From the NCBI RefSeq assembly GCF_001548055.1, contig NZ_AP014724.1, positions 372,001 to 436,000 of the forward strand: a stretch of DNA of 64,000 nucleotides, in the 5' to 3' direction. Both the position numbers and the translations under genes were made by a program. Position 1 is the stretch's first letter; every line of letters starts with the position of its first letter. Of this stretch, positions 1 through 64,000 are shown one piece after another. Source of the DNA: Sulfurospirillum cavolei (GTDB taxonomy: Bacteria > Campylobacterota > Campylobacteria > Campylobacterales > Sulfurospirillaceae). A model generated the notes under the pieces. It had not been told where the DNA came from and made no database searches. It worked only from the letters and a program-made list of their open reading frames with translations.

Positions 1-249
1 AACGGGTTTGCGATCGTGCGTTTTCAGGATAATGCGGGCGGCATCGACGCCAAAATTTTACCGCGTATTTTTGAGCCTTTTGAAAGCAGCAAAGAGAGCT
101 CGGGTATCGGCATCGGTTTAAACATCGCACGGCAGATCGTGCTTCAAAACGACGGCGAAATCGTCGCTTACAACGAAGGCGGCGGAGCGGTGTTCGAGGT
201 TCGTTTTGCTCTTACGGAACGTTCAAAACGGTTTTATTCGGACGATTGA
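1..249 (+). CDS. Histidine kinase, C-terminal ATPase fragment (5' end outside window)
   Basis: The reading frame is already open at base 1, so only the last 82 codons are seen. They hold the end of a HATPase_c domain: the G1 box (D-N-A-G-G-I), the F box (I-F-E-P-F) and the G2 box (S-G-I-G-I-G-L-N-I-A). This is the usual C-terminus of a membrane or soluble sensor kinase; the sensor and the phospho-acceptor histidine lie upstream. The last 16 bases overlap the end of the convergent EAL gene. The family assignment is firm; the signal sensed cannot be judged. Confidence 0.85.
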   Translation, partial: NGFAIVRFQDNAGGIDAKILPRIFEPFESSKESSGIGIGLNIARQIVLQNDGEIVAYNEGGGAVFEVRFALTERSKRFYSDD

Positions 250-1424
250 ACTTTAAGATCCAAACACAGAATTTTTTCACGATCGCCCAAGGTAAATTTT
301 TGCGCAAACGTGCGGCATAAGCGTCCCGAAGCGCGCGAGATGTATTTTTGGCTCAAATAATTGCCACGTTTGGACTCTTTGGTAATGTAAAAATACTCTT
401 TTAAAGCGTGGTTGTCGCCCTCTTTAGCGGGACGGAAAAATTCGTTCGTATCGGAGCAGATAAACGTATCGCCCTCTTGAATGCCGGTATAGGCGTTAAT
501 GCAGTAAATTGCCTCGATCGCTTCAAATTGCTGTAAAAAAACGCTTAAGTCGCGAAGCCCCGTTCGCGTAAACGATTTGATAATGGCTTGCGTATACGAT
601 TTGGCGTTTTCTATCAGAAGTTCTTTATGAAGCATCGATTGTTTGACATTGCTCGTATGCAACTCTCCGATAGCGGTAATCTTTTCATTGAGAAGCTTTT
701 CGTCGTAGAGAGCGGCGGAAGGTCTTGCAAACCAAAATCCTTGAAAGAGGTCGATATTGAGCTTTAACGAGCGTAAAATTTCGCCTTCTTCTTCAACGCC
801 TTCGGCCAAAACCAATGCGCCGATGTTAAAGCACATGTTGGCGATGGATTTTAAAATCTCTTTGTGGATGAAGTTGTGATGCACGTTAAAGACCAACGAT
901 CGATCCACTTTAACGATATGCGGGCGAACCGAGGAGATGCGGTCGAAGTTGGCGTTTCCGGCACCGAAATCGTCCAGTGCGATTAAGAAGCCGCGTTGTT
1001 TATAAAACGTGCAAAACTCTTCTAAACGTTCGGTATTTTGGATTTGGTACTCTTTGATTTCGATAACGACATGTGAGGGCGGAATGCCGATATCGTTGGC
1101 AAGTGCGCAAAAAGCAAAGTCCTGGAAACGAATCGTCGTGTCCAAAAGATGCGACTCGAAATTGAGAAATAAAAGCAGTTCGGGATTGGCTTTCAAAAGC
1201 GGTTTAAACGACTCTAGGGCTTTAATGCGAGCGTGTTTGTCGAGCTCGAACGAGAGGTTTTCTTTTTTGGCTTGATCGAAAATAAAAATCGGCGAAAGCG
1301 GCTCTTGGTTGGCGTCATATGCGCGCATTAACGCTTCGACGCCGATGACTTTCGCGCTTCGAATCGAAATAATCGGTTGAAAATAGATCATAATGCGGTT
1401 GTCTTGAATTAAGTGTGAAACCAC
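234..1424 (-). CDS. EAL-domain cyclic-di-GMP phosphodiesterase with C-terminal sensor-like domain
   Basis: The first ~250 residues form a complete EAL domain: the E-A-L-M-R signature follows the F-Q-P-I start of the fold, and D-D-F-G-A-G-N, a K-V-D-R strand and A-E-G-V-E-E-E are all present, so hydrolysis of cyclic-di-GMP to pGpG is expected. The last ~140 residues resemble the PAS-like YkuI_C region found behind EAL domains in other bacteria; that match is by pattern only. No membrane segment is seen, so it is probably cytosolic. I prefer the GTG at 1424, six bases after an AAAGGG site, over an upstream TTG at 1442. A TATAAT reads toward the gene at 1461-1456. It lies alone, between a kinase fragment and a DNA repair gene. 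Confidence 0.85.
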   Translation of the reverse strand: MVSHLIQDNRIMIYFQPIISIRSAKVIGVEALMRAYDANQEPLSPIFIFDQAKKENLSFELDKHARIKALESFKPLLKANPELLLFLNFESHLLDTTIRFQDFAFCALANDIGIPPSHVVIEIKEYQIQNTERLEEFCTFYKQRGFLIALDDFGAGNANFDRISSVRPHIVKVDRSLVFNVHHNFIHKEILKSIANMCFNIGALVLAEGVEEEGEILRSLKLNIDLFQGFWFARPSAALYDEKLLNEKITAIGELHTSNVKQSMLHKELLIENAKSYTQAIIKSFTRTGLRDLSVFLQQFEAIEAIYCINAYTGIQEGDTFICSDTNEFFRPAKEGDNHALKEYFYITKESKRGNYLSQKYISRASGRLCRTFAQKFTLGDREKILCLDLKVQSSE

Positions 1425-1529
1425 GAAGCACCCTTTTGTCAAACATTAGACGGGCATTATAACGAGGCAGAGCAAGCGTGAATGATTAAAATTTAATCAG
1501 TAGGTTTTGCCGACGCCGCTAGCAAATGC

Positions 1530-2006
1530 TTACGCAAGAAGCGACGACCATGCGACGATCAGTTTTTCCAAAGTCCATGCAGCGTTGGCGGGGCTGGTTG
1601 AAGGAAGCGTTTGTGCGGGTAGTTTCGTGAGCGGTTCGCAGTGGATACGGTAGAGTTTTGCCGCGGTTTGACCGTTGCAAAAAATACGTTCGATACGCGC
1701 GGCGTGAAGCACGCTTTGCAAGTCGTTACCGCAGGCGTTTTGGATCGTTGCATCGCTTGAGCCGACGATGTCGCAACATCGGATGACGTCCCAAATTGCA
1801 ATGCCGCTTGCGTGTAAAAGTGCTTTTTTGGCTTCAAGGTCGCACGGCGGCTCTACGCCGTGCAACGCGGCAATTACCTTCCAAAAACGGTTTTGCGGAT
1901 GTGCGTAGTAAAAGGCTTCTTCCCGCGATTTCACCGAAGGAAACGAACCCAAAACGAGCACGCGCGACGTTGCGTCGTAAACGGGTTCGAAGGGATGAAA
2001 GAGCAT
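1530..2006 (-). CDS. DNA-deoxyinosine glycosylase (uracil-DNA glycosylase superfamily)
   Basis: 158 residues with the N-terminal pattern V-L-G-S-F-P-S followed by Y-Y-A-H-P-Q-N-R-F-W-K, typical of the hypoxanthine/uracil-DNA glycosylase branch (UDG family 6, Mug-like fold). It should remove hypoxanthine, produced by adenine deamination, from DNA. The C-terminal part keeps the F-C-N-G strand and an L-P-S-T-S-P-A-N-A substrate loop. The ATG at 2006 follows an AAAGGA site by five to six bases. It stands between the eptA and EAL genes on the same strand; the 28-base gap to eptA leaves little room for a promoter of its own. Confidence 0.85.
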   Translation of the reverse strand: MLFHPFEPVYDATSRVLVLGSFPSVKSREEAFYYAHPQNRFWKVIAALHGVEPPCDLEAKKALLHASGIAIWDVIRCCDIVGSSDATIQNACGNDLQSVLHAARIERIFCNGQTAAKLYRIHCEPLTKLPAQTLPSTSPANAAWTLEKLIVAWSSLLA

Positions 2007-2033
2007 GTTTTTCCTTTGTCGATAATCGACATT

Positions 2034-3584
2034 TTAACGTAACATGTCAAGCTTCGCGTCGTATTCTTTGGTTTGAACCTCAAAGAGTCCTAAAATCGTA
2101 TGAAATAAATTGTCGTGTGAAAAGGCGTCGTTTTGTTTGGCTTTGAGTTCAAGCGTCTTTTGCGGTCGATAAAAAATCGCCGGAATGTGTTTTTGCGCAT
2201 CGGGAGCGATCATGTAGGGAAGTCCGTGCAGGTAAATACCGTTTTCGCCTAACGATTCTCCGTGATCGGAAGCGTAAATGAGCGTCGTGTCATACTTGTC
2301 TTCGTTGGCTTTTAAAAGCGAGATCGTTTTATCGAGAATAAAGTCGGTATACAAAAGGGTATTGTTATACGTATTGACGATCTGTTCTTGCGTGCATTTT
2401 TGCAAATCTTGCGTATCGCATGTCGGCGTAAAGCGTTTAAACGCGTCCGGATAGCGTTTAAAATAGGTCGGACCGTGACTGCCTTCTTGGTGTAAAACGA
2501 TAAAGGTATCTTGATAGCTTCGATCGACGCTTGCTTGAAAATCTTGCAATAGAACATCGTCAAATCCGACGCCGTTAAACTTTTTGACGTCTTGCATGCG
2601 CTTGGCGACGTCTTTATCGCCTCCTGAGTTGTTGTCTCTCCAAAGGATGCGTACGCCCGTTTTATTTAAAACGTCGACCAAGTTTTCGTAAGACTCTTTG
2701 TCGCTACTCCACTCTTCTCGCGTAAATTTGGAAAACAAACACGGAACGGATACGGCGGTCGCCGTGCCGCAAGAGTAAAAATTGGAAAACGAAACGACGT
2801 CGTCTCGTTTGGATAAAAGCGGATTGGTCGGTATTTCATAACCGTTGAGCGAAAAATTTTGTGCACGCGCCGTTTCGCCGACGACCAAAACCACCAATTT
2901 CTTTTTGACATGTTCGGGTTTGATCGCATCGGCGGCAATGACGCTTAGATGCGGTTTGGTTTTAAGGTTTTTGGCGATAAATTTTCCTAAAGAAGCAAGC
3001 GGATAATAGGGATTAAGGTACATCTTTAATTCATGATGATTGCGAAAAAAAGAGCTATATGTTTTGCTGGTGCTTAAATAAATACCCGTAATGCTGACCG
3101 ATAATAAAACAATAACGACGGCTCTTTGCAATAACTCTTTCGTATAGTTTTGAAAGTGTAAAGGTGCTTTTCGAATGACCCAAAAAGCGAGTGATAGTGC
3201 CGTAAAAACGTAAAAAAGAAGTTTAAGCGTGATCAAATCGAAAACTTCTTCCGTATCGGTTTGCGCCATATTGGCGTACATGTTACTATCGAAAACGATG
3301 CCGTATGTGTCGATAAAATAGGCGCAAAGCGTTCCTACTACGATAAAAAACGCAAGCATGACGCGAAAACCCAAGCGATGTGTCGGAAATAATACCACAT
3401 TTAAAAGGAGCATCAACAGTAAAAACAGAACAAGCGGTGCGGAAAAAATGATGAGATAGTTGTGTTCGTTTGCCGCATACGTAAAAAGTTTTGAAAAAAA
3501 AGTCATATTGAAAAAAAGTGTTATCCCCAAAGCCAGTAAAGCGATACTACGCTGAGAGTATGATCGAACAACAAGTTTTAACAT
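2034..3584 (-). CDS. eptA: Phosphoethanolamine transferase, EptA/EptC type
   Basis: 516 residues: five predicted membrane helices in the first ~175, then a periplasmic alkaline-phosphatase-like sulfatase domain. The nucleophile motif is V-V-G-E-T-A-R-A-Q-N-F with the catalytic threonine; metal ligands include the later A-S-D-H-G-E-S motif. The family moves phosphoethanolamine from phosphatidylethanolamine to lipid A, and in Campylobacter relatives also to the flagellar rod protein and lipooligosaccharide core. It is the last gene of the run rarD - response regulator - kinase - eptA, so the two-component pair probably controls it, as PmrAB controls eptA elsewhere. An AGGGGA site lies about seven bases before the ATG at 3584. 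Substrate within the cell is inferred. Confidence 0.9.
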   Translation of the reverse strand: MLKLVVRSYSQRSIALLALGITLFFNMTFFSKLFTYAANEHNYLIIFSAPLVLFLLLMLLLNVVLFPTHRLGFRVMLAFFIVVGTLCAYFIDTYGIVFDSNMYANMAQTDTEEVFDLITLKLLFYVFTALSLAFWVIRKAPLHFQNYTKELLQRAVVIVLLSVSITGIYLSTSKTYSSFFRNHHELKMYLNPYYPLASLGKFIAKNLKTKPHLSVIAADAIKPEHVKKKLVVLVVGETARAQNFSLNGYEIPTNPLLSKRDDVVSFSNFYSCGTATAVSVPCLFSKFTREEWSSDKESYENLVDVLNKTGVRILWRDNNSGGDKDVAKRMQDVKKFNGVGFDDVLLQDFQASVDRSYQDTFIVLHQEGSHGPTYFKRYPDAFKRFTPTCDTQDLQKCTQEQIVNTYNNTLLYTDFILDKTISLLKANEDKYDTTLIYASDHGESLGENGIYLHGLPYMIAPDAQKHIPAIFYRPQKTLELKAKQNDAFSHDNLFHTILGLFEVQTKEYDAKLDMLR

Positions 3585-3649
3585 CGAAAAATCCCCTAAT
3601 CGTTTGATGATAGGGAATTTTAAAAAATGAAAATGAATCGAGAATGAAT

Positions 3650-5050
3650 TTAAAACGAGATGCGGATATGCGTGAAACGATCTTTTTGCGAGTCGATACG
3701 AATCGTCAATCCGTGTACGTCGACGATAGCTTTAACCAACGCTAATCCCAAACCGCTTCCCTTCACGTCGTCTTTCGTACGGGAGCTTCGGTAAAAGGGC
3801 TCAAGGATATGTTCCAAATCTTCCGCGGCAATCCCCTTGCCCTCATCGCGTATCTCAAAGAAGGCTTGAGAGAGAAACAGATGAACGCACGTTTGAGGCG
3901 GCGAGTATTTGATCGCGTTATCGATGAGATTGAGGAACATAATTTTTAAAAGCGTCGCATTGGCACTGCGGGTGGTAGGCTCGATATGTTCTAGTTCTAA
4001 AGATACGTTTTTTTGGTGTGCGAACGCGGTTTTTTCCTGAAGGGCTTCCAAAAGAATTTCATCGACGTAAACCTCTTCGAAATGGCTTTGAATATCGCGC
4101 GAAGTGTTGCTCGATAAAAAGAGGATTTTCTCGATGACTTCTTGTAGCGAGACGATCTCTTTTGCGACGTTGCGTAAAATCATACGGTACTCTTCCGGGC
4201 TTCGCTCTTTGCGCAAACCGACTTCAACTTCGCCTTTCATAATCGTCAGCGGCGTTTTGAGTTCATGCGAGGCGTTTTGTCCGAACTGCTTAACTTGGTC
4301 GTACGCGTGGCGGAGTTCTTGTAAAAGCGTATTGAACGTATCGATGAGGTCATCGATTTCGTAAGCGATGCTTGTTTTAGGAATGATGCTTTTTGTATCT
4401 TGCGCACTGAGGCGTTTGGCCGTTTGAGAGACCGCTAAGACGGTTTTGAACGATTTGGAAATAAGTGCATACGTGAGGACCAAAATCATGGTTAAAAGGA
4501 CGGAAAAACCGACCCATAACGTGAAGGTAAGTTCTTGAATCTGAGGCGTGTGTTTTTCGTACGGAAGCGCACATACGATTAAAAGCGCATGATCGTTTTG
4601 TTGGTCTAAAAGCATCGTTGCGGTGCGGATTTTGCGGTGTGGCGCGTCGCTAAAAGACGAGAGCGCAAACGCGATAGGTTGATGCTTGCGTACTACGGTT
4701 TCGCGTTGTTGAAACGCGACGTCGATCGTGCTTTCTTTGAGGTCTAATGAACGGGTTGCGTAGTTGATGACCCGAAGGTCGTTATCGACGCGAAAGAGTT
4801 GTGCGTAAAGTATCGGAACGTCGAACTCCTCTTTGACTTCGTCCGGTGTTTTGTCGATGGTTTCGGGGTGTTCCGAATAATCGTGTTTAATATCTTTTAA
4901 AACCGTTGTCAGCGTGGCGTCGAGCGACTGGAGATACGAGCTTTCAAACGTATGAATGATGGCGTATCCAAAGCCGTAAAAGAGCAAAAAAAGAATCAAA
5001 AAAAAGGTGAAAAGAAGCCTTGTTTTAAAATTCGAGATAAATTTAATCAT
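3650..5050 (-). CDS. Membrane sensor histidine kinase (OmpR-class partner) next to eptA
   Basis: 466 residues. Membrane helices at about 11-33 and 177-197 enclose a ~140-residue periplasmic sensor; a HAMP-like linker follows, then HisKA with the phospho-acceptor H262 in A-S-H-E-L-K-T-P-L, and HATPase_c with an N box (F-L-N-L-I-D-N-A-I-K-Y-S), D-E-G-K-G-I and G-S-G-L-G-L-A-L. The start overlaps the regulator gene by 8 bases, so they are translationally coupled. The stop lies 66 bases before eptA. By position I infer a PmrB-like role in lipid A modification; the signal (metal, peptide or pH) cannot be read from the sequence. Confidence 0.88.
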   Translation of the reverse strand: MIKFISNFKTRLLFTFFLILFLLFYGFGYAIIHTFESSYLQSLDATLTTVLKDIKHDYSEHPETIDKTPDEVKEEFDVPILYAQLFRVDNDLRVINYATRSLDLKESTIDVAFQQRETVVRKHQPIAFALSSFSDAPHRKIRTATMLLDQQNDHALLIVCALPYEKHTPQIQELTFTLWVGFSVLLTMILVLTYALISKSFKTVLAVSQTAKRLSAQDTKSIIPKTSIAYEIDDLIDTFNTLLQELRHAYDQVKQFGQNASHELKTPLTIMKGEVEVGLRKERSPEEYRMILRNVAKEIVSLQEVIEKILFLSSNTSRDIQSHFEEVYVDEILLEALQEKTAFAHQKNVSLELEHIEPTTRSANATLLKIMFLNLIDNAIKYSPPQTCVHLFLSQAFFEIRDEGKGIAAEDLEHILEPFYRSSRTKDDVKGSGLGLALVKAIVDVHGLTIRIDSQKDRFTHIRISF

Positions 5051-5708
5051 GGATCGAGTACCCTAAATTGCGATACGTCGTAATGAGCTTTTCGTCAAAC
5101 GGTTTATCGATTTTCGTACGTAAACGGTACATGTAAACCGAAACGATGTTACTGTTAACCGTTTGATCGTTATTAAACAGATGTTCTTGAAGCGTTTTTT
5201 CTTCGACGATCGTTCCTTTGCGACGCAAAAGATACTCCAAAATCGCAAACTCTTTAGCCGTCAGAAGAATTGATACGCCGGCACGTTCGACGGTTTTATT
5301 CAAGGGATTGAGTTCCAAATCTCCCGCGCGAAGCGATAAGTCTTTGTGCTCGTGTTTGCGCAATTGGGCATAAATGCGCGCTAAAAGCTCCTCAAAGCTA
5401 AACGGTTTGGTCAGATAATCGTCCGCGCCGCTGTTTAAAAGCGTGACTTTATCATTAATGGTACTTTTGGCACTAAGCATAATGATCGGTACGGCGTTTT
5501 TTTGAGCGCGAAGCGTTTGGCAGACACTGTCTCCGCCTAAGCCTTTGAGCATAATATCTAAAACGATCAGATCGTAGTTCGTGCTTTGGGCTAAGTAGAT
5601 TGCGTCTTCGCCGTTATCGCAGGTATCGACGCAAAAATACTCCTCTTCCAAACCTTTTTTTAAAAACGAGACGATTTTGGGATCGTCTTCGACGATTAAT
5701 AATTTCAT
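5043..5708 (-). CDS. OmpR-family response regulator next to eptA
   Basis: 221 residues: receiver domain (acidic pair E8-D9-D10, phospho-acceptor D51 in V-L-D-I-M, lysine in T-K-P-F) and a C-terminal winged-helix DNA-binding domain with the usual V-x-S-N-I-V-S-V-Y-M-Y-R-L-R-x-K recognition region. The frame is open to 5741, but the start at 5708 (M-K-L-L-I-V-E-D-D) follows a strong AAAGGAGG site and clears the end of rarD by 7 bases, so I take 5708. It probably activates or represses this gene run, including eptA. Confidence 0.9.
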   Translation of the reverse strand: MKLLIVEDDPKIVSFLKKGLEEEYFCVDTCDNGEDAIYLAQSTNYDLIVLDIMLKGLGGDSVCQTLRAQKNAVPIIMLSAKSTINDKVTLLNSGADDYLTKPFSFEELLARIYAQLRKHEHKDLSLRAGDLELNPLNKTVERAGVSILLTAKEFAILEYLLRRKGTIVEEKTLQEHLFNNDQTVNSNIVSVYMYRLRTKIDKPFDEKLITTYRNLGYSIHD

Positions 5709-5715
5709 CGGAGAT

Positions 5716-6609
5716 CTACCTCCTTTTTTTAAAGTAGGCATCGAGGCTGAAGATCGCCAACGCGATCCAAATCAAAACAAAAGTCGTTAATTTTTCGGGA
5801 AGCAAAACTTCGTCGTAGACGAAAATCGCCAATAAAAAAGAGATCGAAGGACCGATGTATTGAAAAAACCCGATGTGAATGAGCGAAATGCGTGTCGTTG
5901 CGGCATTGAACCATAAAAGCGGTACGACCGTAACGACGCCGGCTAAGAGAAGAATCCACGACGTACGATCGAGCGGTAGGACAAACGCGTTTTGATCGGT
6001 TAGTACCAAATAGACAAAATACAAAAGTGCGATCGGAAATAAAATGAGCGTTTCGACGTAAAGCCCCGTCATCGCCGGAAGGTTGATTTTTTTGCGAATC
6101 AGCCCGTAAAAAGCAAAGCTAAAAGCCAATACCAGCGAGACGATCGGTAGCGTTCCTAGCGTAACGAGTTGGTAGACGATCGCGGCGATTGCCAAAGCGA
6201 TAGCGATTTTTTGCCAAAAAGAGGGGCGGTCTTTAAAGACAATGATGCCCAGTGCAAAATTGACCAAAGGATTGATGTAGTAGCCAAGACTCGATTCGGC
6301 AATCATATTGTGCGAAACCGCCCAAATAAAAACCAGCCAATTGAGCGAGACCAAAAGTGCGGAGAGCACCAAGTATTTGAGTTTTGAGAGATCACGTATG
6401 AGAAGCTTGAAATGTCCCATCTGCTTACTAAAAAGAATCATCGCATAGAGTAAAACGACCGACCAAATAATACGATGCGCCAAGACTTCTCCGGCACCGA
6501 CATGGCTGAGGAGTTTAAAATAAATCGGTATCAGACCCCAGAAACCAAATGCCAATACCGCATATAAGTAACCGCGTATCTCTTCGGAATGCGTTTGCAT
6601 AAAAACCAA
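5716..6609 (-). CDS. rarD: RarD-type permease of the EamA/DMT superfamily
   Basis: 297 residues with ten predicted membrane helices, two EamA repeats, and the RarD start pattern G-Y-L-Y-A-V-L-A-F-G-F-W-G-L-I-P-I-Y-F-K. E. coli RarD is called chloramphenicol-sensitive protein, but the natural substrate is unknown; related proteins move metabolites across the inner membrane. It heads the minus-strand run that ends in eptA. The 3' end is 7 bases from the regulator start, whose ribosome site lies inside rarD, so co-transcription is likely. A TATAAT at 6637-6632 reads into it. Confidence 0.88.
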   Translation of the reverse strand: MVFMQTHSEEIRGYLYAVLAFGFWGLIPIYFKLLSHVGAGEVLAHRIIWSVVLLYAMILFSKQMGHFKLLIRDLSKLKYLVLSALLVSLNWLVFIWAVSHNMIAESSLGYYINPLVNFALGIIVFKDRPSFWQKIAIALAIAAIVYQLVTLGTLPIVSLVLAFSFAFYGLIRKKINLPAMTGLYVETLILFPIALLYFVYLVLTDQNAFVLPLDRTSWILLLAGVVTVVPLLWFNAATTRISLIHIGFFQYIGPSISFLLAIFVYDEVLLPEKLTTFVLIWIALAIFSLDAYFKKRR

Positions 6610-6631
6610 CTTGTAACGTAAAGGATGGACG

Positions 6632-6637
6632 TATTAT
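6632..6637 (-). promoter_or_regulatory. Likely -10 box for the rarD-regulator-kinase-eptA run
   Basis: TATAAT read on the minus strand, 23 bases before the rarD start. No clear -35, which is normal for sigma-70 promoters in Campylobacterota. Confidence 0.5.
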
Positions 6638-6704
6638 AGACGAAATCAACTTATAAGTAAAAGTTAATTCGCTTTATTCATAATATTTTTCACTTAGGAA
6701 TTGT

Positions 6705-6710
6705 TATAAT
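6705..6710 (+). promoter_or_regulatory. Likely -10 box for the GGDEF gene
   Basis: TTGTTATAATG gives a perfect TATAAT with a TG-like extension in AT-rich intergenic DNA, 24 bases before the ATG at 6735. It faces away from the rarD promoter in the same divergent gap. Confidence 0.55.
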
Positions 6711-6734
6711 GCGAAAAAGGGCGGAGGTGTGACA

Positions 6735-8405
6735 ATGACGCTTAAATCAAAGTTATTTATTTTCATGTCGGCACTTTTTATCCTCTTCTCCACGTTCGTG
6801 TGGATGTATTCCTCGTTTTTGTTCGATAGCATCAACGAAACGTGGGCAAAACATTTTATCGCTAAAGAGCGCTTAAACGACGAGAGTCAAAGCCTTGCTT
6901 CGTTTATGTCTCAAGAGGGCGTACATACGTTTTTTAGCGACGCTTCGGGCGTCATACAAAACCTACATGTCAAGACAAACGACAAAAATACTTCCGTAGA
7001 AACTTTGGGAACGATTTTTACGAAATCCGGCGACAAAGAAGCGATTTTCAAAGCGATGCAAGCCATGCTTGATCCGACAAAAGACGTGCAGACTTTATGG
7101 GTCGATTATCACGACGCGAGGCATCTTTTATGCGTCGACCTTGTGCCCGATAGGACATGGTTTCGTTTAACGCTTATTGATGCTAAAGAGTTGGTTTTAC
7201 TCCGCGATTTTACGATTTTTCCGATGTTAAGCGCACTTTTTTTAGCGGCATTGTTTGCGGTCGGTTTGGAGTTACATGTACTCATTCTCTCTCCGCTTGC
7301 GCAACTCAAAGAGGCGATGCATCATGTTCAAAACGGTCAGTACGCCACCAAGCTTCATTTGGTCGGAACGGCGGAAATTGCAGATCTTTCGCGTCAATTT
7401 AGCGATATGGTCGCTTACGTCAATGCAAACAATCGCTCTTTAGAAGCGAAAATTCACGAGCGTACGCAAGCGATTCGCGAAAACGAAAATAAACTCGCTA
7501 CGATTTTAGATACGGTGGAAGCCTATATTTATATCAAGGACGAAACCTACCGCTATCGCTATGCCAATCGCAAGACATGCGAGTATTTCGGTCGGTCGTT
7601 AGAGGAGATTATCGGGCGGGACGATAGTGCCTTTTTTGAAGAAAAGACGTTTCAAGCGATACGTCGTGCCGATGTGGAAGTTATCGAAATGGGGCACAAG
7701 ATAACGCTGGAAGAACACAATACGACGATGCAAGGCGATACGGATCGCATTTTCTTATCGACCAAAATTCCTTTGTGCAAAGAAGACGGCTCTATTTATG
7801 CCTTATGCGGTATTTCGACCGATATTACCGCTCAAAAACAAAACGAAGCGATGATCAAAAAATTAGCGTTTCATGACATGTTAACGAAACTCCCCAATCG
7901 AAGGCTTTTTGACGAGCGTTTGAATTTGGTTCTTTCGTTGAGCAAACGAAGCCTTCGATACAATGCTTTAGCGGTAATCGATTTGGATAATTTCAAAACC
8001 TTAAACGATCAAAAAGGGCATCAAGCCGGAGACGTATTGTTGATTCAAGCAGCAAGTAGGCTTCAAACGTGCGTTCGTGAAATCGACACGGTTGCGCGTT
8101 TCGGAGGCGATGAATTTTTAGTGTTGCTGTCACAATTGGAAGGCAATCGTGAAGCCGCTTGTCGTGAAGCGCAAAAAATCGCATGGCATATTTTAGAGAC
8201 TTTAGCCAAGCCCTACGTGATTGAATATGATAATGAAGGAGTCGCGCAGACCGTGACGCATCATTGTACGGCGAGTATCGGAGTGTATGTTTTCGGTTAT
8301 GAAAAAGAGGATAAAATGACGATCTTTAGCAGAGCGGACACCGCGATGTACGAAGCAAAACAAACAGGGCGCAATCGCGTCGTCTGTTACAAGGAGACGG
8401 TATGA
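6735..8405 (+). CDS. Membrane HAMP-PAS-GGDEF diguanylate cyclase
   Basis: 556 residues. Helices near 6-28 and 155-178 enclose a ~125-residue periplasmic sensor; a HAMP linker, a PAS domain (about 250-375, with the K-D-E-T-Y-R-Y-R-Y-A-N pattern of heme or small-ligand PAS folds) and a GGDEF domain follow. The active site is intact (R-F-G-G-D-E-F), with an inhibitory-site R-E-I-D five residues before it, so it should make cyclic-di-GMP and be feedback inhibited. The ATG at 6735 is 7 bases from GGAGG; a GTG at 6729 lies too close to that site. The 3' end overlaps the next gene by 4 bases. Confidence 0.9.
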   Translation: MTLKSKLFIFMSALFILFSTFVWMYSSFLFDSINETWAKHFIAKERLNDESQSLASFMSQEGVHTFFSDASGVIQNLHVKTNDKNTSVETLGTIFTKSGDKEAIFKAMQAMLDPTKDVQTLWVDYHDARHLLCVDLVPDRTWFRLTLIDAKELVLLRDFTIFPMLSALFLAALFAVGLELHVLILSPLAQLKEAMHHVQNGQYATKLHLVGTAEIADLSRQFSDMVAYVNANNRSLEAKIHERTQAIRENENKLATILDTVEAYIYIKDETYRYRYANRKTCEYFGRSLEEIIGRDDSAFFEEKTFQAIRRADVEVIEMGHKITLEEHNTTMQGDTDRIFLSTKIPLCKEDGSIYALCGISTDITAQKQNEAMIKKLAFHDMLTKLPNRRLFDERLNLVLSLSKRSLRYNALAVIDLDNFKTLNDQKGHQAGDVLLIQAASRLQTCVREIDTVARFGGDEFLVLLSQLEGNREAACREAQKIAWHILETLAKPYVIEYDNEGVAQTVTHHCTASIGVYVFGYEKEDKMTIFSRADTAMYEAKQTGRNRVVCYKETV

Positions 8406-8743
8406 TTAAAGTTTACGGTATTTTAACATGTACAAGCGTGAAAAAAGCGACGGCATTTTTAAAAGCACACGGGAAAACGTACGCGTTTATCGATTTGAAA
8501 AGCGTTCCGATCGAGGCGGCAAAACGCAAAGAGTGGCTTTCAAAACAGAGTATGGCAACGCTTTTCAATACGAAAGGAACGAAGTTTAGAACGCTAGGTC
8601 TTGACAAAACCATGAGCGACGCGCAAAAAGAGGCATGGCTGGAAAAAGAACCTTTATTGTACAAACGTCCCGTGATCGAGTGCGAAGACGGAACGGTGGT
8701 TGTCGGTTTTGACGAAGAACTCTATTTGAAAAAATTTGCCTAA
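8402..8743 (+). CDS. ArsC/Spx-family thioredoxin-fold protein (YffB-like)
   Basis: 113 residues with the thioredoxin-like N-terminus I-L-T-C-T-S-V-K-K-A, one active-site cysteine at position 10, a later N-T-K-G-T-K-F motif and K-R-P-V-I near the end. This is the ArsC/YffB branch. YffB-type proteins are probably glutathione- or thiol-dependent reductases; real arsenate reduction is unproven and no ars genes are near. The start overlaps the GGDEF stop by 4 bases (ATGA), so it is co-transcribed. It converges with and overlaps the LysE gene end. Confidence 0.82.
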   Translation: MIKVYGILTCTSVKKATAFLKAHGKTYAFIDLKSVPIEAAKRKEWLSKQSMATLFNTKGTKFRTLGLDKTMSDAQKEAWLEKEPLLYKRPVIECEDGTVVVGFDEELYLKKFA

Positions 8744-9363
8744 GCCCGTTTGGCACTAGAGAGAAAAAGTGCCGCAAGGAGCAAAAAAGCACCCGTAATG
8801 CGGTTTTGAATCCGAATCGCGCGAACCGATTTGATGACGCCTTTGAGCTTGGATGCCAAAGAGCTGTAACCGGTCATAACAATAATATCCACACTAATCA
8901 GCGTCGCGCAAATAATCGCAAATTGGATCAAGAGCGGCTTTTCGGGGCTTAAAAACTGCGGAATAAAAGCGACCAAAAAAACGGTCGCTTTGATGTTCGT
9001 AAGATTGATGAGCGTGGCTTGAATATAAGCTTTTTTAGCGGAAAAAGCTTTGATGCGTTGCGTATCGCTCGGTAAACTCGGTTTTTCGATAAATTTGATG
9101 ATACCTAAAAAAACGAGGTAGATAACGCCGATCCATTTGATGATGGAGAAAAGAAGTACCGATTGCATGATGATAGAGCCGAGTCCGATGACGACGACGA
9201 ACGTTTGAAGAAACAAACCCGTTTGAAGTCCGAAAATTGCGGCATACGAACGTTTTAATCCGTACTTAAGACCGTAATTCATTGAAACGACCGCACCCGC
9301 GCCCGGAGAGACGCTAATCAGAATGGAAGCCAATAGCATGGTCAACCAAATATCAAAAGACAT
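8740..9363 (-). CDS. LysE/RhtB-family exporter
   Basis: 207 residues, six predicted helices, with the LysE/RhtB start pattern S-P-G-A-G-A-V-V-S-M-N-Y-G near residue 20. The family exports amino acids such as lysine, homoserine or threonine; the substrate here is unknown. The frame is open to 9414, but the ATG at 9363 is six bases after AAAGGA and gives the normal family length. A second LysE-type gene lies at 13913-14539; the two differ clearly in sequence and are not a recent duplication. Confidence 0.88.
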   Translation of the reverse strand: MSFDIWLTMLLASILISVSPGAGAVVSMNYGLKYGLKRSYAAIFGLQTGLFLQTFVVVIGLGSIIMQSVLLFSIIKWIGVIYLVFLGIIKFIEKPSLPSDTQRIKAFSAKKAYIQATLINLTNIKATVFLVAFIPQFLSPEKPLLIQFAIICATLISVDIIVMTGYSSLASKLKGVIKSVRAIRIQNRITGAFLLLAALFLSSAKRA

Positions 9364-9455
9364 AACCCATCCTTTAAAGCAAATGAGCACGCATTGTAAC
9401 ATAGCTTCGATCAAGAGAGCCTTTGGCGCGTATTGATAAATAGGCGTTCGTGTGG

Positions 9456-9461
9456 TACAAT
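9456..9461 (+). promoter_or_regulatory. Possible -10 box of the NosL/ABC operon
   Basis: TACAAT in TGTGGTACAATCC, 26 bases before the ATG at 9487, in the divergent gap with the LysE gene. One mismatch to TATAAT, extended TG upstream. Confidence 0.4.
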
Positions 9462-9486
9462 CCGCTCATATTTTTAAAGGAGCGTG

Positions 9487-9795
9487 ATGGTGCGAAGGGT
9501 TTGGATAGCGTATATCGCGACCATAAGCGTCTTTATCGTTGCGCAAGTCGTCTATCTTTCGCAAACGCGCTCTTTGGATGCGCAGGCTTTGATCAAAAAA
9601 GAACACATCAGCGCATGGGTCGGCTTGCCGGATTTGGCGTTGGTCAGCGAAGCACATTACGTAAGGCATCGAAGTATGAGCGATCTTTTTTCGTATTTTA
9701 ACGAATCGCCCGAATTGTTAGAGTATTTTCCTTCAACTTTCGTCTATCGCCCTAATGCGCTTGAGCCTTCTTCAAGGATCGAATATGCTCGCTAA
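9487..9795 (+). CDS. Small membrane-anchored protein, first gene of the NosL/ABC operon
   Basis: 102 residues, not recognised. One N-terminal membrane helix (about 5-22, rich in I, V, A) and a ~75-residue tail predicted to lie outside the membrane, with two histidines close together in S-E-A-H-Y-V-R-H-R-S-M-S-D-L-F, which could bind a metal. No CxxC or heme motif. AAAGGAG precedes the ATG. Its 3' end overlaps the permease gene by 11 bases, so it belongs to the export/assembly module. A role as periplasmic partner of the ABC transporter is inference. Confidence 0.65.
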   Translation: MVRRVWIAYIATISVFIVAQVVYLSQTRSLDAQALIKKEHISAWVGLPDLALVSEAHYVRHRSMSDLFSYFNESPELLEYFPSTFVYRPNALEPSSRIEYAR

Positions 9796-10972
9796 TATCA
9801 ATGTTCTACTGCTTGATTACGCTTTAGGTTCTTTGAAGCGGCAAGGCGGGAAAAGCATTTTTATTTTTCTCGTGCTTTGCCTTTTAATCTTTCTTTTGGC
9901 ATCGGTTTTGATGATTGCCGATGCGATTAAATTCGAACTCAATACGACCTTAAAAACCCTGCCTCAGATTACGCTTCAGCGTTTTGTCGCAGGAAGACAA
10001 ACCAACGTTTCCGTCGAGCGCGTCGATACGATTTTAGCGTTAAACGGCGTCGAGCGAGCGATACCTCGCGTTTGGGGGTACTACTATTTCAAACCTGCGG
10101 GTGTGAATTTTTCGATCGTAGGTATCGATGCGTATGAAGAACCTTATAAAAAACGCTTAAGCGAGTTGACCCGAACGTTTGATCTCTCAACGCTCGAAAA
10201 AGAGGGCGGTATGATCGTCGGCGAGGGCGTTCAAAACGTCTTACGAGAAAATTACTATAGCGATTTTTTCAATTTTATTACGCCTAAAGGCGAGCGGTAT
10301 CCTCTTAAAATCGCGGGTGTTTTTCACTCCGATATTGCGCTAGAGTCGAACGATTTGATGTTGGTTCCCAAACAAGCGGCGTATACGATTTTCGGCATGC
10401 CTCCCGAAGAAGCGACCGACATCGTCGTCCATGTCAGCAATCCCGTCGAGATTCCGACGATCGTTCAGAAAATTACCGAACGCTATCCCGATTTGCGCGC
10501 GATCACGCAAGATGACCTTCGCATCAGTTATCAAAATATTTTTGACTATAAAAGCGGTTTTTTTCTTTCACTTTTTATCGTATGTGTTTTTGCCTTTTTT
10601 ATCGTGATTTACGATAAAGCCAGTGGGCTTAGTTCTGAAGAAAGGCGTGAAATCGGCATTTTGAAAGCGTTAGGATGGCGTATGAGCGACATTGTGCATG
10701 CGAAGTTTTACGAAAGCTTCGTGATGGCGTTAAGTGCGTTTTTGACGGGATTTTGCGCGGCACTTTTTTTCGTTTACGTGTTACAAGCACCGCTATTGCG
10801 TTCCGTTTTTATCGGTTATTCCGAGCTCAAACCCCCGTTTCGTTTACCCTTTAGCGTGGACGTTAAAATGATCGTGCTGCTTTTTTTCCTCAGCGTACCC
10901 GTTTATATCGCAGCGACTTTAATTCCCTCATGGAAAGCCGCAAGTTTAGACGCAGACGAGGTGATGCGATGA
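9785..10972 (+). CDS. ABC transporter permease of the FtsX/MacB/LolC type
   Basis: 395 residues from ATG 9785 (AAGGA site; start lies inside the previous gene). Layout is typical of the type VII (mechanotransmission) ABC family: one N-terminal helix at about 20-42, a ~200-residue periplasmic MacB_PCD-like domain, then three C-terminal helices of the FtsX domain, with the E-R-R-E-I-G-I-L-K-A-L-G-W coupling-helix motif between helices. Such proteins drive periplasmic work (lipoprotein release, copper-enzyme maturation, peptide export). NosL downstream suggests metal-enzyme assembly. Stop and start overlap with the ATPase gene (ATGCGATGA). Confidence 0.88.
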   Translation: MLANINVLLLDYALGSLKRQGGKSIFIFLVLCLLIFLLASVLMIADAIKFELNTTLKTLPQITLQRFVAGRQTNVSVERVDTILALNGVERAIPRVWGYYYFKPAGVNFSIVGIDAYEEPYKKRLSELTRTFDLSTLEKEGGMIVGEGVQNVLRENYYSDFFNFITPKGERYPLKIAGVFHSDIALESNDLMLVPKQAAYTIFGMPPEEATDIVVHVSNPVEIPTIVQKITERYPDLRAITQDDLRISYQNIFDYKSGFFLSLFIVCVFAFFIVIYDKASGLSSEERREIGILKALGWRMSDIVHAKFYESFVMALSAFLTGFCAALFFVYVLQAPLLRSVFIGYSELKPPFRLPFSVDVKMIVLLFFLSVPVYIAATLIPSWKAASLDADEVMR

Positions 10973-11634
10973 TTTGCTTGCATCACGTGTGCAAGCGTTT
11001 TGCTCAAGGCGACGAAGCGATCGAAGCGTTAAAGGACGTCTCTTTGGAAATCGCCCAAGGCGAATGCGTGGTGCTAAGAGGTGCGAGCGGAAGCGGCAAA
11101 AGTACGTTGCTCTCGTTAATCGCGGGTTTGGCACAGCCGAGTTCGGGCGAAATACGCGTTTTAGATCGTGAAATTTCCAAATTACCCGAACACCTTAGCG
11201 CGCTTTTTAGACGTGCCCATATCGGGTTTATTTTTCAAAAGTTTCATTTAATCCCAGGATTAAACGTTGAAGAGAACGTGATCGCACCGCTGATCCCCGC
11301 CAATCTTCCTTTACATGTCTTGCATGAAAAAGCGCGTATCAAAATGGAAGCCTTACATATCGATTCCAAAGCCAAACGCGATGTAAAACGCCTCTCGGGC
11401 GGCGAACAACAACGCGTCGCCATTGCTCGGGCATTGATTAACGATCCTGTTTTGATTTTAGCGGACGAACCGACCGCCAATTTGGACGCAAAACTCTCCG
11501 CTGAACTGATCGAACATCTTTACATGTTAAAACAAAGCGGCGTAACGTTGCTGATTGCGACGCACGATCCGCTGTTTTTCGATTTAGATTTCGTCGATCG
11601 CATCGTTGAGCTTAAAAACGGACGTATCGTATGA
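10969..11634 (+). CDS. ABC transporter ATP-binding protein, LolD/MacB type
   Basis: 221 residues. Walker A G-A-S-G-S-G-K-S-T-L-L, Q-loop (F-I-F-Q-K-F-H-L-I-P), signature L-S-G-G-E-Q-Q-R-V-A-I-A-R-A, Walker B I-L-A-D-E-P-T-A-N-L-D and H-loop T-H-D are all intact. It pairs with the upstream FtsX-type permease. The frame is open from 10930, but the ATG at 10969 gives the normal N-terminus (M-I-C-L-H-H-V-C-K-R-F) and overlaps the permease stop, which argues for coupled translation. Confidence 0.93.
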   Translation: MICLHHVCKRFAQGDEAIEALKDVSLEIAQGECVVLRGASGSGKSTLLSLIAGLAQPSSGEIRVLDREISKLPEHLSALFRRAHIGFIFQKFHLIPGLNVEENVIAPLIPANLPLHVLHEKARIKMEALHIDSKAKRDVKRLSGGEQQRVAIARALINDPVLILADEPTANLDAKLSAELIEHLYMLKQSGVTLLIATHDPLFFDLDFVDRIVELKNGRIV

Positions 11635-12593
11635 GCTTAACGCCGGAAATTATCGCACTTTTACTCCTCGATGCCGTTTTTTTACTCTTTGGAGGGATCG
11701 CATTCGTATTAAGTGCGGGTATCGCGTGGCGTTGGAGGAGCAACGAAACGACCGAATTGCAGTATGCGTTGCATCGCCGGAGTTATTTGGTTTCGGTCAT
11801 TATCAACTATATTTTTATGCTCAAAATTCCTTTGTTTGCTTTTTTTATCTATACATGTGACAAACTCTCAGCGATCATTACGGGAGCGATGTGTGCGAGC
11901 GGGGTGGTCAATTCGGTCGATTTCGGGCTTTACTTGACGCTTTTTAAGATCGTCAATCTCTACGTTTTCGGCTTTTGGCTTTTGCTCAACGATGCGGATA
12001 TGAATGACGAAAAGCTTCCGTTTACGCGGTTGAAATTTATTCTTTTTATACTCTTTTTCATACCGCTTTGTGTGGAAATCGGTTTAGAAATCGGCTTTTT
12101 TACCTCTTTGAACGTCAGTAAAATCGTCAGTTGTTGCGGTACGCTCTTTTCGGCATCGAGTACCTCTTCGATTTCGTTACTCTTTAGCGTCGACGAAAAA
12201 ATTTGGATGATGATTTTTTACGGATGTTTCGCGTTGAGCGTTGCGGCTTATGCCAGTCGATCCCCTTTAGCGTCGGTAGTTTCAAATCTCTTGTTGGCGC
12301 TTTTCGCGTTGATCGCGCTTATTTTGTTTTTTAGCCCTTACGTATACGAACTGCCCACGCACCACTGCCCGTTTTGTCTTTTGCAAAAAGAGTATTTTTA
12401 CGTCGGCTATCTTTTATACGCGCTTTTGTTTTCGGGAACGTTTTACGCGGCGGCGGGCGGCGTACTCGACTTGGTGCAAAAACGCTATACGAAACGTTTC
12501 TACCGCTTGAGCCTCTTTTTCAATACGGTATACGTGATCGGCATTAGTCTGTATCCTTTAAGCTATTATTTACGCAATGGAGTGTGGTTATGA
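11631..12593 (+). CDS. Polytopic membrane protein with C-P-F-C motif, NosL/ABC operon
   Basis: 320 residues, about seven to eight membrane helices, not recognised. Near residue 243 a short loop reads T-H-H-C-P-F-C-L-L-Q-K-E-Y-F-Y-V-G-Y; the CxxC beside a helix, with two histidines before it, suggests a redox-active or metal-binding pair facing the periplasm. Three more cysteines occur in a loop around residues 166-171. ATGA overlaps join it to the ATPase before it and the NosL-like gene after it. I infer a thiol or copper-delivery step; a plain membrane scaffold is equally possible. Confidence 0.7.
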   Translation: MSLTPEIIALLLLDAVFLLFGGIAFVLSAGIAWRWRSNETTELQYALHRRSYLVSVIINYIFMLKIPLFAFFIYTCDKLSAIITGAMCASGVVNSVDFGLYLTLFKIVNLYVFGFWLLLNDADMNDEKLPFTRLKFILFILFFIPLCVEIGLEIGFFTSLNVSKIVSCCGTLFSASSTSSISLLFSVDEKIWMMIFYGCFALSVAAYASRSPLASVVSNLLLALFALIALILFFSPYVYELPTHHCPFCLLQKEYFYVGYLLYALLFSGTFYAAAGGVLDLVQKRYTKRFYRLSLFFNTVYVIGISLYPLSYYLRNGVWL

Positions 12594-13099
12594 GACGGTA
12601 TCTTGCAACGGTACTTTTGGTGGTATTTCCTCTTCTTTCCCTTGGCGGACTGTTTTGGTTTTTGTCCGTTTCGCATCGTCTTCCAAACGAGATCGTCAAT
12701 AAAGAAGCCAAAGCATTGGATTTTGAGGACAATACCTTACAATGTCCCGTGTGCCATATGTATCTTGTCGGGAAGAACGATACGGCGCAAATCATTACCG
12801 CAGATCGTAAAACGCATTTTTTCGATGACGTCGGATGTGCGATTTTATGGCTTAAAGAGCAAAAAATAGAGCCTCGAAACGTCGTATTTTGGGTTTTCAG
12901 CGGCGATACGAAGCGCTATATCGATGCCTACGGAGCTTTTTATTCCATCGACGATAAAACGCCGATGCTTTACGGTTTTCGCGCGTACGAGCAGTTTAGC
13001 CAAGGACGTATCGGGTTTGAGACGATGCGGCTTCGAATGCTTCGCGGCGAGACGATGCAAGATCCCAAAGTCAGACAAAATCTTCTACAAGGACGTTAA
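12590..13099 (+). CDS. NosL-like copper-binding protein, membrane anchored
   Basis: 169 residues from ATG 12590 (ATGA overlap with the previous stop). One N-terminal helix (about 4-26), then a NosL fold with the metal motif C-P-V-C-H-M near residue 49 and a later F-D-D-V-G-C-A-I strand. NosL binds Cu(I) and feeds the CuZ site of nitrous oxide reductase, normally as a lipoprotein; here the lipobox is replaced by a membrane helix. No nosZ is seen in the window, so a different copper client is likely, as in other NosL-type proteins of Campylobacterota. Ends the five-gene operon. Confidence 0.8.
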   Translation: MRRYLATVLLVVFPLLSLGGLFWFLSVSHRLPNEIVNKEAKALDFEDNTLQCPVCHMYLVGKNDTAQIITADRKTHFFDDVGCAILWLKEQKIEPRNVVFWVFSGDTKRYIDAYGAFYSIDDKTPMLYGFRAYEQFSQGRIGFETMRLRMLRGETMQDPKVRQNLLQGR

Positions 13100-13100
13100 T

Positions 13101-13916
13101 ATGAAAGTAGCCATTAGCGGAGCGAGCGGTTTTGTAGCCAATGCGCTTAAAAAAGCATTTCCCGATTTTGTAGCGATTGAACGCGGCGACGATGAAGCAA
13201 AAATCGTCCAAAAGCTTCACGGCGTCGATGCGGTTTTTAATCTTGCGGGTGCTCCTATCGCGGCACGTTGGGACGAAGCGTATAAAAAGGTGCTCTATAG
13301 CAGTCGTATCGAGACGACGAAAAAACTGGTCGCCGCCGTCAATCAAAGCGACGTCGGTCGTTTGATTTCGACTTCCGCCGTCGGCATTTACCGCAATAAC
13401 GTTGCATGCGACGAGACCAACGCTCGGTACGGAGACGATTTTTTGGCGCATCTCGCGCTTGATTGGGAGGCGGAGGCGCAAAAATGTACCAAACCGACTG
13501 CGATTTTACGTTTTGGCGTCGTGCTGGGAAACGGAGGCGCGTTGGAGAAGATGTTGCCGGCGTTTCGTATGGGGCTTGGCGGCATTATCGGTGACGGACG
13601 TACGGTAATGAGCTGGATCGATATCGACGATTTGGTGTCGATTTACGATTTTGTGTTAACGCATCGGCTTGAAGGCATTTACAACGCCACCTCTCCTCAA
13701 CCGCTCAGTAATTTTCATTTTACGAAAATTTTGGGAGAGGTATTGCACCGACCGACCTTGATTCCCGTTCCTTCATTTATTATTAAAATGCTTTTCGGCG
13801 AGGGTTCGTGTGTTCTCTTGGATAGCAAAGAAGCCTATCCCAAAGCGTTGCTGGCACAAGGATTTACGTTTGCGTATGCGGATGCGAAGAGCTCGCTAAC
13901 GAAGATACTTGCTTAA
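13101..13916 (+). CDS. TIGR01777-family SDR protein (YfcH-like)
   Basis: 271 residues starting at ATG 13101, right after the NosL-like stop. N-terminal Rossmann motif I-S-G-A-S-G-F-V-A, a later F-N-L-A-G-A-P-I-A and R-F-G-V-V-L-G-N-G-G, plus the C-terminal DUF1731-like region, match the NAD-dependent epimerase family YfcH/TIGR01777. The substrate of these proteins is unknown; some are linked to cell division or nucleotide-sugar metabolism. The 1-base gap suggests transcription with the NosL operon. Its end overlaps the convergent LysE gene by 4 bases. Confidence 0.85.
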   Translation: MKVAISGASGFVANALKKAFPDFVAIERGDDEAKIVQKLHGVDAVFNLAGAPIAARWDEAYKKVLYSSRIETTKKLVAAVNQSDVGRLISTSAVGIYRNNVACDETNARYGDDFLAHLALDWEAEAQKCTKPTAILRFGVVLGNGGALEKMLPAFRMGLGGIIGDGRTVMSWIDIDDLVSIYDFVLTHRLEGIYNATSPQPLSNFHFTKILGEVLHRPTLIPVPSFIIKMLFGEGSCVLLDSKEAYPKALLAQGFTFAYADAKSSLTKILA

Positions 13917-14539
13917 CGTTTTTCCATCAAAAGGCGAATGCCAAGCCCCACCATCACGACGCCGGAGACGGCGTCCAAACTTTGCCGCACGCTTTTTTTG
14001 GTAATAAAGCCGTTGGCGGAGACGATCGTATAGACCAAAATCGCCTGCCAAATCGTTCCGACGATAAAGTGTAACAAGGCTAAAAAAAGCGATTGGGCGA
14101 GGGCGGAGTGCTCGTGGTTGATGAATTGCGGTAAAAACGCCATATAGAAAATGACGGCTTTGGGATTAAGAACGTTGGATAAAAAGCCTTCCCTTATTGA
14201 GATCCAAAACGAAAACGGTTTTTTTTCGACCGCCTTTTGATGCACTTTGGTGCTGTTCCACAAGGATTTGAAAGAGCCGATTCCAAGCCAAATCAAATAC
14301 AAAGCCCCCGCGATTTTCAAGACCGTAAACGCCGTTGCCGAGTATAAAAGCACCGCCGAGATTCCCACTGCCGAGAGCGTAGCGTGCACAAAGAGTCCCG
14401 AACAAATCCCCAAACTGGAAACCAATCCGTCTTTGGCACCGCCTCGAAGCGTGTTGCGAATAACGATCATCGTATCGGCACCGGGCGTCATCGTAAGAAG
14501 CGTAATAGCAATCAAAAACGTCAGAAGATCAATCGGCAT
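13913..14539 (-). CDS. LysE/RhtB-family exporter
   Basis: 208 residues with six helices and the family signature T-P-G-A-D-T-M-I-V-I-R-N-T-L-R-G-G near residue 17. RhtB-like proteins export homoserine, threonine or related amino acids. Loop residues 105-135 are charged (E-K-K), normal for the cytosolic loop. Stands alone between the SDR gene, which it meets tail to tail, and a 314-base intergenic region. Confidence 0.88.
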   Translation of the reverse strand: MPIDLLTFLIAITLLTMTPGADTMIVIRNTLRGGAKDGLVSSLGICSGLFVHATLSAVGISAVLLYSATAFTVLKIAGALYLIWLGIGSFKSLWNSTKVHQKAVEKKPFSFWISIREGFLSNVLNPKAVIFYMAFLPQFINHEHSALAQSLFLALLHFIVGTIWQAILVYTIVSANGFITKKSVRQSLDAVSGVVMVGLGIRLLMEKR

Positions 14540-14599
14540 ACTTTTTCCTTAGCGTCTCTTTCCGTGAGCAAAGACGGTAAGAGCTTTGACAAAATAAGA

Positions 14600-14761
14600 G
14601 ACTTCTTTCATAACCCGTTAGAACAAGAGTTGCGAGGCATAGCATATCACTTTTTGAAACTAAAAACATCGCCATAGCTTTGGCTATGACTCAATTTTGA
14701 GTTTTAAAAACTAACACACTCTGTTCAAACTCTTTATATTCTAAGGGTTATGAAAGAAGTC
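14600..14761. mobile_element. MITE-like element, 162 bp, with 17-bp terminal inverted repeats
   Basis: The left end GACTTCTTTCATAACCC (14600-14616) is repeated exactly in inverted form at 14745-14761, and similarity continues inward more loosely (TTAGAAC/AAGAGTT on each side). Both ends are flanked by the same five bases TAAGA (14595-14599 and 14762-14766), which fits target-site duplication. Inside are two small hairpins, CATAGC-TTTG-GCTATG and CTCAA-TT-TTGAG. No coding frame of note. It fills most of the 314-base gap 14540-14853 together with the downstream promoter. The IS family that would mobilise it is not identified; a second copy is not seen in this window. Confidence 0.72.
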
Positions 14762-14797
14762 TAAGAAAAATTTTACTCCGATACGACTGAAAAGCTC

Positions 14798-14826
14798 TTG
14801 ACATATTATTTGAAAACGGTTATCAT
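14798..14826 (+). promoter_or_regulatory. Sigma-70 promoter with Fur-like overlap before the hypothetical/fldA pair
   Basis: TTGACA (14798-14803), a 17-base spacer and TATCAT (14821-14826). The spacer and -10 form an AT-rich GAAAACGGTTATCATTTCA stretch that resembles a Fur box. It lies 27 bases before the ATG at 14854. Promoter call is good; repressor identity is inferred from the two better Fur-like sites at 19757 and 44599. Confidence 0.6.
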
Positions 14827-14853
14827 TTCAATAAATTAACCAAAGAGGATGAC

Positions 14854-15300
14854 ATGTCGGAATCGTATTCAACGCTTCATGAGATCAGTCGACGTTTTGA
14901 TTCGGAAGATATCGCTTTGCTTTCGAGTCATCCCTATTTTTTCCGTACGATCAATACGTACGAGCTCTTTACGAACTATATTTTTGAGCGCGTTAAACGC
15001 CAAAATCCTCATAGCGCGATTAGCTTAGAAAAAGAGAGTATCGTGATTTGTCAAGACGGATGTCCTGAAGCGTTGCATTTGTATCCGACATGGAAGGTGA
15101 TTGAAAGGCGCGTGGATATCGATGCATGCGACGAAATCAATCAAGCCGTTGCGCGACTCGAATCGCAAGAGTGTAAGCATATCTATTTGCTCTTCCCGCG
15201 CAACGAAAATTTTCGCAAGCATATTCCGATCAAAGTTCCTAAACTGGACGCTTTAGGTTTGGAATATACTTTAAAACTCGTACCTTACACGATTTATTAA
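14854..15300 (+). CDS. Conserved hypothetical protein upstream of flavodoxin
   Basis: 148 residues, soluble, no signal peptide or membrane helix. No catalytic motif that I can name; two cysteines at about 65 and 69 (I-C-Q-D-G-C-P-E-A) and one later. A gene of this size precedes fldA in Campylobacter jejuni and related species and, as I recall, is iron-repressed there; the promoter here fits iron control. GAGG lies before the ATG. Co-transcription with fldA is likely (16-base gap). Function unknown; a role in iron-starved redox metabolism is a guess from position. Confidence 0.75.
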   Translation: MSESYSTLHEISRRFDSEDIALLSSHPYFFRTINTYELFTNYIFERVKRQNPHSAISLEKESIVICQDGCPEALHLYPTWKVIERRVDIDACDEINQAVARLESQECKHIYLLFPRNENFRKHIPIKVPKLDALGLEYTLKLVPYTIY

Positions 15301-15316
15301 TTCAAAGGAGTTATGG

Positions 15317-15823
15317 ATGAGCATCGGCATTTTTTACGGAAGCACCAACGGCAATACCGCGGAAGCGGCAAGCATGATTCAAAAGCAACTCGGTGCGGAC
15401 AGTTACGACGTAGGCAAACTCAAGAGCGGCGCAGAATTGGCGCAATACGATTTATTGATTTTGGGAACCTCGACATGGTACGACGGCGAATTGCAAGACG
15501 ACTGGGAAAGTTTTATGACGCATCTCTCAAAAGCGGATTTAAGCGGTAAAAAAGTAGCCCTGTTCGGTATGGGCGATCAAGAAGGTTACGGAAGCGACTA
15601 CGTCAGCGCGATGCGCGTCCTTTACGACAAAGCGATCGAACAAGGCGCATGCGTGATCGGTGCATGGGATAAGGAAGGCTATTCGTTTGACCACTCTGCT
15701 TCGATCGTCGAGGGAAAATTCGTAGGACTTGCGTTAGACGAAGATAACCAAAGCGAATTGACCGCGGGTCGTATCGATGCATGGTGCAAACAAATCGAAG
15801 CGGAAATGAAGGCGTGCGCATGA
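15317..15823 (+). CDS. fldA: Flavodoxin, long-chain type
   Basis: 168 residues. FMN phosphate loop G-S-T-N-G-N-T-A-E at residues 8-16, W-Y and Y-G flavin-stacking regions (T-S-T-W-Y-D-G-E-L; M-G-D-Q-E-G-Y-G-S-D-Y), and the ~20-residue insertion of long-chain flavodoxins. It carries electrons at low potential; in Campylobacterota it is the acceptor of pyruvate and 2-oxoglutarate oxidoreductases and is essential. AAGGAG is 6 bases from ATG 15317. The upstream iron-type promoter suggests replacement of ferredoxin under iron limitation. Its stop overlaps a possible 28-residue ORF. Confidence 0.95.
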   Translation: MSIGIFYGSTNGNTAEAASMIQKQLGADSYDVGKLKSGAELAQYDLLILGTSTWYDGELQDDWESFMTHLSKADLSGKKVALFGMGDQEGYGSDYVSAMRVLYDKAIEQGACVIGAWDKEGYSFDHSASIVEGKFVGLALDEDNQSELTAGRIDAWCKQIEAEMKACA

Positions 15824-15906
15824 AAACGCTTCTATGCGCCAACGCACAATCCGTCGAAACGCGTAGCAAAAAAGAGAAACTTCTTTTTAAAGGGTGCGCG
15901 TGCTAA
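15820..15906 (+). CDS. Possible 28-residue cysteine-containing peptide coupled to fldA
   Basis: An ORF starts in an ATGA overlap with the fldA stop and ends inside the terminator stem. The product is basic in the middle (R-S-K-K-E-K) with cysteines at 6, 26 and 28, ending G-C-A-C. The overlap type is the same as that used by real operons in this window, but nothing else proves translation. It may be a chance frame. Confidence 0.3.
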   Translation: MKTLLCANAQSVETRSKKEKLLFKGCAC

Positions 15907-15931
15907 GCCAAGAGAGTCTCCTCTTGGCTTA
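15904..15931. terminator. Bidirectional terminator between fldA and the DUF1007/NicO operon
   Basis: Perfect 11-bp stem TAAGCCAAGAG / CTCTTGGCTTA with a 6-base loop AGTCTC. It lies where two opposing operons end and overlaps the stop codon of the DUF1007 gene (15929-15931) and of the small ORF (15904-15906). No long T run on either side, so efficiency is uncertain. Confidence 0.65.
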
Positions 15932-16582
15932 TTGGCGAATAATCACTTGATAGCCGTAATAAAAGTCGGCGTCGTAACCTCTCGTTTGACATGTAAAGGG
16001 TTTTTGACATGTTAAAAACTCCGGCTTCACGATCATCGCGACATACATCTCTCCGTCGTAAAAACGTAACTCGTATTTGGGGATCTTTGGGCGGGGAATG
16101 CTAAAGAGATAGCGTAACTTCGAATCCTCAAACGATGCCATAAAATCATCGACCTGCGTGATGGTTTTCTCCTCTTTGCCGTCAAAAGGATGCATAAAAA
16201 AACTGTAGTTGGCTATCGTGTCGAAATGGTCTTTTTTTAGGAATGCGATCTCTTTTTCGTCTAAAATTTTATCACGGTTTTTGTCGTAATCTTGCATCAA
16301 AATCGACGACGTCATCTCATCAAACGTCCATAAAATCCAAATTTTTTCTTGCTCGACGGAAATGCGCGTATCGATAAAGACATGCGGATGAGCCGATAAG
16401 AGACTGACGGTGCCGATGAAAAGTATAAGGCTTCGTGCAAAACTCCTTTTACACGGAGCAAAAGCATCCGAAGTGCGTGTTTTTTGAGTCGAAGAAAACT
16501 CCGTGTTAACGTAACCTTTATAGCTTTGCTTTAAGCGCATGCGAGAGAGTTTCGCAAGAACTCTCTTTAAAAAACGTTTCAT
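15929..16582 (-). CDS. DUF1007-family periplasmic protein with N-terminal extension
   Basis: 217 residues. The mature part begins after a signal-like helix at about 47-65 (S-F-A-R-S-L-I-L-F-I-G-T-V, cut near S-A-H-P-H). A-H-P-H-V-F-I-D is the conserved DUF1007 N-terminus, a likely metal site. A 12-residue EF-hand-like loop D-K-N-R-D-K-I-L-D-E-K-E follows W-x-F-D-E-M-T-S. Two cysteines lie near the C-terminus. Start 16582 overlaps the upstream NicO stop (ATGA) but adds ~46 basic residues before the signal sequence, which is unusual; no better in-frame start is visible. Last gene of the four-gene operon. Function inferred: periplasmic partner of the NicO proteins. Confidence 0.75.
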   Translation of the reverse strand: MKRFLKRVLAKLSRMRLKQSYKGYVNTEFSSTQKTRTSDAFAPCKRSFARSLILFIGTVSLLSAHPHVFIDTRISVEQEKIWILWTFDEMTSSILMQDYDKNRDKILDEKEIAFLKKDHFDTIANYSFFMHPFDGKEEKTITQVDDFMASFEDSKLRYLFSIPRPKIPKYELRFYDGEMYVAMIVKPEFLTCQKPFTCQTRGYDADFYYGYQVIIRQ

Positions 16583-18018
16583 GAAAACAACAATACCAGC
16601 CCGAGCGTAAACATAATCGCCAAAGCGATACTCTCGGAATAAATCAAAAAGCGAGGCGTTTTAGACTGGAAACGTTTTTTAGCATACAGGGTTGAAAATG
16701 CCGCCGCGGCGATGATAAGGCTCATGCCCAAACTCATACAAAAAGCACTTAAAAATCCCAAGCTATAAGCGCGGTTGGCAAGCGCGAACGTAAAGATCGC
16801 TACGGTTCCGGGGCACGGCACGATACCGGCACTCAAAACGACGCCCCAGTCGCTACTTTGCGATTTAGGCGAGCATGCCGCACAGCTACATGTAAAAGGG
16901 TGGGCGGAAAAAGCGACGATTTTCGGACGTGCTCGGTGTACTTTGATTTTCCGATACGCCATGTACGCGACGATGGCAAGAATGATGAGTGCCGAAATTT
17001 TGGTCGTGTAGAAGCTCACGTCGGTAAAAAAGGCATTGAAGAAAAGATCGAAAAGAAGGTAAATCGTCAACGTCAGTAAAAATGCCGAAAACGTGTGAAC
17101 AAGGCCGATCAGTCCCGCCATACTTAATGCCTTGGCATAGCCGTGGTTTGCGGCAAAAAGGTAAGAACTGACCAAGGTCTTTCCGTGTCCAGGACCTGCT
17201 GCATGAAGCACTCCGTAGAAAAACGAAAGACCTAAAAAGAGCAAATATCCCGCAAAAGAAGCTTTCTCTTTGAGTCCGGACATCGTATCTTGAATCGTGT
17301 TTTGCGTCGAGCTTAAAGCATTTTTGAGCCAAAGAAGCCTTGAAGATTCGGAAGAGGGAGCAACTTCAAGGCGCGTGTTTTCCTGTTTCTCGGGCGTTAT
17401 CGGTGCAAGATTCGGTTCGCTTGGGGCGGGTGCTTGCGTACGTGTTGCGGCATTGCCGCTAATTTTCATAAAAGCGATGTGGTTAAAAAGATTGAATTCA
17501 AAAGGGAAAACATTTGCGTCGGCGGGTTGAATACCGTGGATTAAAAAGACGAAAAAGCCTTCGTTATCCTCGATCGTAAACGAAAGCTCGTCTTCGGGCA
17601 AAAGGGCTTGCGTCGTATCGGAGCGAAAGCGAAAAACCAAGTCGTCGTTGGTTTGGAAAAAGAGCTCTTTGCGACTGACATGTAAGCTAAGCGGTACGAC
17701 GTGCGCTTGTTCGCCGCCGCGTGCGGTGTATTCGACCGAAGTGAGGTAATGTTTTTTTGCGACGTAATTGTTTAAAATAATCTCGATGCGCTTGAGTTCG
17801 TCCGGATCGAGCTTTTTATTGCGGTTATCGTCGTAACGATCGATTAGGGTTTTGATAAAATCTTGACTAAAATGCCATTCAAACGTTATTGCCTTGAGCG
17901 TAGAAGCATCGCCCTCTAGCGTTATGTTAACGGTCGCCGAGGGCGTATAGAGCGCACAAAGCGCACATGCAAACAGGTGATAAGGAAGAAGCAGGAACCA
18001 CCAAAATCGTTTACACAT
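16579..18018 (-). CDS. DUF1007-NicO fusion: periplasmic metal domain plus nickel/cobalt-type permease
   Basis: 479 residues from ATG 18018 (M-C-K-R-F-W-W-F-L-L). N-terminal signal helix, a ~180-residue extracytoplasmic domain like DUF1007 with an EF-hand-like loop D-D-N-R-N-K-K-L-D-P-D-E, a proline/glutamate linker, then a six-helix NicO/RcnA-type permease. Permease motifs: H-A-A-G-P-G-H-G-K-T-L-V, V-H-T-F-S-A and G-I-V-P-C-P-G-T. A cytosolic loop carries T-C-S-C-A-A-C, a possible soft-metal ligand cluster. NicO members export or import nickel, cobalt or other metals. TAATG overlap with the preceding permease gene; direction and metal unknown. Confidence 0.85.
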   Translation of the reverse strand: MCKRFWWFLLLPYHLFACALCALYTPSATVNITLEGDASTLKAITFEWHFSQDFIKTLIDRYDDNRNKKLDPDELKRIEIILNNYVAKKHYLTSVEYTARGGEQAHVVPLSLHVSRKELFFQTNDDLVFRFRSDTTQALLPEDELSFTIEDNEGFFVFLIHGIQPADANVFPFEFNLFNHIAFMKISGNAATRTQAPAPSEPNLAPITPEKQENTRLEVAPSSESSRLLWLKNALSSTQNTIQDTMSGLKEKASFAGYLLFLGLSFFYGVLHAAGPGHGKTLVSSYLFAANHGYAKALSMAGLIGLVHTFSAFLLTLTIYLLFDLFFNAFFTDVSFYTTKISALIILAIVAYMAYRKIKVHRARPKIVAFSAHPFTCSCAACSPKSQSSDWGVVLSAGIVPCPGTVAIFTFALANRAYSLGFLSAFCMSLGMSLIIAAAAFSTLYAKKRFQSKTPRFLIYSESIALAIMFTLGLVLLFS

Positions 18019-18770
18019 TAAAATGCCCTTTGCGGAATAGGATGCGTTAAAAACCAAAGCCCAAGAAGGACGACGCACACGGCACCGAAAAACCGAATCG
18101 CCCAAAACCATTTCGGTTGCGTTGCGATTGCCTTGGACGCTTGAACGCTTTGCGCAAGAAGTCCCGCCAAAGAAATAGTAAGCCCCATACCCAAACTCAT
18201 AAAAAGTGCCGCGATCATACCGATACCCATATGCCCGAGCGTAATTGCAAAAAAAGAAAGCGTAATGACGCCCGGACAGGGAACGACGCCCGCAAGCATC
18301 ACGACGCCGAAGCGACTTGTCTGCGTACCGACGACGGGCTCATTTACGATGCGCCGCTCTTTAAAGACGTTGTAAACGAGCCAACAGCCTAAAAGTACGA
18401 TGAGACCTCCGGATATTTGAAACAAAGGAGGATTGACGTCTCGAAAAAGCCTATTGGCACTGATGTTCATAAGGTAAGCGGCGCACAACGTGACGACGAG
18501 GGCGGAAAGCGTGTGAACGAGAGCGATCAGAAAGCCGATTTGAAAGACATGGCTTCGTTTGGAAGGATTGGCTAAAAGGTATCCCGCTACCAAGGCTTTT
18601 CCGTGTCCTGGACCTAAGGCATGGACGACGCCGTATCCAAACGCCAAAGCGATAATGAACAACGCGGGTTGAACACGTCCGCTATCGATCGCATGAAAAT
18701 GCTCGGCAATAGCCGTATTGAAATAGTGATTGGCTTGGGCAAAGGTATTTGCGAGGGTTGAAGGCATCAT
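18018..18770 (-). CDS. NicO/RcnA-type metal permease
   Basis: 250 residues, six helices. Motifs H-A-L-G-P-G-H-G-K-A-L-V, V-H-T-L-S-A and G-V-V-P-C-P-G-V match the NicO family and the C-terminal half of the next gene, so the two are paralogues. Unlike E. coli RcnA there is no long histidine-rich loop; the central loop is only E-R-R-I-V-N-E-P. Start ATG 18770 overlaps the DUF1007 stop; the stop overlaps the fusion gene start. The substrate is a divalent transition metal by family; which one cannot be read. Confidence 0.85.
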   Translation of the reverse strand: MMPSTLANTFAQANHYFNTAIAEHFHAIDSGRVQPALFIIALAFGYGVVHALGPGHGKALVAGYLLANPSKRSHVFQIGFLIALVHTLSALVVTLCAAYLMNISANRLFRDVNPPLFQISGGLIVLLGCWLVYNVFKERRIVNEPVVGTQTSRFGVVMLAGVVPCPGVITLSFFAITLGHMGIGMIAALFMSLGMGLTISLAGLLAQSVQASKAIATQPKWFWAIRFFGAVCVVLLGLWFLTHPIPQRAF

Positions 18771-19273
18771 AAAAACTCCAATAAATATCCGTAGTAATAC
18801 GCGTTATCGACCTCTTTAAGCGTGTAGGGTAAAGAGGTTCGAATCTGCTCTTTTTCGAGCGACAAAGCACATAAAAACGATTCGTCCCAAAAGCCGATCG
18901 ACTTTTTTTGATGAACGTAGGGTTTTAAATCCACGTGAAATTCTACACCAAAAGCGTTGTTTTCGCGCCAAAGAAAAAGTTGCGTCGGTTTGAGGGGGAC
19001 ACTTTTGTTCGCGACTTGAAGATGCGTGAAAAAGGAAAATTGTTTTAAGTCGTTAAAAACCTCTTTTTTAAAGGCTTCGGTTTCTTTGGGTGAAAAAATG
19101 CCGTTACGATCGGTATCGAAATCTTCGAGTAAGCTTTGCGAGGTCATTTCGTCAAAAAGCCACCGAACTTTGAGTTCCGTTTCGTTTAGCTCTAGCGAAA
19201 CCGTAATAAACGTATGCGGATGCGCCAAGGCACTACAGGCGTAAAAGAGTAAACACGCGCAAATTTTTAACAT
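18767..19273 (-). CDS. DUF1007-family periplasmic protein, first gene of the NicO operon
   Basis: 168 residues. Clean signal peptide (about 1-17, cut before H-P-H), the A-H-P-H-T-F-I start, the W-L-F-D-E-M-T-S-Q motif, and a canonical EF-hand-like loop D-T-D-R-N-G-I-F-S-P-K-E (ligand positions 1, 3, 5, 12 plus glycine 6). C-terminal Y-Y-Y-G-Y as in the last gene of the operon. DUF1007 proteins are encoded beside NicO permeases in many Proteobacteria and probably present or scavenge metal. The AT-poor leader (19274-19320) shows no obvious operator. Confidence 0.82.
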   Translation of the reverse strand: MLKICACLLFYACSALAHPHTFITVSLELNETELKVRWLFDEMTSQSLLEDFDTDRNGIFSPKETEAFKKEVFNDLKQFSFFTHLQVANKSVPLKPTQLFLWRENNAFGVEFHVDLKPYVHQKKSIGFWDESFLCALSLEKEQIRTSLPYTLKEVDNAYYYGYLLEFL

Positions 19274-19323
19274 GTAAGGCTCGGTTTTGAAAAGATGGCG
19301 TTAGTGTACTCCCAAAAAGATTT

Positions 19324-19344
19324 AGAGCGACTGAGTTGCGCTCT
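19324..19344 (-). terminator. Hairpin downstream of ynfA
   Basis: AGAGCG / CGCTCT stem (6 bp, 9-base loop) directly after the ynfA stop, followed on the minus strand by AAATCTTTTTGG. Short, so a partial terminator; it separates ynfA from the DUF1007/NicO operon on the same strand. Confidence 0.45.
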
Positions 19345-19671
19345 TTAACGCGGTGCGTACATGATAATCCCGACGCCTACAAGCGCGATCATACCGCCCA
19401 AAAGATCGTACATGTCGGGGACGATCCCGTCTATTTTCCAACCCCAGAGTAACGAAAGGGCAATAAACACACCACCGTATGCGGCATAAACGCGTCCGAA
19501 ATTAGCGGGTTGCAAAGTCGGTATGACGCCGTAAAGCACCAAAATAACCGCACCTAAAAGTGCGTAAGCGATGCTTTTACCTTCTCGAAGCCAAAGCCAA
19601 ACGAGGTAACCTCCGCCGATTTCAAACAGTCCTGCCAACAGAAAATAACCTAGCGATTTGATCGTTTCCAT
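19345..19671 (-). CDS. YnfA/UPF0060 small membrane protein
   Basis: 108 residues, four helices, with the family features [26 protein letters not shown] and a C-terminal D-L-L-G-G. YnfA proteins resemble small multidrug resistance pumps; export of cationic dyes has been reported for Shigella YnfA. The frame is open to 19728 but the ATG at 19671, 8 bases after GGAGG, matches the family N-terminus. The promoter region shares the gap with the divergent DUF2325 gene. Confidence 0.88.
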
Positions 19672-19756
19672 GGTGCGATTCCTCCAAAATGAAAAGTATA
19701 GCGCAAATAATATGATAACAGTTCTCAAAGTTATAAAACTTTAAGTCAAGATTCCG

Positions 19757-19780
19757 TATTATTTCAATAACAATTATCAA
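19757..19780 (+). promoter_or_regulatory. Fur-type promoter/operator before the DUF2325 gene
   Basis: TATTATTTCAATAAC, then A, then ATTATCAA. The same 24-base block with one mismatch occurs in front of feoA (44599-44622, minus strand). TATTAT is a plausible -10 at the same place in both. Shared with a ferrous iron importer and rich in ATTAT/CAATAA repeats, it is most likely a Fur-controlled promoter. Confidence 0.65.
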
Positions 19781-19792
19781 AAAGGAGAAACA

Positions 19793-20101
19793 ATGTCAGC
19801 AGTATTGGTCATCGGCGGAGATAAAATAGATTCGATTACGTCCGTGTTGCAAGATTTCTCTTTTCAAAAAATTACGCATTGGGATGCAAGAAATCCTTCG
19901 GTCGTCAAAAAAGAGATTCCTCAAGACGTGACGTTGGTCATTATGTTAACCAACTTTTTGAACCACAACGCGATGAATAAGTTCAAAAACGAAGCCAAAC
20001 GCAAAGCGATTGAATTTATCTGTGCGAAGCGAAGCGAGAGTTCCGTTTTTTGCGAGTTGTGTAAAAAGTACAATCCGGGCGGTTGTATCCTCGAAAAATA
20101 G
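19793..20101 (+). CDS. DUF2325-family small protein, probably iron regulated
   Basis: 102 residues: a Rossmann-like N-terminus (A-V-L-V-I-G-G-D-K-I-D-S-I), V-I-M-L-T-N-F-L-N-H-N-A-M-N in the middle, and a cysteine-rich tail (F-C-E-L-C-K-K-Y-N-P-G-G-C). This is the DUF2325 pattern; members in Campylobacter are induced when iron is low, but no activity is known. AAAGGAG precedes the ATG. The tail cysteines could bind iron or zinc. The reading frame ends right where integrase-like sequence begins. Confidence 0.8.
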   Translation: MSAVLVIGGDKIDSITSVLQDFSFQKITHWDARNPSVVKKEIPQDVTLVIMLTNFLNHNAMNKFKNEAKRKAIEFICAKRSESSVFCELCKKYNPGGCILEK

Positions 20102-20103
20102 TA

Positions 20104-20241
20104 AGATTGATACAGTCAGTTTATGGACATTACATAGATGGAGAGCTTATAAAATTGGACGCTACTCATAAGCTTTATGATACGGAGTCTGGCACACTTT
20201 CTGGCACACCTAACATTTTGACGGATGGTAGAAGTGCTTGA
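20104..20241 (+). pseudogene. Remnant of a tyrosine recombinase (integrase) C-terminus
   Basis: The frame ends TGA at 20239-20241 and reads R-L-I-Q-S-V-Y-G-H-Y-I-D-G-E, then continues to S-G-T-L-S-G-T-P. The I-x-x-V-Y-x-H-Y-I pattern is that around the nucleophilic tyrosine of phage-type integrases, followed by an ordinary ~30-residue tail. No start codon, and all upstream catalytic parts (R, H-x-x-R) are missing; the sequence starts directly after the DUF2325 stop. It lies 16 bases from the 3' end of tRNA-Ala, the usual attachment place. Likely leftover of a deleted genomic island. Confidence 0.55.
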
Positions 20242-20257
20242 AAATTCGGTGGTATCG

Positions 20258-20333
20258 TGGTGGAGTGTAGGGGGATCGAACCCCTGACCTCAACGCTGCC
20301 AGCGTTGCGCTCTCCCAGCTGAGCTAACACCCC
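20258..20333 (-). tRNA. tRNA-Ala (anticodon GGC), CCA encoded
   Basis: Read on the minus strand from GGGGTGTTAGCTC, it folds as a cloverleaf: 7-bp acceptor stem (GGGGTGT / ACACTCC), anticodon stem AACGC / GCGTT with loop CTGGCAG, T arm with GGTTCGATCC, discriminator A and CCA at 20260-20258. GGC reads GCC and GCU alanine codons. The integrase remnant next to its 3' end suggests past use as an integration site. Confidence 0.95.
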
Positions 20334-20394
20334 GTTTCGGATCGGGAAGAAAATTAAGAAGAGTATTGTACCAATCAAACCTTAAAAAAGATTT

Positions 20395-20928
20395 TTATGC
20401 GGCAGTTTGTCTCTTTTTTTCTGCTTTAATGACTTCATAGGCTTCTTGTATTTGACGAAACTTGAGTGTTGTTGTTTGGCGCAAGGCGTCGTCATTCGTT
20501 TGAAGCGTATCGGGATGATAGGCTTTTGCCAAGCGGAGGTATTTACGGCGAATCGAGTGAAAACTCTCGTATTTATTGACCCGAAGCAGGCGATAAGGAT
20601 CCGTTCGAGTTTCGATGTGCTCTAAAGAAGTATCCGTTGTTGTTTCATGTGTAATAATCAGTTTGATCGGTTTGGCACAAAAAGCGATCAGTTTTTGCAA
20701 GAAAAGTGCATTGTGTGTCTTTGAAGCTAAAGCGCAATGACGATATAAAGAGATTAAAAATGCTTTTCGCCGCTCTAATTCATGATGCAAAGCAATATTA
20801 ATGAGCGTCTCTTTGATCCAAAAAGGTTGTCCGAAAGCTTGATTGAGCGTATGCATCACGGTTTCATAATGTGAAGAAGTTTTTGAGAGGTAAATACAAA
20901 TACAATGCGGTGTCAAACGAAGTTGCAT
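20395..20928 (-). CDS. Protein with C-terminal DnaJ (J) domain
   Basis: 177 residues. The last ~65 form a J domain (P-Y-R-L-L-R-V start, Y-H-P-D-T with the essential HPD, and F-R-Q-I-Q-E-A-Y-E-V-I). The first ~105 residues are not recognised and carry many histidines. There is no G/F-rich or zinc region, so it is a type III J protein that would stimulate DnaK at a specific place. Similar proteins with N-terminal unique parts are found across Campylobacterota. Divergent from the chemosensory cluster. Confidence 0.8.
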   Translation of the reverse strand: MQLRLTPHCICIYLSKTSSHYETVMHTLNQAFGQPFWIKETLINIALHHELERRKAFLISLYRHCALASKTHNALFLQKLIAFCAKPIKLIITHETTTDTSLEHIETRTDPYRLLRVNKYESFHSIRRKYLRLAKAYHPDTLQTNDDALRQTTTLKFRQIQEAYEVIKAEKKRQTAA

Positions 20929-21027
20929 AATCTCTCCTTTTTGCCTTAAAAAGCAAAAGAAGTTCCATAATGGATTAGCGTACGTATTTTCCCAATATTT
21001 TTAACACTCCTTTAATATTCTTTAAGC

Positions 21028-21033
21028 TATATT
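21028..21033 (+). promoter_or_regulatory. Possible -10 box of the chemosensory operon
   Basis: TATATT in an AT-rich tract (20990-21035), 57 bases before the GTG start at 21090. No -35 match and no sigma-54 or sigma-28 pattern was found. Weak call. Confidence 0.3.
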
Positions 21034-21089
21034 AACGAGGATTGCTATTACCATAGAGCACAAAACTCGTGGTAGTCAAAGGAGATAGT

Positions 21090-21476
21090 GTGGGTAAAAA
21101 AGTCATTTTAGTAGATGATTCTAAAACGATTCTTGCAACGGCACAGATGGCTCTTGAAGAGATGATCGGGCGAGGAACGATTCAGTTTACGACGTACCTT
21201 AATCCCGCGGAACTGCTTGACGCCCTTTTAAACGGCAGAGAAGATTACGATCTTTTAATCAGCGATATCAACATGGCACAAATGAGCGGACTTGATCTTG
21301 CAGCCGAGCTTAAATCTCACGATAAATTTAAAAACAGACCCATTCTTATTTTGACAACGGAAAGTTCTCCGGACATGAAGGCTCGCGGTAAGGCTATTGG
21401 GGTGACGGGGTGGATGGTAAAGCCTTTTAGCGACGATAAGCTCATCAAAGCAATTACGATGGTATTAGGACTGTAA
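21090..21476 (+). CDS. CheY-like single-domain response regulator, first gene of the chemosensory cluster
   Basis: 128 residues, receiver only. Acidic pair D9-D10, phospho-acceptor D59 (L-L-I-S-D-I-N-M), a T-T-E-S switch residue and K in M-V-K-P-F are present. The GTG at 21090 sits 5 bases after AAAGGAG; the frame is open a further seven codons upstream. It stands 2 bases before cheW, so it belongs to the same operon. Such small receivers take phosphate from CheA; the output partner (motor or kinase or cyclase) is unknown. Confidence 0.88.
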   Translation: MGKKVILVDDSKTILATAQMALEEMIGRGTIQFTTYLNPAELLDALLNGREDYDLLISDINMAQMSGLDLAAELKSHDKFKNRPILILTTESSPDMKARGKAIGVTGWMVKPFSDDKLIKAITMVLGL

Positions 21477-21478
21477 AT

Positions 21479-21970
21479 ATGGAAGAGAAGCATGCTAAAG
21501 GAGTCGGACTAACCGCTAATCGGTTTCTGACGTTTTATTTACAAGAGGAAATATACGGTGTCAATATTTTTGACGTAAAAGAGATCATCGCGATGATGAA
21601 AACGACTCCCGTACCGAAAACGCCGCATTTTATTAAAGGCGTTATGAACCTTCGCGGAAATATTATCCCCGTCGTGGATATGCGTATCAAATTTGATATG
21701 CCCGAAATTGAACCTCACATGTACACTTCTATCGTGATTATTACGATCGACGGAAAGAACATAGGTTTTATCGTCGACAAGGTTGAAGAAGTCGTGAACG
21801 TAGACGATGAAAATATCTCTTTACCTCCGGAATTCGGATCCAACGTGGATACGAAATTTATTAAAAATATGGCAAAACAGAAAAATAAAGTCATTATGAT
21901 TTTGGATTTAGTAGCTCTTTTCGGCGAAGACGAATTGGGTGTCGTACAAGCATTAAGTAAAACTGCGTAG
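21479..21970 (+). CDS. cheW: CheW-type coupling protein
   Basis: 163 residues, a single CheW domain: L-T-F-Y-L-Q-E-E-I-Y-G-V-N-I start, T-P-V-P-K-T-P-H-F-I-K-G-V-M-N-L-R-G and I-P-V-V-D-M-R binding surface. It links the MCP at 21990 to CheA at 24339. A different CheW is expected for the housekeeping chemotaxis system (cheVAW elsewhere in such genomes), so this copy probably serves the array encoded here. Confidence 0.93.
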   Translation: MEEKHAKGVGLTANRFLTFYLQEEIYGVNIFDVKEIIAMMKTTPVPKTPHFIKGVMNLRGNIIPVVDMRIKFDMPEIEPHMYTSIVIITIDGKNIGFIVDKVEEVVNVDDENISLPPEFGSNVDTKFIKNMAKQKNKVIMILDLVALFGEDELGVVQALSKTA

Positions 21971-21989
21971 CACTATAAAAGGATAGGGG

Positions 21990-23987
21990 ATGAATAAGAC
22001 TATGACATTGGGCAAAAGAATTTCTATCGGATTCGGTATTTTATTGTTCATTACGTTGGCGTTAGGTATTTTGGCTATTGTCAATATGCGTAATGCTTCT
22101 CAAGATTCCGCAAAACTTGCAGAAGTTTATGCTCCGGAAGTTGAAATAGCGAGTAAGATTTTTGCATCAGCCAATCAAATTCGTTACGATGTTCGCGCTT
22201 TTACCATGCAGGACAATGAACAGTCTCTTGCAAATGCCAAAAAAGAGTTTATTAACCTTCAAAAATATTTGAACGAAGCGCAAGTTCACGGGAAAAAATA
22301 CCATTTAACCAATTTGATTGAAGGCGAACAAAAAGCTTCAAAAAGCACTTTAGAATATATCGCATCGAATGATCGTTCCGAAAAACTTTTAGAGCGTAAA
22401 AAACAGTATGACGCCGCGATGGTTGAAAATGCAACGCTTTTTATGAAAAATGCTTCTAAATACCTCGATAATCAAGAGAGTAAACTTAAAGAAGAGATTA
22501 ACACGAAGCAAGACGGTGCAAAATTGGTATCACGTCTTACTAAAATAAGCCATATTAACGAAGTCATCGATCTTGCGCACAATACACGCGTCTTAGGTCA
22601 GCGTGCGCAACTCAAACGGGATTTGAAAATGCTTGAAAATGCCGTCGCCTCTTTCGATGCCATCTATAAATTATTAACCGAAATCAAAGCCAATACCGTT
22701 CAAGCTAATAATCTTGAAGATTTAAAGAACATTGAAAATGCCGCTAAAGTTTACGAATCTTCCTTAAAAGGAATGATAAGCGTTATGCAAGAAACCGCAA
22801 CGGAAAATGCGATTCGCGTGAAAGCCGCCGCCGATGTTTTAGATGCGGCGTCTTCTGTGATGCAACTGGGCGTCGGCAATACGAAAGAAGTTTCCGATAA
22901 TGCTTCCGATTCTTTAAGCGTTGCCTCCGTCGTGATGCTCATAGGTTTGGTTATTGCCGTTATCATCAGTCTTTTAACCGCAGTGTTCATTATTCGTAGT
23001 ATCGTCAAAGTCGTCGTCGAATCCGTGAAGTCGCTCTCTGAAGGTACGACGCAAGTCGTGAGTGCCAGCGAGCAGATCAGCTCGGCGTCGGTTTCTTTAG
23101 CAGAGGGTGCAAGTTCGCAAGCCAGTAGCGTCGAAGAAGTCAGCGCGACGATCGAACAAGCCACTGCGAGCAACAATCAAAACGCGGAAAATTCACGCGA
23201 AGCGAACATCTTGGCGCAACACTCTAACGATGCGGCAAAAGAGGGCAATCAACGTGTTCAAGATCTTATGGTCGCGATGGAAAAAATTACCGATTCTTCA
23301 CAAAAAATTGCCAAAATCATTAAAACAATCGACGAGATTGCGTTTCAAACCAATCTTTTAGCACTTAATGCCGCCGTAGAAGCCGCGCGTGCGGGCGAAC
23401 ACGGTCTTGGTTTTGCCGTCGTCGCCGAAGAAGTTAAGAATTTGGCGGAACGCAGTGCGGGTGCCGCTAAAGAGATTACGGGTATTATCGAAGCAAGTAT
23501 CGATCAAGTCAAAGCCGGAACCGAAGTTGCCAATAAAACGAAAGAGTCGTTTACCGAAATCCTCAACGGCATCAAAAAGACGTCGGACTTGATCGGAGAG
23601 ATTGCGATTTCCGCCAAAGAACAAGCCGAGGGAATGAACCAAATCGCAACGGCGATGGGATCGGTCGATCAGATTACCCAACAAAACGCTTCCGCGTCTG
23701 AAGAGACGGCGGCGGCAGCCGAAGAACTCAACGCACAAGCGTTGGCAATGCTTCAAAGCGTTGCGGAAATGGCGGCTTTAGCCGGGTTTGATATGGGTAA
23801 AGATTCGCCTCGTCCAAGTTTAGCGAGCACAACAAAACGTCTTTCACCGGTTGTTCCCGCGCCGAAACGTTTGTCGGTTGCTTCCGGTGCAAAAAAAGCT
23901 AAAACGCCTTCCTTTTCGCAAACCGCCTCCAAGCGTAGTAATGAAGATGTCTTTCCTTTAGGCGAAGACGATCTAAAAGAGTTTTAA
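21990..23987 (+). CDS. Methyl-accepting chemotaxis protein with HBM-like sensor
   Basis: 665 residues. Helix 1 at about 12-32, a ~270-residue all-helical periplasmic domain resembling the helical bimodular (HBM) fold, helix 2 at about 308-338, then a signalling domain. The hairpin tip is intact (E-I-A-F-Q-T-N-L-L-A-L-N-A-A-V-E-A-A-R-A-G). A classical HAMP after helix 2 is not clear. The last residues E-D-D-L-K-E-F lack the W-x-x-F tether motif but resemble the tail of the kinase at 27222. HBM domains sense organic acids in other bacteria; the ligand is unknown. GGATAGGGG precedes the ATG. Confidence 0.92.
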   Translation: MNKTMTLGKRISIGFGILLFITLALGILAIVNMRNASQDSAKLAEVYAPEVEIASKIFASANQIRYDVRAFTMQDNEQSLANAKKEFINLQKYLNEAQVHGKKYHLTNLIEGEQKASKSTLEYIASNDRSEKLLERKKQYDAAMVENATLFMKNASKYLDNQESKLKEEINTKQDGAKLVSRLTKISHINEVIDLAHNTRVLGQRAQLKRDLKMLENAVASFDAIYKLLTEIKANTVQANNLEDLKNIENAAKVYESSLKGMISVMQETATENAIRVKAAADVLDAASSVMQLGVGNTKEVSDNASDSLSVASVVMLIGLVIAVIISLLTAVFIIRSIVKVVVESVKSLSEGTTQVVSASEQISSASVSLAEGASSQASSVEEVSATIEQATASNNQNAENSREANILAQHSNDAAKEGNQRVQDLMVAMEKITDSSQKIAKIIKTIDEIAFQTNLLALNAAVEAARAGEHGLGFAVVAEEVKNLAERSAGAAKEITGIIEASIDQVKAGTEVANKTKESFTEILNGIKKTSDLIGEIAISAKEQAEGMNQIATAMGSVDQITQQNASASEETAAAAEELNAQALAMLQSVAEMAALAGFDMGKDSPRPSLASTTKRLSPVVPAPKRLSVASGAKKAKTPSFSQTASKRSNEDVFPLGEDDLKEF

Positions 23988-24076
23988 ACAAAAAACTCTT
24001 TTTTCCGTACGAAAAAGTGCTGCATCAAAAGTGACATGTAGTGCATTGTGTACCAAGCTTGTAAGAAGGGTAGGAT

Positions 24077-24346
24077 ATGTGTATAGACGGTGATGTACTG
24101 GAGCTTGATTTTGATATGGATTTGGAAGAGATCAAAGCTCTGACGCTTTTTGTCAAAGACCGATTAGCCTATATTGAAGAGATTGTGATTTTCCCTTCCA
24201 AAGAAGGCTTACCGACGAGCTCTTCTTTATGGGCACTTTTATGGTGCTTGAAACAGGAAAAACCGAGCCTTAAAATCGATGCAATCGATAAAATACCTTT
24301 AGACTTGGGTGTTTTCGGTACGCTTTATTGGAACAGCCATGAGTAA
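24077..24346 (+). CDS. Small STAS-like protein in the chemosensory cluster
   Basis: 89 residues with the alternating pattern of a STAS (anti-sigma antagonist-like) fold: an acidic beta start, I-E-E-I-V-I-F strand, P-T-S-S-S-L-W-A-L-L helix where the phosphorylated serine would sit, and a final D-L-G-V-F-G-T-L. Sequence support is moderate because the domain is short. STAS proteins are carried by several alternative chemosensory operons. It overlaps cheA by 8 bases (ATGAGTAA). A possible substrate for the SpoIIE phosphatase/kinase at 45314. Confidence 0.6.
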   Translation: MCIDGDVLELDFDMDLEEIKALTLFVKDRLAYIEEIVIFPSKEGLPTSSSLWALLWCLKQEKPSLKIDAIDKIPLDLGVFGTLYWNSHE

Positions 24347-26396
24347 AGAAAAACTAAAACAGATTTTTATCGAAGAAGCAAACGATATTATCGAAAAGAT
24401 GGATATCGATATTTTAAATTACGAAGAGTCGCCGAGTAATAAAGCCCTTTTAAATGAAATTTTTCGAGGCGTTCATACCTTAAAAGGGAGTGCTAACGCG
24501 TTTAATTTTTCGCGTCTTGGGGAGTTTGTGCATCATTTCGAAGATGTTTTAGACTTTTTTAGAAGTTCCGATATAACGCCGAGCGCAAGCCACGTCGATC
24601 TTTTTTTGGAAAGCGTCAACCTGATCAAAGAGACGCTTGAGTTTGAAATTTCGGAGCGTAGCGGTCATCCCGAGGGTTACGAAGCATGCCTCAATCAAAT
24701 CCAAAAGATTATTTCGACGTTGAAAACGACTCCCGAACCCGCACAAGCGACAATAACATGTAACGATCTTGCGCAAGAGTTCGGTAATGAGATTTTTGAC
24801 GAACCGATGCCGGTTCAACGCCCTGATGAAGCATCTTTTTTTGAACGACTTGAGGGTGAAGAAACGCTTTATACGATTATTCTAACGTTGGATAGCGATA
24901 TCTATTTACGCGGATTCGACCACTTTTTATTTTTCAAAAATCTTTCACATGTCGGGCGCATTTTGGCCTCTTTTTGGAGTCCGATCGACACATGTACGCT
25001 AGAGACGTTTGATAGCGAATACAATTACTTTAGGCAAGTCGAGATTATGTACGCGACCCAAAGTTCGCAAGCGCAAATCGAAGAGATTTTTGATTTTTTA
25101 GAGCCGCAGGAGTACCGTATCGTTGCTACACCAAGACCTACCGTCGCGCAACCGATACTAAACGTCGTTTCTGAGGAGCCTGTAGAAGTCGCAAGTGTGC
25201 CTCTTGCCAAAGAGGAAAACAAAGAGATCAAAGCCGCATTGGTTCAAAAAACGTTTTTAAAAATCGATGCGCAAAAGCTCGACGAGTTGTTCGATTCGAT
25301 CGGAGAGTTGGTTATTGCTCAAAATTATCTGGGCGAAAACGGGAAAATTAAAGCGGTACGCGATGCCGAAGTCACAAAGACCATCGAAAACCTTTCAAAA
25401 ATTACCAAATTGATCCAAAATCGGGTTATGTCGTTACGTATGATCCCGATTCGCGATACGTTTGAAAAGATGAAACGCGTCGTGCGCGATTCTTCGAAAA
25501 AAGTCGGAAAACCGATACACCTCGTTCTTCAGGGCGAAGATACCGAGATCGATAAAACGATGGTGGAAGCACTTTCCGATCCTTTGATTCATATTATTCG
25601 CAACTCGATCGACCACGGGATCGAAACGAACGTCGAAGAACGCCGCAAAGCGGGCAAAAGCGATGAGGGTATCGTGACGCTCAGTGCATACCATCGAGGC
25701 GGCAATATTATCATCGAAGTCAAAGACGACGGTCGAGGCATCAATAAAGAAAAAGTGTACCAAAAAGCCTTGGAGAGAGGTTTGGTAAAACCCGAAGACG
25801 AACTCAACGAGGCACAGATTTACAACTTGATTATGCAACCCGGATTTTCGACGGCGGACGTCATCAGCGATCTTTCGGGGCGCGGCGTTGGACTTGACGT
25901 TGTTCGTACGGCGATTGAAAGCGTTCGCGGAAAAGTGGAAATCTCTTCCGTTCCGAATCAAGGCAGTACGTTTCTGATTATCTTGCCTTTAACGTTAGCG
26001 ATTATCGACGGTATGATTGTACGTTCGAGCGAAAAGATTTTTATTATCCCGACGTTGTGTATTATCGAGTCGTTTCGACCTGCCGAGGATGAAGTCCATG
26101 TTGCCGGCAGTAAAGAAGAGTTCGTGCAACTCCGATCGGAGCTTTTACCGATCGTTCGCTTAAACAGAGTGCTTGAACTCGACACTCAAAAGCCGAATGC
26201 GTGGGAATCTACCTTAGTGTGTATCGAAAACCAAAAAGGTAAATTCGCTTTATTGGTCGATGAATTGGTCGGTCGTCAGCAAGTCGTCATTAAGACTTTG
26301 GGAGAATTTTTCGCTAAAACGGAAGGCGTCAGCGGAGGTGCCGTTATGGGTAACGGCGAGGTGGCATTGATTTTAAATGTTGAAGAGTTGTATTAA
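24339..26396 (+). CDS. cheA: CheA histidine kinase of the accessory chemosensory system
   Basis: 685 residues from ATG 24339. HPt with H46 in V-H-T-L-K-G-S-A-N; a middle domain of about 110 residues like the P2-type region of many CheA proteins (Y-T-I-I-L-T-L-D-S-D-I-Y-L-R-G); P3 dimerisation helices with M-S-L-R-M-I-P-I; HATPase with D-P-L-I-H-I-I-R-N-S-I-D-H-G-I-E, D-D-G-R-G-I and G-R-G-V-G-L-D-V-V; C-terminal CheW domain. No receiver is fused, whereas the housekeeping CheA of Campylobacterota usually ends in one, which marks this as a different class. Autophosphorylates and supplies CheY and CheB. ATG-stop overlaps on both sides. Confidence 0.95.
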   Translation: MSKEKLKQIFIEEANDIIEKMDIDILNYEESPSNKALLNEIFRGVHTLKGSANAFNFSRLGEFVHHFEDVLDFFRSSDITPSASHVDLFLESVNLIKETLEFEISERSGHPEGYEACLNQIQKIISTLKTTPEPAQATITCNDLAQEFGNEIFDEPMPVQRPDEASFFERLEGEETLYTIILTLDSDIYLRGFDHFLFFKNLSHVGRILASFWSPIDTCTLETFDSEYNYFRQVEIMYATQSSQAQIEEIFDFLEPQEYRIVATPRPTVAQPILNVVSEEPVEVASVPLAKEENKEIKAALVQKTFLKIDAQKLDELFDSIGELVIAQNYLGENGKIKAVRDAEVTKTIENLSKITKLIQNRVMSLRMIPIRDTFEKMKRVVRDSSKKVGKPIHLVLQGEDTEIDKTMVEALSDPLIHIIRNSIDHGIETNVEERRKAGKSDEGIVTLSAYHRGGNIIIEVKDDGRGINKEKVYQKALERGLVKPEDELNEAQIYNLIMQPGFSTADVISDLSGRGVGLDVVRTAIESVRGKVEISSVPNQGSTFLIILPLTLAIIDGMIVRSSEKIFIIPTLCIIESFRPAEDEVHVAGSKEEFVQLRSELLPIVRLNRVLELDTQKPNAWESTLVCIENQKGKFALLVDELVGRQQVVIKTLGEFFAKTEGVSGGAVMGNGEVALILNVEELY

Positions 26397-27217
26397 TGAG
26401 CAATTTGGTGCTCAGCCAAAAAGAGTTTACGCTTTTTCAACACTATATTTATGACCATTTAGGGATTAATTTAGGCGCACAAAAAATCTACTTGGTGCAA
26501 GCGCGCCTTGCCAAACGCGTAAAACAGCTTGGTTTAGTCAGTTTTAAAGAGTATTACGATCGTTTGTGTAACGATACGAGCGGGGAAGAGTTTGCGTACC
26601 TCTCCTCGTTGATTTCGACGAACGTGACCTCTTTTTTTCGCGAAGCCAAACAGTGGGAGTTTTTAAAAACGTACAGTGCCGCACTTGCGGAACATCCGGC
26701 TAAAAAGCTACGCATTTGGTCGGCGGCGTGTTCTAGCGGCGAAGAGCCCTATAGCCTTGCGATGTTCTTAGATACGCATTTAGCCAAAAGCGGTGCGTGG
26801 GATATTAAAATTTTAGCGACGGACGTGTCGCCGCGCGTTTTAAAAGCGGCGCAAACGGGAACGTATACGCAAAAAGCATGTGCAGGGATCGATCCTAGTT
26901 TGCTACAACGTTATTTTACGTACGAAGCGCAAACGCAGTCGTTTAGGATAAACGAACGTTTAAAGTCTATGATAACGTTTCGCGAGTACAACTTGGTGAC
27001 GGGAAATTACGCTCTTTTTAAAGAAGGGATGTTCGATATTATCTTTTGCCGCAACGTTATGATCTATTTTGATAAGCCTACGCAAGAACAATTGGTTAAA
27101 AAATTTCATACGCTTCTTACGAAAGAGGGGTATTTGTTTATCGGAAGTTCCGAAGCCCTTACCGATATGAAACAAGGCTTTAAATCTAAAGGGGCTTCAA
27201 TTTATCAGAAGGTGTAA
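26396..27217 (+). CDS. cheR: CheR chemoreceptor methyltransferase
   Basis: 273 residues: N-terminal helical CheR domain, then a SAM-binding fold with W-S-A-A-C-S-S-G-E-E-P-Y-S-L-A and later D-I-I-F-C-R-N-V-M-I-Y-F. It methylates receptor glutamates with S-adenosylmethionine. No TPR tail. Start overlaps the cheA stop by one base (TAATG). With CheB and CheD in the same operon it supplies adaptation to the array. Confidence 0.95.
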   Translation: MSNLVLSQKEFTLFQHYIYDHLGINLGAQKIYLVQARLAKRVKQLGLVSFKEYYDRLCNDTSGEEFAYLSSLISTNVTSFFREAKQWEFLKTYSAALAEHPAKKLRIWSAACSSGEEPYSLAMFLDTHLAKSGAWDIKILATDVSPRVLKAAQTGTYTQKACAGIDPSLLQRYFTYEAQTQSFRINERLKSMITFREYNLVTGNYALFKEGMFDIIFCRNVMIYFDKPTQEQLVKKFHTLLTKEGYLFIGSSEALTDMKQGFKSKGASIYQKV

Positions 27218-27221
27218 GACG

Positions 27222-28112
27222 ATGATGGACGATATAAGCGATGCGCGGTTATTGGCAGAAGTTAAAAAACGCTTCGAGCAAAAAAACGAGACGCTCAAAG
27301 AGTTGGAATTTTTAACCAAAAAACTCTACGACCTCAATGAAAAGCTACGTGAAACCGATAAAGTTAAAGGCGAATTTCTTTCATTAATTAAAAATGTTTT
27401 CAACAATCCGATCGGCTCGCTTCTCAATCTTTCGTCCATGATGTTGAAAAACGATGATTCGCCGCGTACGCAAAGCATGAAACTTTTGTTGGACGTAGAG
27501 CTTCAAAAACTCAATTTTCAGCTCGGGAATATTTTTACCGCCGCCGAGATTGAAGCAGGCGAGATCGGAAGCCATTTGAGCAGCGTAGACATTGATATGC
27601 TTTTTGAAGAAGTGTGTAAACTTTTGGGCTACTTGATCGAAGATAAATCCTTACATGTCGTTAAAAAAATCGAAATGCCGAGCAAAATCGTTAGCGATGC
27701 CAAGAAGTTGCACACGATTTTAATGAACTTGGTTTCCAATGCCTGCGAATATTCGTTTCGCGGAAATACCGTTTCGTTTCGAGCCTACATTCAAGACGAT
27801 ACCGTCGTCATGGAGATCAGCAATACCGGAGACGTCATTGCCAAAGAGCATAAAAAAGAGGTCTTTAATCGCTTTAAAAAAGTCGATAAACAAAGCCGAG
27901 CGCGCGAATCGGTCGACGGATTGGGGCTGGGCTTAAGCGTCGTTAATGCCTTGGTCGAATCGCTGGAAGGTTCGATCGATTACGACTCTTCCGAAGCGTT
28001 GACGGTTTTTAAAGTGGCATTGAAGCTTCAAGAAGCAAGTGCTTCGGAGTCGGTTGCGAGCGAGAGTGCCAATGAGTTTATGTTTGACGATTTCGAGATG
28101 AAAGAGTTTTAA
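27222..28112 (+). CDS. Histidine kinase-like protein lacking the phospho-acceptor histidine
   Basis: 296 residues, soluble. A coiled coil (about 10-50) leads into a HisKA-like helix pair, but the H box reads F-L-S-L-I-K-N-V-F-N-N-P-I (52-64), with N58 where F-L-S-x-x-S-H-E-L-R-T-P has histidine. The ATPase part is better kept: N box I-L-M-N-L-V-S-N-A-C-E-Y-S, I-S-N-T-G-D-V-I, F box V-F-N-R-F and G2 D-G-L-G-L-G-L-S-V-V. It therefore cannot autophosphorylate in the usual way; it may act as a scaffold, ATP sensor, phosphatase or allosteric partner of CheA or the kinase at 29605. The tail (D-D-F-E-M-K-E-F) resembles that of the MCP. Confidence 0.85.
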   Translation: MMDDISDARLLAEVKKRFEQKNETLKELEFLTKKLYDLNEKLRETDKVKGEFLSLIKNVFNNPIGSLLNLSSMMLKNDDSPRTQSMKLLLDVELQKLNFQLGNIFTAAEIEAGEIGSHLSSVDIDMLFEEVCKLLGYLIEDKSLHVVKKIEMPSKIVSDAKKLHTILMNLVSNACEYSFRGNTVSFRAYIQDDTVVMEISNTGDVIAKEHKKEVFNRFKKVDKQSRARESVDGLGLGLSVVNALVESLEGSIDYDSSEALTVFKVALKLQEASASESVASESANEFMFDDFEMKEF

Positions 28113-28582
28113 TGCTACCGCGTAAGTTTATCCATGTCGGTGAGATTTTCATAGGAGTCGAAGCTACGGAAATCGTCACGGTACTTGGATCGTGCGTTGC
28201 GGTATGCCTTTACGATAGGGTTACGATGATCGGCGGAATGAACCATTATTTACTGCCTTTGTGGAACGGAAACGGTTTGGAAAGCCCGAAATTCGGAAAT
28301 ATCGCAATACCGAGGCTTCTAGAAACGATGGAAAATATCGGGTGTTTGCGCCGCAATATCGAAGCGAAGATTTTCGGCGGAGCTAATATTCACGTTGCCA
28401 ATAGCGAAGCGCAAATGATCGGGCACAAAAACGTTATGATTGCTAAAGAGACGTTACGATCGCTCGGCATTCCCATTAAAGCCGAAGATACGGGCGGAAA
28501 TAACGGAAGGCGCATTATGATGATCAGCGATGCCAATCGTATTATGCTCAAATACGTTCAAAACGAGATCATGCATGATTAA
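28112..28582 (+). CDS. cheD: CheD chemoreceptor glutamine deamidase
   Basis: 156 residues with V-L-G-S-C-V-A-V-C-L-Y-D (catalytic cysteine), G-G-M-N-H-Y-L-L-P (catalytic histidine) and A-K-I-F-G-G-A-N. It deamidates receptor glutamines and in Bacillus is bound by CheC, which is also encoded here (33439). Start overlaps the previous stop by one base; its end overlaps cheB by 8 bases. Confidence 0.94.
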   Translation: MLPRKFIHVGEIFIGVEATEIVTVLGSCVAVCLYDRVTMIGGMNHYLLPLWNGNGLESPKFGNIAIPRLLETMENIGCLRRNIEAKIFGGANIHVANSEAQMIGHKNVMIAKETLRSLGIPIKAEDTGGNNGRRIMMISDANRIMLKYVQNEIMHD

Positions 28583-29600
28583 AGTTCTTATCGTGGACGA
28601 CAGTGCCACGGCACGCCATATTTTACAAGAGATTTTACAAAGCGATCCGCGTATCGAAGTCGTAGGTCTTGCCGCAGATGCTTATATCGCACGCGATATG
28701 GTCGTCGAAAAACGACCGGACGTGATTTGTTTAGACGTCGAGATGCCGCGAATGGACGGCATTACGTTTCTTCAAAAGCTGATGAACCATATGCCGACAC
28801 CGGTCGTGATGGTCTCTTCGTTGACGCGCAAAAGCGCGCAAGTCACGCTCGATGCTTTGGCGGCTGGTGCCATCGATTATGTGGCTAAACCGCATTCAAA
28901 TATTTACGACGGTAAAGAAGAGATTCGAGAAGAATTGATTCAAAAAGTCGTCGATGCATCGTACGCAAAATTGCGTCAAATCGTACCGCTTAAACGGGTG
29001 ATCGCGAATCAACTCAGCATTGCGGAGACGACGAAAAAAGTCATTGCTATCGGCTCAAGTACGGGAGGTACGGAGGCTTTGAAAGTCGTCTTAAGAGGGC
29101 TGCCTAAAAATTCTCCGGCAGTCATTATCGTGCAACATATGCCCGATACGTTCATTGCTACGTTTGCGGCACGCCTGAGCGAATTGTGCGCTATCGACGT
29201 TAAAGTAGCGCAAAACGGAGCTTTTTTGGAAATCGGTACGGCTTACGTTGCACGCGGAGGATTGCACATGGTGTTGCGTCGTTCGGGAGCACGTTATTAC
29301 GTCGAAATCGGAGAAGGTCGCAAAATCAACGGGCATTGTCCGAGCGTCGACGTGATGTTCAATTCCGTTGCGAAAGTGGCCGGAGCCAATGCGATCGGAG
29401 TGATTTTAACCGGTATGGGAAACGACGGGGCAAAAGGGATGCTTCATATGCATCAAAACGGTGCTAAAACAATTGCCCAGTCTGAAGAGAGTTGCGTCGT
29501 GTTCGGTATGCCAAGAGAGGCTATCAAACTAAGAGGCGTCGATGCCGTCGTACCGCTTGAAGAAATTTCGCAATCGGTCTTAAGCTTTTTGGAGACATAG
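28575..29600 (+). CDS. cheB: CheB methylesterase with receiver domain
   Basis: 341 residues from ATG 28575. Receiver with D54 in I-C-L-D-V-E-M-P-R-M-D-G, a linker, then the esterase with G-S-S-T-G-G-T-E-A (Ser), V-Q-H-M-P (His) and T-G-M-G-N-D-G-A (Asp). It removes methyl groups from the receptor when phosphorylated by CheA. A full receiver-containing CheB also differs from the receiver-less CheB of Campylobacter jejuni, again pointing to a separate system. Confidence 0.95.
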   Translation: MIKVLIVDDSATARHILQEILQSDPRIEVVGLAADAYIARDMVVEKRPDVICLDVEMPRMDGITFLQKLMNHMPTPVVMVSSLTRKSAQVTLDALAAGAIDYVAKPHSNIYDGKEEIREELIQKVVDASYAKLRQIVPLKRVIANQLSIAETTKKVIAIGSSTGGTEALKVVLRGLPKNSPAVIIVQHMPDTFIATFAARLSELCAIDVKVAQNGAFLEIGTAYVARGGLHMVLRRSGARYYVEIGEGRKINGHCPSVDVMFNSVAKVAGANAIGVILTGMGNDGAKGMLHMHQNGAKTIAQSEESCVVFGMPREAIKLRGVDAVVPLEEISQSVLSFLET

Positions 29601-29604
29601 CACC

Positions 29605-31137
29605 ATGGAAGCTTCCGTCTTACACACGCATAACGTATCGTTGAATATTTTAGTGATCGGTGAGATGGTAGCGCATCAAGAACTTTTACATGTCGCTTCG
29701 TTGACGCACCATCGTTTCTATTGGGAAACCGATGCCGCGTCGATTTTTGAGTTGGCTTCGCACACGCGCTTCGATCTTATCTTCGGTACGATTTCGTATC
29801 AAGGAACGTCCTATTTCTCGACGCTTCAGAGCATCAAACAACACAATCTCGATCTTGCGATCATCATCTTTATAAGTCCCGAGGATGCATTTAATTTGAA
29901 TGAAGTCTTGATGTTGCAATGCGAACGTTATTTGTGTTTGGAAACGGAAAAAGACAAAGCGGCGGTACATCTTAAATCTGCCATCCAAGAGTTGTCGCAA
30001 AGCGACATTTTTTTAAGCGATATGCAGTATTTTGAAGCACTCTTGGACGCTTCGATCGTATCGCAATCGGATACGGAAGGCAATATTACCTACATTAACG
30101 ATAATTTTACCAAAGTCACCGGATATACTCCCGCCGAGGTTATCGGGAAAAACCATCGTATTTTACGCCATCCCGCTAACGGTACGGAAATTTATCAAGA
30201 CATGTGGAGAACGATTACGCAAGGGAAAGTGTGGCGAGAGCGGGTTTTAAATAAAAATAAAGACGGTAGTGATTTTTGGGGCGATACGATTATTATCCCT
30301 TTTAAAGACACGCATACCGGAAAAATCGTACAATACTTAGCGGTCAGGCAGGACATTACGCAGATGCTGCTTGAAAAGCGCGCCGTGCAGGCGCAGGAAA
30401 AACAAGCGCAAGAACAGATGAAACTTTCCGAAGCCAAAGACGCTTTTTTGATTTTATTTACGCATGAATTAAAGACGCCGCTCAATGCCATTATGAACTT
30501 TTCGCAATACCTGTACAAGCATATGCCGAATATTGAAGAGATTCCCAAAGAAAAGCGGATGCATCTTTTGGAGCAAATTTACAAAAGCGCGCATTCAATG
30601 TTGGAAAACGTGAGCAATATTTTAGATTTGGGCAAGCTTCGCCATCAAAAGTTGCACTACAATCTGACGTTTTTTAACGCTAAAGAGAGCATTTTAGACG
30701 TGATCGAAAAACACGGTGCCTTGGCGTTAGAATATCATCGCACGATGGTATTTCATAGCGACGATAGCGAGCCGTTTTTGAGCAGCGACGAGTATCGCTT
30801 TAAGCAAATACTCTCCAACGTTCTCTCCAACGCGATTAAATACGGTACGTCGACCGTCGAGATCACGCTCTCTTCGAGCAAGGAGACTCTCGTAATTACG
30901 ATCGAAGACGACGGTAAAGGTATCCGAGATCAAGATAAAGAAGAAGTTTTTGAGCTGTACAATCAAAGTGCTTCTAAACCGAGTAGCATGGAAAAAAAGG
31001 GGACGGGTATCGGACTTCATTTTGTGAAATTGTTATGCGAAGGCTTAGGCTTTGAGTATCGCTTAGAGGATTCCGCGCACTTAGGCGGCGTCAAATTTAG
31101 TTTAACGAAACGATTAAAGGAGCCAAAATATGTATAA
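29605..31137 (+). CDS. Soluble PAS histidine kinase with degenerate N-terminal receiver-like domain
   Basis: 510 residues. Residues 12-130 look like a receiver fold without acid pocket: the phospho-acceptor position in F-D-L-I-F-G-T-I is T62 and no T/S-K-P motif is seen. A PAS domain (about 145-255) carries the aerotaxis-like motif D-x-x-G-N-I-T-Y-I-N-D-N-F and G-K-N-H-R-I-L-R-H-P. A coiled coil, HisKA with H287 (T-H-E-L-K-T-P-L) and HATPase (D-D-G-K-G-I; G-T-G-I-G-L) follow. The PAS motif resembles FAD- or redox-type Aer PAS domains, so a redox signal is likely. It overlaps the next regulator by 8 bases. Confidence 0.88.
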   Translation: MEASVLHTHNVSLNILVIGEMVAHQELLHVASLTHHRFYWETDAASIFELASHTRFDLIFGTISYQGTSYFSTLQSIKQHNLDLAIIIFISPEDAFNLNEVLMLQCERYLCLETEKDKAAVHLKSAIQELSQSDIFLSDMQYFEALLDASIVSQSDTEGNITYINDNFTKVTGYTPAEVIGKNHRILRHPANGTEIYQDMWRTITQGKVWRERVLNKNKDGSDFWGDTIIIPFKDTHTGKIVQYLAVRQDITQMLLEKRAVQAQEKQAQEQMKLSEAKDAFLILFTHELKTPLNAIMNFSQYLYKHMPNIEEIPKEKRMHLLEQIYKSAHSMLENVSNILDLGKLRHQKLHYNLTFFNAKESILDVIEKHGALALEYHRTMVFHSDDSEPFLSSDEYRFKQILSNVLSNAIKYGTSTVEITLSSSKETLVITIEDDGKGIRDQDKEEVFELYNQSASKPSSMEKKGTGIGLHFVKLLCEGLGFEYRLEDSAHLGGVKFSLTKRLKEPKYV

Positions 31138-32416
31138 AATATTGATCGTCGACGATAACGATAACAACCGTTTAACGCTCAATCTCTTACTCGAAGAGGT
31201 TGAAGAAATAGAAATACAAGAAGCCGAAGACGGGCAAGTTGCCGTTGAAATGTGCGTCAAAAATCATTTTGATTTGATTTTTATGGATATTATGATGCCC
31301 AATTTAGACGGTTTTGAGGCAACGCGTTACATCAAACAAGTCGACAAAAAAACGATGATTATCGCCTTAAGTGCTTTAGACGACGAGACCTCCAAGCACA
31401 AAATGCTCGCTTTGGGAGCGGAAGATTATCTCACAAAGCCTTTGTATTCGGAACATTTTTTACAACGCGTCAAACAGTATTTACGCATTATCGAATTTCG
31501 TAAGCAAGAACTTCGCAAAAATCAGCGCGCGATCAATCCTTTCAACAGTCGCGTTTTTCACCGTACGATCACGTTTCGCATCGATAGCGAAGAAGCATTA
31601 AGCGAATTTTGGGACTATTGGCTCAATGCTCCTAAAAATATTATCGATTTAAGCGATTGCGTACGTCTCTTTTTCGGTTTTTGTTTATGGCTCACGCACC
31701 GTGATTTTGAAAGTACGATCATCGTCGAAGAAAACGAAGATAAACTCTTTATGATGCTCTTACATGTAAGGCCGTTAAAGAGTGCGGTGATTAAAAATAT
31801 TTTCTTAAAACACTTTTCCAACGCCAAATATATTTTAAGTCAAGATATGCTTTCGATCCAACTCGATAAGGGGCGCATCGAAGAGAAACTGAGCGTTTCG
31901 AGCTTGAGCGAAGAGGCTCAAAAAATTCTCTCAAAAACACACGACGATGTTTTAAGCGCGCAAGATTATGTCCAGTCGACCGCTATTTCGCTTATGCCGA
32001 AAATTGATGCGCTTGAAGCACTCAACGAGGAAACGGACAGTGCCATTTTGGCGTTTGAAAAAGAGCCGAGCAAACAACGTTTGGCAATTATTTACGAGAA
32101 TCTTCAAGAGTACGCCGACGTTCTTGCCGAATTAATGGCGTTTGAACACTTGGGATTTGCGGTTCAGACCTTGATTAATTTTTTGAGCACTTTAACCGAA
32201 GATCAATTTGAGAGTGAAAAAATCAAGCGACTCTCAACGATGCTTTTTAGCCTTTTAAGCGATTTGGCTTCATGGCGCGAAAATGTTTTTATTACGCAAG
32301 TCGCACGCGATATCCACTATTTAGACTCTTCGCTTTTAAGCTCGTGTTTGCAAATAGAGGCTATTTTTGAAGAGAAAGGCTCCGTAACGGATGATGACGA
32401 AATCGAATTTTTTTAA
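31130..32416 (+). CDS. Response regulator with unrecognised ~300-residue output region
   Basis: 428 residues. Receiver 1-120 is complete (D8-D9, D53 in F-M-D-I-M-M-P, S81, K103 in L-T-K-P-L). Residues 125-428 match no output domain I know: no helix-turn-helix, GGDEF, EAL, HD-GYP or phosphatase motif. The part around 140-240 has beta strands and aromatic residues (F-W-D-Y-W; C-L-W-L-T-H-R-D-F-E); the rest is mostly helical and might be HPt- or four-helix-bundle-like. The end is acidic (D-D-D-E-I-E-F-F). The PAS kinase upstream is the obvious phosphodonor. It converges with the GGDEF gene, overlapping by 4 bases. Confidence 0.85.
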   Translation: MYKILIVDDNDNNRLTLNLLLEEVEEIEIQEAEDGQVAVEMCVKNHFDLIFMDIMMPNLDGFEATRYIKQVDKKTMIIALSALDDETSKHKMLALGAEDYLTKPLYSEHFLQRVKQYLRIIEFRKQELRKNQRAINPFNSRVFHRTITFRIDSEEALSEFWDYWLNAPKNIIDLSDCVRLFFGFCLWLTHRDFESTIIVEENEDKLFMMLLHVRPLKSAVIKNIFLKHFSNAKYILSQDMLSIQLDKGRIEEKLSVSSLSEEAQKILSKTHDDVLSAQDYVQSTAISLMPKIDALEALNEETDSAILAFEKEPSKQRLAIIYENLQEYADVLAELMAFEHLGFAVQTLINFLSTLTEDQFESEKIKRLSTMLFSLLSDLASWRENVFITQVARDIHYLDSSLLSSCLQIEAIFEEKGSVTDDDEIEFF

Positions 32417-33435
32417 AGTTTAGAAGGCGCAAAGACTTTGTAGGTATTGCGTCCGGCCGATTTGGCTTCGTAAAGAGCCACGTCGGCACTTTTAATAAGC
32501 TGATTGAAATCTTTACCGTGATCGGGGAAGAGGCTGATGCCGATACTCGTCGTAACGCCGATGTCCATATGATGCACGCGAATGGGTTGTTGTAAGTTTG
32601 TGACCAGTTTGGAAGCGATATGGCGTAGCACCTCCTCACTTTCGATGTCGTCAACCAAAATAATAAATTCATCGCCCCCGAAACGTGCTACCGTATCGGT
32701 TTTTCGCGTGGCAAGCAACAAGGTTTTTGCAACGTTAATTAAAATCATATCGCCGATGTCGTGCCCTAAGGAGTCGTTGATCTCTTTAAAATTATCAAGG
32801 TCTAAAAAGAGAACGCCGAATTTCTTACCGCTTGCTAGATTGCTTTCGATAAGAAGTTGCAGACGTTGATGCAGAAGCGTTCGATTGGCAAGCGAAGTAA
32901 GGTGGTCGTAGTGGGCTTGCTTATAGATCATGTCTTGTTGTTTGACCAGTTTATTACGTGCCGTTTCCAACTTTCGAATCGTTGCATTAGCTATTTTGAC
33001 TGCTCTTGCAAGCTCGGCACTCTCTTTGTTGCACTTACTTTTTTCTTCCATCAACGTCGTTTGATCGTAAATCAACATCGTAACGATTTTTTGTTCTAAA
33101 TCGTAAGGGACGATCGTAACGTCTTGTTGCATAAACTCAAATGCCGATTTGATCGTCATCGAGTGTTGCATTGCTAAGAGATAACCGTTGGCGTCGGCGG
33201 TAAAAAAAGAGGGACTATGAAGCGTGAGCGCGGCTTTGATATGGCGTTTGAGCGATTTGAGTTTTTCTTCCGGAATGTCAAAAACGCTTAAGAGGTTTTG
33301 TCCTTGAGCCTCATCGGGCTGAATATTGCTATGTACCGCTACCCATTTGTTGATGTAATGGATCGTTAAATTGGCATCGACGGTAATGATCCCGACGTTG
33401 ATCGAGTCGATGAGGGTTTCGTAATGAATAGACAT
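32413..33435 (-). CDS. Soluble PAS-GGDEF diguanylate cyclase linked to the chemosensory cluster
   Basis: 340 residues: PAS (about 5-120), a coiled coil (125-165), then GGDEF with R-F-G-G-D-E-F-I-I-L and an inhibitory-site R-K-T-D five residues before it. Substrate-binding D-L-D-N-F-K-E-I-N-D-S-L-G-H-D is intact, so cyclic-di-GMP synthesis with feedback inhibition is expected. Third gene of the run cheY - cheC - this gene (gap 3 bases), which ties second-messenger output to the chemosensory proteins. No receiver of its own. Confidence 0.92.
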   Translation of the reverse strand: MSIHYETLIDSINVGIITVDANLTIHYINKWVAVHSNIQPDEAQGQNLLSVFDIPEEKLKSLKRHIKAALTLHSPSFFTADANGYLLAMQHSMTIKSAFEFMQQDVTIVPYDLEQKIVTMLIYDQTTLMEEKSKCNKESAELARAVKIANATIRKLETARNKLVKQQDMIYKQAHYDHLTSLANRTLLHQRLQLLIESNLASGKKFGVLFLDLDNFKEINDSLGHDIGDMILINVAKTLLLATRKTDTVARFGGDEFIILVDDIESEEVLRHIASKLVTNLQQPIRVHHMDIGVTTSIGISLFPDHGKDFNQLIKSADVALYEAKSAGRNTYKVFAPSKL

Positions 33436-33438
33436 AGC

Positions 33439-34035
33439 TTACAGTTGGTCGATAGTTTGTTTGAGCTGCTCGAGCATCTCATTATTAAGAAGAATGAACA
33501 TGTGACCTAAGATATTCTCTTTTTCGATGTCCAAAGCCGTTTTAATGACGATCACGTTGTCGTAACCTTCGATTTTATCGTATTTATCCATTTCCAAGAC
33601 GTCGCGTTTTTCAATCGAAGGAACTTTGAAAATCGTTTCTCCGTGAATAATTTCGCAAAATTTACCGATACATGCGGACGTGATGATATTGGTCAGCTCT
33701 AAAATCGACGACTTAATATCGTTATCGTCGCACGTTGCTTGTTGGAGCAATAGATGCGTAAAAACATGCGCGGAATAAGGATTGAACACAAACAAAACTT
33801 CACCGTTAAACGAGCCTAAAAAGCGTTGTTTCGTAAGGTAAAATTCATTTTCTCTTCCTAAGACTTCGATGATTTTACCGTTAAGGTTCAAAATATCGAT
33901 ACTGGAGATTTCGGGAAGGTGCAACTTGGCATAATTGTCCAGCATATCTCCGATTAACGATGCCGCAAGTCCGAAAGAGACGTTAATCAACTCTTTTAAA
34001 ATATCTTCTTGTTGAGCGCTAAAGTGTTGTACCAT
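33439..34035 (-). CDS. CheC/CheX-family CheY-P phosphatase
   Basis: 198 residues with two copies of the family active-site helix: D-I-L-K-E-L-I-N-V-S-F-G near residue 12 and I-L-E-L-T-N-I-I-T-S near 108, each with the E-x-x-N pair needed for dephosphorylation. It should hydrolyse aspartyl phosphate on the CheY beside it, and, as in Bacillus, may bind CheD (28112). The gap to cheY is one base. Confidence 0.87.
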   Translation of the reverse strand: MVQHFSAQQEDILKELINVSFGLAASLIGDMLDNYAKLHLPEISSIDILNLNGKIIEVLGRENEFYLTKQRFLGSFNGEVLFVFNPYSAHVFTHLLLQQATCDDNDIKSSILELTNIITSACIGKFCEIIHGETIFKVPSIEKRDVLEMDKYDKIEGYDNVIVIKTALDIEKENILGHMFILLNNEMLEQLKQTIDQL

Positions 34036-34036
34036 G

Positions 34037-34417
34037 TTAAAAAACCAATTTTAAAAGCGTTGAGCGAAACTCTTCCGCATCGATCGGTTTGGAGAGAATC
34101 GCAGAAGCACCTAAAGCTAAAGTCTTTTCTTTGGTGCTTTTTTGTCGGTCGGCCGAAATCATAACGACCAAAGCCTCATTATTAGCGGCACGAATCTGTA
34201 GAAGAGCCTCAAATCCGTCTAAGATCGGCATCGTAATATCGAGAAAAACGATATCGGGAGCGTATTGTTTAAAAAGTGCTACGGCTTCTTCGCCGTTTTC
34301 GGCTTCGATAATTTGCGTGTACTCGGCAATTTTTTTAGGGATCATTTCAATAAGCCATTTACGTGAAATTTTTGAATCGTCCACGACTAAAAAAATCATT
34401 TTTTCCGATAAACTCAT
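34037..34417 (-). CDS. CheY-like response regulator paired with CheC
   Basis: 126 residues, receiver only: D13-D14, D60 in I-V-F-L-D-I-T-M-P, S-A switch region and K in L-S-K-P-I-D. First gene of the three-gene minus-strand operon. An AT-rich leader (34418-34478) holds a TATTAT -10-like sequence. Different from the CheY at 21090, so the system has two free receivers plus the receivers of CheB and the 31130 protein competing for phosphate. Confidence 0.9.
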   Translation of the reverse strand: MSLSEKMIFLVVDDSKISRKWLIEMIPKKIAEYTQIIEAENGEEAVALFKQYAPDIVFLDITMPILDGFEALLQIRAANNEALVVMISADRQKSTKEKTLALGASAILSKPIDAEEFRSTLLKLVF

Positions 34418-34478
34418 CTCATAATCCTAACATTTTAAATTGCATTGTTTTAATAATACAAAAAGTATCTTTAAAAAA

Positions 34479-35462
34479 CTATATAAGATATTTTTTAGCC
34501 GCATCCCGTTCAGGATACGCAGCCGCTAAAAGGCTACGACCTTGTGTCTCCAATGTATAAAAAGCGGCGGGATCTGCTTTGGTAAAGCTCAAAATAATAC
34601 GACACGCCGTTTGTAAATCGTCTTCGCCCGCTTGTGCTGAGATGAGTGAAAAAGGAGCACCGAGGGACGTTTCGACGATGATGGGCGCAAACTTTGGGTT
34701 AAAAATACCTTCGAGCACCGCGTTTTCTTCTTCGTTGCGTCCGACAATCAGTTTTGCGCCGTTTGGAAGCCTAAAGTGTCTTCCGTATTTCAGTAACGGA
34801 ATATCGTCTTTGCAAAGCGTGTCGTGGGCAATAAAATCGCGTAGTTTGAGGCTAAACTGCTGATCGGTCAACAAGCATCCGCCTGCGGGCGTGGGATAAT
34901 CCTCCCAGCCGAACTGTGCCGCCAATGCAAGTTGGGCATGGCGACCCCGACCGCTAAGCCCCAGAAGCAGACTTCGATCGACCCAGCCTTCGCGTTCGGC
35001 TTTGCTCTCATCTAAAAGTTGTGCGCTCAGCGGTCGCAAAATCAGCCCGTCTTCAAGATCGTTTGCCAATTTGCGTACCAGTTTTAATGCGTCTCGCGTT
35101 TGGCTCATCGGTCGTTGTCCTATCACTTCGCCGGTTGCGATAAACGACGCGTTGAAAGGTGCCAATAGCTCTTTGGCGACTTTGAACATAAACCCGTGGC
35201 AATCGATGCATGGATTGAACTGTTTACCGTAACCGTAACGCGGTGAGAAAAGCACTTCTTGCAGGTAGCGATTTTGGACGTCGACGACTTCAAGCGAGGC
35301 TCCCGCCATCGCGGCTCTTTTGCGTAATAAAACTTCATGATCTTCTTTGCCGCTAAATCCGATGCGGATATGAACGGCAATAACGTCGATTGATTGGGCA
35401 GTGAGCAGTTTGATAGCCAACATGCTATCCAAACCGCCGCTAAAGAGGACTAATGCTTTCAT
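34479..35462 (-). CDS. PP-loop ATP pyrophosphatase, MnmA/ThiI-like (probable tRNA thiolation)
   Basis: 327 residues from ATG 35462. N-type PP-loop F-S-G-G-L-D-S-M-L-A, a C-I-D-C-H pair near residue 87-90 in F-N-P-C-I-D-C (as in MnmA), a T-G-E-V-I-G-Q-R-P-M-S-Q loop and a C-terminal G-G-C-L-L-T-D-x-x-F-S region. Proteins of this layout are annotated as ThiI- or MnmA-like in many anaerobes; they adenylate and sulfurise a tRNA uridine. The exact position is unproven. The start lies 22 bases inside dnaG, so the two are co-transcribed. Confidence 0.75.
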   Translation of the reverse strand: MKALVLFSGGLDSMLAIKLLTAQSIDVIAVHIRIGFSGKEDHEVLLRKRAAMAGASLEVVDVQNRYLQEVLFSPRYGYGKQFNPCIDCHGFMFKVAKELLAPFNASFIATGEVIGQRPMSQTRDALKLVRKLANDLEDGLILRPLSAQLLDESKAEREGWVDRSLLLGLSGRGRHAQLALAAQFGWEDYPTPAGGCLLTDQQFSLKLRDFIAHDTLCKDDIPLLKYGRHFRLPNGAKLIVGRNEEENAVLEGIFNPKFAPIIVETSLGAPFSLISAQAGEDDLQTACRIILSFTKADPAAFYTLETQGRSLLAAAYPERDAAKKYLI

Positions 35463-37101
35463 ACGGAACCAATTCACCTTTTTTTAATTTCATTAATTTT
35501 TCTTGAATTTTACGAATCATAAACTGTTTTTGCTCGTAACTTAGCGTTTTCGAGGTTTTGATGGCTTGAAACTTTTCATTATAAAAATGGTATAAAAACG
35601 CCGCCATTGAGGCGATCAACTCGTTTTCGTCATACACTTTGACGTCGTCCCAAAGCAAGATACGTCGGAGTTTGGGATGATCCAAACGGTTTTCGAGTAA
35701 AAGCAAAAACTCTTCTTGATGTGTTTTGAACATCGCATGGTCGATCGTATCTAAAACGGTGTCGATAAGCCCCGGTTGGCTCAAAATCGTTTTAATAATC
35801 GTCAATTCCAACATGTCTTCAAAACTTCGCTCGTTAGGGGCTTGTTTGGTCGGTTTATGGGTTTGGATTTTGACGAGATTTTGAGAAATATTGAGCGTGC
35901 CGGAGAGCAGTCCCGTATAGCTTTCCTGAACGGCTTTGGGAAGCGTTTTGAGGTAAGCGGTCGCTTCGTTAAGGGCTTGTTGTTTTACGAGAGGATCTTT
36001 GAGATCGTACTTTTTAACGATGCGCTCCAGCGCAAATTCGATAAACGGTTGCGGGGATAAAAAGAGTCGATTGAGCGTATCGATAAGGCCGTTTTGGACC
36101 ATATCCGCAGGGTCCATACCGTTGCTAAAGAGCACGACGCCTCCTCGCAGACCGTGCGTGCTTAAAAGTACGGAAGCTTTCAGTGCGGCGTTGATACCGG
36201 CACTATCGCCGTCGTACGCGACGATGATTTCGGGGTCGCCTCGCATCAGTAAAGGAATGTGCTCGGAGGTTAAAGCCGTTCCGAGGGTTGCGACCGCTTG
36301 GGTAAATCCGGCTTGGTGGAGCATAATGACGTCCAAATAGCCCTCGGTCACGATGATTTTTTTCTCTTTAAAAACGGACTCTTTGGCAAGGTGATAGCCG
36401 TAAAGCAGTTGCGATTTATTAAAATGCTTGGTTTGCGGCGAATTGACGTATTTGGCGGGATGGTTGGAAAGGGTACGTCCTCCGAATCCCACGAGTCGAT
36501 GCGTCGGACTGTAAATAGGAAAGCTGACGCGCTCGATGAAACGCGCGTAGGGTTGATTGCTTTCGCCAAGACCAGCAACGCCGTACTCCATCGCTTCGCT
36601 CATCGCATAGCCGCGCATTTTCAAAAAGTCCAACGTCGCAAACGATGCAGGCGCATAGCCGAGCTCGAATTTTTCGATCGAAACATCCGATATGCCGCGT
36701 TTAAAAAGGTATTCTTTGGCAAAAGGCGTTTTGTCAAGTTGTTTGACGTAAAAAAGGTTGAGGTTTTCCATTAATTTTCGATCTTCGCGTTTGACGCCGC
36801 CTTCGTCGGTCGTATACGCAAGCGAAAAATTGACCATACGTGCCAGTTTTTCAATGGCTTCGGGGTAGGAGAGTTTTTCGTACTCCATCACGAATTTGAT
36901 ACCGTCTCCTCCCGCGCCGCAGGCAAAACAGTGGTAAATCTGTTTGGAGGGGCTGACCACGAGGCTCGGCGTGGTGTCGTTGTGAAACGGGCAGACGCAT
37001 TTGTAGTTGGCGCCGTTTTTTTTCAGTTCCAAGTACGAACCGACCACATCGACAATATCAAGACGTTGTTTGAGGTTTTCTATGGATGTTTTATCTATCA
37101 T
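35440..37101 (-). CDS. dnaG: DNA primase
   Basis: 553 residues. N-terminal zinc ribbon C-P-F-H-N-D-T-T-P-S ... C-F-A-C-G, the RNA polymerase domain with Toprim motifs V-T-E-G-Y-L-D-V and A-Y-D-G-D-S-A-G, and a short C-terminal helicase-binding region. It lays RNA primers for replication. Length is typical of Campylobacterota (shorter than the 581 of E. coli). A TATAAT at 37113-37108 on the minus strand lies 7 bases upstream of the ATG, so the transcript leader would be very short. Confidence 0.95.
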   Translation of the reverse strand: MIDKTSIENLKQRLDIVDVVGSYLELKKNGANYKCVCPFHNDTTPSLVVSPSKQIYHCFACGAGGDGIKFVMEYEKLSYPEAIEKLARMVNFSLAYTTDEGGVKREDRKLMENLNLFYVKQLDKTPFAKEYLFKRGISDVSIEKFELGYAPASFATLDFLKMRGYAMSEAMEYGVAGLGESNQPYARFIERVSFPIYSPTHRLVGFGGRTLSNHPAKYVNSPQTKHFNKSQLLYGYHLAKESVFKEKKIIVTEGYLDVIMLHQAGFTQAVATLGTALTSEHIPLLMRGDPEIIVAYDGDSAGINAALKASVLLSTHGLRGGVVLFSNGMDPADMVQNGLIDTLNRLFLSPQPFIEFALERIVKKYDLKDPLVKQQALNEATAYLKTLPKAVQESYTGLLSGTLNISQNLVKIQTHKPTKQAPNERSFEDMLELTIIKTILSQPGLIDTVLDTIDHAMFKTHQEEFLLLLENRLDHPKLRRILLWDDVKVYDENELIASMAAFLYHFYNEKFQAIKTSKTLSYEQKQFMIRKIQEKLMKLKKGELVPYESISPL

Positions 37102-37123
37102 AAGTAAATTATAGCAAGTTTGG

Positions 37124-37129
37124 TATAAT
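37124..37129 (+). promoter_or_regulatory. Likely -10 box for lapB-rnhA-rnc-aroC
   Basis: TATAAT in TTTGGTATAATAG in the divergent gap with dnaG. The 79-base leader contains a small hairpin CGGTG-TCGG-CACCG (37176-37189) and an ACATGTAAA motif that ends at the ribosome site. Confidence 0.5.
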
Positions 37130-37208
37130 AGAGTTCTTTTCTAAAAAGTAGGGATCTCTCATCGCGTATTTTTGTCGGTGTCGGCACCGTACATGTAAAG
37201 GGTTGAAT

Positions 37209-38255
37209 TTGGATAATTTTTTTATAGCGTATCGCGATCCGTTATTCGGCGTGATTATTTTGTGTGCGATTGTGTTCGTGATTTCGTTCGCAAACTATTG
37301 GTGGGGTGTTTTTAAAAACAAAGAAGAGAAACAAAGCATCGAAAAATTCGTCAAAAAATTTGAGATCGTAACCGACGAAAACGAATACAAAAAGCTCCTT
37401 GAAGACGCTTCGATTCCGCTAGAGTCTTTGGCGTTGCTTGCGCATGCGTATTCCAAAGGCGGCGATTACGAAAAAGCGATCAATATCTATTTGGTTACGC
37501 TCAAACGCGTTAAAGGCAAAGACGAGAAGCAGTATTTGCTCTCGACGCTCGGGAAAACCTACTTTAAAGCAGGTTTTTTGCGTCGAAGCTCCGAAGTGTT
37601 TTTAGAGTCTTTACGCCTGCATCCTCGAAACGAAGAGTCTTTGAAATACCTAAGCGTCGCTTACGAACAATTGCAAGAATACGTTAAAGCCGAAGAAGTT
37701 TTGGACTCTTTGGAAGAACTCGGCGCAAACGTCGCGCTTCAACGGACCTATTTGAAAGCACTCGGGCTTTTAAAGGATAAAAACCTCAAAGAAAACGACA
37801 AAATCGAACGTGTTTTAGCGTTGTGTGAAAAAGCGCCCTTTTTACGCCGTAAACTTTTTGAGCACATGCAAGAAAACGGTATCGCTATCGAAAAGCGTTT
37901 TTTTGAGACGCTTCCTTTTGAAGAGATGATCGATCTTTTGTGGTACGTCGATCCTATGGTGTACGATATTACGACCTCGAGCGAGCCTTTGGTACGCTAC
38001 GTCGCGATGGCGCGAGGCTTAGTGCCTTATGCTCCCCAAGATGCGGACGTTCCTTTTGCCTTGGACGTCATGATGCGGTTGCGGACGCTTGAATTTACGA
38101 AAGCGACCGTCGGGTTTGAGTACGTGTGTCGCGAGTGCAAACAAATTTTCCCGATCCATTTTTACCGATGTCCTCAATGCCATAGCGTTCATACCGCATC
38201 GATTCAATCCAAATTGATTCAAACAGAGAATGAAGAAAATATCTCTTTTCTGTGA
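37209..38255 (+). CDS. lapB: LapB/YciM-like TPR protein with C-terminal rubredoxin-type zinc motif
   Basis: 348 residues. N-terminal membrane helix (about 9-30), several TPR units (60-230; e.g. L-S-T-L-G-K-T-Y-F-K-A-G-F), and a C-terminal metal ribbon C-R-E-C ... C-P-Q-C. In E. coli LapB anchors FtsH and LpxC control to the inner membrane and sets lipopolysaccharide amounts. The start is uncertain: there is no ATG; TTG at 37209 is six bases from AAAGGG and is preferred to TTG 37203. It overlaps rnhA by 26 bases. Campylobacterota carry FtsH and LpxC, so the role may be the same. Confidence 0.72.
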   Translation: MDNFFIAYRDPLFGVIILCAIVFVISFANYWWGVFKNKEEKQSIEKFVKKFEIVTDENEYKKLLEDASIPLESLALLAHAYSKGGDYEKAINIYLVTLKRVKGKDEKQYLLSTLGKTYFKAGFLRRSSEVFLESLRLHPRNEESLKYLSVAYEQLQEYVKAEEVLDSLEELGANVALQRTYLKALGLLKDKNLKENDKIERVLALCEKAPFLRRKLFEHMQENGIAIEKRFFETLPFEEMIDLLWYVDPMVYDITTSSEPLVRYVAMARGLVPYAPQDADVPFALDVMMRLRTLEFTKATVGFEYVCRECKQIFPIHFYRCPQCHSVHTASIQSKLIQTENEENISFL

Positions 38256-38679
38256 CGGCTCTTCTTTGGGAAATCCGGGAGCAGGCGGTTATTGTGCAAT
38301 TTTGCGGTACGGCGATAAGGAGAAGATCATCAGCGGAGGACAAGCCTGCGCCACGAACAACCAAATGGAACTTCTTGCCGTCATTGAAGGGCTTGCGGCA
38401 CTCAAAGAGCCGTGCGACGTGACGTTAATCAGCGATTCGAGTTACGTGATTCGCGGTATTAACGAGTGGTTGGACGGTTGGCGGCGTAAAGCGTTTGTTA
38501 AAGTCAAAAATCCCGAGTTATGGCAACGGTATCTCAGCGTCGCTAAGCCCCATCGCGTGCAGGGTATTTGGGTCAAAGGTCATGCGGGGCATCTTGAAAA
38601 CGAAACGTGCGATAAAATCGCCAAAGAAGAAGCTCTTAAAATTCAGTCTACGGAGTCGACACTATGCAAAAAAGATTAG
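38230..38679 (+). CDS. rnhA: Ribonuclease HI
   Basis: 149 residues with the full catalytic set of RNase H type 1: D in F-C-D-G-S, E in N-N-Q-M-E-L, D in I-S-D-S-S-Y-V, and the histidine/D region [14 protein letters not shown]. It removes RNA from RNA-DNA hybrids. Overlaps both neighbours, so it is in one operon with lapB, rnc and aroC. A type 2 enzyme is also present (44675). Confidence 0.95.
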
Positions 38680-39347
38680 AAGCGTTACAAAAGCGTTTGG
38701 GTTATCAGTTTAAGGATCAAAACCTGATAATCGAGGCACTGACGCATAAAAGTTCCAAACAACCCTACAATAACGAACGTTTGGAATTTTTAGGCGATGC
38801 GGTGTTGGATTTGATCGTCGGAGAGTATCTTTTCTTCGAATTTAAAGAGGTTGCCGAGGGCGAGCTCTCCAAACTTCGTGCTTCGTTGGTCAACGAAAAA
38901 AGTTTTGAAGTTTTGGCGCGCTTGCTTCGTTTGGGCGAATGCATCTTTATCTCCTTAGCCGAGGAAAATAACAACGGAAGGGAAAAACCCTCTTTGCTTT
39001 CCAATGCGTTTGAAGCGATTATGGGGGCGTTGTATCTGGAAGCGGGATTGGAATTTACACGACGTTTGGCGGTCGAGTTGTTAGAAGAAGCGTATCCGAA
39101 AATCGATATGGACGCTATTTTTCACGACCATAAGACGACTTTGCAAGAGTTGACGCAGGCGCATTTCGGGATGACGCCCGAATATCGGCTCGTTCGTTCG
39201 TTCGGTCCGGATCACAAAAAAGAGTTTGAAATCGCCGTTAGCGTGCGCGGGCGCGATTTGGCGCTTGCGAGCGGAAAAAGCAAAAAAGAAGCACAACAAA
39301 AAGCGGCGATGTTAGCACTTGAAATTTTGAAAAAAGAGACACGATGA
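38664..39347 (+). CDS. rnc: Ribonuclease III
   Basis: 227 residues. Signature [14 protein letters not shown] at residues 31-44, the second acidic cluster E-A-I-M-G-A-L-Y, and a C-terminal double-stranded RNA-binding domain ([23 protein letters not shown]). It matures rRNA and double-stranded transcripts. ATG 38664 lies within the rnhA end; its stop overlaps aroC (ATGA). Confidence 0.96.
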
Positions 39348-40423
39348 GCAGCAATACGTTCGGTAAAAAGTTTTGTTTTACGACATTCGGCGAGTCTCAC
39401 GGACGCGCGATAGGATGCGTGGTTGATGGCGTACCCTCGGGACTTGAGATCGACGAGGCGTTTCTTCAACGCGAGTTAGATCGACGCCGTCCCGGTCAAA
39501 ATGCTTTTGCCACCGCACGGAAAGAGGGCGATAAGGTTGAAATTTTAAGCGGCGTCTTTGAAGGGAAAAGTACCGGAACGCCTATTGCGATGGTTATTTT
39601 TAACGAAAATCAAAAAAGCGGAGACTACGAAAACGTCAAAAATCTCTTCCGTCCAGGACATGCCGATTTTACCTATTTTTACAAGTACGGTTTGCGCGAT
39701 TATCGCGGCGGCGGGCGTAGCAGTGCGCGGGAAACGGCGGCGCGTGTTGCGGCGGGTGCAATTGCGAAGTTGATGCTAAACGCCTTACATGTCAAAGTTC
39801 AAAGCGGTATTTGCGCGATCGGCGGGATCGAAGCGCATTCATACGATTTTGATCGTGTCAACGCAAGCGAGATTTACGCACTTGACGCGAACGTCGAAGC
39901 GGCACAAAAAGAGGCGATTTTAGAAGCCAAAAATGCACACGATTCGATCGGCGGCGTTGCGTTGGTACACGTCTTAGGTATGCCCAAAGGTTTGGGAGAG
40001 CCGTTGTACTATAAATTAGACGCTATTTTGTGCGAAGCGATGATGGGTATCAACGGCGTCAAAGGCGTTGAGATCGGAGAAGGCTTTCAGGCTTCAAGGC
40101 TCAAAGGCTCCGAAAATAACGACGCTATCGATAGCAACGGGTTTAAAACCAATAAAAGCGGCGGTATTTTAGGCGGCATTAGCAACGGCGATACGTTGAC
40201 ATGTAAGGTCTATTTTAAACCAACGCCTTCCATCTTTGTCGCGCAAGAGACGATCGATACCGAAGGAAAAGAGCTGACATGTAAGCTAAAAGGGCGACAC
40301 GATCCGTGTATCGCGGTGCGCGGAAGCGTGGTTGCCGAAGCGATGGCGGCTTTGGTCGTCGCCGATATGGTGTTGTTAAATCTCGGTTCGCAAATGGAGC
40401 ATTTACGCCGTATTTACGGCTGA
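39344..40423 (+). CDS. aroC: Chorismate synthase
   Basis: 359 residues with all three family signatures: G-E-S-H-G-R-A-I-G near 13, [20 protein letters not shown] around 104-123 followed by [10 protein letters not shown], and R-H-D-P-C at the C-terminal side. It makes chorismate from EPSP, using reduced FMN. Last gene of the lapB run; overlaps the end of the convergent kinase by 10 bases. Confidence 0.97.
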
Positions 40424-41988
40424 GTTACATACTCTAAAGGTATGCTGATCGTAAAGCACGTGATAGCTCCTTCGGAGCGCACGTTTAGCCTACCGTGAAA
40501 GTAATTTTTGAGAATATTTTGACTCATATAAAGCCCTAGTCCCGTGCCGTTACTCTTTGTTTTTGTCGTAAAATAGGGCTCAAAAATATGTTTTTTGACC
40601 TCCTCGTCGATGCCTCCCGCATTATCTTCTACTTCAACGCTAAAGCAGTTTTTCGCGTCAACGGATACACGAATGGCAACGTATTTATGGGTCGCATGAT
40701 GCGCAAAAGCTTCGTGTGCATTGTTTAAAAGATTTAATAATACGTGAATAAAATCGTTCTTATACAAATACAGCGGCGGTATGTTTTGTATGCTTGTGCG
40801 AACTTCGATACCTTCGTTTTCGAACGTTTTCCCGATCAGGGAAAGCGTCATGTCGATGAGCGTCTTGGGATCGTCGATCGGCTCTTTTGCTTTATTGGGC
40901 TTGAAATAGTCTTTAAAATCGTCGATCGTACGTGCAAGATCAACGATTTGCATTGAAAGATCGTCGTAATAACGTTTAAATTTTTCCGGTTTAACGACGC
41001 CCAACTCGCCGTCTACCTTAATCTGGTTGGCAATGGCGGAAAGAATTGCGAGCGGTTGTTTCCATTGATGGGCAATCATCGTAATCATTTCGCCCATTGC
41101 GGCACTGCGCGACTGGATGAAGAGCAGTTGATCCGCCTCTTTCAGGGATGCGATCGCGGCATTTAAACGGTGTTTAAGCCGGAAAAGCAGTAAGGTCAAA
41201 AGCAGTACAAGTAGCCCACCAAAGCCGAAAATCCACGGCAACCACGGCGTCGGATTATCGACCGGTTGCGGCGTATCCAGCCATTGTGCTTTGGCTCGGT
41301 AATAAGCGGATTGAGGGTCGCTTTTTAACGTTTTTAACCCTTCGTCTAAGCGTTGTTTCCATGAAGCGTTTGCGCCTTTGGTCAATGCAAATTTTAAAAC
41401 GACGGGGTTGAGTACGACGGTTGTTTTATAGACCGTTGCGGCATGGGGCTCATTGTAAAAATTATTGACGATTGCCGCATCGACTTTTTTTTGTTTGAGC
41501 AATTCAAATGCTCTTTTAAAGCTGTCGACCTCGAGAAAAATAGGTTTAATATCGTAGAGGGAACTTTCGTGTTTGAGGGCTTCGGTTTGGATACTGTTTT
41601 TTAAAACGGCAACATGTTTACCGTGTAAATCCAAAATAGAGCTCACGGGGGTAGCGGAATGCGTGTAAACGACAGACCAGCTGGAAAGGGCACCTTCGTC
41701 GTTGAAGTCAAAACGCGCCTCACGGGTTTTAGAATAGGCGACGTCCGGCATCATATCGATTTCCCCGCTTTCAAGCTTTTGCAAGCACTCTTCCCATTGG
41801 CAAGGCACATAGCGCATATCCCAATGAGCCTCTTGTGCAATGGCATCGATCAGATCGACGAAAAAGCCCGCCGGTCGATTTTCGGTATCAAAAAATATTT
41901 TAGGGGGATTGTTATAAATGCCGATATTGACGGAGTCGGTTGCGTAAAGCGAATACGAAAGTAAGAATAACGCGATATATTTGCCCAT
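40414..41988 (-). CDS. Sensor histidine kinase with periplasmic solute-binding (SBP_bac_3) domain, orphan
   Basis: 524 residues from ATG 41988 (GAGGAG site). Signal peptide, then a ~220-residue amino-acid-binding-type fold ([11 protein letters not shown] start, [11 protein letters not shown]), one membrane helix near 257-280, a coiled coil, HisKA with [10 protein letters not shown], and HATPase ([21 protein letters not shown]). This H-Q-W-K-Q-P box is typical of DctB/CckA-like kinases. The ligand is probably an amino acid or organic acid. No response regulator is adjacent. Confidence 0.88.
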
Positions 41989-42049
41989 GAGAAAACTCCT
42001 CGATGGGCAAATCATAACGTGTTTTTTCTAAGAAGCGATTAAAGCTCTT

Positions 42050-44320
42050 TTAGGCGAATAAAAGCAAGACGCGGTAGGTAATAAACGCTAAAACCCATGC
42101 GGTCGCAAACGTAAAGAGCACCAATAAAACGGTGTGTTTGAGACTCTCCGCTTCTTTGTAGAAAACAGCGGTTGCCGCAAGGCACGGTAAATAGACCATA
42201 ACGAAAACGATAAACGCCATAGCGGAGGCGAAGCTGATATTTTCTTTGATAATATCGCGTAACGATGCGTCGTCTTCGCTCACTTCATCGCCTAGTGCGT
42301 ATAAAACACCCAAAGTTGAAACGATCACCTCTTTTGCGGCAAGACCGCTGAGGGTTGCAACACCCATTTTCCAGTCAAATCCGAGCGGTGCAAAAAACGG
42401 TTCTACCGCTTTTCCCGCCATACCGAGATAGGTTTGCTCCATGATTTTTTCATGTTTTTCGTTTTCCAACGCGGCGATTTGATCCTCAACGCTTGTGCCT
42501 TCTTCCGCGCTCTCTTTTGGATCTGCGACAGGGGCTTCTTTGTCGGCTTCGGCGGAAGCGACTTTATCGTCGCTCGGTGCTGTTTCTTGTGCTTGAGCGG
42601 TGTCGTCTTTTTGAGCTGTTAAGGCTTCTTTATCCGTTGCTTGCGTTTCTTGCGTCGCTTGAAGGGCTTCTATTTTTGCGCCGTATTCTTCTTCAATGAC
42701 GTCGTTTTTCGGATAAGAGCTGATAAACCAAATTAACATCGAAGCGAGTAAAATAAACGTTCCCGCTTTTTTAAGGTAAAGAACCGATTTGGAGTAAACC
42801 ATAAACCAAAGCAGTTTAAGGCTCGGAAGACGGTATTTGGGCATTTCCATAACAAACGGTTCGTCTTCGCCTTTAAAGGCGGTAACGCGTAAAATTTTAG
42901 CGGCAATGAGCCCTAAAATCGCTCCGAAAATATAAATGGCAAATAAAACGTTTCCGGCGATGCTTTCGTCGAAAAACGCTCCGGCAAAAAGAACGTAAAC
43001 GGGAAGTCGCGCGCCGCAACTCATAAATCCGATAATAAACATCGTCAGCAAACGATCTTTTTTATTTTTAAGTGTTCGTGCCGCCATGTAAGCCGGAACG
43101 GAACAACCAAAGCCCGTGACGAGCGGAACGAAACTTTTACCGTGTAGACCGAACTTGTGGAAAAAGCCGTCTAATAAAAAAGCGGCTCTTGACATGTAGC
43201 CGGTCGTTTCTAAAAGAGCGATGCCTAAAAAGAGAATGATAATGTTCGGTAAGAACATCAAAACGCTGCCTACACCCGCGATAATACCGTCGACAATCAA
43301 CGATTTGAGTGCTTCGTTGTCGATGGTTTCGCCTAGCGTTTCACCGAGCCAACCAAAACCGCTTTCGATCCAATCCATCGGAAATTGACCTAACGTAAAC
43401 GTGAGTTGGAACAGTGCCCACATTAAAAAAACAAAGATAGGGAGACCTAAAAATTTATGGATCAAAACGGCATCGATTTTTTGCGTTACGCTTTGCGCTT
43501 TGATTTTGGAAACGCTCAAGACTTCGGTGCATAAACCCTTGGCAAACGCCGCGTGCTGGCGGTGAATGACTTCGTCGATCTCGTCGCATTGGCAGTACAT
43601 GTAAACATGTCCCAAGGCGTTGTTAAGAATGGGTTGAAGTTCGACGTAAAGCGGGTGTTCGTGTACGATGGCGTAGATTTCTCTTTTTTGCCATAACAGT
43701 CCGACGGCGATTTGTCGGTAGCTTAGACCTTCGATGGTAAAGTGTTTCTCTTCTAAAAAGCGCGCAATCGTTTGCAGTTGATCTTCGACTTCGCTACCGT
43801 AAATCAGTTTGGAAGGTATCAAGGCTTTTTCGTGAACGTCGATAATCGTATCGACCAATGTTTCGATATTGTATTTGGTTTTGGAAGAGACGCGAATACA
43901 CGGAACGGAAAGAATTTTACTCATGTTCTGGGCATTGATATTGATGCCTTCTTTGACGGCCTCGTCATCCATATTGAGAGCTAAAACGATTTTTTTATTT
44001 AACTCCAACAGTTCCGTCGTGAGCATCAAGTTACGCTCAAGATTGGTCGAGTCTAACACGTTGACGATGAGATCGTAGTCGCCTTTTTTTAAAAACTCTT
44101 TGGTTACTTTTTCGTCGGCGGAAAAATCTTCAAGCGAATAAAGACCGGGTAAATCGATAAATTCGATCGCATAATCGTCCGTGCGAAGTTTGGCGGTCGC
44201 TTTTTCGACCGTAACGCCCGCAAAGTTACCGATTTTAAGGTTGGAACCGCTGATGGCGTTGGCTAAATGGCTTTTTCCGACGTTAGGCTGACCGACGAGG
44301 GCAATGGTGATTTTTTTCAT
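42050..44320 (-). CDS. feoB: Ferrous iron transporter FeoB, with low-complexity insertion
   Basis: 756 residues. N-terminal G protein (G1 G-Q-P-N-V-G-K-S; G3 D-L-P-G; G4 N-M-D-D-E), a helical GDI-like spacer, and a membrane domain with two Gate motifs (V-P-L-V-T-G-F-G-C-S-V-P-A and the later S-G-L-A-A-K-E-V-I-V). Imports Fe(II). Residues ~539-627 are a hydrophilic stretch rich in A, E, K, D, T and Q that most FeoB proteins lack; it lies between two membrane segments. ATGA overlap with feoA. Confidence 0.94.
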   Translation of the reverse strand: MKKITIALVGQPNVGKSHLANAISGSNLKIGNFAGVTVEKATAKLRTDDYAIEFIDLPGLYSLEDFSADEKVTKEFLKKGDYDLIVNVLDSTNLERNLMLTTELLELNKKIVLALNMDDEAVKEGININAQNMSKILSVPCIRVSSKTKYNIETLVDTIIDVHEKALIPSKLIYGSEVEDQLQTIARFLEEKHFTIEGLSYRQIAVGLLWQKREIYAIVHEHPLYVELQPILNNALGHVYMYCQCDEIDEVIHRQHAAFAKGLCTEVLSVSKIKAQSVTQKIDAVLIHKFLGLPIFVFLMWALFQLTFTLGQFPMDWIESGFGWLGETLGETIDNEALKSLIVDGIIAGVGSVLMFLPNIIILFLGIALLETTGYMSRAAFLLDGFFHKFGLHGKSFVPLVTGFGCSVPAYMAARTLKNKKDRLLTMFIIGFMSCGARLPVYVLFAGAFFDESIAGNVLFAIYIFGAILGLIAAKILRVTAFKGEDEPFVMEMPKYRLPSLKLLWFMVYSKSVLYLKKAGTFILLASMLIWFISSYPKNDVIEEEYGAKIEALQATQETQATDKEALTAQKDDTAQAQETAPSDDKVASAEADKEAPVADPKESAEEGTSVEDQIAALENEKHEKIMEQTYLGMAGKAVEPFFAPLGFDWKMGVATLSGLAAKEVIVSTLGVLYALGDEVSEDDASLRDIIKENISFASAMAFIVFVMVYLPCLAATAVFYKEAESLKHTVLLVLFTFATAWVLAFITYRVLLLFA

Positions 44321-44547
44321 GAAGCAAGCTCCACTTCGACTGTTTTGGCTTCGTCTAAACGTAAAGCGACCGAACTAAAACCCAGTGCGATTTTGATCGT
44401 GTTTTTTTGTAAACTCGTCTCGACGACTTGAACTTCTTGTCCGGCACTAAGACCGAGCGACTGTAAGCGTTTTTTTAAACTATGTTGTGCGTGGATAGTT
44501 TTAATGAATGCTTTTTGATTTTTATCGATCTGCGATAGATCAACCAT
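44317..44547 (-). CDS. feoA: FeoA-family protein of the iron uptake operon
   Basis: 76 residues, SH3-like FeoA fold with H-S-L-K-K-R-L-Q-S-L-G-L and G-F-S-S-V-A-L-R-L-D-E-A. FeoA binds the cytosolic part of FeoB. The frame is open to 44580, but the ATG at 44547 follows GGAG by six bases. Overlaps feoB by 4 bases. Controlled by the Fur-type promoter at 44599-44622. Confidence 0.9.
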   Translation of the reverse strand: MVDLSQIDKNQKAFIKTIHAQHSLKKRLQSLGLSAGQEVQVVETSLQKNTIKIALGFSSVALRLDEAKTVEVELAS

Positions 44548-44598
44548 TACGTTCTCCTTCATTTCTAAAGTAATGATCAATGCTTTTGGGTTAAGTCA

Positions 44599-44622
44599 TT
44601 GATAATAGTTATTGAAATAATA
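44599..44622 (-). promoter_or_regulatory. Fur-type promoter/operator of feoAB
   Basis: On the minus strand TATTATTTCAATAAC, then T, then ATTATCAA, the same block as at 19757-19780 with one mismatch. TATTAT would be the -10. It lies 52 bases before the feoA start. feoAB is a standard Fur target, so this instance supports reading the other copy as Fur-controlled too. Confidence 0.7.
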
Positions 44623-44674
44623 GAGTAATAAAGCTTTCGTATACTTTAATTTTAATAGTTGCTATCAAATTGTT

Positions 44675-45223
44675 TTAAAAAAGCGTCGGTTGAGAAAGCT
44701 GTTTGAGTTTGAAGCTTTTGCGATGAATGTCGCAATACCCGTATTGACGAATACGATCGACATGTAAAGCCGTACCGTAGCCTTTGTGCTTTTCAAAAGC
44801 GTATTCGGGATAAAGCGGTGCTAGTTCGTACATGTAACGATCGCGCGAGACTTTGGCAAGGATACTGGCGGCACTGACTTCGGGAACGAGCGCGTCGGCT
44901 TTGACCATCGTTGAGATGCCCTCCACGCCGAACGTACAATTGCCGTCCATAAGAATGTCGTGCGTGCTAAAGTGAGCTTTGATGGTTTCGATCGCGTGGC
45001 GTAAACAAAAACTGAGTCCTCGGGTATCGATCATAGCGTGATCGCAAAAGACGATTTTGGATTCGCTTTTTTCCAAAAGGGTTTCAAAAAGAGCTTCACG
45101 GTGCTTTTCGCTTAACAGTTTGGAGTCGTTGAGTCCTGCAACGGGTTCTTTGAGTACCGCGCCCGCCACGACAAGAGGTCCCGCCAAACATCCGCGACCC
45201 GCTTCGTCAATTCCGCATAACAT
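44675..45223 (-). CDS. rnhB: Ribonuclease HII
   Basis: 182 residues with the DEDD site of type 2 RNase H: G-I-D-E-A-G-R-G (D5, E6), D-N-S-x and L-M-D-G-N-C-T-F, and D in S-R-D-R-Y-M. It cuts at ribonucleotides in DNA. AAGGAG precedes the ATG at 45223. Divergent from the SpoIIE-type gene. Confidence 0.95.
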   Translation of the reverse strand: MLCGIDEAGRGCLAGPLVVAGAVLKEPVAGLNDSKLLSEKHREALFETLLEKSESKIVFCDHAMIDTRGLSFCLRHAIETIKAHFSTHDILMDGNCTFGVEGISTMVKADALVPEVSAASILAKVSRDRYMYELAPLYPEYAFEKHKGYGTALHVDRIRQYGYCDIHRKSFKLKQLSQPTLF

Positions 45224-45266
45224 ATCATCTCCTTATCCAAGCTAAGGAAGTTTAATATAGATTTGC

Positions 45267-45296
45267 TAAAATTCACGAGATACCTTGCAAAGGTAT
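45267..45296 (+). promoter_or_regulatory. Promoter and 7-bp inverted repeat before the SpoIIE-type gene
   Basis: TAAAAT at 45267-45272 is a plausible -10. The perfect inverted repeat ATACCTT-GCA-AAGGTAT at 45280-45296 lies just after it, eight bases before the AAGGAG ribosome site. It could be an operator or a leader hairpin. Confidence 0.4.
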
Positions 45297-45313
45297 ACCG
45301 ACAAGGAGAGCGT

Positions 45314-46564
45314 ATGCTACATGTCAAAGAAGATTTGGACAAAGCGTTTAATAAAGAACTTTTCGTGATTAAAAACGATCTGTATTACCAACAAATCGAC
45401 CTTCACAAAAACGGAAAAAAAGAGCTTTTGCGCGTCGATATTTCGTATAAACCGCACAGCACGCTTAGCGGTGATACCTACTCTTTGCGAAAAACGAAAG
45501 ACGGGCGCTTGGTCGGGTTTATCGCCGATGCGATGGGCAAGGGCATCACGGCGGCTTTGACGGCGATGGCTACGACGCGCTTTTTGAACTACTTTTTTGA
45601 CGAGATGGAAGAAGACTCTGCGTTTCATCTGGAAATCTGGACGAAAAAATTATTAAAATTTATACAAACCAATCTTTTTGACGAAGAGATTATTTCGGTG
45701 TTACTTATGGAGTACGACGTCCACACTTCGACGCTCAAGTATGCTTCATGCGGCATGCCTCCTTTTTTTATGATGGAAGAGAATCAAGCGTGTCAATCGA
45801 TTCGAAGCAATAACCCGCCCTTAAGCATTTTTACCGAATCGATTCGTATCGGAACGCTTTCAACGCATGCTATCGTTAAAATGCTCTGTTACAGCGACGG
45901 ATTGAGCGAAAGTCTTTTAAATGACGAAAAAGCGTACGCTTCGTGCGTCAAGCAAGATTTTATCGAAGCCTTTTGCGTAAAAGAGTTTCACGACAAGGTC
46001 AATACGCGCATCGGTAAAGGCGACGACGATTTAACCTATATCTTTATTCAACGACTCGAAGTCCCCAAAGCGTTTAAGACCTTACGCATCGAGAGCACGT
46101 ACGAAGCGATCGACCAAGCGTTAATGGTTGTGGCGGATGATCTCAAAAGGGCCGCCATCGATCCTAAAACGTCCAGTCAAATCTTACTTACCTGTTCGGA
46201 GCTTTTACTCAATGCACTGGAACACGGAAGTTTCGGTGTCGATAAAATGCGAAAAAATTATTTGATAGAGCACAATTTATTCGACGACGAGATGCAACGT
46301 CTTGAAGCTTTGCACCGCCGCAAAAAAATTAAAATCGTTTACGGACTCTTCCTCAACGGCAATCGCGAACTTTTTGAAGCAACGATTAGCGATCAAGGTG
46401 AGGGATTTGACACGATGGTGCTCAAAAACATCGTCATCAATCCTCATAAACTCAACGGACGCGGTTTTGTGATTATTCGAAAGCTTTTAGACCATTTTTA
46501 TTTTAACAAAAAAGGAAACGCGATTACGATTCAAAAATTTATCACGCCTTCACGAGAGTTGTAG
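45314..46564 (+). CDS. SpoIIE-type phosphatase fused to an anti-sigma-type kinase domain
   Basis: 416 residues from ATG 45314. Residues 20-250 form a PP2C/SpoIIE phosphatase: S-G-D-T-Y, A-D-A-M-G-K-G-I, C-Y-S-D-G-L-S-E and D-D-L-T-Y-I-F-I hold the metal-binding aspartates. Residues 270-416 are a GHKL ATPase of the RsbW/SpoIIAB kind (C-S-E-L-L-L-N-A-L-E-H-G; D-Q-G-E-G-F; N-G-R-G-F-V-I-I). Such fusions both phosphorylate and dephosphorylate a STAS partner. None lies beside it; the STAS-like protein at 24077 is one candidate. No sensor domain; overlaps the convergent ATPase gene by 15 bases. Confidence 0.87.
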   Translation: MLHVKEDLDKAFNKELFVIKNDLYYQQIDLHKNGKKELLRVDISYKPHSTLSGDTYSLRKTKDGRLVGFIADAMGKGITAALTAMATTRFLNYFFDEMEEDSAFHLEIWTKKLLKFIQTNLFDEEIISVLLMEYDVHTSTLKYASCGMPPFFMMEENQACQSIRSNNPPLSIFTESIRIGTLSTHAIVKMLCYSDGLSESLLNDEKAYASCVKQDFIEAFCVKEFHDKVNTRIGKGDDDLTYIFIQRLEVPKAFKTLRIESTYEAIDQALMVVADDLKRAAIDPKTSSQILLTCSELLLNALEHGSFGVDKMRKNYLIEHNLFDDEMQRLEALHRRKKIKIVYGLFLNGNRELFEATISDQGEGFDTMVLKNIVINPHKLNGRGFVIIRKLLDHFYFNKKGNAITIQKFITPSREL

Positions 46565-47629
46565 TGCCCATTCCCAAAACGGGATGATCGAAAAGCTCAG
46601 CCCTTCGATGTCTTGAGCACTTTCGCTGCTGAGCGTTACCACTTCGACGCGTTTAACATGTAAAGCCCAAAAGAAGGGTAAAAGTTTTTGAAGCCTTGCT
46701 TCAATGGCTTGCGTTGTGGAAAATCCCGCACACAAAATCGCCAAAGATTCTTCGGGCAGATAAAATTCGATACCTTCTTCGTAATAAATGATTTTATCGC
46801 GTTTGATCAGTTCTAAAAAGACCATATTTTCAAAGCGTTTCAAAAAATCCTTTTTAAAACTCAGTGCGTCTTTGAAGGTAAAATCGATCAAATAAACCTT
46901 TTTGTTAGCATTAGGTTGGCGGTACTTTTCCACTAAAAAAAGTAGCCTTTGATCTATGAGGCGCATTGCGAGCGCATAGAGTTTATCCTTGGAAATCTTC
47001 GTCATACTTTTGAGGTAGTTGTAGATTTGAAACAGCGAAACTTTTGAGCCTTGGAGTTCGCAAAAGCGTTTGTAGATTACATACTCTAAAGGATCTCTCA
47101 AAACGATATGCAACATCTCTTGCGTCAGTTTGGCATGTTCGCTTTCACTTTGTTGAATCAAATACGGGAAAGTGCCCTGATCGGTAAAGAGGTTGAAAAG
47201 ATGCTCGACATTAGAGTGTTTCTTGTCAAATGCCAAAAATTCTTCAAAATCCAGCGGATAAAGCGTGAGCGTCTCAAAACCTTGAAGAGGCTTACATGTA
47301 GAAGTAAAAGTCGAAATAATCATCTCTTCGACGCGCGGCAATTCAAATGAAAAATCAAAATTTTCCACAATCAACAACCGGATAGGATGACGGCGGATAA
47401 AATCGTTTAAATGTTCGATAATTTCGTTTTTATCGATGCGTTCGTCTGCCCAATCGAGATACAAATACTCTTTGAGTTCGTAATGGCTTAAATGATCGAG
47501 AATTAAAGAGGTTTTCCCGCTTTTTCGAGGTCCGTCTAATAAAACTTTTTTAGACTGAATCGAAATTTTACGATCAATAAACAAAGGATTTTTAAGAGGG
47601 ATTTCGTATAAAAATTGTAAAGATTCCAT
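46550..47629 (-). CDS. AAA_14/DUF4143-like ATPase, function unknown
   Basis: 359 residues from ATG 47629 (AAGGAG site). Walker A G-P-R-K-S-G-K-T-S-L near residue 35, Walker B-like R-L-L-I-V-E-N-F-D and a C-terminal ~130-residue DUF4143-like part (V-Y-L-I-D-F-T-F; F-E-N-M-V-F-L-E-L). Chromosomal members of this ATPase class are widespread; some belong to NTPases linked to DNA processing or defence, but there is no partner gene here. Divergent from the ribosomal operon. Confidence 0.72.
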   Translation of the reverse strand: MESLQFLYEIPLKNPLFIDRKISIQSKKVLLDGPRKSGKTSLILDHLSHYELKEYLYLDWADERIDKNEIIEHLNDFIRRHPIRLLIVENFDFSFELPRVEEMIISTFTSTCKPLQGFETLTLYPLDFEEFLAFDKKHSNVEHLFNLFTDQGTFPYLIQQSESEHAKLTQEMLHIVLRDPLEYVIYKRFCELQGSKVSLFQIYNYLKSMTKISKDKLYALAMRLIDQRLLFLVEKYRQPNANKKVYLIDFTFKDALSFKKDFLKRFENMVFLELIKRDKIIYYEEGIEFYLPEESLAILCAGFSTTQAIEARLQKLLPFFWALHVKRVEVVTLSSESAQDIEGLSFSIIPFWEWALQLS

Positions 47630-47715
47630 GGTTGACTCCTTGACGAATATCATATAGTTTTCCTTTTTAAAAGGAAATAAAATAGACTTACTTCTATCAA
47701 AAAGCCCTATATTTC

Positions 47716-47744
47716 TTGACTTTTGCTATCTATTATAGTAAAAT
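47716..47744 (+). promoter_or_regulatory. Sigma-70 promoter of the S10 ribosomal operon
   Basis: TTGACT (47716-47721), 17-base spacer, TAAAAT (47739-47744). It lies 57 bases before rpsJ, after an AT-rich upstream region. AGGGGT before the ATG is the ribosome site. Confidence 0.6.
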
Positions 47745-47800
47745 CACAGTCCTTTAATTAGGTCATCATCACGATGACAAGTTCTTTACAGGGGTCCTGA

Positions 47801-48112
47801 ATGGAAAAAATTAGACTTAAACTCAAGGCGTACGACCATAGAGTTTTAGACAGATCTGTTGCAGCTATCGTCGAAGCTGTTAAACGAACTGGAGCCGAGA
47901 TCGTCGGACCAATTCCTATGCCTACAAAAATCAAGCGCTATACGGTGCTTCGATCACCGCACGTAAACAAAACTTCTAGAGAGCAATTCGAAATGAGAAT
48001 TCATGCACGTATGATTGACATCGTGTCTGCAACCACAGATACCGTTGATTCACTCATGAAGCTTGATCTTGCGCCTGAAGTCAATGTTGAAGTAAGAGCA
48101 ATGGGTAAATAA
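47801..48112 (+). CDS. rpsJ: Ribosomal protein S10
   Basis: 103 residues, typical S10: [14 protein letters not shown] start, then V-G-P-I-P-M-P-T and S-R-E-Q-F-E-M-R. First gene of the S10 operon. Component of the 30S head and of the NusE antitermination role. Confidence 0.97.
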
Positions 48113-48121
48113 GGGGTAATG

Positions 48122-48700
48122 ATGGAATATATTATTGAAAAAATCGGCATGAGCCGAACAATTGCAGTACCAAGCGTTCCTGTCACGTTACTCAGAGTAT
48201 TGGATGCCAAAGTATGTTCGGTCGATGAGAACAAACGTGCTTTAGTTTCATATGTTAGTGGCAAAAAAATGAACAAAGCCATTGCGGGTCAGCAAAAAAA
48301 GTATAACCTTTCTGCTGAATATAACCGCTTTGTAACGCTTGACGTTGCAAACCAAGAAGCCGGTGATTTGGATACGGCACCTTTGGGCGAAGCAAAAACG
48401 CTTAAAGTGTCTTTGAAAACAAAAGGTAGAGGTTTTGCGGGTGTCATCAAACGTCACAATTTTCAAGGTGGTCCAGGTGCACACGGTAGCCGTTTTCACA
48501 GAGCTCCCGGTTCAATCGGTAACCGCGAATGGCCCGGTCGCGTTCAACGCGGTAAAAAAATGCCCGGACACTACGGTAACACCCAAGTGACGGTCAAAAA
48601 CGAGATTGTTTCTTTTGACGCTCAAAATGGTATTTTAGCCGTTAAAGGTTCCGTTCCCGGTGCCAATGGATCATTAGGTAAAGCAAGGATTGTTAAATGA
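48122..48700 (+). CDS. rplC: Ribosomal protein L3
   Basis: 192 residues with I-G-M-S-R-T start region and the [14 protein letters not shown] signature. Two adjacent ATGs (48119, 48122); the second leaves normal spacing after AAGGGG. 4-base overlap with rplD. Confidence 0.95.
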
Positions 48701-49311
48701 GTAGCGCAATCGTATTAAACGAAAAATTTGAAAATGCCGGCACGATGGCTCTTCCGGAGGCATACGGCGACATTCACTCACATAACTTATATTTGTATGT
48801 CAAATCATACCAAGCGGCGCTTCGCTCAAATACGGCAAACACAAAAACCAAAGGCGAAGTAAGCGGCGGCGGTAAAAAACCTTGGGCACAAAAAGGTCGA
48901 GGCGGCGCGCGTGCGGGTAGTAGAAGAAGCCCCGTATGGGTAGGCGGCGGTGCGGCATTCGGTCCCAAAGCCAATAAAAATTACGATCAAAAAGTAAACA
49001 AAAAACAAAAAAAACTAGCACTTGAATACGCTTTAAACGAAAAAGCGGCGAACAATGCGTTATTTGTTGTCGATTCGATTCGCGTAGAATCCGGTAAAAC
49101 CAAAGAAGCGGCGCAAATCATTAAAACGCTTGGAACCAGAGATGCGTTGATCGTAAAAGAGTTGGTTGACGAAAAAACATTGTTAGCGTTTCGAAACATT
49201 CAAAACTGCTACCTTGTAGAAGCAAACGAACTCAATGCGTATTTAGCAACGGCATTTTATGCGGTTGTTATCGAAAAATCAGTGCTTGAAACAATCACGA
49301 AAGAGGGCTAA
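48697..49311 (+). CDS. rplD: Ribosomal protein L4
   Basis: 204 residues with the exit-tunnel loop [18 protein letters not shown] and S-P-V-W-V-G-G-G-A. Also an autoregulator of the S10 operon in enterobacteria; no matching leader is visible here. Confidence 0.95.
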
Positions 49312-49313
49312 GA

Positions 49314-49595
49314 ATGGCTGATATTACTGATATTAAAGCAATCCTTTATACTGAAAAGAGCTTGAGCCTTCAAGAGAATGGCACGGTCGTCATCCAAACA
49401 TCTGTAAGAATGACGAAAAACGGACTTAAAGAGGTTTTGAAAAATTACTTCGGTTTTACGCCGCTTAAAATCAATTCTCTTCGCGTTATGGGTAAAGTGA
49501 AAAAGTTTAAAGGCATTGAAGGCAAACGTAATGATTTTAAAAAGTTTTATGTTCAGTTGCCAGAGGGCGCTAAACTAGAGAATGTGGAGGCGTAA
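49314..49595 (+). CDS. rplW: Ribosomal protein L23
   Basis: 93 residues, begins with A-I-L-Y-T-E-K-S region and ends in the V-K-K-F-K-G loop typical of L23 at the tunnel exit. Two bases after rplD. Confidence 0.93.
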
Positions 49596-49597
49596 TC

Positions 49598-50428
49598 ATG
49601 GCAATAAAATCATTTAAACCTTACACTCCGAGTCGTAGATTTTTAACAAGTCTTGATTCCGGTGATATTACCGCAAAAGCAAGCGTTCCTTCACTTCTTG
49701 TGAAAATCGCAGCAACTGCGGGTAGAAATAACAATGGTAGAATCACATCTCGCCATAAAGAAGCGGGAGCAAAAAAACTCTACAGAATTATCGATTTTAA
49801 ACGTACAAAATTTAACATCGAAGGTACTGTTGCCGCAATCGAATACGATCCGAACAGAAACTGTAGAATTGCGCTTATCAATTACGCTGACGGTGAAAAA
49901 CGTTATATTCTTCAACCATCAGGCTTACAAATCGGCGATAAAATTCAAGCGGCTGAGTCCGGTCTTGATATTAAACCGGGTAACGCAATGAAACTCAAAA
50001 GCATTCCTGTCGGTACGATTTTGCATAACATCGAACTTAAACCCGGCAAAGGCGGACAAATGGCACGAAGTGCCGGCGGTTACGCTCAACTTATGGGTAA
50101 AGAGACTCAATACGTTATGGTCAGACTTCCAAGCGGTGAAATGAGACAAGTTTTGGCTGAATGTATGGCTACAATCGGCGTCGTCGGAAATGAAGATTGG
50201 GCAAACGTCGTTATCGGTAAAGCGGGTCGTAACCGACATCGCGGTATTCGTCCTCAAACACGTGGTTCTGCAATGAACCCAGTGGATCACCCGCACGGTG
50301 GTGGTGAGGGTAAAACCAATTCGGGACGTCATCCTGTAACGCCATGGGGACAACCGACCAAAGGTAGAAAAACTCGTAAGAAAAAAGCGAGCGACAAACT
50401 GATTATTTCTAGAAGAAAAGGAAAATAG
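49598..50428 (+). CDS. rplB: Ribosomal protein L2
   Basis: 276 residues. Contains [12 protein letters not shown], and the C-terminal [10 protein letters not shown] motif at the peptidyl-transferase side. Two bases after rplW; directly abuts rpsS. Confidence 0.97.
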
Positions 50429-50710
50429 ATGGCTAGATCGCTAAAAAAAGGTCCTTTTGTTGACGCTCATTTGTTGAAAAAAACACTCGAAGCAAAAGAG
50501 ACAAAATCCAGTAAGCCGATTAAGACATGGTCTCGTAGAAGTACTATTATTCCTGATATGATCGGTTTAACGTTTAATGTTCACAACGGTAGAAACTTTG
50601 TTCCCGTATACGTCACGGAAAACCACATCGGTTATAAAATGGGCGAATTTGCTCCAACGCGTACGTTTAAGGGTCACAAAGGCTCTGTTCAGAAAAAAAT
50701 CGGTAAGTAG
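50429..50710 (+). CDS. rpsS: Ribosomal protein S19
   Basis: 93 residues, [12 protein letters not shown] start, W-S-R-R-S-T-I-I-P and the C-terminal [10 protein letters not shown]. Zero-base gap after rplB. Confidence 0.97.
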
Positions 50711-50718
50711 GTAAGAAG

Positions 50719-51051
50719 ATGAGTAAAGCAGTATTAAAATTTATCCGTTTATCACCTACAAAAGCAAGACTCATTGCCCGCGAAGTTCAAGGAATGAATG
50801 CCGAATTTGCTATGGCAAGCTTAGAGTTCATGCCAAATAAAGGTGCGAAAATTATCTCTAAAGTGATCGCTTCTGCCGTTGCTAACGGTGGATTTGAACC
50901 GAATGAAGTCGTTGTCGCTTCTTGCCGCGTTGACGCAGGTCCGGTACTTAAACGTTTTATGCCAAGAGCTAGAGGCAGCGCAGGCGGTATTCGTAAACCA
51001 ACTTCTCATATTATGGTTGAAGTAGCAAAAGCAGCAAAGAAGGAAGACTAA
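50719..51051 (+). CDS. rplV: Ribosomal protein L22
   Basis: 110 residues with [10 protein letters not shown] start and the tunnel hairpin region [12 protein letters not shown]. Confidence 0.96.
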
Positions 51052-51052
51052 G

Positions 51053-51766
51053 ATGGGTCAAAAAGTAAATCCGATTGGTTTAAGACTTGGTATCAATAGA
51101 AACTGGGATTCACGCTGGTTTCCGGGTAAACAAACCTTAGCAACAAGTATTGGTGAAGATTATAAAATCCGAACATTTTTGAAAAAAGAGCTTTATTATG
51201 CAGGCGTAAGTCAAATTTTGATCGAGAGAACCGCTAAAAAGCTTAGAGTAACGGTCGTTGCCGCACGTCCCGGTATCATTATCGGCAAAAAAGGCTCTGA
51301 CATCGAAAAATTAAGAGTTAAACTCAGTAAATTAATCGATAAAGACGTCAACGTCAACATTAAAGAAGAGAGACGCCCTCAATCTTCCGCACAACTTTGT
51401 GCCGAAAACGTTGCTATGCAACTTGAGCGTCGTGTTGCGTTCCGCCGTGCGATGAAAAAAGTGATCCAAGGTGCCCAAAAATCAGGTGCAAAAGGTATTA
51501 AGATTTCCGTTGCAGGACGTCTTGGCGGTGCTGAGATGGCGAGAACGGAATGGTACCTTGAAGGACGCGTTCCTCTTCATACGCTTCGTGCAAAAATTGA
51601 TTACGGTTTTGCTGAAGCGCATACGACATACGGTGTTATCGGTGTTAAAGTATGGATCTTTAAAGGTGAGGTTCTTGTAAAAGGGCTTGCTCCGGAAAAA
51701 GACGAAGCACCTGAAAAAGAAAATACGCGTAAGCCAAGAGCACGTAGAGAGAGAGGTAAAAACTAA
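51053..51766 (+). CDS. rpsC: Ribosomal protein S3
   Basis: 237 residues: [10 protein letters not shown] start, KH motif [11 protein letters not shown], and an extended, charged C-terminal tail ([12 protein letters not shown]). One-base overlap with rplP. Confidence 0.97.
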
Positions 51767-52191
51767 TGTTAATGCCCAAACGTACGAAATATAAAAAGCA
51801 GATGAAAGGCCGCAATCGCGGTGAAGCCGGTAGCGGTGCATCTATCTCTTTCGGCGAAATCGGTTTAAAAGCCGTTGAAGCCGGACGTATCGATTCACGC
51901 CAAATTGAGGCGGCGAGGATTGCGTATACACGACATGTAAAACGTCAAGCTAAGACTTGGATTCGCGTATTCCCTGATAAACCTTTAACCGCTAAGCCGC
52001 TTGAGACCAGGATGGGTAAAGGTAAGGGTTCGGTAGATAAATGGGTTATGAATATCAAGCCCGGTAGAATTATTTTCGAAATGGCAGGTGTTCCCGAAGA
52101 GTTGGCGCGTGAAGCGTTAACCCTTGCAATGCATAAATTGCCTTTCAAAACCAAGATCGTAACTCGAGAGAGCGAAAATGAAGTATATTGA
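51766..52191 (+). CDS. rplP: Ribosomal protein L16
   Basis: 141 residues, M-L-M-P-K-R-T-K-Y start and [11 protein letters not shown]. The C-terminus overlaps rpmC by 14 bases. Contains the only ACATGTAA motif of the ribosomal block (51932). Confidence 0.96.
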
Positions 52192-52366
52192 TTTAAACGG
52201 CAAAAGCACGTCAGAGCTTTTAGAGTTGTTGAAAGAGAAAAAGGTTCTTTTGTTTACGTTAAGACAAAAGCTAAAAACAATGCAACTGACTAATCCGAAT
52301 GAGATTAAAGAAGTTAGAAGAGATATCGCACGTATTCATACGGCAATTTCTGCTCAAAACAAGTAG
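52178..52366 (+). CDS. rpmC: Ribosomal protein L29
   Basis: 62 residues, helical, with [17 protein letters not shown] and R-R-D-I-A-R-I-H-T, as in L29 at the tunnel exit. Confidence 0.92.
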
Positions 52367-52375
52367 GAGTAACTA

Positions 52376-52627
52376 ATGGCTTTAAAACGAGAGATTCAAG
52401 GCGTAGTTGTTCAGAAAACGGGTGATAAAACTATCACTGTTTTGGTAGAGAGACGCGTTATGCACCCACGATATCGTAAGTTCGTTAAGCGTTTCAAAAA
52501 ATACTTAGTCCATGACGAGAGCAACCAAGTAAAAATCGGCGACACGGTAAGCGCAATCGAGTGCAGACCACTTTCCAAAAGAAAGTCTTTTAGACTGAGC
52601 GCAATCGTTAAAGTGGGAGTTGAATAA
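52376..52627 (+). CDS. rpsQ: Ribosomal protein S17
   Basis: 83 residues: [14 protein letters not shown] start and [18 protein letters not shown]. One-base overlap with rplN. Confidence 0.95.
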
Positions 52628-52995
52628 TGATACAAAGTTTTACAAGATTAGCCGTAGCTGATAATAGCGGTGCTAAAGAGATTATGTGTATTAAAGTTCT
52701 CGGCGGTAGCAAACGTCGTTATGCGACAGTCGGCGACGTCATTATCGCTTCCGTTAAAAAAGCACTCCCTAGCGGTAAAGTGAAAAAAGGACAAGTGGTT
52801 AAAGCGGTTATCGTTAGAACCAAAAAAGAGATCCAAAGAGAAAACGGTTCATTGATTCGTTTCGATGAAAATGCCGCCGTCATTCTCGATAATAAAAGAG
52901 AGCCAATCGGTACGCGTATTTTTGGACCCGTCGGTCGTGAAGTTCGTTATGCAAACTTTATGAAAATCGTATCTTTGGCACCGGAGGTATTATAA
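52627..52995 (+). CDS. rplN: Ribosomal protein L14
   Basis: 122 residues, starting [16 protein letters not shown] and containing [11 protein letters not shown]. One-base overlap with rplX. Confidence 0.96.
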
Positions 52996-53231
52996 TGGCG
53001 ACGAAGATGAAAATTAAAAAAGGCGATACCGTAAAAGTTATCGCGGGCGACGATAAAGGCAAAGAGGCAAAAGTACTTCAAGTAATGCCTAAAACGTCTC
53101 AAGTCGTTGTTGAAGGTTGCAAAGTAGTAAAAAAAGCCATCAAGCCGAGCGAGAGCAATCCAAAAGGCGGTTTCGCGAATGTCGAAAAGCCGATTCATGT
53201 CTCTAACGTGGCTAAAGTAGAGGGTAAATAA
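52995..53231 (+). CDS. rplX: Ribosomal protein L24
   Basis: 78 residues, KOW motif [16 protein letters not shown] and P-K-G-G-F. Short version of L24. One-base overlap with rplE. Confidence 0.94.
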
Positions 53232-53779
53232 TGAATAGATTGCAAGAAAAATTTAATGCCGAAGTGCAACCGGCATTGGTTAAAGAGTTTAATATTACAA
53301 ACCCTATGTTGGCTCCTAAAATCGAAAAAATCGTCATCAGCGTCGGTGCGGGTGAAGAAGGCAAAGACAGCAAACTTATGCAAAATATTGCCGATACGAT
53401 CTCTTTGATTGCAGGACAAAAAGCGGTTATTACCAACGCTAAAAAATCCGTTGCGGGTTTTAAAGTGCGTGCAGGTTATCCCGTCGGTGTTAAAGTAACA
53501 TTGCGTAAAGATAAAATGTATGCATTTCTTGATAAACTCATTTGTGTTGCCCTCCCAAAAGTAAAAGACTTTAGAGGACTCCCAAGAACGGGTTTTGACG
53601 GACGATCAAACTACAATTTCGGTTTAAACGAGCAATTGATGTTTCCGGAAGTCGTGTATGATAATATTATGAAAACTCACGGTATGAATATTACAATCGT
53701 AACCACCGCTAATAACGATAAAGAAGCGTTTAGACTTCTTGAACTTATTGGCTTACCGTTCGTAAAAGGTAGTAAATAA
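53231..53779 (+). CDS. rplE: Ribosomal protein L5
   Basis: 182 residues with [28 protein letters not shown] and F-R-G-L. Binds 5S rRNA. Confidence 0.96.
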
Positions 53780-53780
53780 G

Positions 53781-53966
53781 ATGGCTAAAAAATCAATGAT
53801 TGCAAAGGCTGCACGAAAGCCTAAGTTTCAAGTAAGAGCATACACGCGTTGCCAAATTTGCGGACGCCCACACTCGGTTTACAGAGATTTCGGTATTTGC
53901 AGAATTTGTTTACGTAAAATGGCGAATGAAGGTCTGATTCCCGGCCTCAAAAAAGCAAGCTGGTAA
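53781..53966 (+). CDS. rpsN: Ribosomal protein S14, zinc-binding (type Z) form
   Basis: 61 residues with C-Q-I-C-G-R-P ... C-R-I-C, the four-cysteine zinc site of the short S14 form. Zinc-free long S14 is not seen. One base after rplE. Confidence 0.96.
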
Positions 53967-53978
53967 GGAAAAAAGAGC

Positions 53979-54374
53979 ATGATTAATGATCTCGTAGCAG
54001 ATTCTTTAACAAGAATCAGAAATGCGTCAATGAGAAGACTTGACGTAACAAAATTAATGCATTCTAAGCTTGTGGAAGCAATTTTAGTGATTTTCCAAAA
54101 CAAAGGTTACATCGAAAGTTTTAACGTTGTTGAAGAAGGTCCTAAAAAATTCATTAATGTCGTATTAAAGTATGACGCAAGAGGCAATCAAGTTATCAAT
54201 GAAGTGAAAAAAATCTCTAAACCGGGTCGCCGCGTTTATAAGGGTTCCGATGAGATCAAACGCTTTAAAAACGGTTACGGTACGATTGTCGTTAGTACGT
54301 CAAAAGGTGTTCTGAGTAATGACGACGCGCACAAAGCAGGGCTTGGCGGCGAAGTTATTTGCAGTATTTGGTAA
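53979..54374 (+). CDS. rpsH: Ribosomal protein S8
   Basis: 131 residues, starts [15 protein letters not shown] and ends [11 protein letters not shown]. Followed by a 74-base gap before rplF, one of the larger gaps in the block, with no terminator. Confidence 0.96.
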
Positions 54375-54448
54375 TTAGCGCTTCTTTTATGGTATTCGAT
54401 ATCCATATCTAAGATGTAAGCTTATCGTAGACAAGTAAAAGGAAGAAA

Positions 54449-54985
54449 ATGTCACGTATCGGTAAAAAACCTGTTAAGATACCAGCCGGTCTCGAAGTAT
54501 CGGTGAGCGGTGATTTGGTAGAGTTTAAAAAAGGAAGTGTCCAAAAAGTATTGGATACAAAAGGTAATGTTGAGGCTAAGGTCGAAGACGGTGAACTCGT
54601 ATTCGCTCCAAAAGGTAGCGATAGACAAAGCAGTGCGTTTTGGGGAACTTATCGCGCACTCGGTCAAAATATCGTTACCGGCTTAACCGAAGGCTTTAAA
54701 AAACAACTAGAGATTAACGGCGTTGGTTACAGAGCTGCCGTTAGCGGTAACGTCCTTGAACTTCAACTCGGTTTTTCGCATCCGATTAACTATGAGTTTC
54801 CAAAAGACGTTCAAATCGTCGTTGAAAAAAACGTTATTACGGTTCAAGGTAACGACAAGCAAGTCGTGGGTCAGATTGCTGCCGAGATTAGAAGTTTTAG
54901 AGCTCCAGAGCCTTACAAAGGCAAAGGTGTTAAATATTCTGATGAAACTATTATCCGTAAAGCCGGAAAAACTTCTAAGAAGTAA
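54449..54985 (+). CDS. rplF: Ribosomal protein L6
   Basis: 178 residues: M-S-R-I-G-K-K-P-V start and the C-terminal [11 protein letters not shown] motif. AAAGGAAG precedes the ATG. Confidence 0.96.
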
Positions 54986-54995
54986 AGGGTAGGGA

Positions 54996-55352
54996 ATGAA
55001 AGCAAATATTTTAAAACGTAAACTTGCATTACGCGTTAAACGCAAAAGAAGAATTAGAGCCGATATTTCCGGTACGGAATTAAGACCTAGAATTTCCGTA
55101 TTTAAATCGAATCGATATATCTACGCACAAGCCATTGACGATCTTAGCGGCGTAACGCTTGCAAGCGTTGACGGTAAAAAATTAGGATTTAATTCAAGTA
55201 AAGCCGGTGCGGCAGAAGTAGCAAAAGCGTTTGCCGAAACACTTAAGGCTAAGAACTTGACGCAAGTGGTTTATGACAGAAACGGTTATTTGTATCACGG
55301 CGTCATTGCTGCTTTTGCAGATAGTCTTCGTGAAAACGGCATAGTGCTGTAA
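54996..55352 (+). CDS. rplR: Ribosomal protein L18
   Basis: 118 residues with a basic N-terminus and [16 protein letters not shown], and [10 protein letters not shown]. 5S rRNA-binding. Confidence 0.95.
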
Positions 55353-55377
55353 AGATCAAAAAGAGGAAAACGATTCA

Positions 55378-55821
55378 ATGGAAAAATATAACAGAGAAGA
55401 GTTTGAAGAAGTCATCGTTAACATCGGCCGCGTAACAAAAGTTGTTAAAGGCGGTAGACGTTTTAGATTTACAGCACTGGTCGTTGTTGGAAATAAGAAA
55501 GGTCTTGTTGGCTTTGGTTTTGGAAAAGCAAAAGAGGTTCCCGATGCAATTCGTAAAGCGGTTGACGATGCGTTTAAAAACATCGTTAAAGTGAACATTA
55601 AAGGTTCTACGATCGCTCATGACGTTGAAGTAAAATTTAATGCAAGTCGTATTATTCTTAAACCGGCAAGCGACGGTACCGGCGTAATCGCCGGTGGTGC
55701 AACGCGTCCGGTTGTTGAACTTGCAGGTATTAAAGATATCTTGACTAAGTCACTCGGTTCAAATAATGCTTCTAACGTGGTAAGAGCAACGATTAAAGCT
55801 CTTAGCATGATTAAAAGCTAA
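55378..55821 (+). CDS. rpsE: Ribosomal protein S5
   Basis: 147 residues with [17 protein letters not shown] and [13 protein letters not shown]. The following gap of 20 bases leads directly to rplO: rpmD (L30), present here in many bacteria, is absent. Confidence 0.96.
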
Positions 55822-55841
55822 ACGGCACAAAAGGACGAAAC

Positions 55842-56246
55842 ATGGCATTAGATAATCTTACACCCGCAGAAAATTCTACCAAAGAGATCAAACGCGTAGG
55901 TCGCGGTCAAGGTAGCGGTATGGGTAAAACGGCTAGCCGCGGTGCTAACGGTCAAAAATCTCGTACGGGTTATAAGCAAAAAAGAGGTTTTGAGGGCGGA
56001 CAACAACCGCTTCAAAGAAGATTGCCGAAAGTCGGTTTTACTTCTAAAATCGAAAAACCTTACGTTATCAATATCGACAAAATTAAAGCCGTCGCTGATC
56101 TAAGCGAAATCACGGTTGATGCGATTCGTACCGTTCATAAAATGGCAAGTACCGTCGTTAAAGTTAAATTAATCGGTGCAGGTGCAAAAGAGCTTGCAGC
56201 TAAGATTAAAGATGAAAACGTCGTTTTTACCGGAATGAGTAAATGA
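55842..56246 (+). CDS. rplO: Ribosomal protein L15
   Basis: 134 residues with the glycine-rich [17 protein letters not shown] and [14 protein letters not shown]. Four-base overlap with secY. Confidence 0.96.
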
Positions 56247-57505
56247 GCCAAGAACTTACTAAGAAGATTTTAGTAACGCTTGGTTTTATTTTTGCATACA
56301 GGATACTGGCATACGTGCCGGTTCCTGGCGTAAATCTTGATGTTATTAAAGAGTTCTTCGATTCTAACAGCTCTAACGCTCTTGGAATGTTTAATATGTT
56401 TAGCGGCAATGCTGCTCAACGCCTTAGCATTATTTCTCTTGGAATTATGCCTTATATTACTGCTTCGATTATTATGGAACTTCTCGCAGCTACCTTCCCC
56501 GCACTTGGAAAAATGAAAAAAGAACGCGACGGTATGGTAAAATACATGCAAATTATTCGTTATGCAACGATCGGTATTACGATCATTCAAGCAATCGGCG
56601 TATCGGTTGGTTTGGGTGGCTTAACGGGACGCGCAGGCGAAAGTGCTATTATGATCGATATGACGGTTTTTACGGCGATTGCAGCGGCTAGTATGTTAAC
56701 CGGCACAATGCTTTTAATGTGGATCGGTGAACAAATCACGCAACGCGGTATCGGTAACGGTATTAGCTTGATTATTTTTGCGGGTATCGTATCGGGTATT
56801 CCTCATGCTATCGGCGGCACGATTAACCTTGTGAATACGGGTGAACTCAACTTCCTCGTCGTTATAGGCATTTTAGCGGTTATTCTTGCAACGGTAGGCT
56901 CCATTATTTACGTTGAAATGGGCGAACGTCGTATACCGATTTCATATTCACGTAAAGTGGTACTTCAAAATCAGCATAAACGTATTATGAATTATGTACC
57001 GATTAAAATGAATTTGAGCGGTGTTATTCCTCCAATTTTTGCCAGTGCGATTTTGATGTTTCCTTCAACGATCATGCAAGCAAGTACTAATCCGATCGTT
57101 CAAGCCATTCACGATTTTTTAAATCCGAATAGCTATGTTTTTAATATCCTGACGTTCTTATTCGTGATTTTCTTTGCTTATTTTTATGCATCGATTGTTT
57201 TTAATGCAAAAGATATCTCCGAAAATTTGAAAAAACAAGGCGGATTTATTCCCGGCGTTAGACCCGGTGAAAGTACGGCTCTTTTCTTAAACGAAGTGGC
57301 CGGACGATTGACGCTTTGGGGTTCTATTTATTTAGGACTGATTTCGACTCTTCCATGGGTTCTTGTAAAATTTATGGGCGTTCCTTTCTATTTCGGTGGA
57401 ACGGCTGTCTTAATTGTCGTGCAAGTGGCACTGGATACGATGCGAAAAATTGAGGCACAAATGTACATGAATAAATATGAAACATTGAGTGCCGTCGGAC
57501 TTTAA
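56243..57505 (+). CDS. secY: Preprotein translocase subunit SecY
   Basis: 420 residues with ten membrane helices. Motifs include A-Y-V-P-V-P-G-V near the start, P-Y-I-T-A-S-I-I in helix 2, the cytosolic E-R-R-I-P-I-S-Y and G-V-I-P-P-I-F-A. It forms the protein channel with SecE and SecG. The spc-operon position is standard. Confidence 0.97.
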
Positions 57506-57509
57506 TGCA

Positions 57510-58268
57510 ATGGCTATTACGATAAAAAAACCGCAAGAGATCGCAAAACTTTCGGTGGCAAATCAAATCGTTGCAAAAACGTTAGAGTATCTTTCTACAC
57601 AGATTCACCCCGGACTTAGTTTGAAAGAATTAAACGCTATGGGTGAATCTTTTATTCACTCTCACGGAGCACGACCTGCGTTTAAAGGTCTTTACGGTTT
57701 CCCCGCCGGGGTGTGTACTTCCGTCAACGAAGTGATTATTCACGGTATTCCCACGGATTATAAATTGCAAGAAGGCGATATTATCGGTTTGGATATCGGA
57801 ACGGAAATTGACGGATGGTACGGTGACTCTGCCGTAACGTTAGGTGTCGGTACCATTTCAAAAACAGACGAAGCTTTGATTGCATGTGCCAAAGACGCGC
57901 TTTATTTCGCGATCGATATTATTGAACCGGAAATGCGCTTTAAAGAACTGAGTTATGCAATAGAGCAATTTATTCTCCAAAAAGGGTTTGTACCTTTGCG
58001 AGGGTTTTGCGGTCATGGAATAGGTCGAAAGCCGCATGAAGAACCGGAGCTACCTAATTATTTGGAAGGAATCAACCCTAAAAGCGGACCGAAGATCAAA
58101 AACGGGATGGTGTTTTGCATAGAACCGATGATTTGCCATAAAGACGGTACGCCAAAAATCTTAGCGGATAAATGGTCGGTTGTTTCAAAAGACGGGTTGA
58201 GAGGTAGTCATTACGAGCATACCGTAGCGATAATAGACGGTAGAGCCGAAATTTTATCAAAAGCGTAA
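57510..58268 (+). CDS. map: Methionine aminopeptidase, type I
   Basis: 252 residues from ATG 57510, five bases after the secY stop. Metal ligands in D-I-G-T-E-I-D-G-W-Y-G-D, H in F-C-G-H-G-I-G-R-K-P-H-E and E in I-E-P-M. Removes the initiator methionine. The frame is open upstream into secY, but there is no ribosome site there. Confidence 0.95.
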   Translation: MAITIKKPQEIAKLSVANQIVAKTLEYLSTQIHPGLSLKELNAMGESFIHSHGARPAFKGLYGFPAGVCTSVNEVIIHGIPTDYKLQEGDIIGLDIGTEIDGWYGDSAVTLGVGTISKTDEALIACAKDALYFAIDIIEPEMRFKELSYAIEQFILQKGFVPLRGFCGHGIGRKPHEEPELPNYLEGINPKSGPKIKNGMVFCIEPMICHKDGTPKILADKWSVVSKDGLRGSHYEHTVAIIDGRAEILSKA

Positions 58269-58286
58269 ATTCATTAGGGAGGTAAA

Positions 58287-58505
58287 ATGGCAAAAGACGA
58301 TGTGATAGAGATTGACGGTAAGGTAATAGAAGCTTTACCCAATGCTACGTTTAAAGTTGAAGTACAAAATAGCCATGTGATTTTATGTCACATTGCCGGT
58401 AAAATGAGAATGCATTATATTAAGATAATGCCGGGAGATACCGTTAAAGTAGAGTTAACACCGTATAGTTTGGATAAAGGGCGTATAACCTATAGGTATA
58501 AGTAA
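58287..58505 (+). CDS. infA: Translation initiation factor IF-1
   Basis: 72 residues, OB fold with [18 protein letters not shown] and R-I-T-Y-R-Y-K at the end. GGAGGT lies six bases before the ATG. Confidence 0.97.
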
Positions 58506-58524
58506 ATTATTAGCTTAAATTCTG

Positions 58525-58645
58525 TATAATTTACCCCTTTTGTAAAGCTGTGTGAAGAATAATCGAAAAAAGACCACTGTTTTTTCGATTGTTGGTTTGA
58601 TATTACTCGTCAAACCTGTGACAGTTTAACTCAAAATTCCAGTGG
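58525..58645 (+). promoter_or_regulatory. Internal promoter and structured leader of rpmJ-rpsM-rpsK-rpsD-rpoA-rplQ
   Basis: TATAAT at 58525-58530. Leader: hairpin 1, AATCGAAAAA (58561-58570) with TTTTTCGATT (58581-58590), 10-base loop; hairpin 2, GGTTTGA (58594-58600) with TCAAACC (58610-58616). The hairpin-1 loop holds CCACTG (58574-58579), complementary to CAGTGG at 58640-58645, 20 bases before the rpmJ ribosome site; pairing would make a pseudoknot. In E. coli the S4 protein represses the alpha operon by binding such a pseudoknot. Here S4 control is inferred. Confidence 0.55.
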
Positions 58646-58667
58646 AAAAAAAAGTTCAGGAGTCACA

Positions 58668-58781
58668 ATGAAAGTACGACCTTCTGTAAAGAAGATGTGT
58701 GATAAATGCAAAGTGATTAAACGAAAAGGTATCGTTCGAATCATTTGCGATAATCCAAAACATAAACAAAGACAAGGATAA
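58668..58781 (+). CDS. rpmJ: Ribosomal protein L36, zinc-binding
   Basis: 37 residues, too short for most ORF callers. Starts [10 protein letters not shown] and has the zinc ligands C11, C14, C27 and H32 (C-D-K-C ... C-D-N-P-K-H). AGGAG precedes the ATG at 58668; rpsM starts 2 bases after its stop. Confidence 0.96.
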
Positions 58782-58783
58782 GC

Positions 58784-59152
58784 ATGGCAAGGATTGCAGG
58801 TGTAGACCTTCCAATGAAAAAGAGAGTAGAGTACGGTTTAACGTATATCTACGGTATCGGTTTAACAAGTTCTAGAGCGATTTTAACCGCAACCGGAATT
58901 TCATTCGATAAGAGAGTTCATGAGTTAAGCGAAGACGACGTTGCCGCTATTCGTAAAGAGATCCAAGCCGGATTCCAAGTAGAGGGTGATCTTCGTAAAA
59001 AAGTAGCGATGGATATTAAAGCTTTGATGGATATGGGAAGCTACAGAGGTCTTAGACATAGAAAAGGCTTACCGGTTCGCGGTCAAAAAACGAAGACGAA
59101 TGCACGTACCCGCAAAGGTAAAAAACGCACCGTCGGCGCTAAAGCTAAATAA
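58784..59152 (+). CDS. rpsM: Ribosomal protein S13
   Basis: 122 residues: [10 protein letters not shown] start, Y-G-I-G-L-T-S-S-R, and the basic tail [19 protein letters not shown]. Confidence 0.96.
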
Positions 59153-59173
59153 CGAAGTCTCAAAGGGAAACAG

Positions 59174-59566
59174 ATGGCAAAAAGAAAAGTAGTACGTAAA
59201 AAAGTTGTTAAAAAGAATATTGCGAAAGGGATTATTTTTATCTCAGCAACCTTTAATAACACTGTCGTAACTGTCACCGATGAGATGGGAAATGTCATTG
59301 CTTGGAGTAGTGCCGGTAGTTTAGGCTTTAAAGGAAGTAAAAAATCAACTCCTTATGCCGCGCAACAAGCCGTAGAAGATGCACTCACTAAAGCAAAAGA
59401 ACATGGTCTCAAAGAAATCGGTATTAAAGTTCAAGGCCCGGGCAGCGGTCGTGAAACGGCCGTCAAAAGTGCCGGTACAACAGAGGGTATCAAAGTGTCT
59501 TTCTTGAAAGATATTACGCCTCTCCCGCACAACGGTTGTAGACCTCCAAAAAGAAGAAGAGTCTAA
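59174..59566 (+). CDS. rpsK: Ribosomal protein S11
   Basis: 130 residues with [23 protein letters not shown] and the C-terminal [13 protein letters not shown]. Confidence 0.97.
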
Positions 59567-59638
59567 TTTCTTTTCGGAGATATTGGCTAGAGATAAAACA
59601 AAATAATTTTTTCGTTTACGCAATAATTAGGAGAAAAA

Positions 59639-60265
59639 ATGGCAAGATATAGAGGACCGGTCGAAAAGCTTGAGAGAAGACTTGGTGTTAGCTTGGCCCT
59701 TAAAGGTGAGCGCAGACTTGCTGGTAAGAGCGCACTAGACAAGCGACCGTATGCCCCGGGTCAACACGGACAAAGAAGAGCAAAAATTAGTGAATACGGG
59801 CTTCAATTACGAGAGAAGCAAAAAGCTAAATTTATGTATGGAGTTTCTGAAAAACAATTCAGACGTATATTTGACGAAGCAGCTCGCAAAGAAGGAAACA
59901 CGGGTATTAACCTTGTACTTTTAATCGAGAGAAGACTTGATAACGTTGTTTACCGTATGGGTTTTGCAACGACGCGAAGATTTGCACGTCAGTTAGTCAC
60001 GCACGGACATATTTTAGTTAACGGAGCTCGCGTAGATATTCCGTCTTACGTAGTTCGCGCCGGTGATAAAGTAGAAGTATGTGAAAAATCGAAAAATAAC
60101 CCTCAAGTTAAACGCTCTCTTGAATTGACGCAACAAACCGGTATCGTACCGTGGGTTGACGTTGAGAGAGAAAAAGCGATGGGTATTTTTACACGCATCC
60201 CAGAGAGAGACGAAGTAGTAATTCCGGTTGAAGAAAGATTAATCGTTGAGCTTTACTCTAAATAA
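59639..60265 (+). CDS. rpsD: Ribosomal protein S4
   Basis: 208 residues, zinc-free form: [14 protein letters not shown] start, [10 protein letters not shown] and S4 RNA-binding domain R-R-L-D-N-V-V-Y-R. The 72-base gap before it has no terminator. Likely regulator of its own operon through the leader at 58561-58645. Confidence 0.97.
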
Positions 60266-60280
60266 TAAAGTAGGTAGTAA

Positions 60281-61294
60281 ATGAAAAAAATCAATACATC
60301 AGCTTACATGCCAACTGAAATTGAGGTAGAGAATATTGCAGCCAATAAAGTTCAGGTAAGTGCGTATCCGTTTGAATCCGGATTTGCGATTACATTGGCA
60401 CATCCGTTACGTCGATTGCTTTTAAGCAGTACCGTCGGATCTGCTCCAACGGCTGTAAAGATTGAAGGCGTAACCCATGAATTTGATAGCATGCGCGGTA
60501 TGCTTGAAGATGTTGCACTTTTTATCATTAATCTTAAAAATATTCGCTTTAGAATTAAAGGCGATGAAAAACGCGTGGAAGTCAATTACTCGTTTAGCGG
60601 TCCTAAAGAGATTAAAGGAAGCGACTTAGCTAACGCACAGATCGAAATCGTTACGCCTGATACGTATTTGGCGACGATTAACGAAGATGCGGAGCTTAAT
60701 TTTTCTTTGATTATCGAAAAAGGAATCGGTTACGTACCGAGCGAGAATATTCGAGGTTTGGTCGGAGACGATTATATAGCACTCGATGCATTCTTTACAC
60801 CGGTTAAAAGAGCCGTTTACGATATTGAAAACGTTTTGGTCGAAGACAATCCAAACTATGAAAAAATCGTTTTTACGATTGAAACGGACGGTTTGGTTTC
60901 TCCGATTGAAGCATTTAAAAACGCTTTGGAAGCGATGTATGCTCAAATGTCCGTATTTAACGGTATTTTAGACATTGCAGTAGCTCCGAAAAGCGATAGC
61001 TCGAACGACGGCGTCGAGTTTGGGAAATTGCTTCAAAGTATTGAAGAGTTAAACCTAAGCGCACGCAGTTTTAACTGCCTAGACCGTGCCGAAGTGAAGT
61101 ACATCGGCGAACTTGCTTTAATGAGCGAGTTAGAGCTTAAAAACCTTAAAAATCTCGGCAAAAAATCGTTAGAAGAGATTCGAGACGTCATGGAAGAGAG
61201 CGGATATCCGGTCGGGTTTAACTTCCCGGACGATGCAGCAAGCTTGCTCAAGAAAAAAATTGAAGATTTAAAATCTGAAGCCAACGAGGGTTAA
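60281..61294 (+). CDS. rpoA: RNA polymerase alpha subunit
   Basis: 337 residues. N-terminal dimerisation domain ([16 protein letters not shown]) and C-terminal domain with [23 protein letters not shown] for UP-element and activator contact. Confidence 0.97.
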
Positions 61295-61297
61295 TTT

Positions 61298-61648
61298 ATG
61301 AGACATAAGCATGGATATAGAAAGCTTGGTCGTAGTTCTTCACACAGAGCGGCATTGCTCAAGAACTTGGCTATAGCGGTTATTAAATATGAGAAAATCG
61401 AGACGACGCTTCCTAAAGCTAAAGAGCTAAGAGGCTATGTCGAGAAATTGATCACAAAAGCTGGAGTTGGTGGCGATCATGCACACAAATTCGTTTTTGC
61501 GGCACTTCAAGATAAAGAGTGTACGAAAAAACTCGTGAATGAAATTGCTCCTAAATATTTAGAGCGAAATGGCGGATATACCCGTATCGTTAAAACAAGA
61601 ATCCGAAAAGGCGATGCAGCCGCAATGGCATTTTTAGAGCTCGTCTAA
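61298..61648 (+). CDS. rplQ: Ribosomal protein L17
   Basis: 116 residues with [16 protein letters not shown] and [15 protein letters not shown]. Last gene of the alpha operon, 3 bases after rpoA. Confidence 0.96.
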
Positions 61649-61658
61649 ATCTTTATTC

Positions 61659-61690
61659 GGGAGAGAAAGAGCCTCTTTCTTTCCCTCTCT
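61659..61690 (+). terminator. Probable end of the ribosomal operon
   Basis: GGGAGAGAAAGAG followed at once by CTCTTTCTTTCCCTC is a near-perfect snap-back hairpin with a very short loop, 11 bases after the rplQ stop. No long T run follows, but AAAAAATTTGTCC lies nearby. Confidence 0.45.
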
Positions 61691-61792
61691 ACGTTAAAAA
61701 AATTTGTCCTTTTCTACGTGTATCCCTTCTTCATTAAGTCATTTTTAACGCAAACTATTGTTAAATTAGAAACATTTGCTATAGGAGAATTT

Positions 61793-62065
61793 ATGATACC
61801 ATTTAGTGACGAAGAGTTGCTTCCCGTTGTCGAAAAATCATTGGAAAAAATTAAGCCGATGCTTGCACTGGACGGAGGCGGCCTAACGCTTTTAGGCATT
61901 AAAGGCGGTCGTGTTTTTGTGCAATTACAAGGCGCATGTCAAGGATGTGCCTCTAGTGGGCAGACACTCAAATACGGCATTGAGAGGCAACTTCGCATTG
62001 ATATTCATCCCGAACTCGAAGTGGTAAACATTTTACCCGGATCGGAAGATCAATTCGATCAATAG
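61793..62065 (+). CDS. Nfu/NifU C-terminal-domain iron-sulfur scaffold protein
   Basis: 90 residues from ATG 61793 (AGGAG site), a single Nfu domain with the cluster motif C-Q-G-C in L-Q-G-A-C-Q-G-C-A-S-S and D-G-G-G-L-T-L-L. It carries [4Fe-4S] clusters to target proteins. The frame is open upstream to 61718 without a ribosome site. The order nfu - TPR protein - murE is the same as in Campylobacter jejuni (Cj1639-Cj1641, from memory). Confidence 0.92.
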   Translation: MIPFSDEELLPVVEKSLEKIKPMLALDGGGLTLLGIKGGRVFVQLQGACQGCASSGQTLKYGIERQLRIDIHPELEVVNILPGSEDQFDQ

Positions 62066-62072
62066 GAGCAGA

Positions 62073-62636
62073 ATGAATCCGCATTTCCAACAAGGTATCG
62101 AGTACTTTTACGAACGTCGTTTTATGGAGGCTATGCGCCATTTTGCGCTAGCACTTAGCGACAATCCGCAAGATAAAGAGGCTCGCATAGGAGCTATCTT
62201 ATGCGATATGGCATCGAGCAACGAAGAGCAGGCAATGGCACTTTTCGAGTACTATTTACTGACGAAACAAAACGGTGCGCAAGACTGTGAAGATGTCATG
62301 GAAGAGATTATTAATTCCGTCGAAGAAAATAGCGATAAAATCGCGCATCTTTTTAACCGCAAAGATTTAGAGGCGCGCATCAATGCCGAAAACGGCATTA
62401 AATACGAAGATTTTATGGCACTCATTGAATCGCGTGGCAGTTTTAAAGAGGCGTTTGAAGACATTATGTTCTCTACGAAAGTGATTATTTCGAAAAAAGA
62501 GGATTTTGTCGACTTCCTTGCGAAATTGATCGACAACGGATTTATCGAAATGTCGCTTAACTACCTTGAGAGTGCCGTAACGCTCTTCCCGAACGACGAG
62601 CAACTGCTCTCGTTAATCAAAAAAGTTCAAAAATAA
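62073..62636 (+). CDS. Conserved TPR-like protein between nfu and murE
   Basis: 187 residues, all helical. The first ~50 residues fit one or two TPR units (G-I-E-Y-F-Y-E-R-R-F-M-E-A-M-R-H-F); the rest is acidic and unmatched. No signal peptide. A gene of this kind sits in the same place across Campylobacterota, so it is real, but its role is unknown. AGGAG precedes the ATG; the gap to nfu is 7 bases. Confidence 0.8.
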   Translation: MNPHFQQGIEYFYERRFMEAMRHFALALSDNPQDKEARIGAILCDMASSNEEQAMALFEYYLLTKQNGAQDCEDVMEEIINSVEENSDKIAHLFNRKDLEARINAENGIKYEDFMALIESRGSFKEAFEDIMFSTKVIISKKEDFVDFLAKLIDNGFIEMSLNYLESAVTLFPNDEQLLSLIKKVQK

Positions 62637-62646
62637 AGAGCCTATC

Positions 62647-63960
62647 GTGAAAATCGAGTTAAAAAATTCAGCACCGTTTTTACATGTAACGGATAATTCC
62701 AATGAATGCGATGCCTCTAGCATCTTTGTCGTCACCGATTTGAACGCTTCGTATCGCCAAAGCGCGTTGGATCGCGGTTGTACGAAAGTTATTTCGCCGC
62801 AGGCATGCTTGGAGCTTTTAGGCATCCAAGACCGTATTAAAATTATCGGTATTACCGGTACGAACGGCAAAACGACGACGGCTGCCGCGATTTATTCGAT
62901 TTTGCTTGATTTGGGAAAGAAAGCGGGTTTGCAGGGTACGCGCGGTTGTTTTATCAACGAAACCCGTATCGAAGACAAAAGTTTAACGACGCCGCCTATT
63001 TTACAAACGATTAAAAATTTGAAAACGGCACTAGATGCAGGATGCGAGTATTTCGTAATGGAAGTCAGTTCGCATGCGATTGTTCAAAACCGTATCGACG
63101 GACTCCCGTTTGCTTTGAAAATTTTAACGAACGTGACTCAAGATCATCTGGATTTTCATAAAACGATCGACGAATACATTGCCGTGAAAAGCCGTTTTTT
63201 TGAAGACGAGGGTTTAAAGCTCATCAACAAAGACGAGAGCAATATTCGCTACAACCGTATGCAAGCGTTTAGTTACGGTATCGAGCATCCCGCCACGTAT
63301 AAAATTCTTGCGTATGCGCTTAAAGACGGTATTAGTGCAGCGGTTGCCAAAAACAATTCGGTGTACGAATTCGAATCGCCTCTGCACGGTTTTTTTAATC
63401 TCTATAACCTTCTTGCCGCCGTAAGCGCGATCGATTGTCTGGGCGTAGCTTCTATGGAAGCCATTTGCGAAGCCGTGGAAAACTTCGGCGGTGTGGAAGG
63501 ACGTATGGAAGTCGTGAGTCGAGAGCCTTTGGTCATCGTCGATTTTGCGCATACGCCCGATGGTATGGAAAAAGTGATGGAAAGCATGAAAGACCAAAAT
63601 ATGATCGTCGTCTTCGGCGCAGGCGGCGATCGAGACCGCACGAAGCGACCGAAGATGGGAGCAGTCGCAGAGCGTTACGCTCAGAAAATTATCGTTACGA
63701 GCGACAACCCTCGCTCGGAAGAACCTCAAAGCATTATTGACGAAATCTTAGCGGGTATGCACGGTTCCAGGCCGATTTACGTTGAAGTCGACCGCGCTTG
63801 CGCCATTGAAAAAGCGCTACGCCTCCAAGCACCGAACGAAGTGCTTTTGATCCTCGGAAAAGGGGATGAAACCTACCAAGAGATCGCCGGAAAAAAATAT
63901 CCGTTCGACGATCGCGAAATCGTTAAAGCGTTAATCGCCGAATTGCCTAAGCAAAAATAG
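62647..63960 (+). CDS. murE: UDP-MurNAc-tripeptide ligase
   Basis: 437 residues, shorter than E. coli MurE (495), as usual in Campylobacterota. ATP site G-I-T-G-T-N-G-K-T-T, H-A-I-V and D-H-L-D-F-H, and the D-N-P-R motif (S-D-N-P-R-S-E-E-P) that selects meso-diaminopimelate. It adds that residue to UDP-MurNAc-Ala-Glu in peptidoglycan synthesis. The N-terminal UMP-binding domain is reduced. Ten bases after the TPR gene. Confidence 0.96.
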   Translation: MKIELKNSAPFLHVTDNSNECDASSIFVVTDLNASYRQSALDRGCTKVISPQACLELLGIQDRIKIIGITGTNGKTTTAAAIYSILLDLGKKAGLQGTRGCFINETRIEDKSLTTPPILQTIKNLKTALDAGCEYFVMEVSSHAIVQNRIDGLPFALKILTNVTQDHLDFHKTIDEYIAVKSRFFEDEGLKLINKDESNIRYNRMQAFSYGIEHPATYKILAYALKDGISAAVAKNNSVYEFESPLHGFFNLYNLLAAVSAIDCLGVASMEAICEAVENFGGVEGRMEVVSREPLVIVDFAHTPDGMEKVMESMKDQNMIVVFGAGGDRDRTKRPKMGAVAERYAQKIIVTSDNPRSEEPQSIIDEILAGMHGSRPIYVEVDRACAIEKALRLQAPNEVLLILGKGDETYQEIAGKKYPFDDREIVKALIAELPKQK

Positions 63961-63962
63961 GG

Positions 63963-63980
63963 TAAAATTAAATAATTTTA
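63963..63980 (+). promoter_or_regulatory. Palindromic AT-rich element after murE
   Basis: TAAAATTA-AA-TAATTTTA, a perfect 8-bp inverted repeat 3 bases after murE. It may serve as a weak terminator or, since it contains TAAAAT, as the -10 of the next gene, which begins beyond the window. Confidence 0.35.
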
Positions 63981-64000
63981 TTCATGAGGATTACAAAGCG

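Follow-up and report, generated by a model that had tools for sequence, protein, structure and literature searches.

The window analysed here, a stretch of 64 kb, is part of the complete 2.70 Mb genome of Sulfurospirillum cavolei. Eleven closely packed genes, all of them open frames, occupy positions 21090-32416 of its + strand and are spaced by -8 to +19 bases, except for 89 bases located 5′ of the STAS-like gene. The first gene encodes RR1 (21090..21476), a single-domain CheY-like receiver (Pfam Response_reg; residue map against E. coli CheY), whose start is most likely the GTG codon at 21090 because homologs in relatives are about 128 aa long. It is followed by a CheW coupling protein (21479..21970; Pfam CheW, 124.5 bits) and by a transmembrane chemoreceptor (21990..23987; Pfam MCPsignal) that apparently carries no HAMP domain, the methylation helix coming directly after TM2. 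This receptor had initially been annotated as HBM-type; the Pfam HBM match of 20.8 bits is below the 29.8 cut-off and we describe the sensor as HBM-like only. The next genes encode the small STAS-like protein S (24077..24346), CheA (24339..26396; Pfam Hpt, dimerisation, HATPase and CheW domains), CheR (26396..27217; Pfam), whose pentapeptide-binding loop region has 2 residues fewer than that of E. coli CheR, and the histidine-kinase-like protein HK1 (27222..28112). CheD (28112..28582; Pfam CheD, 85 bits) lacks the C-terminal extension of proteobacterial CheD, as judged by tail comparison. The operon ends with CheB (28575..29600; Pfam), the kinase HK2 (29605..31137) and the response regulator RR2 (31130..32416).

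Three genes of the - strand (34417-32413) converge on this operon. They encode CheY2 (34037..34417), a single receiver by Pfam, paired with a CheC/CheX-type CheY-P phosphatase (33439..34035; Pfam CheX, 27.9 bits) in which two ExxN motifs were found by eye, and a PAS-GGDEF diguanylate cyclase (32413..33435; Pfam) with GGDEF and RxxD motifs, also found by eye. The RR2 and GGDEF genes overlap stop-to-stop by 4 bases. Beyond the N-terminal receiver of CheB, Pfam recognises three further receivers across the locus. Open frames and Pfam domains thus agree with the initial annotation of an operon converging with cheY-cheC-PAS-GGDEF, and Pfam likewise confirms a receiver-less CheA and a receiver-bearing CheB. 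Promoter and terminator scans of the locus gave no excess over shuffles. Base composition was considered as a signal of recent transfer and rejected, the profile being flat.

Chemosensory class and its conservation

The initial annotation had proposed a chemosensory class separate from the housekeeping cheVAW system, with class assignment of CheA and of the receptor as its check. The receptor aligns without gaps with E. coli Tar over 230 columns and with Tsr over about 250 columns, and is therefore of the 36H type. By comparison, 34H control receptors from other Campylobacterota clusters give -7/-7, with seven residues missing on each side of the hairpin. An initial 34H/F8 guess, based on Pfam match length, was rejected by these gapless alignments. 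In the published key (PMC9321776), 36H corresponds to F7 and 34H to F8. In a 27-row tree, CheA falls in a 20-row clade together with the E. coli, Vibrio F7 and Arcobacter-like CheA (support 93/87), and the Campylobacterota subclade that contains it has a support of 100/100. The F3 CheA and the 34H CheAs (100/99) are outside the F7 clade, in a tree that is limited by some long branches. As in F7 systems, cheY, cheA, cheW, cheR, cheD and cheB all lie in a single cluster and CheB bears a receiver. The receiver-less CheA and receiver-bearing CheB are at odds with F3, in which CheA ends in a receiver, cheV is its neighbour and CheB has no receiver; a receptor that is not 34H and a CheA outside the F8 clade are at odds with F8. 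The operon is therefore not the housekeeping F3 system, because of its 36H receptor, the grouping of its CheA with F7 kinases and its gene order; receptor and CheA both fall outside the cheVAW class and into F7, as the separate-class proposal had predicted.

The genome contains two CheA genes, the second being a receiver-bearing F3 CheA within a complete cheVAW set (G000:C1, 2.53 Mb). A third CheW-domain gene was considered as a third CheA and rejected. Located outside the window (G000:C1, about 1.5536-1.5561 Mb; L051:8634-11144), it encodes an 836-aa protein in which Cache sensor domains are joined to CheW at the C-terminus. This sensor-adaptor fusion has no CheA with it and adjoins two nitrogenase-component-1-like genes.

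HK1 orthologs, defined by a score >160 bits, were found in 27 of 298 genomes of the phylum, including all 13 of the genus, and 26 of these 27 genomes also have a CheA relative of the operon type. Sulfurospirillum and another family share the core order RR1-CheW-MCP-S-CheA-CheR-HK1-CheD-CheB, apart from insertions; RR2 is encoded downstream in the former and upstream in the latter. Gene order, which the initial annotation had singled out for comparison, is thus retained in the genus and in other Campylobacterota. Single genomes depart from this layout. HK1 is interrupted by an insert of about 1 kb in G056 (L102) and CheA is frameshifted in G234 (L109), in both cases through recent decay or assembly error. 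Contig C11 of G200 (L097) encodes an MCP, two CheW, CheR, a receiver, an HK1-like pseudokinase, CheD, CheB and an RR2-like protein; no CheA was seen on this contig.

An 'F7_Sulfurospirillum' gene order, common to Sulfuricurvum and Sulfurimonas, is described in PMC9321776 and PMC9239204; the gene-order key, which covers the five classes known from the phylum, includes the symbols K (kinase) and S (STAS). The operon fits this published type in genus, 36H receptor, single cluster and the K and S genes, so that its class is known and already reported in sulfur-cycling Campylobacterota. Horizontal acquisition of the type is proposed by the authors of PMC9239204. Among gammaproteobacterial F7 systems (P. 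aeruginosa Che2, V. cholerae, S. oneidensis Che1; PMC7184735, PMC9855816), the CheA clade, the 36H receptor and CheD/CheB/CheR are alike, as are a conserved non-aromatic McpA tail and the presence of a REC-anti-sigma regulator near the Shewanella and Vibrio clusters. However, their receptor is of the cytoplasmic Aer2 type and HK1 is absent.

HK1, HK2, RR2 and the S protein

Alignment of 32 HK1 orthologs revealed that the phospho-acceptor site is occupied by Asn (28), Ser (3) or Tyr (1) and never by His; the residue is Asn58 in the protein encoded here. In the same alignment, HK2 has the acceptor His. HK1 retains the N-box and the G2 box. Its G1 Asp is missing from the Sulfurospirillum proteins (NxGDVI) and present in several distant orthologs (DxGEGI). 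A profile search with HK1 matched solved histidine kinases, among them DivL (4q20). DivL of Caulobacter has a histidine-kinase fold without the phospho-acceptor His. HK1 is similar in this respect, but Pfam finds neither a membrane nor a PAS part in it, its orthologs carry mostly Asn at the site and it belongs to a chemosensory operon. Judged from these residues, HK1 is a conserved pseudokinase. The K gene product is presented as a histidine kinase in the F7_Sulfurospirillum text (PMC9321776, PMC9239204). No earlier report of pseudokinases in chemosensory systems was found in the open-access literature.

HK2 comprises a degenerate receiver, a PAS domain, a HisKA domain with an intact His and a HATPase domain (Pfam; alignment). 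Its His, N, G1 and G2 boxes are intact (THELKTP, SNAIKYG, EDDGKGI and GTGIGL, respectively). The N-terminal receiver has decayed and lacks the Asp acceptor here, whereas it is intact in a distant relative (L017). Two extra kinases had been announced at this locus. By its motifs HK2 should be able to autophosphorylate; HK1 is kinase-like by profile, as first described, but lacks the acceptor His in 32 of 32 orthologs, so that only one of the two would autophosphorylate.

RR2 has an intact receiver, and residues 135-428 have no Pfam match. The non-receiver part was modelled alone from 31 sequences (pLDDT 78.6). In this model, residues ~139-248 matched the anti-sigma kinases RsbW, SpoIIAB and UsfX (Z 7.5-9.2), an alpha/beta fold. 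For residues ~282-414, the top four matches were CheA P1 domains (Z 11.6-13.0, up to 131 aligned residues), a type of helical bundle that scores high by chance. ATP motifs, and an acceptor His at the equivalent site of the bundle, were looked for by eye in RR2 and none was seen. RR2 may therefore combine a receiver with an RsbW-like fold and with a bundle of the CheA-P1 type, the latter two apparently without catalytic residues; the predicted assignment is tentative because helical bundles give high scores by chance. Comparison of RR2 with CheA, CrsR-like proteins and the Vibrio response regulator using hhalign gave nothing convincing, and when the model of the entire RR2 served as query for a structure search, all matches were to receivers.

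The partner-switch regulators CrsR and HsbR (PMC6482189) also join a receiver to an RsbW-like fold, and the operon likewise has an S/STAS-labelled gene. These regulators are made of REC, SpoIIE phosphatase and HATPase_c_2 domains, whereas RR2 is only REC by Pfam, its RsbW-like fold being predicted by the model only. Moreover, RR2 has neither the SpoIIE phosphatase nor visible ATP-binding motifs, and has the CheA-P1-like bundle instead; the PP2C and active kinase domains of Shewanella CrsR are a further difference. The S. oneidensis F7 locus (che1) encodes CrsR, with an anti-sigma domain, and its antagonist CrsA; the Vibrio F7 cluster contains a gene for a REC-SpoIIE-HATPase_c_2 protein as well as one labelled STAS. 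To our knowledge, Campylobacterota have no RpoS, and therefore the CrsR analogy cannot transfer whole.

A single Ser of the S protein is invariant and lies in a motif of the form x-S-[SA]-L. The initial name 'STAS-like' matches the published label S; yet no match to STAS families was found in Pfam or the PDB, and hhalign against STAS proteins gave nothing convincing. CheS of rhizobia (PMC12654446), which binds CheA, is also a small STAS-labelled protein of a che cluster, but the S protein has no detectable sequence similarity to the Phaeobacter STAS protein tested.

CheY2, the diguanylate cyclase and the flagellar switch

In the map against E. coli CheY, no phosphorylation residue is missing from RR1 or CheY2. 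At the FliM-contact positions W58, K91 and K119, a criterion taken from PMC9321776, they carry I, S/Q and A/T. These substitutions bear on whether the array additionally feeds swimming chemotaxis, either by cross-talk to the CheY of the F3 system or by way of its own RR1. Control of the motor has passed to F7 systems in E. coli and, probably, in Arcobacter (PMC7184735, PMC9321776). Here, however, RR1 and CheY2 lack the FliM-contact residues, the genome has a complete F3 cheVAW set with a receiver-bearing CheA, and the cluster has a single cognate 36H receptor, the other receptors of the genome that were tested never aligning with Tar without gaps. We regard a swimming input as quite improbable.

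The initial annotation had also coupled the array to diguanylate cyclase activity. CheA would phosphorylate CheY2, CheC would dephosphorylate it and CheY2-P would steer the adjacent PAS-GGDEF protein. In 12 of the 13 genus genomes cheY-cheC-GGDEF adjoins the operon and converges with it, the GGDEF motif is intact, and F6/F8 kinases of P. syringae bind WspR (PMC11253619). However, the GGDEF protein carries no receiver, and each of the two units occurs without the other. Twelve genomes have a CheC match without HK1, with the GGDEF neighbour present in the two that were inspected (G129, G265), and eight have HK1 but no match to CheC. The module of G239 remains beside mnmA-like and dnaG genes, about 15 kb from the operon. 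The coupling is weakened because cheY-cheC-GGDEF is an independent module. A cyclic-di-GMP output is a weakly supported possibility to which linkage gives no support, and control of the cyclase along the above route seems unlikely.

C-terminal tails and a proposed F7 array

Three unrelated proteins of the operon have acidic-hydrophobic ends: the receptor (EDDLKEF), HK1 (EMKEF) and RR2 (DDDEIEFF). In sets that include near-identical species, D-L-[KR]-E-F is found in 32/32 receptors, E at -2 in 39/39 HK1 and E at -3 with F at -1 in 33/33 RR2, E-x-F being invariant in the latter. By comparison, residues -17 to -40 of the receptor and HK1 are only 14-23% identical. A genome-wide scan for DNA encoding [DE]-phi-[KE]-E-F-stop gave two sites, the ends of the receptor and of HK1, and [DE]-phi-E-[LF]-F-stop is found at real gene ends only in RR2 and one orphan RR2 paralog. 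Strict covariation of the HK1 and receptor tails was looked for and not found: in another family, the tail of HK1 has drifted to AIEL and the receptor still ends in DLKEF, so that tail identity between proteins is not strict.

Related ends were found in other chemosensory clusters. In the Vibrio cluster the receptor ends in EWEEF, an McpA-like protein in EVELF and CheD in DVELF, so that the tail is on CheD there and on HK1 and RR2 here instead. CheD ends in VELF, VTLF or IEFF in other proteobacterial clusters (L133, L136, L139-L145), resembling the RR2 tail, and in IELF in the Arcobacter-like cluster. No earlier report of CheD tails was found in the open-access literature. The McpA tail of P. 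aeruginosa, with Val at the aromatic position, is bound by 0/4 CheR and its conservation is unexplained (PMC7184735).

The receptor tail could be an ordinary CheR/CheB tether which the HK1 and RR2 ends resemble by chance: xWxxF tethers are frequent at the ends of 36H receptors, and short acidic-hydrophobic ends evolve easily. However, the receptor end does not match the CheR tether -x-[HFYW]-x(2)-[HFYW], Leu and not an aromatic residue being at position 2 in 32/32. Conservation of the HK1 and RR2 tails beyond variable linkers, the genome-wide uniqueness of the tail patterns and the VELF-type ends on CheD and McpA-like receptors of other clusters also argue against chance, and we hold this explanation to be rather doubtful. 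Tentatively, and short of thinking it probable, we propose that F7 arrays use one putative docking code at C-termini, acidic-phi-[KE]-[EFL]-F, on receptors and soluble auxiliaries (in Campylobacterota HK1 and RR2, in Proteobacteria CheD). The code would bring the dead kinase to the array together with an anti-sigma-like regulator that is linked to a receiver, and output would pass through recruited adaptors, not through a diffusing CheY.

Sequence comparison establishes the F7 class, the conserved gene order, the absence of the catalytic histidine from HK1 and the conserved tails on receptor, HK1 and RR2. The best explanation, which we consider on balance probable, is a complete accessory F7 array with a non-flagellar, adaptor-type output and tail-recruited HK1 and RR2. 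One 36H receptor, CheW, CheA, CheR, CheD, CheB and CheY (RR1) would form the array. CheA would phosphorylate RR1, CheB and the RR2 receiver, into which HK2 would feed as well. The tails would bring HK1 and RR2 to the array via a common docking site on CheR/CheB or another component, where HK1 may act as a non-catalytic, DivL-like modulator. The response would be of the adaptor type, through RR1 and RR2 and not the flagellar switch; the RsbW-like domain of RR2 may retain a partner or let it go, by analogy with CrsR of the Shewanella F7 system and HsbR of the P. aeruginosa HptB pathway.

The core operon claim of the initial annotation is right but known; the HK1 pseudokinase, the docking-like tail common to receptor, HK1 and RR2, and the predicted RR2 architecture are new here and add to the F7_Sulfurospirillum description in the available parts of PMC9321776 and PMC9239204. 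What F7 arrays control outside the enterics is named as an open question in PMC7184735 and PMC9239204, as is the role of the conserved McpA tail. RR2 is a candidate for the output, comparable to CrsR at the Shewanella F7 locus. A tail common to receptor, pseudokinase, RR2 and CheD provides a testable binding hypothesis, also for the conserved McpA tail. If true, recruited pseudo-enzymes would join the repertoire of chemosensory arrays.

Similar ends were also observed outside F7 clusters. The orphan RR2-like protein (L156:6891-7802; G000:C1:2393893-2394402) has the bundle half only, ends in EEELEFF and lies outside che clusters. Azospirillum has orphan CheD genes with a VELF/VTLF/IEFF-type motif near the end. 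Finally, 34H (F8-type) clusters elsewhere (L164, L165; one of them in a Sulfurospirillum, G228) encode unknown proteins ending in DVEFF, DTLEFF or DLIFF.
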